Origin: a virus
Strand: one strand, 5' to 3'
Length of the DNA: 23,741 nt
Virus record (IMG/VR): IMGVR_UViG_3300030943_000175
Coordinates: 1-23,741 of that record
Shown: positions 1 to 23,741 of the stretch, one piece after another
How positions within the stretch are numbered: the first letter of the stretch is position 1
Layout: each line of letters opens with the position of its first letter
The notes under the pieces: model-generated
Database searches by the model: none
Seen by the model: only the letters and a program-made list of their open reading frames with translations
Told to the model about the DNA's origin: nothing
Position numbers and translations under genes: made by a program

Positions 1-534
1 AAGTTCATCCGCAGCCGGTAAACACCAATCATCAAAACCACCGCCCCTGTAATCCCGGCACATCTTCGCTGCATAATTGCTTTGTCCAAGTGCATCCAAA
101 GCAGCAATAATTTTATCTGTGTTATCGCAACCTGAACCAATATTAATATGATCTATGCCCGCGATGCCTAAAAACGGATTAGTTTCCGATTCATTAAAGC
201 ACCACCTTTCCGAACCACCCAAGTCAGCCTCACTACATACCAATGCGTACGATTTATCCGGAGCAATGTAAAAAACAATGCCACCGCCAAGCACGTCTCC
301 AATTTCTGTCACGGTTCCCAAAATCCAATATTTGTAACTGTTTTCTTGAATGGAATTAACAAATTCCTGGCTAGCCTTACCGGTCAGTATCTCATTCAAC
401 CCCTCAACCGTCGCAGTCGGTATTTTCTGATCCTTATGCCAGAACGAATCCCACACATCCCAGTACTGCTGTTGTGTAGGTTTCAACCGCGTTCTGAACC
501 AGTTCTTTATCTGTGATAAACTTTGCTTTGCCAT
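1..534 (-). CDS. DUF1566-like phage tail adhesin, 3' end beyond window
   Basis: An open frame of 178 codons starts at the ATG at 532-534 and runs off the left edge, so the C-terminus is missing. Residues 1-45 (MAKQSLSQIKNWFRTRLKPT, then a Trp-rich stretch) look like an attachment segment. From about residue 80 the chain follows the DUF1566 (Lcl C-terminal) pattern: GDVLGGGIVFYI, then a GSGCDNTDKI segment, and CRDYRGGGFDDWCLPAADEL, whose DWCLPAADEL is the hallmark of the C-type-lectin-like fold. It sits last in the tail operon, 1 base after the preceding stop, where host-recognition proteins lie. Receptor binding is inferred from fold and position. Proteins of this fold can be targets of diversity-generating retroelements, but the variable C-terminus is not in view. 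Confidence 0.8.
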   Translation of the reverse strand, partial: MAKQSLSQIKNWFRTRLKPTQQQYWDVWDSFWHKDQKIPTATVEGLNEILTGKASQEFVNSIQENSYKYWILGTVTEIGDVLGGGIVFYIAPDKSYALVCSEADLGGSERWCFNESETNPFLGIAGIDHINIGSGCDNTDKIIAALDALGQSNYAAKMCRDYRGGGFDDWCLPAADEL

Positions 535-535
535 T

Positions 536-1267
536 TTATTGCTTTTTTATCAATGCGTAATCAAACCTTAAATCTTGCACGTCCGAACTTGTTTCGTGCA
601 ATAGCAATTGAAATGAATCAAACTGATAATTCCTTGTCATCCAAATCACATCGTTGTCATTGTTCCAGTTCGACGAAACGCTTCTAAGGCTTCCTGTAAC
701 AATATATGCATCAGTACCTAAATTATCAAAATTGACAGTTAAAATTTTATCACCGGTTACATCACCTACAATCACGGTACCAGTCCATAAAATCTGACCA
801 TTGAATATCGAAGGCTTATCATCAACATTGCCCCACGTCACATGGTGATCGTTCACATGCGATTCAAAGTCTTGAGCCAATGCATCAATTGCTTCCGACA
901 TGGTAAACACGTCAGGAACCCGCTTCAGATCAGCCCAGGCTAACTGCCCGGTACCTGTACCGAACCGGCACGATCGCGACACATACAGTTCCTCAAAAAC
1001 CTGCCCTTCAGCCGTTACCGACCGTTTCGTTTCTTCAATCACCACGTAAGTTTCAACCGCACCGCCCAGGAAAGGAAGTATCTCCCCGTTGATGACCACC
1101 GTGCCAGCAGCCACGTTCGATCCAGTTGTTACACACCCCGAAAGAATGTAATTATTCCCGCCCAGGCTGGCCAACTTCGCAACCAACTGAGCCATGCTCT
1201 GCATAAACCCAAGCGTCTCGCTACTCAGCGGAAACCGCGTATACTTCAATAAATCAATTCGGTTCAT
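536..1267 (-). CDS. Tail fibre-like structural protein
   Basis: 243 residues. I do not recognise a named family with certainty. The N-terminal 45 residues are predicted helical (LSSETLGFMQSMAQLVAKLA); the middle is beta-rich and Gly/Val-rich (VAAGTVVINGEILPFLGG), typical of phage fibre shafts. A segment around residues 137-157 (HVNDHHVTWGNVDDKPSIFN) resembles the His/Asn-rich collar repeats common near fibre tips. The C-terminal 85 residues are again beta-rich. It lies between the Gp48-position protein and the DUF1566 adhesin, with only 1 base before the latter, so the two are surely co-translated and may form one receptor-binding appendage. Function is inferred from position and composition. 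Confidence 0.65.
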   Translation of the reverse strand: MNRIDLLKYTRFPLSSETLGFMQSMAQLVAKLASLGGNNYILSGCVTTGSNVAAGTVVINGEILPFLGGAVETYVVIEETKRSVTAEGQVFEELYVSRSCRFGTGTGQLAWADLKRVPDVFTMSEAIDALAQDFESHVNDHHVTWGNVDDKPSIFNGQILWTGTVIVGDVTGDKILTVNFDNLGTDAYIVTGSLRSVSSNWNNDNDVIWMTRNYQFDSFQLLLHETSSDVQDLRFDYALIKKQ

Positions 1268-1314
1268 CTGTTAAAATTTACTATTTATTCATTTACATTT
1301 AATAGCGAAGCCAA

Positions 1315-1349
1315 TCCTCAAATCCTCAAATCTTCAAATCTTCAAATCC
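1315..1349. repeat. 8-bp tandem repeat, TCCTCAAA type
   Basis: Units TCCTCAAA, TCCTCAAA, TCTTCAAA, TCTTCAAA follow each other with exact 8-bp period and end at the stop codon of the gene at 1350. The same family fills the next junction (1815-1878). Read on the coding strand it is TTTGAGGA / TTTGAAGA. Confidence 0.9.
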
Positions 1350-1811
1350 TTAATTAAATATGATACTATATCGTTTCCCCGCCAGCTTGTAATAATTCAC
1401 CAGGCTAATCATCTGTGGCCTGATCGCTTCACCCAGCGAAGCCGGTACTACAACCGTAAAATCAGTACCAGCATCACTCGTAAAAGCATCGCTGGCAATC
1501 AACAACGTATCTAGCCACAGCGGCTTATCTTCGCTTTCCTGGTATACAAAAGTCCAGTCCCATCGCTCACTGTCCTCAATCCTAATCCGCCGTTGTTCCA
1601 CGTCAAAAGCATCATTCAAAACAGCCCTCAATTTGCACACCTGCCCGTTATGGTTCAGATTATAAAGGTTAGCCTGCCGGTTCGCTTCAAACAAGCTCAT
1701 AACCGTCGACACAGGCTGAACCATAGCCCTCACCAGCGCAAAATTGAACCGCTTCCTTAAAAATGTAGGAATCAGCAAAACCACCAACCTATTTATATCG
1801 AATAATTTCAT
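1350..1811 (-). CDS. Gp48-position baseplate/tail protein, unknown
   Basis: 153 residues starting at the ATG at 1809-1811. No motif I can name. The N-terminus is hydrophobic and basic (LVVLLIPTFLRKRFNFALVR, about residues 9-28) and could be an amphipathic packing helix rather than a membrane anchor. The rest is mixed alpha/beta with many aromatic residues. It directly follows the baseplate J-like gene, the place of Gp48 (YmfQ/DUF2313) in Mu and gpI in P2, so a baseplate-to-fibre adaptor is likely. The role is inferred from gene order only. Both flanking gaps consist of 8-bp tandem repeats, and the one at 1815-1878 is its leader. Confidence 0.6.
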   Translation of the reverse strand: MKLFDINRLVVLLIPTFLRKRFNFALVRAMVQPVSTVMSLFEANRQANLYNLNHNGQVCKLRAVLNDAFDVEQRRIRIEDSERWDWTFVYQESEDKPLWLDTLLIASDAFTSDAGTDFTVVVPASLGEAIRPQMISLVNYYKLAGKRYSIIFN

Positions 1812-1814
1812 AAA

Positions 1815-1878
1815 TCTTCAAATCCTCTAATCCTCAAATCTTCACATCCCCAAATCTTCACATCCTCAAATCCTCAAA
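1815..1878. repeat. 8-bp tandem array, eight units
   Basis: Eight units in exact 8-bp register fill the whole gap between the baseplate J-like gene and the gene at 1350-1811. Unit consensus is TCCTCAAA, with variants TCTTCAAA, TCCTCTAA, TCTTCACA and TCCCCAAA. On the coding (minus) strand the units read TTTGAGGA, so GAGGA recurs every 8 bases up to 4 bases before the start codon. Confidence 0.95.
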
Positions 1879-1882
1879 TTTT

Positions 1883-2749
1883 CTAATTACTTATCGTTGC
1901 GTACGCAATCGCGTTCAGAACCAAAGCGCCTTCATCATAAACCTTCATATACCCCGCTGCAGGTGTAGCCTTTGCCTGTATCGTTGTTCCATCGATCGCC
2001 GAAATATGCAGTTCCGGGATCACAACTCCCGGAACCTTCTGTAACCGATCAACCAATGCCGCGTTCCGGTACTCCCCGTTAAAAAGCAGGTTCGCTATAA
2101 AGTCCTCAATTGCATCGCGTACCGGGTTGCCACCGTTAGCCAGGCTGTTCAGTTCAGCGTTCAGTATCATCGGATCATAGTAAATGTCAAGTGTAGCAGT
2201 AAATGCGTTTGCCTCCTGGTTAATCAGGCTGATCTTCACTCCCGCGTCTTTTATTTCCTTCAAATATGCCTCCAGCGCATCCTGTTGATCACCTGTCAAC
2301 AGCCCACGTTCCGGATCGGTCGGTGAGCCTGTCGAACCGGCAACCTTAATCACAACCACACCCGCCTGTTCAATGGCTGCCGAATATTTAACCACCTTTT
2401 CCGTAGCAATTTGTTCATCCGTCACATCCGTATTATCGTACACGTCCGAATCTTCTACCAGGTCGCGCCCGTATTGGAAGTTCAGTGTTTTATCGACATA
2501 CCACTTCAGCCTGTGCGGTTTCGTTGCATCAATCAAGGCAGTCATTTCAGCCTTATGCGTATCAAAAAGCACCTCCAGCGTCCAGATAGCCACCGCCACC
2601 ACGTAAAACAAGATGCTCTCGAGGCTAACCTTCGAAAACTGATCCTCAAACGTTTTCAAAGTATCCAGTCCATAAAGTGCAATCACCGTCTCATTACCAA
2701 TGAAGTAATCTGTAACCTCTTTTTTTATAACTGCAACCGTCCGTGCCAT
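1883..2749 (-). CDS. Baseplate J-like protein (Mu Gp47 type)
   Basis: 288 residues. Baseplate J/Gp47 proteins form the wedge of contractile-tail baseplates. The family signature is in the C-terminal half: a conserved segment GGNPVRDAIEDFIANLLFNG (about residues 205-224) followed by a basic, Leu-rich stretch (LVDRLQKVPGVV) and a final beta domain. Residues 125-140 (EQAGVVVIKVAG) form the start of the central beta region. The N-terminal 90 residues are helical and hydrophobic, including a Val/Ala/Trp-rich helix at about 46-62. Length is close to the short Bacteroidota versions and shorter than Mu Gp47 (about 350). Order hub, spike, W-like, J-like matches P2/Mu baseplate clusters. Confidence 0.8.
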   Translation of the reverse strand: MARTVAVIKKEVTDYFIGNETVIALYGLDTLKTFEDQFSKVSLESILFYVVAVAIWTLEVLFDTHKAEMTALIDATKPHRLKWYVDKTLNFQYGRDLVEDSDVYDNTDVTDEQIATEKVVKYSAAIEQAGVVVIKVAGSTGSPTDPERGLLTGDQQDALEAYLKEIKDAGVKISLINQEANAFTATLDIYYDPMILNAELNSLANGGNPVRDAIEDFIANLLFNGEYRNAALVDRLQKVPGVVIPELHISAIDGTTIQAKATPAAGYMKVYDEGALVLNAIAYATISN

Positions 2750-2752
2750 CTT

Positions 2753-2792
2753 TTAATTCGTGTAATTCGTTCTAATTCGTGCCATTCGTCAT
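2753..2792. repeat. 10-bp tandem repeat, TAATTCGT type
   Basis: Units TAATTCGTG, TAATTCGTTC, TAATTCGTGC and CATTCGTCAT fill the gap between the LysM-like gene and the baseplate J-like gene, and run into the last codons of the former. Period 9-10 bp; a different sequence family from the 8-bp arrays but placed in the same way. Confidence 0.85.
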
Positions 2793-3112
2793 TGTACCAT
2801 ATTATCAACCCCAACCGCCATGTAATCAATCCCGTCATTAAACAAATCACCATATAAGCCTGTCGAAGGGTTCCAGGGATCAGTCGCAGGCTTCAAACCC
2901 CGTGACGCATAATAATCGGCCACAGGTTTATTATACCCGTTGCCTGAGCTTGTCGAAGGCGGAATAAGCAAAATTTGTCCAGGAGTCAGCGCATCCGTAA
3001 TAGACAAATCATTCAATTCAGCGATCGCGAACACAGCCGCAATCGACCCGCACTTTTCAATTGCCAAATCAAACAACGACTGATTCTCAACAACCCTAAC
3101 CTCTGTACTCAT
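2789..3112 (-). CDS. LysM-like tail protein (gpX-like)
   Basis: 107 residues. Residues 5-50 fit a LysM fold: VRVVENQSLFDLAIEK, a Gly/Ser turn, AVFAIAELNDLSITDALTPG, then QILLIP, the typical LysM ending. Phage LysM/gpX-like proteins sit at the tail hub and help the tail reach through the cell wall; that role is inferred. The C-terminal 55 residues lack a recognisable domain and contain two Ser/Thr-rich turns (PPSTSSGN and NPSTGLYG) encoded by REP-like DNA (2943-2959 and 2859-2869). The gene sits between the lysis cassette and the baseplate J-like gene, so a hub or cell-wall role fits both neighbours. Confidence 0.7.
   Translation of the reverse strand: MSTEVRVVENQSLFDLAIEKCGSIAAVFAIAELNDLSITDALTPGQILLIPPSTSSGNGYNKPVADYYASRGLKPATDPWNPSTGLYGDLFNDGIDYMAVGVDNMVQ
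2859..2959. repeat. REP-like 17-mer plus deleted copy inside LysM gene
   Basis: CCTGAGCTTGTCGAAGG at 2943-2959 and CCTGTCGAAGG at 2859-2869 (the same sequence lacking six central bases) are direct repeats within the coding sequence. I recognise the 17-mer as one of the common dispersed extragenic repeats of bacterial genomes, from memory and not from a search. They encode the linker peptides PPSTSSGN and NPSTGLYG. Confidence 0.7.
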
Positions 3113-3131
3113 CCCTGTGCCGTTTTACCCG

Positions 3132-3148
3132 TTTAAATACCGTTTAAA
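3132..3148. repeat. TTTAAA-N5-TTTAAA junction motif, copy 1
   Basis: TTTAAA-TACCG-TTTAAA lies between the stop of the spanin candidate and the start of the LysM gene. The same motif with the same 5-base spacer follows or overlaps the stop codon at two other junctions (17289-17305 and 20533-20549). Confidence 0.8.
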
Positions 3149-3172
3149 TTGAAACCAAACCACCGAAGCGGC

Positions 3173-3763
3173 CTATTGTGCCGTTTTTCTTCCTGATAAG
3201 CCTAAAAACCGATCAATCCACGCCACCACTTTCGTCAAAAAACCGATCCGGATAATGTTCTTCCGAACCAAAAAATAAACCGCAACCAGGGCCGCAATTG
3301 TGGCAAGAACAATCTTCCACCACGCCACCCCAATCTTTTGCGTTTTAACTTCTGCCTTTTGACTTTTAACTTCAGTCTCCCCTTCCGTCCGAACACTTGT
3401 ATTTTCCTGATTTTCGCTCGCTGCTGCAACCTTACTTTTATCCGTGTCCTTTTTCTTTTTCGTCGTTTTTGTCGTTGTAATCGACTTAATCGCTCCATGC
3501 TCGTTTGAATCAAGTTTTTTTACCGATCCGGAATCTGGTTTTTCGGTTGGTGGATAAAACTCAATTTTTGTTTCTTCAATTCCAGTTTCTTCATCCGAAG
3601 CAATATCATTATCAATTTTTAAAGCATCATTGGCTTTAACCGATCTGTTTTCTTCAGTACTGATAGAACTGTTCATCATTGATGATTCTGTCATCTTCCG
3701 GGAAGTTTTGCAGCCCGACAGCAATACCAGGGCAATCACTAAAATCTTAAGCAATTTTTCCAT
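3173..3763 (-). CDS. Candidate unimolecular spanin (OM lipoprotein with C-terminal TM)
   Basis: 196 residues from the ATG at 3761-3763; an ATG three codons upstream is possible. Residues 1-18 are a lipoprotein signal, KLLKILVIALVLLSGC, with lipobox LLSG before Cys18. Residues 19-145 are hydrophilic, Ser/Thr/Lys/Glu-rich and low complexity. Residues 148-166 (WWKIVLATIAALVAVYFLV) form one membrane segment, followed by a basic tail. An outer-membrane lipid anchor plus an inner-membrane anchor is the layout of u-spanins such as T1 gp11, which fuse the two membranes at the end of lysis. It overlaps the coiled-coil membrane gene by 17 bases and lies two genes after the endolysin. A 7-bp DNA repeat at 3336-3370 encodes part of the periplasmic region. 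Confidence 0.7.
   Translation of the reverse strand: MEKLLKILVIALVLLSGCKTSRKMTESSMMNSSISTEENRSVKANDALKIDNDIASDEETGIEETKIEFYPPTEKPDSGSVKKLDSNEHGAIKSITTTKTTKKKKDTDKSKVAAASENQENTSVRTEGETEVKSQKAEVKTQKIGVAWWKIVLATIAALVAVYFLVRKNIIRIGFLTKVVAWIDRFLGLSGRKTAQ
3336..3370. repeat. 7-bp tandem repeat inside spanin gene
   Basis: TTTTGCG, TTTTAAC, TTCTGCC, TTTTGAC and TTTTAAC follow in exact 7-bp register. Because 7 is not a multiple of 3, the array encodes a 7-residue peptide repeat (VKSQKAE, VKTQKIG) just before the membrane segment. Confidence 0.85.
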
Positions 3764-4112
3764 TGATCTCATTTTTTATCTGTTCTACAACTTTTTCCAA
3801 ATTATCATGCGTGATCTTGTCAAGCATCTTCAATATTTTATTGCTCGCAGCGGTCAATTTATTCACCTCCTTGCGCAATTCATCAACCTGTTGGGCAACC
3901 TCGACGTATCTTGTACCCGATTGCTCCAGTTCAGTTTTCAACTGTTGGGCCATCTCACGCCAAATCGTGATCGCTTTCTCAACATTATCCAACTCTGTTG
4001 ACTCAGCCTCGGCAGCCGCCTTTTTCTTCTGAGTCCTAATCGTTACAAACGAACCCAATCCTCCACCGAAGATGGTTCCTATAACTGTAATAATGATCGT
4101 AGTAAAGTCCAT
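3747..4112 (-). CDS. Membrane-anchored coiled-coil protein of the lysis cassette
   Basis: 121 residues. Residues 4-26 are one hydrophobic segment (TTIIITVIGTIFGGGLGSFV), then a basic cluster (QKKKAAAE) and a long charged helix with heptad-like spacing from about residue 38 to 118. The layout N-in membrane segment plus coiled coil resembles inner-membrane spanin subunits, some single-pass holins, and generic Bacteroidota phage proteins of unknown role. It starts 3 bases after the endolysin stop and overlaps the lipoprotein gene by 17 bases, so it belongs to the lysis cassette. No other holin candidate is seen in the cassette; a holin or helper role is inferred and not proven by motif. Confidence 0.6.
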   Translation of the reverse strand: MDFTTIIITVIGTIFGGGLGSFVTIRTQKKKAAAEAESTELDNVEKAITIWREMAQQLKTELEQSGTRYVEVAQQVDELRKEVNKLTAASNKILKMLDKITHDNLEKVVEQIKNEINGKIA

Positions 4113-4115
4113 CGC

Positions 4116-4646
4116 TTATTTTATTACTTGTTTAGCCAATGCCAGGTACCTCTGTCGATCAGCCAATCCATTGGTACCGCCGTTTATCTTTCTGGTGACT
4201 CCAACGCAATCATCCGCATCGGCCAGTTGGTTGATGTTCTTGTTTTTCCAGTAAAAAGCTGCCGATCGCACAGCATACTCAGGAATAGCCAGCACCGAAG
4301 GATCAGTTAACAACCGTTCATCATTGAAAAGATGCATCGATACTGCCCTGTAATTCACTCTGCCAGTTGTTTGGAATATGCCACGACCTTTAAATTTCAC
4401 ACCGTCACCCGCGATAACATTACCCAGGTCTTTTCTGCCTTCATAAGCCGATCCGGAGGCCAGTTCTGTTAAAAACTGAAACGATCCGGTCTCATGAGCT
4501 GCCTGTGATATAAAATGCTGGAGGCGCAGCGGTGTATCAATTCCGTAGCCTGGCAAAATAGCATTCAGCGGCTCAACAAACGGTTGAAGCTTCATGGTCG
4601 ATTGTGTAGGGCATATTGCCTTTAGTTGTGAAATAGTAAGGTTCAT
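4116..4646 (-). CDS. GH19 endolysin
   Basis: 176 residues, a stand-alone glycoside hydrolase family 19 domain that would cleave peptidoglycan glycan strands at lysis. Key features: HETG at 51-54 with the expected catalytic acid Glu52 and the second acidic residue Glu61; YEGRKDLGN at 68-76; the substrate-binding stretch KGRGIFQTTGRVNYRAVS at 86-103; and INGGTNG at 154-160, all conserved in GH19 phage lysins. There is no signal peptide or membrane segment, so release through a holin is expected. It overlaps the upstream gp25/W-like gene by ATGA (4643-4646), so it is translated from the tail operon; lysis and tail genes are interleaved here. Confidence 0.93.
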   Translation of the reverse strand: MNLTISQLKAICPTQSTMKLQPFVEPLNAILPGYGIDTPLRLQHFISQAAHETGSFQFLTELASGSAYEGRKDLGNVIAGDGVKFKGRGIFQTTGRVNYRAVSMHLFNDERLLTDPSVLAIPEYAVRSAAFYWKNKNINQLADADDCVGVTRKINGGTNGLADRQRYLALAKQVIK

Positions 4647-4954
4647 TGTTCTGTTGTATTAATAGTTAATGCTATCCGTTGCTTGTAATTCTGGTAATTG
4701 ATTCCTGCCCTGGTTAAATGCTGCCTGATCCGCTGTTCAATTTCGCTTTGACTAAATTTGCCGCGCATAAATTTTGTAAGTCCGGCACCAATCAGAGGAT
4801 CTTCTTTTAATTCGCCTTGCTGCATTTTCAAGGCTATGGCAGCGCACTGATCAGTATTGTCGCCAATAACCAGTCCTCCTGTTATCAGTCCATTTGCAGA
4901 ATGTCGTACGATCACCTGTAATCCAAAATCGCTATCGGTTAAAATGCCTTTCAT
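4643..4954 (-). CDS. Gp46/gp25-W-like baseplate wedge protein
   Basis: 103 residues from the ATG at 4952-4954; two further codons upstream would need a TTG start. The family usually begins with a short domain and beta strands (here GILTDSDFGLQVIV and GLVIGDNTDQ), then DPLIGAGLTKFMRGKFSQSE, where the PL.G.GL segment and the following helix match the phage gp25/W and Mu Gp46 pattern. The C-terminal part is helix then beta (IEQRIRQHLTRAGINYQNYK). Function in family: wedge component joining baseplate to tube. It lies between the spike gene and the endolysin; a 7-bp tandem array fills the gap to the spike gene. Confidence 0.72.
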   Translation of the reverse strand: MKGILTDSDFGLQVIVRHSANGLITGGLVIGDNTDQCAAIALKMQQGELKEDPLIGAGLTKFMRGKFSQSEIEQRIRQHLTRAGINYQNYKQRIALTINTTEQ

Positions 4955-4963
4955 CACCAATCC

Positions 4964-4991
4964 TTAATCGTTAATCATCAATCGTTAATCT
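4964..4991. repeat. 7-bp tandem repeat, TTAATCG type
   Basis: TTAATCG, TTAATCA, TCAATCG and TTAATCT occupy exactly the space between the stop of the spike gene (4992) and the start of the next gene, in a 7-bp register. Confidence 0.9.
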
Positions 4992-5498
4992 TCAGTGCTT
5001 TATTTTTGCATCTTCAATATTTGAGAAATCACCAATTTGTACTGCCGTCATTGCCGTTTCAAAAGCTGCCGATGTTCCCGGAACAAGTGAATCCAAAGCC
5101 GTCGCAATTGCCTTTGTTGCTGTTTTTAGTTGCTGGCAGTACTGGTTTGTTTTATCCAGTTGCGTTTTCAATTCCGGGGTAATAGTTAATCCACCCAACT
5201 CTCCGCCATTGAACTGAATCAAGTCAGCTTCATCGGCAAATAGCAAAAAGGCCGTAGCTTCATCACCTTCCACAATGGCAATCAGGCAATCAGTACCAAC
5301 CACCGGCTTAACCGCTGTTGTTCCAACTCCCAGCAAAACATCAAAGAACTCCAGTCCATCACCATCCACCGCCGTCATTGTTTGCGCATCCCAGTCAACT
5401 TCAGTCGCCGAAACCCAACGTAAAGTCGCTTTCATGCTTCCGTTTAAATGGCCTTTAAACAGTTGGCTAAACCGGTCCAATTCGTTTTTTAGTGTCAT
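4992..5498 (-). CDS. Gp45/gpV-like baseplate spike protein
   Basis: 168 residues from the ATG at 5496-5498, chosen because it overlaps the previous stop as ATGA; an ATG eight codons upstream is the longer alternative. Residues 20-90 form an OB-like beta domain: ATLRWVSATEVDWDAQTMTAVDGDG, then LLGVGTTAVKPVVGTDCLI and the hydrophobic end AFLLFADE. The segment FNGGELGGLTITPELKTQLDK at about 95-115 is typical of Mu Gp45-like spikes in Bacteroidota phages (the motif NGG..GGL), followed by a helical tail. These proteins form the trimeric spike under the tube. Position after the gpD-like hub supports it. Confidence 0.75.
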   Translation of the reverse strand: MTLKNELDRFSQLFKGHLNGSMKATLRWVSATEVDWDAQTMTAVDGDGLEFFDVLLGVGTTAVKPVVGTDCLIAIVEGDEATAFLLFADEADLIQFNGGELGGLTITPELKTQLDKTNQYCQQLKTATKAIATALDSLVPGTSAAFETAMTAVQIGDFSNIEDAKIKH

Positions 5499-6451
5499 GA
5501 TGCTTTTAATCCAAGTTTGCAAACCTGTCTATATCCTGCTGGAGCAAAATTTTTCGTTACTGCGTCGATATAGTAAGTTCCGTTTTTCTCCGGATAAAGA
5601 ATGCTTTTCAAATTCATTCGATGACCATGCTGCACACGTGGCACACCCCATAAAGTCAGGTCGCCATCCAGTCCAGGTTGTTTCGATTGCTCGTATAGTT
5701 TTTCAGCCTCACGCCTCATTTCAGCTTCGCTGATTTCAATACCGCTTATTTCGCGGGTAATCCGTTTACCAGCCTCTTTGTCGCCAACCTCTACCCGTAT
5801 TTTTTTGCCTTTTCTCCTGATCAGGCTCATAATCACCAATGTCTTTTCAATCTCACGTTGTTTCAGACTTTCTGAAGCCGTTCGTTCAACCAGTATTTCA
5901 ACCGGATCGGCATTGCTTTTACTCGTGCCGAATGCGTGAAGCTCTTTGCCTTCAAACCAGCAGTAAATTCCGTTTTTTTGCAGTTCCTCCAATATCTGGC
6001 TGGGCGACATTTTCGAAAATCGTACATTACCAAGTTTGGCATCGTCGCAAACAATAGTGTAACCTGGAGCAATTTCTTTGAGTAGTTGTTTCAGGCTGCA
6101 ATCTGTTTTGCTAATACTTACCGTCGATCGCTTCAGTTTGTACATTTCATCTTCACATGCAATAATCAGCGGAATACCGGCAGGAACTTTTTTAATGTAG
6201 CCCTGGAACTCCAGCGACAAGTTACCATCGTATCCTAACCATATTTCAACCGGATCACCTTCCCGGAACCATTCACTTACCTTGAGCCGGTCGAAGTCTT
6301 TTACCTTACGTGGAATGGTGATTTCAGCGGTATCGGTGAGGCTTCTCCAGCTGCTTTCGATCTTACACTCGCTGAAGCGGCGAATGCGGAAAGCCTGGCG
6401 ACCATCATTCGCCGGGAAAATAAGCTCACCATATAAAGCGTAGGTACTCAT
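5495..6451 (-). CDS. gpD/Gp44-like tail hub protein
   Basis: 318 residues. Hub proteins of this family (P2 gpD, Mu Gp44, T4 gp27) connect tube to spike. Seen here: an N-terminal beta domain with RRFSECKIESSWRSLTDTAE and ITIPR, then REGDPVEIWLGYDG at about 64-77, a pattern frequent in the first tube-like domain; the stretch SPSQILEELQKNGIYCWFEG near 148-167, a common hub helix-strand; and a C-terminal barrel ending with ILYPEKNGTYYIDAVTKNF. Its ends overlap both neighbours by ATGA-type junctions (6448-6451 and 5495-5498), so three baseplate genes are translationally coupled. Confidence 0.78.
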   Translation of the reverse strand: MSTYALYGELIFPANDGRQAFRIRRFSECKIESSWRSLTDTAEITIPRKVKDFDRLKVSEWFREGDPVEIWLGYDGNLSLEFQGYIKKVPAGIPLIIACEDEMYKLKRSTVSISKTDCSLKQLLKEIAPGYTIVCDDAKLGNVRFSKMSPSQILEELQKNGIYCWFEGKELHAFGTSKSNADPVEILVERTASESLKQREIEKTLVIMSLIRRKGKKIRVEVGDKEAGKRITREISGIEISEAEMRREAEKLYEQSKQPGLDGDLTLWGVPRVQHGHRMNLKSILYPEKNGTYYIDAVTKNFAPAGYRQVCKLGLKAS

Positions 6452-7170
6452 AGCATATCTGTCAATAATAAATCACCATCACTTACAGCCTCAATGCTGT
6501 ATTGCATCATATTTGGCTTACCCTGAACGGGTGAAAACTTCAGGCTTTCGGTAACGATCCGGGTGATGCTTCTTTGTGCAAAGTTTTGTCCGGAAACTTC
6601 AATGCTTCCGGCAATTTCGTGAAACAATTGTATTGCTTCCATTTGCTCAGCCACCGTTTGTTGTGTGAGCGGGTTTAGGTTATCCGGAAGGATTATACCG
6701 GAGATGGAAATACTCCAGTCCTCTAAACCGTAAATTTCTTTCACTGTACCAATACCACCTAACGTAGGTGTTTTGGTCACTGTTTTTTGTCTGCCAAATT
6801 CGACCAACGTAGCCAATGGCATCAATAAATCACTCAGCTCAATGTCGATCAGATTTCCCTTGTAATCCCATATTTTATAGGTACCTCCTTTTAGCCAGAA
6901 AGCGCCAAAGCTTTTTTGGCCAAAACGTACCGGAGCATTGTCATAATCAACATCATTATTCAGAACCTGAATATTGGTATAAGGTAAAGCCAAACCATCG
7001 GCTGGCGTTCCTTCCTTCACATCGGTATAGGGAAGGGCTTTATAAGTCCGTTTCAGAAACCACGGCACATAAACCGGCGATTCAACGCCAAACACATCGC
7101 TCAACAGCCTACTTACATAGCCTGTATCGATTGCTGGCCGTTGGTCTAATATGGAAGGTTTATAGGTCAT
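6448..7170 (-). CDS. DUF6046-like tail hub-associated protein
   Basis: 240 residues. I recognise the DUF6046-type pattern of Bacteroidota phages: an N-terminal region with paired aromatic/Pro loops (VYVPWFLKRTY, ALPYTDVKEG, ALPYTNIQVL), a strand pair GTYKIWDYKGNLIDIELSD, then the conserved block VTKTPTLGGIGTVKEIYGLE followed by DWSISISG near residues 130-157. It occupies the place of Mu Gp43 (N) between tape measure and hub, so a role joining tape measure or tube to the hub is likely. Overlaps tape measure stop by 4 bases (7167-7170) and the hub gene by 4 bases. The family number is from memory. Confidence 0.65.
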   Translation of the reverse strand: MTYKPSILDQRPAIDTGYVSRLLSDVFGVESPVYVPWFLKRTYKALPYTDVKEGTPADGLALPYTNIQVLNNDVDYDNAPVRFGQKSFGAFWLKGGTYKIWDYKGNLIDIELSDLLMPLATLVEFGRQKTVTKTPTLGGIGTVKEIYGLEDWSISISGIILPDNLNPLTQQTVAEQMEAIQLFHEIAGSIEVSGQNFAQRSITRIVTESLKFSPVQGKPNMMQYSIEAVSDGDLLLTDML

Positions 7171-9203
7171 GATAATGCGACTAGTCCGTCACTCAGTTTG
7201 TCGTTAATAACTCTTACAACCTTTTCAGCAATGGCCTCAAAATTGTTTTTATCAGCATCACCACTGATAGTAAAGTAGTTCTTGATGTCGATCTTTTGAG
7301 AAATATTCTTTATTCCGGAGGAAGATCCGGAACCCTTTAATTCAGCGTCTGAAGTCTTTTTGCTGGCTGTTTTTAAGTCACCTGGCTTAATTACAGGTGA
7401 CGGTCTTAACAGAGATAAATGTTTATCGACAGGAGACATTTGCCAATCGGCTGCCTGAAATGCAAAATCAGGGTTGCCATTGCTTGCATAAGGCACGAAA
7501 CTGGAAGCATCGGTTTTTGGTCGTTTATCAGGATTTTCCTTGTAAAAGTCCTCCATTCCTTCCTGTTTGCCTTTCCCGAAAGCTTCACCAATCTCACGGC
7601 CATAGTTGGTCGCTGCATCTCCTATTTTTTTAAACCCAGCCGAAAATGAATAGTTAGGATCAAACCAGTTGAGCGGGTTGAAAACACCGCTCAGCAAATC
7701 CAATATACCTGATCCGACTTCTTTAATAAATCCCCAGACGCCAGTAAATACAGTTTTAACAGCATCCCACAAACCCCACAAAAAGCCTCTGAAGGTTGCT
7801 GAAGTATTGTAAAAATAGGTTGCTAAAGCAATCAGTCCGGCAATAATGGCTGCAATCCACCCGATAATTGGGATATTCATAATTGCAACGCCCAGGGCTT
7901 TGGCTGCTACACCCATCATTCCGAATGCACCAGAAATCAACGTACTGGCTCCTGTAACGATCGCTCCAATAACAGGCATAGTTTTCAAGGTATCAAAAAG
8001 CAAAATAACACCTGTACGGGCATTTGCCAGGTTAGCCATGATCATTACTGCGCCTGCCAGTCCGTCAATAAACGGCGTGATCTTCGAAGTCACATCAAAC
8101 ATGCCAATAGCAATATCGGTAAACCATGTTTTCACACGCCCCATGGTTTCGTTATAACCACTCATTACAATGTTTGCCTGTTCAACAGCTGTATTAGTGC
8201 CGGTAATCTTTGTTTTTAGCTGGTCCTGGTAATCACACGACCGGAGCAATATTTCAGCGGCGGCGGCATTCTCAACACCAAAAATCTGTGCCACTACGGT
8301 AGAATCACTCTGTGCTTTCTTTAATTCGCGCAAACGAGTGGTTAATGGCAATGTTTTGTTCGAAACAATGTCGTAGTTAATGCCCAATGCCTCCAACTTT
8401 GCGGCGGCTTCTTTGGGTACAATGTCGATACCTGCCATTTTCGAAAGCACATTTCGCAAAGCGGTACCGGCTTCAGCGCCATATTTACCACCCTGTGCAA
8501 GCGCCTGAATGGCGGCATTGGTCTCAATAAAGCTCACTTTGCTACTTAAAGCCTGCACCCCCGCCACGTTTAAGGCGTTTGTGATCTGAGGAACTTCAGC
8601 AGCGCCTTCTTTGGCACCGGCAGCCATCACGTTCATCATGGTTGTCATCTCTTGTGCTGCCTTCATCGGATCGCTCAGGTCAACTCCAAACTGAAGCATG
8701 GACGTTGTTAAGGCGTCCATCGATGCAACCGCATCGTTTTTCATTGTTTTGCTCAGCGTGGCAATATCGCGGCCCATCAAATCAAGCGCATCCTGATTTT
8801 TTGCAATATCAGGGCCAAAACGCGAAAGAACGCCTTTATAACTTTCCAACATGGCCGAGGCATCACCGCCAAACACTTTGGCGGTGGCCCTGCCCTTTTC
8901 TCCCAACTCATCCAGCGCGTCACCGGAAACCCCGGTCAAGGCTTCTAAATCTTTTAGCTGCGCATTAAATGTCGCGCCTGGAGCATTGAGTTTGTCAAAT
9001 TCATTCGCAATATTCTGAACGGCATCGTTGATCGCGAACAGATCAATTGCCGACATTCCTTTTAGCTTCTTACCGCTTTCTTCAGCTTTATGGCCAATGT
9101 CATCAACCCCTTTGGCTGCTTTTTCGCTTGCATTGATTACATCCTTCATAGGCCCTGTAATCTTATCTACAAGTTCAAGAATCCATTGAGTTGTTGTTGA
9201 CAT
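7167..9203 (-). CDS. Tail tape measure protein
   Basis: 678 residues. Sets tail length and is ejected with DNA. Residues about 70-330 match the phage minor tail/tape measure core (TP901-like: LEALTGVSGDALDELGEKGR, TTSMLQFGVDLSDPMKAAQE, GTALRNVLSKMAG, VVAQIFGVENAAAAEILLRS). Residues about 385-475 hold several hydrophobic segments (VMIMANLAN, IIGWIAAIIAGLIALATYFY) thought to help cross the inner membrane. The C-terminus is polar. Using the usual rule of about 0.15 nm per residue, tail length would be near 100 nm. The first codons overlap, in another frame, the end of the frameshifted chaperone extension (stop at 9175-9177), as in many tailed phages. Confidence 0.93.
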   Translation of the reverse strand: MSTTTQWILELVDKITGPMKDVINASEKAAKGVDDIGHKAEESGKKLKGMSAIDLFAINDAVQNIANEFDKLNAPGATFNAQLKDLEALTGVSGDALDELGEKGRATAKVFGGDASAMLESYKGVLSRFGPDIAKNQDALDLMGRDIATLSKTMKNDAVASMDALTTSMLQFGVDLSDPMKAAQEMTTMMNVMAAGAKEGAAEVPQITNALNVAGVQALSSKVSFIETNAAIQALAQGGKYGAEAGTALRNVLSKMAGIDIVPKEAAAKLEALGINYDIVSNKTLPLTTRLRELKKAQSDSTVVAQIFGVENAAAAEILLRSCDYQDQLKTKITGTNTAVEQANIVMSGYNETMGRVKTWFTDIAIGMFDVTSKITPFIDGLAGAVMIMANLANARTGVILLFDTLKTMPVIGAIVTGASTLISGAFGMMGVAAKALGVAIMNIPIIGWIAAIIAGLIALATYFYNTSATFRGFLWGLWDAVKTVFTGVWGFIKEVGSGILDLLSGVFNPLNWFDPNYSFSAGFKKIGDAATNYGREIGEAFGKGKQEGMEDFYKENPDKRPKTDASSFVPYASNGNPDFAFQAADWQMSPVDKHLSLLRPSPVIKPGDLKTASKKTSDAELKGSGSSSGIKNISQKIDIKNYFTISGDADKNNFEAIAEKVVRVINDKLSDGLVALS

Positions 9204-9411
9204 TGCTTAAAACCTCCGATATTGCGGCTATAAAAGCCATTTTGATGTTTAAATGATTGAGTTTGTTGATGTGCAGGTATTCGGCGTAGAGCTTACACCA
9301 CTTCTTATCATCCAGCGAGTCCGGATCAATGCCATATTCTTTGCGAATAATGGCATCCGCCTCCTGGATAAAGTCATTTTCACCAATTCGATAGCGCTCT
9401 ACGCTTTTGAT
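9175..9411 (-). CDS. Tail chaperone C-terminal extension made by -1 frameshift (GT/Gp41'-like)
   Basis: This frame has no start codon of its own near its beginning and is reached from the chaperone gene by a -1 shift at the slippery site. After the shift, ATC at 9409-9411 begins a 78-residue extension (IKSVERYRIGENDF, then YGIDPDSLDDKKWCKLYAEY and NIKMAFIAAISEVL) that ends at TGA 9175-9177, 29 bases inside the tape measure gene. The full shifted product from 10067 would be about 297 residues. In lambda and Mu the equivalent G-GT proteins load tape measure for tube assembly. The extension's Glu/Lys helical nature and its overlap with the tape measure start match that role. Confidence 0.88.
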   Translation of the reverse strand: MKSVERYRIGENDFIQEADAIIRKEYGIDPDSLDDKKWCKLYAEYLHINKLNHLNIKMAFIAAISEVLSNVNNNSMDS

Positions 9412-10067
9412 AAAAAACTTTGCGCCGGTGATATCATCTGGCGCAATTTCGAAACAACGCCCATGTAAACGATACCATCCTCCAGCGCGTCCATATCACC
9501 GCCAACAACCAGGTTTTTAACCGCCTTTTCTGAAAATTCATCAATCTTTTTAGCTTCAGCAAGTGGAAGCAACATCTTAATTAAACCACGATCCGGACGC
9601 TTAACCAGGTACTGGTATTGCTCACCTTCCTCGATCACTTTTCCCGAATATTTGGCAGATAATTCACCGGCCAACGAAGTATATTCACCTTTATAGCACA
9701 ATTCTTTTAATTGCTCAAGTGGCGTTAAACGATCTTCCAGGCTTAGTTCATTGTTAACGATTGTCGCAAAGTCAATTCCTAACTGTTTAAATAAAATACG
9801 GTCGCTATATGGCATGTTATCAATGTCATAAACTGGCGATTCCACCACCACGGTGATTACCTTTATCCGGCCATACTTCACCTTCAGATCATTGATCACC
9901 TCAGGTGTAATGCTTGCACTAACGATAGCCGGACCAGCCATCAAAAAAACAGCATGATCCTTTAAAAACGCACCGGTGGCCACCGGATCGGCCTGCACAA
10001 CAGCGCCAACAACACTCACACACAATAGGACTAAACAGCCCATCAAAACACGAAAAGAAAATTTCAT
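9399..10067 (-). CDS. Tail assembly chaperone (G/Gp41-like) with signal-peptide-like N-terminus
   Basis: 222 residues. Position between tube and tape measure, plus the slippery site near its end, identify the chaperone. Family-like parts: ITPEVINDLKVKYGRIKVIT at 53-72 and the C-terminal helical half EGEQYQYLVKRPDRGLIKML (147-166) to VKNLVVGGDMDALEDG. Between them is an unfamiliar 70-residue insert (about 78-145). Odd: residues 1-27 look like a secretion signal (KFSFRVLMGCLVLLCVSVVG, cleavage-like VVQA before Asp27) with a second hydrophobic stretch at 36-52. Chaperones are cytoplasmic, so either this N-terminus is a membrane anchor, the true start is internal, or a fusion occurred. The upstream 189 bp carries two hairpins. 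Confidence 0.8.
   Translation of the reverse strand: MKFSFRVLMGCLVLLCVSVVGAVVQADPVATGAFLKDHAVFLMAGPAIVSASITPEVINDLKVKYGRIKVITVVVESPVYDIDNMPYSDRILFKQLGIDFATIVNNELSLEDRLTPLEQLKELCYKGEYTSLAGELSAKYSGKVIEEGEQYQYLVKRPDRGLIKMLLPLAEAKKIDEFSEKAVKNLVVGGDMDALEDGIVYMGVVSKLRQMISPAQSFLSKA
9411..9417 (-). promoter_or_regulatory. -1 frameshift slippery site T TTT TTA
   Basis: On the coding strand the zero frame reads AGT TTT TTA TCA AAA GCG TAG. The heptamer T TTT TTA fits X XXY YYZ exactly and is the same as the HIV-1 gag-pol site. A stop (TAG, 9399-9401) follows 9 bases later. A short stem AGCG/CGCT lies just downstream and could stimulate the shift. Confidence 0.9.
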
Positions 10068-10118
10068 ACTTGTAAATTTTAGATTATTAAAAAATTGAAA
10101 TTTGATTCTTGGAATAAT

Positions 10119-10172
10119 AAAGACCGCCCTATCTCACGTCGATCTCCCATATCGGGGTTTCGGGCGGTCTTT
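10119..10172. terminator. Hairpin between tube and chaperone genes
   Basis: AAAGACCGCCC (10119-10129) pairs perfectly with GGGCGGTCTTT (10162-10172), an 11-bp stem with a 32-base loop that itself holds a CGAT/ATCG pair. On the minus strand the stem is followed by ATTATT, a weak U-tract, so partial termination below the tube gene is plausible. It could instead be a dispersed palindromic element. Confidence 0.65.
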
Positions 10173-10184
10173 TCCTTATCTCTG

Positions 10185-10223
10185 AGGCTCCACATTCATC
10201 AGCACTAATCTTCTCAGGAGCCT
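10185..10223. repeat. Second inverted repeat in the tube-chaperone gap
   Basis: AGGCTCC (10185-10191) and GGAGCCT (10217-10223) form a 7-bp stem around a 25-base loop, beside the stronger hairpin at 10119-10172. The 189-bp gap 10068-10256 otherwise holds only three TTTTGCC units next to the tube stop and an AT-rich leader before the chaperone start. Confidence 0.55.
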
Positions 10224-10231
10224 TTCCCTGT

Positions 10232-10252
10232 TTTTGCCTTTTGCCTTTTGCC
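10232..10252. repeat. 7-bp tandem repeat TTTTGCC x3
   Basis: Three identical TTTTGCC units end four bases before the tube stop codon. The same 7-mer builds the Lys-rich coding tail at 11942-12041. Confidence 0.9.
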
Positions 10253-10256
10253 TTGA

Positions 10257-10691
10257 TTACACATTCCACCAAATGTGGCTCACAACCAAATCGAACTTGG
10301 TAGCGATTACCTTGTCGTTTTGCTTCACATCAACGCCACGTCCTTTGAATTCGCAATTGTGAATAATGTCCTTTTTCTTAAAGCCATTGTATTCGTATTC
10401 AACCACGATCGGAAAAGGAGCAATGGAGTCAAGGCCCTTGGTTGGAGGTAACGAGTTCTGAAGTGCGTTGACTTCTTCCAGCAATAAGGTAATGGATGCT
10501 TTTGCGGCATAATTGCCTTTACTACGTCCAATCGGATATTGACCGGCGCCATACACGTTTTCTTTCTCAGTCGAATCATCGTACGATAAAGCGGTAATGC
10601 CTTCCACATCGCGACCCAGCATATTTGTGGTGACAGAATTCCATCCTGCCATCTGTCCGAACTTGTTAATTAAACTACCTGCTGTTGCCAT
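10257..10691 (-). CDS. Tail tube protein (gpM/FII/XkdM-like)
   Basis: 144 residues, the usual size of a contractile-tail tube protein. Recognisable stretches: ALSYDDSTEKENVYGAGQYP at about 34-53 (the loop typical of XkdM-type tubes, with a YG.G..P turn), YAAKASITLLLEEVNAL at 61-77, and the final strands DIIHNCEFKGRGVDVKQNDK and KFDLVVSHI, where the 'NC.F' strand and a C-terminal I.W element are common. It follows the sheath gene directly (stop 10696, start 10691), the invariant order of sheath then tube. The long gap after it carries two hairpins, in line with a need for more tube than downstream products. Confidence 0.88.
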   Translation of the reverse strand: MATAGSLINKFGQMAGWNSVTTNMLGRDVEGITALSYDDSTEKENVYGAGQYPIGRSKGNYAAKASITLLLEEVNALQNSLPPTKGLDSIAPFPIVVEYEYNGFKKKDIIHNCEFKGRGVDVKQNDKVIATKFDLVVSHIWWNV

Positions 10692-10695
10692 GTCG

Positions 10696-11919
10696 TTACA
10701 GATTATTGGTTAAACCTAAGTCAACGCTGAATTCGTGAACAATTCGTCCAACTACAATCCGGCATTTCACCTCCAGCGGCGTATCTTCACCAATGGCCTG
10801 AGCCGGATTGATGTACACGTCCTTATCCTCAATATTACCAGCCGAAACCATTGCATCAAGTGCGGCATTTACAGAGCTTTCGCAACCTGCAATCCAGGTA
10901 CTTTTCAAGTAACCAGTTTGTGGATCGGTTGGCACTTTCGAGCGTATGCGCGGGATCAGCGTATTTCGGATGATCCTGGCCGCTTTGTTCCAGATGCAGT
11001 TAAAATTGAAGTAAGCATAGTCGCTTGCTTTTGTCACTGCTGTGGGGCATCCATTCCAATAAAATCCCGGATAGTTAGCAAACGAACCTACATACATCCA
11101 GCCTCTTTCGGTCAGTTCCTTCTGTTCGGACTCTGTTAAGGTTTGAAAGGCGGTACCGTCGCTCAAAGCAGCCGAAAGCCAGCGTCCCAATGCTTCATCG
11201 GTCAGCGAGTAGTTTTCTTCACCCCTGCGCGTTCGTGGTTTTTCTTCGATATCAACGCTGCCGATATCTTCATGAATTTTACGCACAGCAATTGAGCCTA
11301 AAGCGGTGCCAATGGCAGCGCGCAAAGCATAACCAGCATTCAATTCAGCCACGGAAGGATCTTGTCCAACCACATAGCCAATATTTGGGGCTGTAACAGT
11401 GCGTAAGTCAGGATAATCGGTAACTGTAATAGCTTCAGCCGCGCCTACACCTTCAACCAAAATCCCGTCGATGTACAAGTATTCAGCCAGAAATGATGTT
11501 ACCAGGCTTTGTAACGCCACAGCATCAACCAAAGCCGATTCCGCTGGCGTAGCCAGTCCCGAAATGCCTAATACATTAATGCCTTTGATACCGCGAATAG
11601 CAGCCTTCAGATCAGCATCAGCAACCAAAGCAGCTACCGTTTTGGTTTTATCCACCGGTATCAGCCAAAACGTTGCTTCAGGTGCCAGTCTGAACATTTC
11701 CGACAAATGATAATACAGCAATTCGCTGTTGGTATCATCGGTAGAGGCTGTAATTCCAAGTTCCTCCACTGCGTTGATGTCCAGCAATTCAGTCGCTGTA
11801 TTGTAGGCAAGATCTCCCACCAGAGTCATCCCGGCAATCAGGCAAATAACACGGTCTGAACTGGTAGTTCTACCAAGTCCGCCGTTCAGTTTATTTACTA
11901 TTGTTCCCTGGAAACTCAT
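10696..11919 (-). CDS. Tail sheath protein, DUF2586 type
   Basis: 407 residues. Contractile sheath subunit; contraction drives the tube through the envelope. Matches DUF2586 of Bacteroidota phages: VNKLNGGLGRTTSSDRVICLIAG at the start, the AYNTATELLDINAVEELGI segment at about 38-56, the middle GQDPSVAELNAGYALRAAIG, and the conserved end VYINPAQAIGEDTPLEVKCRIVVGRIVHEFSVDLGL, where the terminal beta strands would link neighbours in the sheath lattice. Shorter than Mu gpL (495). Its start overlaps the preceding stop (TAATG at 11917-11921). Confidence 0.9.
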   Translation of the reverse strand: MSFQGTIVNKLNGGLGRTTSSDRVICLIAGMTLVGDLAYNTATELLDINAVEELGITASTDDTNSELLYYHLSEMFRLAPEATFWLIPVDKTKTVAALVADADLKAAIRGIKGINVLGISGLATPAESALVDAVALQSLVTSFLAEYLYIDGILVEGVGAAEAITVTDYPDLRTVTAPNIGYVVGQDPSVAELNAGYALRAAIGTALGSIAVRKIHEDIGSVDIEEKPRTRRGEENYSLTDEALGRWLSAALSDGTAFQTLTESEQKELTERGWMYVGSFANYPGFYWNGCPTAVTKASDYAYFNFNCIWNKAARIIRNTLIPRIRSKVPTDPQTGYLKSTWIAGCESSVNAALDAMVSAGNIEDKDVYINPAQAIGEDTPLEVKCRIVVGRIVHEFSVDLGLTNNL

Positions 11920-12245
11920 TATTTATCAGTTTTAGGTTCAGTTTTGCCTTTTGCCTTTTCACTTTTGCCTTCTCCAGTTTCCGGTTTCCCTTCTCCTGCA
12001 TCCGGTTTTTCACTTTTGCCTTTTGCCTTTTCACTTTTGCCTTCCACTTCATCACGGGTAAACCGCGCAATTGCCAGTTCTTTTCCCGAAATATTACGCT
12101 TCGAATGATTCAGCACAGCATTCTCACCTTCATCGGTAATAAATGCCATTCCATCGCTTGTTACAGCAACTTTTTCAGCTTTCGGATAGCGCCCAAAAAT
12201 ATCGGCAGCTACAGCCTTCAATTCCTCTTTATTCAGTGTTTTCAT
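11919..12245 (-). CDS. Small protein with Lys/Glu/Gly repeat tail between capsid and sheath genes
   Basis: 108 residues from the ATG at 12243-12245. A longer reading to 12293 would translate a hairpin and is rejected. Residues 1-75 are mixed alpha/beta (MKTLNKEELKAVAADIFGRY, KVAVTSDGMAFITDEGENAV) and resemble small Bacteroidota head-tail operon proteins of unknown role. Residues 80-108 are low complexity (GKSEKAKGKSEK, GEGKPETGEG), encoded by two 7-bp DNA arrays. Position between major capsid and sheath suggests a head or connector accessory. Downstream gene starts within its stop codon, so they are coupled. Confidence 0.6.
   Translation of the reverse strand: MKTLNKEELKAVAADIFGRYPKAEKVAVTSDGMAFITDEGENAVLNHSKRNISGKELAIARFTRDEVEGKSEKAKGKSEKPDAGEGKPETGEGKSEKAKGKTEPKTDK
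11942..12041. repeat. Two 7-bp arrays coding for a Lys-rich tail
   Basis: TTTTGCC, TTTTGCC, TTTTCAC, TTTTGCC at 11942-11969 and TTTTCAC, TTTTGCC, TTTTGCC, TTTTCAC, TTTTGCC at 12007-12041, each in exact 7-bp register, encode the repeated peptide GKSEKAK. The unit is identical to the non-coding array at 10232-10252. Confidence 0.93.
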
Positions 12246-12260
12246 ACTGTATTTTTTTAA

Positions 12261-12307
12261 AACTCTTCCAAAGTTTTCACTGGTATTATTCAAACTTTGG
12301 AAGAGTT
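12261..12307. terminator. 16-bp perfect hairpin after the major capsid gene
   Basis: AACTCTTCCAAAGTTT (12261-12276) and AAACTTTGGAAGAGTT (12292-12307) are perfect inverted repeats around a 15-base loop. On the coding strand the stem ends GAGTTTT, a short U-tract, so it can act as a partial terminator behind the most abundant virion protein. It ends 15 bases before the next start codon. Confidence 0.75.
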
Positions 12308-12322
12308 GTTGTGGTTAAATAA

Positions 12323-13252
12323 CTATCCGGCAATACCACTCACAATCGCGCCGGTTCCGTATTCCTCAATCCGATCGATCAAACCATAAGTTTGCAACCT
12401 GAATGTCGAAGTTGGATCAGCTGATTTGGTATCCTGTGTCTCAGGGCTGTAAAGAATTTTCACGGCTTCGATGTGATAGATCGTGTTTTTTGCATAGAAA
12501 AACGTTGATGCTACATGGTCAGTCGAAGTCAAAGCAGCTCCTTTAGCAAGTTTAGCGCCGGCTGCACTGTAAGCCGTTGTTGCATTATTATCCCAGAAAT
12601 TGAAACCCATAATTGATTTCACTTTTCCGGTAGTCACATCAAAGAAGATGTTTTTATCAGCGAAGTATTTTGCGCTGTCACGGTCAAGGATCAAATCTGT
12701 TTGATGCTCAGGACAAAGAACCATGTTCAATGCAGTCATGTCTGGAAGGTTCAGTTTCTTGATCAATTCCAGGTATTTCACGAAATCAGCAAATTGGGCT
12801 CTTAAACGTCCGGTACCGTCAGAAGGTCCTGTCGTGCGCATAACCGGCATATCAGAACTTGAAGCATTGGGAGGCGCTAATTTCCACAGCACGTGGTCAC
12901 GGATCCCCATTTTTAAAGCTTCCATGTGTTTTACACGCACAGTCGACCGTTTGTCAAAATTCAAATAACGGATTTCAGCGTCAGAAACTGAAGTCGGCTC
13001 TGTATCGTATTTTTCCCATTCCACAAAGGTTTTCTTTCCGGCCATCGCTTTTGCGGTAAATTCAGCAGTATTGTTTACAAGGAAACCAACATTGTTGATC
13101 AACTTGTTAAAACGGATACCATCAGCCGTAATGGCTTCTATAGGCGCTCCTTGCAGTTGACTTAAAAAGTCATCCTTGTAATTTTTCAACTCCACCAAAA
13201 GCTGGGGGGCTACAAATTGGTTCAAATAATTACCATCTGTTAAAGCTGGCAT
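12323..13252 (-). CDS. Major capsid protein
   Basis: 309 residues, HK97-like major head protein by position (directly after the protease-scaffold) and sequence style. Seen: an N-arm LNQFVAPQLLVELKNYKDDF; the E-loop-like stretch ITADGIRFNKLINNVGFLVN; KTFVEWEKYDTEPTSVSDAE and the following long spine helix region; MVLCPEHQTDLILDRDSAKY near 185-205, a P-domain/A-domain element common in Bacteroidota Mu-like capsids; and STFRLQTYGLIDRIEEYGTG near the C-terminus. Length matches Mu gpT (about 305). No N-terminal delta domain is present, consistent with the scaffold being carried by the upstream protease gene. Confidence 0.88.
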   Translation of the reverse strand: MPALTDGNYLNQFVAPQLLVELKNYKDDFLSQLQGAPIEAITADGIRFNKLINNVGFLVNNTAEFTAKAMAGKKTFVEWEKYDTEPTSVSDAEIRYLNFDKRSTVRVKHMEALKMGIRDHVLWKLAPPNASSSDMPVMRTTGPSDGTGRLRAQFADFVKYLELIKKLNLPDMTALNMVLCPEHQTDLILDRDSAKYFADKNIFFDVTTGKVKSIMGFNFWDNNATTAYSAAGAKLAKGAALTSTDHVASTFFYAKNTIYHIEAVKILYSPETQDTKSADPTSTFRLQTYGLIDRIEEYGTGAIVSGIAG

Positions 13253-13265
13253 AGTTCAATTCCTC

Positions 13266-14381
13266 CTATTTAATTTTGTTACGTTTCTTGTAGTCAGCAA
13301 ACAATCCTTCAAAAGCTTCCGGGTTGTTTTCTTCCAGTTCAGCCAGCAAATCAGGGTTTTCGTCCTGAATCTGTTCAAAGGTTTTACCCTCGTAAGTAGC
13401 ACCCTTCCCATCAACACTGGTTTTAATGCCTGATGACAGTGGTTTAACTACGGCAGTCAATCCGCTCAACAAAGCCTTTGTTCCTTCAAAGTCTTTTTCA
13501 AACTGAGTTTGCCAGTTGGCACGTGCATCCGCTTTGATGCGTTTGTCCTTTTCAGCAGCATCAAGTTCAGCCTTGATATTTGCCGCTTTTTCGTTCTTAT
13601 CCTTTAGGTCCTTTTCGGCCTTCAGGGTATCGTAGTCTTTTGCCTTTCTTGCATTCGCAGCAATCTGTGCATTAACCTGATCTTCGGTAGAATTCGAATC
13701 CATACCGAGACTAATAGCCACAAGTTTTACATCCATTTGAGTATTTAAATTTGGTTCAACAATAATATCGGTCGTTGCTATTGCTATCGGCGATCCGCTT
13801 TTTTGGATAGCGCTAGCCGTTTCCTGGTCAATTTTAACAGGCTCCTTAATGTCTGTCACAAAACCCCAATCCTTAGCTTGCTGGGCGGTCATCCAAAAAT
13901 CACCTGATTCCCATTTCGCCTTAAAATCCTTTTCGGGTTTCTTTAGTACTGCCACATAAGCATCGTAGTAAGTCGCGGTCATATTCTTAAGCAATGTCAG
14001 GTAGTTTTCAACTTCCGTTTCATTGCCTTGAGCACCGCCCTCAGGTTTGTGAATCATGTATTGACCATTCTTAGCCAATATGAAGCTCTTTGCATTTACG
14101 CCAATGTAAGTTCCGGCACTGGCTACAACAGCTCCACCTTCTCCGGTATAGCTACCGAATAAATCTGTCAAAATGTTTACAATTTCGTTTCCTTGGAAAC
14201 AATCACCACCAACGGTCATCAAATAAACATGACAATTGGTCATTCCTGCATTTTTCTGTTCCTGGCATTTTGCTTTTAAGTCAGTAGCATTGTTTTTATT
14301 CCATTCATAAATTGAACCGGTAATATCAACAAAACACGTTTGTCCTTCAGCGAAAACTTTTACTTGCAAACTTTTGCTCAT
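13266..14381 (-). CDS. ClpP-type head maturation protease fused to scaffold
   Basis: 371 residues from the ATG at 14379-14381. Starts at 14393 and 14429 are possible, but the family begins close to MSKSLQVKVF. Residues 5-185 are a ClpP-like serine protease: MTVGGDCFQGNEI (55-67), nucleophile Ser88 in VVASAGTY, His111 in MIHKPEGG, and likely Asp161 in SGDFWMTAQQAKDWGFVTDI. Residues about 240-371 are a highly charged helical region (KAEKDLKDKNEKAANIKAEL) typical of the scaffold part removed during head maturation. Mu gpI/Z works the same way, with internal scaffold. It is the first gene of the minus operon. Confidence 0.9.
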   Translation of the reverse strand: MSKSLQVKVFAEGQTCFVDITGSIYEWNKNNATDLKAKCQEQKNAGMTNCHVYLMTVGGDCFQGNEIVNILTDLFGSYTGEGGAVVASAGTYIGVNAKSFILAKNGQYMIHKPEGGAQGNETEVENYLTLLKNMTATYYDAYVAVLKKPEKDFKAKWESGDFWMTAQQAKDWGFVTDIKEPVKIDQETASAIQKSGSPIAIATTDIIVEPNLNTQMDVKLVAISLGMDSNSTEDQVNAQIAANARKAKDYDTLKAEKDLKDKNEKAANIKAELDAAEKDKRIKADARANWQTQFEKDFEGTKALLSGLTAVVKPLSSGIKTSVDGKGATYEGKTFEQIQDENPDLLAELEENNPEAFEGLFADYKKRNKIK

Positions 14382-14596
14382 ACACTTTAACATTAAAAAA
14401 TTGTCAAAATCGACACGTTTGATGAGCAAAGGTTCAGGCTTTTTTAGAGAAAGAAAAATCAGCTTTTTATATAGAGAAAATAAGTGACAGTTAAGAAATT
14501 ATACGTGTGTTTAACACGAATTTTTTAGTGTAGATAAAACGACTTTTTTCAACCCATAAAAGAATAAAACAACTTTGCTGAAAATAACAGCAGAGT
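14382..14596. promoter_or_regulatory. Divergent late control region
   Basis: AT-rich spacer between the two structural operons. Towards the plus side, CAACTTTG (14570-14577) resembles the Bacteroidota -7 element TAnnTTTG with one mismatch, and a T-run (14544-14550) lies 19 bases upstream at the -33 place; the start codon follows 19 bases later. Towards the minus side, AACCTTTG is a similar imperfect match. A perfect palindrome GTGTT-T-AACAC (14507-14517) sits between them and could bind an activator. Imperfect promoters plus a palindrome fit late promoters that need a phage activator (Mor/C-like), but that is inference. Confidence 0.5.
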
Positions 14597-15139
14597 ATGA
14601 CAAACAAGAACCATCGTAAACTTCAGCTATCAAGAAAAGACTACGAAAAATTACGACGTGCAGCTTACGAGTATGTCGTTGTGCAGGGGTACGATCAGAA
14701 CCAGGTTGCCGAAATGCTAAAGGTCACACCGGCAACGGTAAGCGCCTGGGCAAATAACGGTACCGAGGGCCGCTGGCTCGACCTTCGCAAAGCGCGTATG
14801 CAGTGCGCCAGCACCGATACCGATAACATCCGCAAACTCATTCGGGTAATGAGCGAACAGCGCCTGCAAATCGAAGATTCAATTCTGAATGCGCAAAAGG
14901 ATGGCGACCTGAAGGAAGAAATCCGACTACGCAGCGAAGCATCCCGATTGTCGGACGAAATGAGCAAAATGAATAAAACGCTCATCACGATGGATAAAAC
15001 CAACTACACCCTGGGTGTTTTCATCGATGTCATGGATGAGATTTTCAATTCGCTTCGCCAGTTTGATGAAGCGCTTTGGGAAAAGACCATCGAATTTCAA
15101 TCAAACATTATACGTCGTAAAACAAACGAATTAGGATGA
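14597..15139 (+). CDS. Small terminase-like DNA-binding protein
   Basis: 180 residues. Residues 14-60 hold a helix-turn-helix (YEYVVVQGYDQNQVAEMLKV, then TPATVSAWANNG), as in PBSX/Mu Gp27-type small terminases, followed by a charged helix bundle (SEQRLQIEDSILNAQKDGDL and RSEASRLSDEMSKMNKTLI) suited to ring formation. It is immediately upstream of the large terminase with a coupled 59-residue gene between. The small subunit recognises packaging sites and regulates the motor; that is family knowledge. A transcription factor role for the HTH cannot be excluded from sequence. Confidence 0.75.
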   Translation: MTNKNHRKLQLSRKDYEKLRRAAYEYVVVQGYDQNQVAEMLKVTPATVSAWANNGTEGRWLDLRKARMQCASTDTDNIRKLIRVMSEQRLQIEDSILNAQKDGDLKEEIRLRSEASRLSDEMSKMNKTLITMDKTNYTLGVFIDVMDEIFNSLRQFDEALWEKTIEFQSNIIRRKTNELG

Positions 15140-15315
15140 AATTGAATTTAATCACATTGGTACGGCTCATGTATTACTGGCAGGTAATAAAACTAATGAG
15201 CAAATTAAAGCCGCATTTTTACGATAAAAAATCTGGTGAAATGATCGACTATTGGTCTGAAGTTTACAAAGGAAACGTTCGTAGGTTGCTCAATCATAAA
15301 TACGACAACTTCTAA
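15136..15315 (+). CDS. 59-residue coupled small protein between terminase genes
   Basis: A short frame of 59 codons begins at ATG 15136, overlapping the small terminase stop as ATGA (15136-15139), and ends with TAA at 15313-15315, whose last base starts the large terminase ATG (TAATG). Such tight coupling on both sides supports real translation. The product begins MKLNLITLVRLMYYWQVIKL and contains a basic/aromatic half (PHFYDKK, WSEVYKGNVRRLLNHKYDNF). The N-terminal 20 residues are amphipathic to hydrophobic. No family recognised. A link to DNA packaging is inferred from place alone. Confidence 0.75.
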   Translation: MKLNLITLVRLMYYWQVIKLMSKLKPHFYDKKSGEMIDYWSEVYKGNVRRLLNHKYDNF

Positions 15316-16859
15316 TGGCAACGCAGAAAAAAACCGACAAGCAAAAGGCCGATGAGTATCTGAAAAAGTTGGAGATAGCACGCAAAGCCAACGATGTAAA
15401 CCCCTTTGAATCAAAAGAGGAACAAAAGAAACGCATTGCCCGCGCGAAAGTGGATCCGGAGTACATGGTTGAAACCTATCTGCCTCACTATGCAATGGCC
15501 AAATGTGCCGATTTTCATATAGAATTCTGTAACGATGTTGCGGCAAATCCATTGATCAAAGAGTTCGAAGAATGGGGGCGCGGCCTGGCAAAATCCGTTT
15601 ATTGCAACATCATCGAGCCGCTTTTTTTATGGATTCGTGGTGAGGAAGTGTTTATGTGCCTCATGTCCGACTCCAAAGAACGTGCCCAGGAACTACTTTC
15701 CGATATTCAGGCTGAACTGGAAGCAAATCCGCTTTTGATTCACGACTTTGGTGTGCAAAAATGCGAAGGTGATTGGGAAATGGGTAACTTTAATACCATA
15801 GATCAAAAGTTTATTGGTAAGTCTTTTGGTATAAAAAAGAAAATTCGTGGAGTTCGTATTAAACAACGGCGTCCAAACTATTGGGTGATCGATGATTTAG
15901 AGACTCCTGATACCATTGCCAATCCCAAACGGATGCGCAAACAGGCTGATCAGATTGAGCGCGACATCCTTCCAACCATGACCGGAACTACACGCCGCCT
16001 GTTGTATGCAAACAACAAATTTGCCAGGGTAATGACTCAAACCATCCTCCAGGAACGCCATCCGGAGTGGAGTGTACGTCAAATTAAGGCTTACAACAAA
16101 GTTACTTACGAGCCGCGCTGGAAATACTACACTGCCGAATATTACAGGCAGCAGGAAAAAGACATGGGCGTTACTGCTGCCTGGGCCGAATACCTTCACG
16201 AAACCAAGCTCGAAGGTTCCAATTTTACTGAAGATGAAATACAGTGGGGCAAATTACCGCCTTTGGAAGAATTCAAGATGATCATCAGTCACTGGGATAT
16301 CGCTTATACCGACAACGAAACCAGCGACTATAACGCAGTGCGCGTGTGGGGCTTGCATGGCCGCAACTTCTGGCTGATCGACTGCTACGTCAAGCAATCA
16401 AAAATGAAGTTGGCAGTTAACTGGCAATGTCAGTATAAATTAAGCCTTCCTAAAGAAGCCAACAACCTGGGCCAATACGAAAGCCAGTTCTGGAATGGTG
16501 AGGTTCAGCGTTCAATTGAGGAATCCGAAGATGAGAATGAAGTCGAACTCAACCTGATCAAGATCGACACGCCACACACCAACAAAGTGCAGCGAATTAT
16601 CAAGTTCCTGAAGCCATACTACCAAAACAGCCGCATCTATTACAATCTGGATTTGAAAAGTCACACCGATACGCAAATCGGTATCATGCAGCTTTGCGCC
16701 GTCGAGGAAGGAAGTACAGAACACGATGATGCTCCGGACGCTGATCACCAGGCTATAGAAAAGCTCGAATTGTATTGCACTCCCGGTGAATCACGCCGCA
16801 AAAAAGGAGAGAAAACTTACCGAACAGGAGTTATGAAACGCTTATTCAATTTACCATGA
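15315..16859 (+). CDS. Large terminase (Mu Gp28-like)
   Basis: 514 residues; the packaging ATPase-nuclease. Walker A-like GRGLAKS at 88-94 (a degenerate P-loop, frequent in this family), Walker B WVIDDLE at 190-196, with a flexible basic loop before it (KKKIRGVRIKQRRPN). The C-terminal RNase H-like nuclease is marked by SHWDIAYTDNETSDYNAV (metal-binding Asp328), and the late acidic motif HDDAPDADHQA (470-480). The chain is full length. Stop codon overlaps the next start (ATGA, 16856-16859). Mu packages by headful from integrated copies, so flanking host DNA would be taken with the phage genome. Confidence 0.95.
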   Translation: MATQKKTDKQKADEYLKKLEIARKANDVNPFESKEEQKKRIARAKVDPEYMVETYLPHYAMAKCADFHIEFCNDVAANPLIKEFEEWGRGLAKSVYCNIIEPLFLWIRGEEVFMCLMSDSKERAQELLSDIQAELEANPLLIHDFGVQKCEGDWEMGNFNTIDQKFIGKSFGIKKKIRGVRIKQRRPNYWVIDDLETPDTIANPKRMRKQADQIERDILPTMTGTTRRLLYANNKFARVMTQTILQERHPEWSVRQIKAYNKVTYEPRWKYYTAEYYRQQEKDMGVTAAWAEYLHETKLEGSNFTEDEIQWGKLPPLEEFKMIISHWDIAYTDNETSDYNAVRVWGLHGRNFWLIDCYVKQSKMKLAVNWQCQYKLSLPKEANNLGQYESQFWNGEVQRSIEESEDENEVELNLIKIDTPHTNKVQRIIKFLKPYYQNSRIYYNLDLKSHTDTQIGIMQLCAVEEGSTEHDDAPDADHQAIEKLELYCTPGESRRKKGEKTYRTGVMKRLFNLP

Positions 16860-17293
16860 AGTATATAAACAAAGAAGATCTGATTTCCATTATTCAGGAG
16901 CGACTAATGACCGAAAGCGTTGCACTGGCTACCGAATCAACCTTGGATGAAAACACGATCCTTGATGACATTGAACTCAAAGCCATCGACCTCGTGATCT
17001 CATACATTTCAGGTATCTACAACCATGCTGAAATATTTGCCGCAACGCCCATACGCAATGGTGTGTTGGTGCAAATAATTGCCAGCATTGTTGTTTACCG
17101 AAGTGTCAAACGCAACGCAGCACGGAAGGTTCCTGATGATTACGTCGAGCTTTACAAAGAGGCTATCAAGTATCTTGAAAACATACAAAGCGGTGCCATG
17201 AATCTGATCAACTGCCCAAAGCTCACAACTACCGAAGGTACATCCGTAAGCCCAGTTTGGGGCAACAATACCAATAAAGACTTTTTCATTTAA
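16856..17293 (+). CDS. DUF1320 / Gp36-like head completion protein
   Basis: 145 residues. The Gp36 (DUF1320) pattern is an N-terminal helix (YINKEDLISIIQERLMTES), a two-helix core with DIELKAIDLVISYISGIYN at about 42-60 (the family's alternating acidic/hydrophobic helix ending in Y) and a final helix YVELYKEAIKYLENIQSG, as in gp6-like adaptors that cap the portal and join it to the tail. In Mu this gene lies with the tail genes after the capsid; here it sits before the portal. It overlaps the terminase by 4 bases and ends inside a TTTAAA-N5-TTTAAA motif that also covers the next start. Confidence 0.8.
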   Translation: MKYINKEDLISIIQERLMTESVALATESTLDENTILDDIELKAIDLVISYISGIYNHAEIFAATPIRNGVLVQIIASIVVYRSVKRNAARKVPDDYVELYKEAIKYLENIQSGAMNLINCPKLTTTEGTSVSPVWGNNTNKDFFI

Positions 17294-17305
17294 ACACTAT
17301 TTAAA
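17289..17305. repeat. TTTAAA-N5-TTTAAA junction motif, copy 2
   Basis: TTTAAA-CACTA-TTTAAA spans the Gp36-like stop codon (17291-17293) and the portal start (17305-17307). With one more base pair on each side it becomes an 8-bp stem CATTTAAA/TTTAAATG (17287-17307) that includes the portal ATG, so it could damp portal translation. Confidence 0.8.
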
Positions 17306-19839
17306 TGGCTACGAAAATTAAAGAACGCATCGGCAATGCCTTCGAAAAGGCAATACTAAGCCGGGTAAAAAATAACAATTTGTTTGCCGAATATTACAAC
17401 CGGTCCGATGGCAAAAAGCCAACATACAGACGGCTACCTACATTATACGATGCCCAGGAAATAACCAACTGGAAACGTGGAGTAATGGCGGCTACCGATC
17501 CTTACTATCCGCGCCGTGGTATTTTAATGCGGTTCAATCAGTCGCTATTACTCGACAATCACTTAGCAAGTGTTATAGATACCCGAATCCTTCGCGTTCA
17601 GCGTTCATCTTTTAAAATTGTTAACGATAAAGGAGTTGAAAACGAACAGTTAAAAGCATTGCTCGAACGCCCATGGCACGACAATATGATGCGGCTGAGT
17701 CTATTCTCAATTTATCAGGGGCCAACGCTCATCGAAATGTTCGATACCGACGAAAACGGCGAATTGGTACGTGTTAAAGAAATACCCCAAAGCAATTTTA
17801 TTCCGCAAAAAGGGATTATCATCAACGAGGAATATGATGATAACGGAACTAGCTATCTGGATGGAATATACCGTGACTATTACCTTCAGGTTGGCGAAGA
17901 TTGGGACTTAGGTATGCTCAACCAGTTAGCCATGATCGTTCTGGCTAAAAAACTGGGTATGGGTAGTTGGATGAGTTACATCGATAAGTTTGGCGTTCCT
18001 CCTGTTTTTGTAGTTACCGAACGCATGGATACAGGTCGCCGCGATGAGCTTTTCGAAATGCTCGAAAACTTCCGTTCCAATCAGTTCGGAGTTCTTCAGG
18101 GAAAGGAAACAATTACAATTCCAAACAATTATAATTCCGATGCTTACCAGTCCTTTAAATCGCTCATCAACGACGTTTGCAACAAAGAAATAAGTAGACG
18201 GGTATTAGGAGGATCATCAACAACCGACGAAAAAGCTTTTGTTGGCGCTGCTGAAGTTCAGGAACGATTGACACAGGATCGATATGAACAGGACAAACTG
18301 TTCTACAAATACCTGTTCAATACCCAAATCAAAACAAGGCTTGCAAAAATCAGCAGTGTTTATGCTGACTTTTCAACTCACACGCTGGTATGGGATAATC
18401 AGGAAACGCTTGATATCACTGGGTACATTGATGCAGTAGAGAAACTTTCAACCGCATTCGATTTCGACATAGCAGAGGTTCGCACACGCACAGGGCTCCC
18501 AATCATCGGGGCAAAAAGCACTGCTACTTTGCCTCCTGATAATACAGGCGGTCAAAAAAAAAAGCCTAACGCAACCTTAAAAGGTATCGCTCCATACTCC
18601 CAACTCAAACCAGCATTCGTCATTTATGCAGCTACCTGGGATGCTGCCATTGAGCGGCTGGCCAATCAAATCTATTCCGGAGAAGTTAAACCGGCTGATC
18701 TTGATAAAGACCTGGTCCTTAAAAACTATGCGGCTTTCAATAACGAAGCCGCCAAAGCGTATGGCCAAGGTTACTACGATTCAAGCCTGACAAGAAGCTT
18801 CCGGGAAAACTTTTTAAAGTTCGCAGGTGCAAAATCACACGCGCTCATGACTGATATTGCCGCCATCGACTCGCGCGCAGGTATGTCAAAAGAATCGTTC
18901 ATTGCCCAGGCTAAAAGAATCGTTCAAACCCACAACGAAACATGGCTCACCACAGAGCTGCGCTATTGTAGCAGTTCAGTAAGTGCCGCCCAGGACTATG
19001 CCACCTATCTCAACGATGTGGATATTTATCCCTGTCTGAAAAACCGGACAATGGAAGATAGCGAGGTTCGCGACAGCCATGCTTTAAACGATGGGATCGT
19101 GAGGCCGGTCAGCGAGTGGACTTCAATTCCACCTTACGATCAGGGTTGCCGCTGCTGGCTCGAACAAACCACCGACGAACCAACCTTCGGACGAAAATTG
19201 CAAGGCATTAAGTTTCACAACAACCCACACCAGTCAGGAGAAGTATTTACCCAGGAGCAAAGTTATTTTAAGGCTATTCCCGACAATAAAAAAGGCATCA
19301 TTCGTGACAATACGGAGCAAATGAAAGCCTTTATGCCTTACAATCAGACCAAAAAAGCAGGCGAAAACACCGTTTTCGTTAACGATTTTGCCGATTTATC
19401 CGACGTAAAAGCCTCTGTAATTGCTGCCGAAAAGGTTGCCAAAGAGCTTCAGCAAGATGTTTATGTCCGTCCACACATCGAAAATAGCGACAAAACAGCC
19501 ATCAAAAACCCCGAAATTGGGTTAGGAAAGCCCAATAATTTGGCCGATTTAAAGACTTTTGACGCAAATAAGTCAACATCAACACCATCTTTTATCAAGA
19601 ATGCAGTTAAATCAGCAAACAAACAACAATGTTCAGGAATAGTAATCGACCTGTCAAATGCTCCTGAAGGTAATTATCTGGCACTCGCAGCGCGTAAGTT
19701 GCGGGGAGAATTATCCGACAAAGGCAAAGTAAATCACAACATTAAACAGGTAATCATTATACGTGAAGATAAAGTATTGAAGGTATCAAGGCAGCAAATA
19801 AACAGCAGTAAGTTTATGCAGTATTTCAAACTTGACTAA
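17305..19839 (+). CDS. Portal (DUF935) fused to MuF head protein and a C-terminal CdiA-type tRNase-like domain
   Basis: 844 residues in three parts. Residues 1-400: DUF935/Gp29 portal, with MSYIDKFGVPPVFVVTER (223-240) and the FGVLQGKETITIPN stretch (261-274). A linker near 405-425 (Pro/Gly/Lys-rich) joins residues 430-640, a MuF/SPP1 gp7-like minor head domain: SFRENFLKFAG, EVRDSHALNDGIVRPVSEW (587-605) and the typical end YDQGCRCWLE (611-620). Residues 690-844 resemble the CdiA C-terminal tRNase domain: KNPEIGLGKPNNLADLKTF (Glu737, Asp748, Lys750 as possible PD-(D/E)xK residues), KQQCSGIVIDLSNAP and HNIKQVIIIRED. MuF-toxin fusions are known; fusion to the portal too is unusual. No immunity gene follows directly. 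Confidence 0.85.
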   Translation: MATKIKERIGNAFEKAILSRVKNNNLFAEYYNRSDGKKPTYRRLPTLYDAQEITNWKRGVMAATDPYYPRRGILMRFNQSLLLDNHLASVIDTRILRVQRSSFKIVNDKGVENEQLKALLERPWHDNMMRLSLFSIYQGPTLIEMFDTDENGELVRVKEIPQSNFIPQKGIIINEEYDDNGTSYLDGIYRDYYLQVGEDWDLGMLNQLAMIVLAKKLGMGSWMSYIDKFGVPPVFVVTERMDTGRRDELFEMLENFRSNQFGVLQGKETITIPNNYNSDAYQSFKSLINDVCNKEISRRVLGGSSTTDEKAFVGAAEVQERLTQDRYEQDKLFYKYLFNTQIKTRLAKISSVYADFSTHTLVWDNQETLDITGYIDAVEKLSTAFDFDIAEVRTRTGLPIIGAKSTATLPPDNTGGQKKKPNATLKGIAPYSQLKPAFVIYAATWDAAIERLANQIYSGEVKPADLDKDLVLKNYAAFNNEAAKAYGQGYYDSSLTRSFRENFLKFAGAKSHALMTDIAAIDSRAGMSKESFIAQAKRIVQTHNETWLTTELRYCSSSVSAAQDYATYLNDVDIYPCLKNRTMEDSEVRDSHALNDGIVRPVSEWTSIPPYDQGCRCWLEQTTDEPTFGRKLQGIKFHNNPHQSGEVFTQEQSYFKAIPDNKKGIIRDNTEQMKAFMPYNQTKKAGENTVFVNDFADLSDVKASVIAAEKVAKELQQDVYVRPHIENSDKTAIKNPEIGLGKPNNLADLKTFDANKSTSTPSFIKNAVKSANKQQCSGIVIDLSNAPEGNYLALAARKLRGELSDKGKVNHNIKQVIIIREDKVLKVSRQQINSSKFMQYFKLD

Positions 19840-19846
19840 ATAACAA

Positions 19847-19873
19847 AAGGCAAACACCGGAAATGTTTGCCTT
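19847..19873. terminator. Hairpin after the portal fusion gene
   Basis: AAGGCAAACA (19847-19856) and TGTTTGCCTT (19864-19873) form a 10-bp perfect stem with a 7-base loop. No U-tract follows on the plus strand, so attenuation or RNA processing is more likely than full termination. The first possible ATG downstream (19863) lies in the loop, which argues for the start at 19923. Confidence 0.6.
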
Positions 19874-19922
19874 CGAACCGAGATCAAGCAACGCTTTCTC
19901 TCACTGCAAATATACAAAAATA

Positions 19923-20537
19923 ATGGATAACAAAAACAATGTCCCAAATTTCAGGCAGATAGGTAATGAACTATTGAAAAATGCTTCACGCTATGCTGCA
20001 TCAGAAGCCGTAAAATTCTTTAAAGACAGCTTCCCTAAAGGTGGGTTTACGGATAGTTCATTCCAAAAGTGGCAGCAAACAAGTAACCCACTGGCTGGTA
20101 AGCACACTATGTACCAAAGCGGAAAGCTCATGCGATCTATCAAAAAGCAGTTGGCCACAATAAATAAAGTGGTAGTAATAGCTGATTCCGACCATGCTGA
20201 TATCCATAATTCAGGAGGCACCATAACCGTCACGGCTCAAATGAAAAAGTATTTCTGGGCAAAGTTCTACGAGTTGTCGGGAAAAGTGACGGTCAACAAA
20301 CAAGGAGCGGTATCGCTTAATAAATCAAATAAAGCAATCGGAGTAAAAGCCATGTTTTGCAGACGAATGGCCCTCATGCCTGTGGGTTCAAAAATAAAAA
20401 TACCCAAACGCCAGTTTATGGGTAACAGCAAAACCCTAATGACTGATTTCGATAGTTGGTTCGGTAACATTATTAAAACCCAGGTCGAGCCACAGTTCAA
20501 TAATCCAACAGTAACCATTACAACACCAACTGTTTAA
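19923..20537 (+). CDS. gpG-like virion morphogenesis protein
   Basis: 204 residues from the ATG at 19923, chosen because the earlier ATG at 19863 is inside a hairpin. The N-terminal part (QIGNELLKNASRYAASEAVKFF, then FKDSFPKGGF) and the Trp/Gln segment SFQKWQQTS with LMRSIKK (about 68-74), followed by VVVIADSDHADIHNSGGTIT and YFWAKFYELSG, are the gpG/HK97 gp10-like pattern (aggregated beta core with 'IHN.GG'). The final part has KIPKRQFMG, the conserved PxR.F. In Mu, gpG acts in head and tail joining. It lies after the portal fusion as in Mu's F-G order. Confidence 0.85.
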   Translation: MDNKNNVPNFRQIGNELLKNASRYAASEAVKFFKDSFPKGGFTDSSFQKWQQTSNPLAGKHTMYQSGKLMRSIKKQLATINKVVVIADSDHADIHNSGGTITVTAQMKKYFWAKFYELSGKVTVNKQGAVSLNKSNKAIGVKAMFCRRMALMPVGSKIKIPKRQFMGNSKTLMTDFDSWFGNIIKTQVEPQFNNPTVTITTPTV

Positions 20538-20549
20538 ACACCATTTAAA
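20533..20549. repeat. TTTAAA-N5-TTTAAA junction motif, copy 3
   Basis: TTTAAA-CACCA-TTTAAA overlaps the stop codon of the gpG-like gene. The spacer differs from copy 2 by one base. The start of the next gene follows 11 bases later. Confidence 0.8.
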
Positions 20550-20559
20550 TACTACAATC

Positions 20560-21102
20560 ATGGAAGCATGGACAGACTTATACAACGAATTGGCCCAACG
20601 AATAGAAAGTAAAATATCTGAAGTAAAATGGGTCGATCTTTGGCATGAACAGATTTCTTACCTAACCGAAGAATTACCATTCCCAACGCCAGCCGTATTC
20701 ATTGGCCTCAATACAAACGCCTGCGATGATCTTAGTTTACTCATCCAGCAGTGCGATATGCAGGTTGATTTCTATCTGTTCTTTGAAACCTTCAGCGACA
20801 CATACCAGGGCGCGTACAATCAATCCAGTGCGATCGACTTTCTGAGGCTGTTGACAAAACTACATACATGCTTTCACGGGGTGAGTGGCACTAACTATCA
20901 AACCATGCGACGTGTCGATATGCGCCGCGAAGATTCCGGAGGTGCCGGTAACTTGTATCGCATATCCTTTAGCTTTAACGCCATTGATGCCAGCGCCCAA
21001 AAGGAATTTGATGCAACCGAAGTAAATGAGATTTCAATTATAAGGGGAGAAGCTGAACCGCCAGCAATAGATAATGATAAGCCATTCCTTTTGCCAGGCT
21101 AG
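20560..21102 (+). CDS. Tail terminator-like protein (Gp37-like)
   Basis: 180 residues. Pattern of small tail terminator proteins: N-terminal helix (WTDLYNELAQRIESKISEVK), strand segment FPTPAVFIGLNT at about 46-57, a strand with QCDMQVDFYLFFETFS, a helix with AIDFLRLLTKLHTCFHG, and the closing strand set MRREDSGGAGNLYRISFSFNAID. Such proteins (lambda gpU, Mu Gp37) cap the tube and join to the head. The last gene of the plus operon. Its stop codon (21100-21102) overlaps that of the convergent gene by three bases through the palindrome CTAG. Confidence 0.7.
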   Translation: MEAWTDLYNELAQRIESKISEVKWVDLWHEQISYLTEELPFPTPAVFIGLNTNACDDLSLLIQQCDMQVDFYLFFETFSDTYQGAYNQSSAIDFLRLLTKLHTCFHGVSGTNYQTMRRVDMRREDSGGAGNLYRISFSFNAIDASAQKEFDATEVNEISIIRGEAEPPAIDNDKPFLLPG

Positions 21103-21314
21103 TTATTTCCGTTACTAAGTAGTTCATTATAGTAATCGTGATTTTCTTTACAATAGAAAATGCGGCTGTATATATAATCGGTATCTAAATAAAAGTGATC
21201 TTCCGAAAGTTCTACCAATACATCATCCATGCGTTTACGCTTCACATCGTAAAGTTCATAGAACATCTTCACTAAGCGCCTATCTCTTTTTTGTTTCAGA
21301 TGAGGATTCCGCAT
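21099..21314 (-). CDS. 71-residue antisense phage protein, unknown
   Basis: 71 residues starting at ATG 21312-21314; an upstream TTG start would fall in the promoter and is rejected. The product (MRNPHLKQKRDRRLVKMFYE, then RMDDVLVELSEDHFYLDTDY) is the kind of small basic helical protein often seen in Bacteroidota phages and elements. I know the look of the family but no function. The positively charged N-terminal helix and acidic C-terminal helix might bind nucleic acid. It is antisense to the 3' part of the plus operon's transcript, which ends at 21430-21478, and has its own promoter, so it may be expressed in the lysogen and opposed when the late operon is on. Confidence 0.65.
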   Translation of the reverse strand: MRNPHLKQKRDRRLVKMFYELYDVKRKRMDDVLVELSEDHFYLDTDYIYSRIFYCKENHDYYNELLSNGNN

Positions 21315-21334
21315 TACTTTGTATTGGGTTACTA

Positions 21335-21368
21335 CAAAAATAACAGACAAAATTTAACTTTCTACAAA
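21335..21368 (-). promoter_or_regulatory. Bacteroidota-type promoter for the antisense gene
   Basis: On the minus strand, TATTTTTG (21342-21335) matches the -7 element TAnnTTTG exactly. A TTTG (21368-21365) lies 22 bases further upstream, close to the usual 19-21. The start codon at 21314 is 20 bases downstream. Confidence 0.65.
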
Positions 21369-21429
21369 AAAAATTGTAACCTATTTTGTCACCTAACTTG
21401 TAACCTATTGCCACTTTTAAAAATTAATG

Positions 21430-21478
21430 AAGCAAAAAAGCACCATGTTGTTTTAATCAACACGGTGCTTTTTTGCTT
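21430..21478. terminator. Strong terminator, end of plus operon
   Basis: AAGCAAAAAAGCACC (21430-21444) pairs with GGTGCTTTTTTGCTT (21464-21478), then one mismatch and TGTTG/CAACA, leaving a 7-base loop. The T-run within the 3' arm provides a U-tract for plus-strand termination. The symmetrical A-run means it also works on the minus strand. Confidence 0.9.
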
Positions 21479-21701
21479 ATCCCTATCATTTATTATATCA
21501 ACTACTTAAACAATACTTAACCAGCCTTAATCATTAGCTCTAAAATTCAATCAAAATTATAACTTAATTCAACCATCAATCATCATTCGAAACTCTAAAT
21601 AAAAGCCGCAAAACGCGCAGAACTCCCGTGTCTAAAGGACTTCAATAAAATTTGCGCCCGCTGTGTTTTCACCTCTTTCAAAGTACCCCCTTCATTACAC
21701 A
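21479..21701. other. Phage right-end terminal region
   Basis: 223 bases with no supported gene. The outer part, read inward from the host, begins TGTGTAATGAAGGGGG and contains TTTGAAAGAGG and ATTGAAGTCC, possibly degenerate binding sites of a Mu-type transposase, but no clear repeat was found by eye. A pair GCGCA/TGCGC lies near 21616-21654. Base composition is AT-rich until about 21600, then mixed. Confidence 0.6.
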
Positions 21702-22313
21702 AAAAATGGTGATAATGGCTCCCAGGATCATTGGCCACCATAAAGGGGCTGGAATTTCCTTTTCGCTGGAAGTGGCTCGAAGTCCCCTAAAGGTCGAAAG
21801 TTGATTCAAGTGATTAAACATTTCAGCTACCAATTGAATTTGGAACTGGTTTTTAGGATTGAGATGTTCTATTTTATAAAAAACACGGTCAAACGATTCG
21901 GGCGTTTTTCGGCTTGGTTTCATTCGTTCCATGTTGGGAAATTCTTCGTCAATAACGTTGTATATAAAGTCGAGGTAAACGATCATAAGTTGTTTCGATT
22001 CAACAGTATCCGGATAAAATTTGATATCGTGATATAAACCCATCGCAGAACTACCTTCCCGACTTACATTGCCCCGTGTTTCATTCAATTGTCCCCACAC
22101 CATAAACACAATAAAGCTAAGCAGGAATGCATAAAAGCTGGCAATGGCCAGAAAAAGAAACCCGGTTACTTCGTTGTGCGACCGGAGAATTTTTACATTG
22201 ACATATCTGCGAAATAGAAAAGTGCCAAGCCCCCCAACGATTGCCCCCAAAGAAATGATCAAAATAAAAAGTACGAAAGTTGGTATTTGAAACAAATAAT
22301 AGGTGAAATCCAT
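21678..22313 (-). CDS. Host DUF4239 (bestrophin-like) protein, 3' end cut by prophage
   Basis: Starts at ATG 22311-22313; an upstream TTG would lie in the intergenic repeat. About 204 host residues remain, then 7 residues from phage DNA (CVMKGVL) and a stop. Matches the DUF4239 pattern: a membrane segment TFVLFILIISLGAIVGGLGT, another GFLFLAIASFYAFLLSFIVF, the YVNVKILRSHNEV stretch before it, and a cytosolic helical middle, then PAPLWWPMILGAIITIF, the start of the third membrane segment. The family normally finishes that segment, adds a fourth, and totals about 250 residues. The missing end should be on the far side of the prophage. Physiological role of the family is poorly known. Confidence 0.78.
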   Translation of the reverse strand: MDFTYYLFQIPTFVLFILIISLGAIVGGLGTFLFRRYVNVKILRSHNEVTGFLFLAIASFYAFLLSFIVFMVWGQLNETRGNVSREGSSAMGLYHDIKFYPDTVESKQLMIVYLDFIYNVIDEEFPNMERMKPSRKTPESFDRVFYKIEHLNPKNQFQIQLVAEMFNHLNQLSTFRGLRATSSEKEIPAPLWWPMILGAIITIFCVMKGVL

Positions 22314-22525
22314 CAGATATGAATGTTTGTAGTAAAAAAGTCGATAGAAGCAGGTAAGGTGCAACGCACCGGGATATTATAAATATCAGGCATCTATAAT
22401 TTCGGTGCTCTGCACCTTTTGTGTGTATTGTAACATAAATGCTACAAATATCAACGGTGCGCTACACCTAATAAGTGCTTGTATTATTTTACCCATACTA
22501 TCCTTCATAGAACCAGTTTTTTGTT
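22314..22525. repeat. Three GGTGC palindromes (REP-like) upstream of DUF4239 gene
   Basis: GGTGCAACGCACC (22358-22370), GGTGCTCTGCACC (22404-22416) and the imperfect GGTGCGCTACACC (22456-22468) are short palindromes spaced by 33 and 39 bases. ATAAATATC and ACAAATATC precede two spacers. The design is that of REP-like elements that are mobilised by RAYT transposases. The rest of this gap holds no gene. Confidence 0.65.
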
Positions 22526-22981
22526 TCAAAATGTTTTTTCTTTTTCTAAAGCCGCCACTTTTTCAAGCCGCCGCTTGAACCGTTCTTCAGGCTTAAAATC
22601 AGCGTTCAGGAATGTTTGAACCAATTCCCAGGCCAGGGCGGTGCCTGTTACCTTGCCGCCCAGGCACATCATGTTCATGTCATCGTCTTCAACACCCTGA
22701 TGAGCAGAAAAAGAATCTGTGATCAATGCTGCACGGACACCTGATATTTTATTGGCTGCAATGCAAGCACCAACGCCACTGCCACAGATCGCCAGTCCAC
22801 GGGTTATTTTACCTTCCGAAATTGCCCGAGCCAATGGCGCTATAAAATCGGGGTAATCATCTCCGGGAACCAACTCACTGGCGCCGAAATCTTTTATCCG
22901 GTAACCGGCAAAAGTAAGGGCAGCAGTCAGTTGTGTCTTTAGTTCAAACCCTCCGTGGTCGGCGGCTATACCGATGAGCAT
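22526..22981 (-). CDS. rpiB: Ribose-5-phosphate isomerase B (RpiB/LacAB family)
   Basis: 151 residues from the ATG at 22979-22981, the place where family members begin (IGIAADHGGFELK). A start at 23029 is possible and would overlap xfp by 22 bases. Interconverts ribose 5-phosphate and ribulose 5-phosphate in the non-oxidative pentose phosphate pathway, in the cytosol. Phosphate/substrate site residues Asp8 and His9 in ADHGG, catalytic Cys66 in AICGSGVG, and NKISGVRAALITD are all present. The usual EHND segment is replaced by VEDDDMN in HQGVEDDDMNMMCLGG, a variant I know from another RpiB branch. It directly follows xfp, whose product uses pentose phosphates. Confidence 0.93.
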   Translation of the reverse strand: MLIGIAADHGGFELKTQLTAALTFAGYRIKDFGASELVPGDDYPDFIAPLARAISEGKITRGLAICGSGVGACIAANKISGVRAALITDSFSAHQGVEDDDMNMMCLGGKVTGTALAWELVQTFLNADFKPEERFKRRLEKVAALEKEKTF

Positions 22982-23007
22982 TTCATCTCTTCGATATTCC
23001 AGGTTTT

Positions 23008-23741
23008 CTATGTTATCTTCTGATTCCATTTCCAGTTCAGTATTTCAGGCATGTCCTGTCCGTGTAAGTCGATGTATTTTTTGTGTTTGATAAGCTTATC
23101 TTTCATCATCTTCTTCAGCTTAGCACCATTGGCTCCCAATTGTGGCAATCGGTTAATCACATCCAGAACCAGGTGAAACCGGTCCATATCGTTCAAAACG
23201 GTCATGTCGAAATAAGTGGTGATGGTTCCTTCTTCCTTGTAACCGCGCACATGAATGTTTTCGTGATTGGTCCGGCGGTAAGTCATGCGATGAATGAGCC
23301 AGGGGTAACCATGAAACGCGAAAACAATTGGTTTATCTTTGGTGAAAAGCGCATCGAAATCCGGGTCACTTAATCCGTGCGGATGCTCCGTGTCAGGTTG
23401 AAGCTTCATCAGATCGACCACATTGATTACCCTGATTTTCAATTCAGGTAAATGTTCACGAAGGATGGAGACTGCGGCCAGTGTTTCGAGTGTGGGTACG
23501 TCGCCGCAGCAAGCCATTACCACATCCGGTTCGGCATTCTGATCGTTACTTGCCCATTGCCAGATTCCGATGCCTGCGGTGCAATGTACGACCGCTTCTT
23601 CCATGGTTAACCATTGTGGCGCCTGGTATTTTCCGGCGATTACAACATTCACATAATGACGGCTCCTCAAACAATGATCCCACACCGATAGCAAACAGTT
23701 GGCTTCGGGAGGAAGATAAACGCGCACGATGGAAGCCTTTT
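23008..23741 (-). CDS. xfp: Phosphoketolase, C-terminal part; 5' end beyond window
   Basis: About 244 C-terminal residues of a protein that normally has about 800. The frame runs off the right edge without a start; a GTG at 23727 is internal (preceding codons give KASI). Matches Xfp/Xpk: [100 protein letters not shown]. Thiamine-diphosphate enzyme that splits xylulose 5-phosphate or fructose 6-phosphate to acetyl phosphate plus an aldose phosphate. With rpiB immediately downstream it suggests a pentose phosphoketolase unit. Confidence 0.95.

Follow-up and report, generated by a model that had tools for sequence, protein, structure and literature searches.

A probable programmed -1 frameshift behind a phylum-wide chaperone-extension family in phages of Bacteroidota

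How would a phage express a conserved reading frame that begins without a start codon and lies wedged between two of its tail genes? The question is raised by a stretch of 23,741 bases from an IMG/VR record (hereafter the window), which encodes a Mu-type portal (PF06074), a terminase, a DUF2586 tail sheath and a DUF6046 protein and, on these assignments and above all that of the sheath, is the DNA of a contractile-tail phage. We take the window to be an integrated prophage because host-like metabolic genes, phosphoketolase and rpiB, lie at its right end. Its host is most likely some member of the Bacteroidales, given that relatives occur in Prolixibacteraceae, Carboxylicivirga, Saccharicrinis, Paludibacteraceae and Marinilabilia. 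The tail tube gene (10257-10691; phrog_4579) and the tape-measure gene (7167..9203, minus strand; PF10145 with E 2e-22, TIGR01760, phrog_28) flank an open reading frame at 9399..10067 on the minus strand, whose 222-residue product resembles a tail assembly chaperone (gpG-like) by its homologues and gene order. This is the place expected of the G/GT-type chaperones, the -1 frameshift tail assembly chaperones reportedly described by Xu, Hendrix and Duda in 2004.

Read base by base, the 3' end of the chaperone frame (9419..9399, minus strand) is AGT TTT TTA TCA AAA GCG TAG, just as the earlier note had given it, with the slippery heptamer T_TTT_TTA at 9411..9417 and the TAG that ends the short product at 9399..9401. 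Reading the codons likewise bears out the claim that a -1 shift opens an extension (gpT-like; 9175..9411, minus strand) of 78 codons, closed by a TGA at 9177-9175. The last 29 bases of this frame (9175..9203) do overlap the start of the tape-measure gene, whose ATG lies at 9203 on the minus strand, and no start codon stands near its beginning, the first in-frame ATG, GTG or TTG being codon 58. The heptamer alone is not remarkable and is little proof of a shift: the window, with its 6508 codons, has many in-phase X_XXY_YYZ motifs, and T_TTT_TTA itself recurs twice in other genes. Three things lift this one above chance: a frame left open after it, its distance of 9 nt from the stop, and the fact that it is conserved.

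Relatives of the extension were collected from viral and genome contigs; a search of plasmid records found none. Conservation of the heptamer among them, which had been proposed as a test of the frameshift reading, was evident throughout: T_TTT_TTA stands in the same phase and exactly 9 nt before the 0-frame stop in all 18 distinct sequences (window included), an open -1 frame lies behind the site in every close relative read, and the extension frame has not decayed. The codon preceding the site varies between AGT, ACT and TCT and always ends in T. From the codon use of the tape-measure genes, the NNT TTT TTA spelling of Ser/Thr-Phe-Leu has a probability of about 0.04 (0.31 x 0.70 x 0.20), and 18 of 18 distinct sequences use it despite these odds, in lineages that are not independent of one another. 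Substitution ratios further show that the extension is under purifying selection, with dN/dS values of 0.05 for the window and L002, 0.15 for the window and L008, 0.13 for L017 and L018, and 0.04 for L034 and L035; most comparisons of closer relatives fall at about 0.04-0.28, and the values are higher in divergent or near-identical pairs. Stop codons number 0 in the extension's own frame and 2-11 in each other frame. Pattern scans used an alignment of six sequences, as one of nine was too diverse for the purpose. In two relatives (L007 and L036) the 0-frame stop comes just 19 nt after the -1 frame opens, and the shift would therefore be confined to a few codons around the heptamer.

What is observed is the layout of the sequence, the fact that relatives keep it and the selection that acts on the extension; from these we infer the ribosomal shift itself, and we are highly confident that the chaperone is joined to the extension by programmed -1 ribosomal frameshifting like that of lambda G/GT. 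The frameshift interpretation of the earlier note is thus supported, in that heptamer, phase, stop distance and downstream protein are conserved together. According to this mechanism, most ribosomes would stop at the TAG (9401-9399) and release the 222-residue chaperone, and a minority, reaching U_UUU_UUA with tRNA-Phe at TTT and tRNA-Leu at TTA, would move one base backwards and continue in the -1 frame to produce the chaperone followed by a 78-residue, mostly helical C-terminal domain. By analogy with known systems, the efficiency of the shift is probably a few per cent.

Alternatively, the extension might be a separate gene, translated by re-initiation after the stop, be it from a start codon of its own or from a non-standard one. 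ATT and other near-start codons are indeed present in its frame, and phage operons often rely on coupled re-initiation; however, the window offers no ATG, GTG or TTG before codon 58, most relatives have none in the conserved head of the extension, and the invariant heptamer and constant -1 relation would be left unexplained. Five genomes (L079-L083) also encode chaperone and extension as one uninterrupted reading frame, about 156 codons long when counted from the ATG, so that the two form a single chain. This natural fusion supports the reading of the extension as a C-terminal domain of the chaperone, not an independent protein, and we regard a separate gene as extremely unlikely. The same fusions could be taken to mean that a single-base change, in a pseudogene or by sequencing error, has split one intact gene in the window. 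That explanation has next to no probability and is refuted by the conservation of the break, the site and both coding parts: the identical break and heptamer recur in many independent assemblies, isolates carry the same -1 break, and purifying selection acts on both sides of it.

A profile built from nine extensions matched 35 of 393 genomes of Marinilabilia's order and 12 of 395 of its phylum (one genome in both), placing extension homologues in 46 of 787 Bacteroidota genomes. The distant loci have an upstream reading frame of about 100-200 codons with its stop at the extension's head, and Pfam tape-measure domains were present in the downstream reading frames of 8 of 10 such loci tested. In all 50 non-redundant loci tallied, from which L070, L073 and L077 were omitted as weak matches without a clear arrangement, the extension lies in the -1 frame of a chaperone-like reading frame, and never in the +1 frame. 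A codon able to re-pair one base back is available in 49 of the 50, nearly always within 18 nt of the stop. The remaining case, L063/L064, has its extension in the -1 frame with no such codon near the stop (GAC AGG CTT TAG). A stop codon also falls inside the homologous part of the extension in L063 and L064, which are possibly decayed prophages.

Tandem slip sites account for 36 of the 50 loci and are varied: T_TTT_TTA in 15, A_AAA_AAC in 7 and A_AAA_AAG in 6 (13 for the latter two together), A_AAA_AAA or A_AAA_AAT in 6, and G_GGA_AAG (L061) and A_AAT_TTA in one each. One locus, L040, carries both T_TTT_TTA and A_AAA_AAA and was counted under the latter, not among the 15. Other loci have a tetramer only, A_AAG in 7 and A_AAC in 3, and T_TTT in a human-gut group. 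In this last group (L014, L042 and L043) the homologous site reads GCT TTT ATC, where T_TTT alone makes a non-canonical -1 site.

The variety of sites bears on the possibility that RNA polymerase, rather than the ribosome, does the slipping, such that mRNAs longer or shorter by one base join the frames. The window's site consists of six consecutive T, and several relatives have A-runs of six or more, as transcriptional slippage would favor, but six T is short for efficient slippage, and the codon phase, for which such a mechanism would have no need, is strictly kept. Because members with short or mixed-base sites, namely G_GGA_AAG in L061 or A_AAG and A_AAC elsewhere, keep the same two-frame layout with no run of more than four identical bases, we consider transcriptional slippage very unlikely.

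How, then, does the window pair compare with systems already known? In lambda, a short chaperone reading frame lies between the tail tube and tape-measure genes and is subject to a -1 shift near its 3' end (PMC5009743, and general knowledge). The products gpG and gpGT are made in a 30:1 ratio; of their two parts, G binds the tape measure and T the tail subunit (PMC5009743). The window pair has the same geometry, with a chaperone between tube and tape measure, a -1 shift and a C-terminal extension that lacks its own start. The earlier note had matched both site and geometry to the lambda and Mu shifts; the geometry holds, whereas the site does not, being the HIV-type U_UUU_UUA and not the G_GGA_AAG of lambda. 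No common sequence family was detected between the two pairs, and a signal-peptide-like N-terminus and a contractile tail (DUF2586) are features of the window. Because of the shared gene order and architecture, the window pair should work like lambda's: the short form would coat the tape measure and the long form would recruit tail tube subunits, roles that we assign by analogy with gpG and gpGT. The heptamer is identical, in identical phase, to the slip site of HIV gag-pol, U_UUU_UUA, a canonical tandem-slip site that is weaker than A_AAA_AAG in E. coli (PMC5009743). Unlike HIV, the window would use bacterial ribosomes, and no conserved downstream structure was found in its family.

The closest parallels are two isolates, Winogradskyella phage Peternella_1 (Winoviridae) and Flavobacterium phage FPSV-S1, in which a homologous extension lies in the -1 frame of the reading frame before the tape measure. 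Their site differs from that of the window, being A_AAA_AAG located 3 nt before the stop, and neither has an annotated CDS over the extension stretch. The extension can thus be named as a gene product missing from both deposited annotations. Judging from these loci, the arrangement is shared by relatives across the Bacteroidota phylum yet overlooked in annotated genomes, and no report of a tail-gene frameshift for this chaperone-extension family was found in the literature searched. The window pair would then belong to an unannotated, phylum-wide family of the well-known G/GT arrangement, which extends this type of frameshifting to phages and prophages of the Bacteroidota; the mechanism itself is not new. 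The same two domains with varied slip sites, along with their frame-fused versions, make up a natural series in which one can ask how a required protein ratio persists when the slip site changes.

We call the 222-residue protein a putative tail chaperone on the strength of its place in the gene order, its homologues among Bacteroidota phages and a weak resemblance in fold. Neither chaperone nor extension matched Pfam or NCBIfam, and no curated tail assembly chaperone family was hit, PHROGs included; the chaperone matches only phrog_19076 (function unknown), with E 2.7e-6 over its C-terminal third. AlphaFold2 models the chaperone as an alpha/beta core with a C-terminal helix (mean pLDDT 79.6) and the extension as two helices (mean pLDDT 76.2). 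PDB sequence searches gave no match for either part, and a PDB fold search with the predicted chaperone gave none. Among the weak matches of the chaperone model in BFVD are Microbacterium phage tail assembly chaperones (E 0.17 and 0.55). The extension, as it consists of two helices, found only unspecific matches among predicted viral structures.

The chaperone of the window begins with a signal-peptide-like segment (9990-10067, minus strand), MKFSFRVLMGCLVLLCVSVVGAVVQA followed by DPV, the cleavage point between them having been guessed by eye. The segment is present in divergent form in members of the window's clade, is under purifying selection, and is absent from L040, Peternella_1 and the gut group. 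Two further ideas, which we consider rather unlikely, are that the chaperone of this clade is membrane-targeted or exported, or else that a lone tetramer (A_AAG, A_AAC or T_TTT) is enough for an efficient shift in many Bacteroidales members. If the former is true, a membrane-targeted chaperone would bring the frameshifted long form, and with it the initiation of the tail, to the membrane; if the latter, the slip site would be simpler than the heptamers that are usually described in tail genes.

A conserved downstream RNA stimulator was looked for by folding and covariation, and none was found; Rfam had no match in the window. Folding of the 90 nt after the site gives strong hairpins, with z down to -4.9, at the DAIIRKEYGID codons about 50 nt downstream of it, which in the window is inside the extension (9290-9360, minus strand). 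The hairpin is kept in many, not all, relatives, its pairing being lost in L005, L021 and L034, and two-sided changes are no commoner in it than in shuffles (114/500). With pairing lost and covariation unsupported, we rejected this hairpin as a frameshift stimulator and regard it as a by-product of the coding sequence.

A second strong hairpin (10110-10180; z -3.5), GACCGCCC...GGGCGGUC and then a U-rich stretch, sits in the 190-base gap between the tube and chaperone genes. Hairpin-like repeats with other stem sequences occupy the same gap in L009, L005, L023 and L036, and these elements are possibly attenuators that lower chaperone expression. TTTAAA-containing motifs (GTTTAAA..N..ATTTAAA) also recur between the tube stop and the chaperone start in L007, L008, L017, L018, L021, L029 and L034, possibly as a regulatory or initiation element.

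Two observations concern neighboring genes. At L090 12109-17667, and also in L079-L083, DUF6046, hub-like and spike-like genes come immediately after the in-frame fusion, in a region that also encodes a protein whose N-terminus is PAAR-like by eye and that lacks a tape measure in the expected place; in several genomes the region has the look of a domesticated tail or an injection-like island. In the window itself, an 844-residue reading frame at 17305-19839 combines the Mu-type portal (PF06074) with a Mu F-like domain (PF04233) and a long C-terminal part without a known family.

Follow-up and report, generated by a model that had tools for sequence, protein, structure and literature searches.

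The window (the whole 23,741-nucleotide stretch analysed here, IMG/VR virus record IMGVR_UViG_3300030943_000175) encodes an 844-residue protein in which a portal, a MuF minor head protein and a nuclease-like domain follow each other in a single reading frame. Judging from sequence and comparison with relatives, this is very probably a two-product recoded gene of a Mu-like Bacteroidota prophage, in which slippage at a run of ten adenines (A10) between the portal and MuF domains would yield a plain portal besides the fusion, giving a probably mixed portal ring that carries a virion nuclease effector. As far as the open-access literature searched shows, no phage portal gene has so far been reported to be recoded, and this site would be the first. 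It is widespread, and its construction from four or more different kinds of slippery signal suggests selection for both products.

The fusion gene and its setting

The fusion gene occupies positions 17305..19839 of the plus strand as one uninterrupted frame with an ATG start, as an earlier note on this DNA had read it. The portal, which that note had placed at residues 1-400 and assigned to the DUF935 type, was recovered with PF06074 (Portal_Mu) over residues 81-398 (17545..18498, plus strand; E=2e-53). A linker at residues 392-443 (18478..18633, plus strand) is variable, predicted to be disordered and lowered in synonymous divergence. The MuF minor head domain spans about residues 438-618 (18616..19158, plus strand) and ends in a CRC motif. 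Over residues 525-618, Phage_Mu_F (PF04233) matched with E=1e-4 and 23.4 bits, under the Pfam cut-off of 29.6, and PHROG minor-head and DNA-pilot profiles cover the same stretch (E=1.5e-7). The QGCRC end that had been assigned to the MuF domain is present in the 844-aa protein, as is IVIDLSNAP. The remaining residues 641-844 (19225..19836, plus strand) form a domain of the CdiA_C (PF18451) type. Most of the portal was badly modelled in the full-length AlphaFold prediction, from which only the low-confidence linker and the MuF and C-terminal parts, which fold separately, were considered.

Upstream, the fusion gene is preceded by a terminase gene (phrog_38, E=1.7e-52) and a gp36-like adaptor gene, and a Clp-type protease gene lies at 13266-14429 of the window. 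Downstream it adjoins a gpG-like Phage_tail_S gene (19923..20537, plus strand), whose ATG stands 83 nt past the fusion stop, which is the gap length given earlier; an alternative in-frame ATG lies at 19863. A hairpin at 19846-19874, inside this gap, is terminator-like on the minus strand. The minus strand of 21678-23741 carries host-type genes (bestrophin-like, RpiB and phosphoketolase). Because host genes (RpiB, phosphoketolase) stand at its right end, the window is a prophage, which ends somewhere between about 21.1 and 21.7 kb.

A search for homologous portal-MuF fusions in viral and genome collections found the same single-frame fusion in about 25 distinct Bacteroidales loci, confirmed by tblastn, including isolates of Marinilabilia, Dysgonomonas, Carboxylicivirga and Bacteroides acidifaciens. 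Most of these loci carry the same C-terminal domain as the window. Its recurrence in so many distinct loci excludes, for the window, that two genes were joined by a sequencing error. In flavobacterial and some sphingobacterial relatives, portal and MuF lie in two frames; a family search around one Flavobacterium genome added 3 further loci. The portal-MuF fusion itself is not new, because passages of two earlier papers already describe the fused MuF-portal of Microbacterium phages (PMC7302621) and fusions of PBECR nucleases to MuF and portal (Iyer 2017, PMC5512222). The window protein resembles these in joining portal and MuF, or portal, MuF and nuclease, in one chain. The passages concerned, however, mention no recoding site, and the domain of the window is of the CdiA_C type and not PBECR.

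The C-terminal domain

Residues 690-844 had been said to resemble the CdiA tRNase domain. The window domain alone gave no PF18451 match, only chance matches in Pfam, PHROG and NCBIfam, whereas 26 of 41 aligned homologous C-termini matched PF18451 (best E=2.8e-13). The PF18451 cut-off of 26.6 bits was passed by L062 (41.3 bits) and by the fused protein of Dysgonomonas hofstadii (30.9 bits). Across the 41 aligned sequences Q774 never varies, and E737, D748 and K750 hardly do. Residues of the PD-(D/E)xK type are present; the conserved motifs of the family are N735-P736-E737, D748-x-K750 and Q774. The family profile matches PDB 4g6v, the CdiA-CT of Burkholderia pseudomallei 1026b, over the NPD...D region with E=0.0058. 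This is a weak match in sequence, and the Burkholderia toxin differs in being delivered by CDI and in having a cognate immunity protein. The AlphaFold model of the C-terminal domain is confident (pLDDT 91) and has its elements in the order alpha-beta-beta-beta-alpha-beta. Among BFVD entries, the model matched a 'CDI toxin-like protein' of a virus (E=2.8e-6) and, with E=4.3e-4, a 'Portal protein' of 883 aa, but a Foldseek search of PDB had no significant match. On these sequence features the domain is most likely an effector, a PD-(D/E)xK-type nuclease carried in the virion and used at infection, and its predicted activity would be on tRNA.

The domain could instead serve as a structural or DNA-handling part of the head, a reading that is compatible with the slip site and that we consider rather unlikely. 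Its presence in most relatives under purifying selection (dN/dS ~0.1) would fit a head domain, as would the Peternella copy, in which the E and K motif residues are lost. The lack of an immunity gene would fit as well: no small ORF of this kind lies directly downstream in the window or in those CdiA_C relatives that were inspected, and a gpG-like gene comes next, in line with the earlier statement that no immunity gene adjoins. Against a structural role stands, besides the conserved PD-(D/E)xK residues and PF18451 matches, the variation of the C-terminus between relatives. The P. gingivalis phage has PBECR2 in its place (E=6.9e-12), L025/L056 have a different C-terminal domain instead of CdiA_C, and other relatives look, on reading of the sequence alone, as if they ended in papain-like, ART (ADP-ribosyltransferase)-like or JAB-like domains. 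In L041-L043 the domain is absent; the fused protein stops at 676 aa and gpG begins 16 nt later. If the domain is an effector, as we prefer, an immunity gene may be dispensable provided that production of the protein is restricted to the late stage of lysis and the protein is kept in the head.

In L014/L058 the fused protein has 1106 aa, and an extra domain with a zincin-like HHEYGHH motif follows CdiA_C. Only in these two of the loci inspected does a 62-aa Cys-rich ORF start at the fusion stop codon; it could be an immunity gene.

The slip site at the portal/MuF joint

At the joint the window reads CAA AAA AAA AAG CCT AAC. The A10 run (C AAA AAA AAA AG, 18554..18563, plus strand) holds the slippery heptamer A_AAA_AAG in the portal frame, and a TAA stop of the -1 frame follows immediately (18567..18569, plus strand). 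With one A added, which equals a -1 ribosomal slip at A_AAA_AAG, the sequence reads GCC TAA and translation ends after 421 residues. The predicted stand-alone portal (17305..18569, plus strand) would consist of residues 1-420 and an alanine, by frame reading and by homology to the 424-431 aa portals of split relatives.

An A9-A12 run stands at the same joint in nearly all close relatives, and all A or T runs of at least 10 nt in 35 distinct loci (379 kb) are this joint run. Among the fused genes, the -1 frame meets a stop no more than two codons past the run in 28 of 32, against 5.1 expected. When one row per 75%-identity cluster was kept, this held for 13 of 16 rows, which still share descent (binomial P ~2e-8). 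The stops and flanks behind the run are varied (GCC TAA, GCC TGA, GCT TGA, GAG TAG and GAG TAA), and in L005 and L047 the -1 stop lies 5 and 11 codons further on. Compared with L003, the linker has a dS of 0.35 against 0.96-1.38, yet more amino-acid divergence. RNA structure 3' of the window A10 was unremarkable among windows of the same gene, and most A10 sites, that of the window included, have no hairpin. At the A10 sites run length and not codon phase is conserved and RNA structure is usually absent, which would favour slippage during transcription, as in the dnaX gene of Thermus (compare PMC3711429).

In most relatives with a short run or none, a slippery heptamer stands 4-6 nt 5' of a stable hairpin, and ribosomal -1 frameshifting would be favoured at these short sites. 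In the A6 relatives a hairpin lies 4-5 nt downstream, and about 10 nt upstream there is a stretch rich in purines. In L028, L029 and L046 the heptamer is A_AAA_AAG, and the hairpin, again 4-5 nt downstream (z -4.4, -4.3 and -5.3), ranks within the most stable 0.2% of the windows of its own gene. Four other junctions (L062, L082, L084 and L085) consist of T_TTT_TTC, a 6-nt spacer containing a zero-frame TAA, and a hairpin. The motif TTTTTTCGNNTAAGCCC, built from these four junctions and scanned over IMG/VR, was found in at least 120 places. Among the matches listed, 99 of 120 immediately follow a portal domain and have the heptamer in its frame; 94 of these 99 continue into MuF in the -1 frame. 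Stems of at least 6 bp are formed in 78 of the 88 distinct junctions among the matches listed, compared with 5% of shuffled tails, and in the same 88 the pairs covary, stem levels 4-6 showing several types of pair. With an independent pattern, CAAAAAAAAAAGCNTRA, 71 places were obtained, 29 of them portals. T_TTT_TTC with a hairpin also marks the joint of P. gingivalis phage013a (L008, fused), of L009 (fused) and of Hankyphage p00 (L010), and L086, L087, L089 and L090 have A_AAT_TTT with a hairpin and an immediate -1 stop. In most of these genes the joint heptamer is the sole in-frame heptamer with a strong hairpin. No clear hairpin was seen in L030, L077 and L079, and phage Mu and L007 have separate genes and no cassette.

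The flavobacterial relatives, including Winogradskyella phage Peternella_1 (L006), show the reverse parity. Their portal frame ends shortly past the run, from which onwards the MuF frame is open, so that the normal frame gives the portal alone and a -1 slip would give the fusion. Relative to the portal, MuF lies in the -1 frame in every one of these relatives except L033. In L006, L027 and L032 no start codon precedes the MuF homology, the first possible start lying at or inside it; a complete MuF could therefore be made only via slippage. In Peternella_1 (4854-7396) the region is annotated as two head genes, with the GTG start of MuF inside a conserved MuF helix; this start is probably spurious. 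The tree suggests that the outcome of portal plus portal-MuF was kept while the default product switched, with the single-row switches L049 and L056 uncertain. As both parities exist, the ratio needed may be loose.

These comparisons bear on three other explanations of the joint. A constitutive fusion, with MuF and nuclease on all 12 portal subunits of the vertex, would agree with the zero frame being fully open in the window and most Bacteroidales relatives, and constitutive-looking fusions are known in other clades and phages. We regard it as improbable, as the A10 run with its immediate -1 stop is conserved against expectation and the split relatives produce the portal alone in the zero frame. 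Six loci that could pass for constitutive fusions (L008, L009, L086, L087, L089 and L090) were rejected as such, each having a heptamer and hairpin in the linker. The earlier proposal that each portal subunit would bear a nuclease is not supported; the conserved slip site predicts a 421-aa portal beside the 844-aa fusion.

Alternatively, replication slippage could alter the length of A10 in the DNA and switch the MuF-effector on and off between lysogens. Long poly-A tracts are known to phase-vary (PMC3711429), and L049 and L013 are identical over 10.5 kb, and L056 and L055 over 7.9 kb, except for one A in the run. However, these A9 differences may be sequencing errors; indistinguishable from such errors, L049 and L056 were left out of the split set. 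DNA-level switching would also leave unexplained the immediate -1 stop, the near-constant -1 frame of split MuF and the heptamers with hairpins in short-run loci, and as the sole explanation it is highly improbable. From the single-A pairs the run is seen to be labile, be it in sequencing or in the DNA itself, and phase variation may add to RNA-level slippage. That the run is a mere by-product of a Lys-rich linker (which contains KKK, in loci with 63% AAA among Lys codons) or an assembly artefact is hardly credible, given that KKK outside the linker is coded AAA AAA AAR in just 8 of 71 cases in these loci, that the run persists in phases 0, 1 and 2, with differing flanks and also in isolate genomes, and that unrelated slippery signals take its place at the same joint.

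Proposed mechanism and related systems

We propose that RNA polymerase or the ribosome slips at A10 between the portal and MuF domains. Without a slip the gene would give the 844-aa portal-MuF-nuclease and with a -1 slip (one extra A) the 421-aa plain portal, and the ratio of the two products would follow from the slippage. The portal ring would then probably be mixed, part of its subunits covalently carrying MuF and the C-terminal effector. Such a ring would restore the portal-bound, low-copy state of separate MuF proteins, for example SPP1 gp7. Release of the effector from the portal could occur, for example, through the head maturation protease, for which the Clp-type protease gene at 13266-14429 is a candidate.

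The closest parallel in recoding is dnaX, with A_AAA_AAG frameshifting in E. coli and A-run transcriptional slippage in Thermus (PMC5009743, PMC3711429). As in dnaX, one gene would give two products, the signal is A_AAA_AAG or an A-run, and a -1 slip leads to a stop within one or two codons; the purine-rich upstream stretch and downstream hairpin of the A6 relatives are further likenesses. Unlike in dnaX, the gene here is a phage portal gene, the long product adds a head protein and an effector, and the parity is reversed in the flavobacterial relatives. Frameshifts in structural genes are known from the lambda G/GT tail chaperone, the major head protein of phage A2, and PSA (PMC5009743, PMC2628397), where, as proposed here, recoding fixes the ratio of two virion or assembly proteins. 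None of these concerns a portal gene, and no report of portal-gene recoding was found in the open-access literature searched. The MuF polymorphic toxins of temperate phages (Jamet 2017; Apk2; Bxa; PMC5576092, PMC11699363) share with the window a MuF domain with an exchangeable C-terminal effector that adjoins the portal gene. They differ from the window, where MuF is joined to the portal via the slip site and no immunity ORF follows.

More tentatively, and with somewhat less than even confidence, recoding at the portal/MuF joint may be a general device of Mu-like Bacteroidota phages. It would set the number of covalently tethered, exchangeable effectors (nucleases, ADP-ribosyltransferases and papain-like enzymes) per ring, to be released by processing and delivered with the DNA, and some separately annotated MuF toxins would be frameshift products of the portal-MuF-toxin type. 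The slip site would offer a direct route to counting the copies of MuF and effector at the portal vertex. It would also mend gene annotation in many phages that have split MuF genes with spurious starts, and would alter the way in which MuF toxins from phages of gut Bacteroidota ought to be cloned and studied.

In one further locus (L115), the -1 frame MuF (about 5376-7970) contains, as read from its translation, an intein-like insert placed exactly at the NC/CRC motif.
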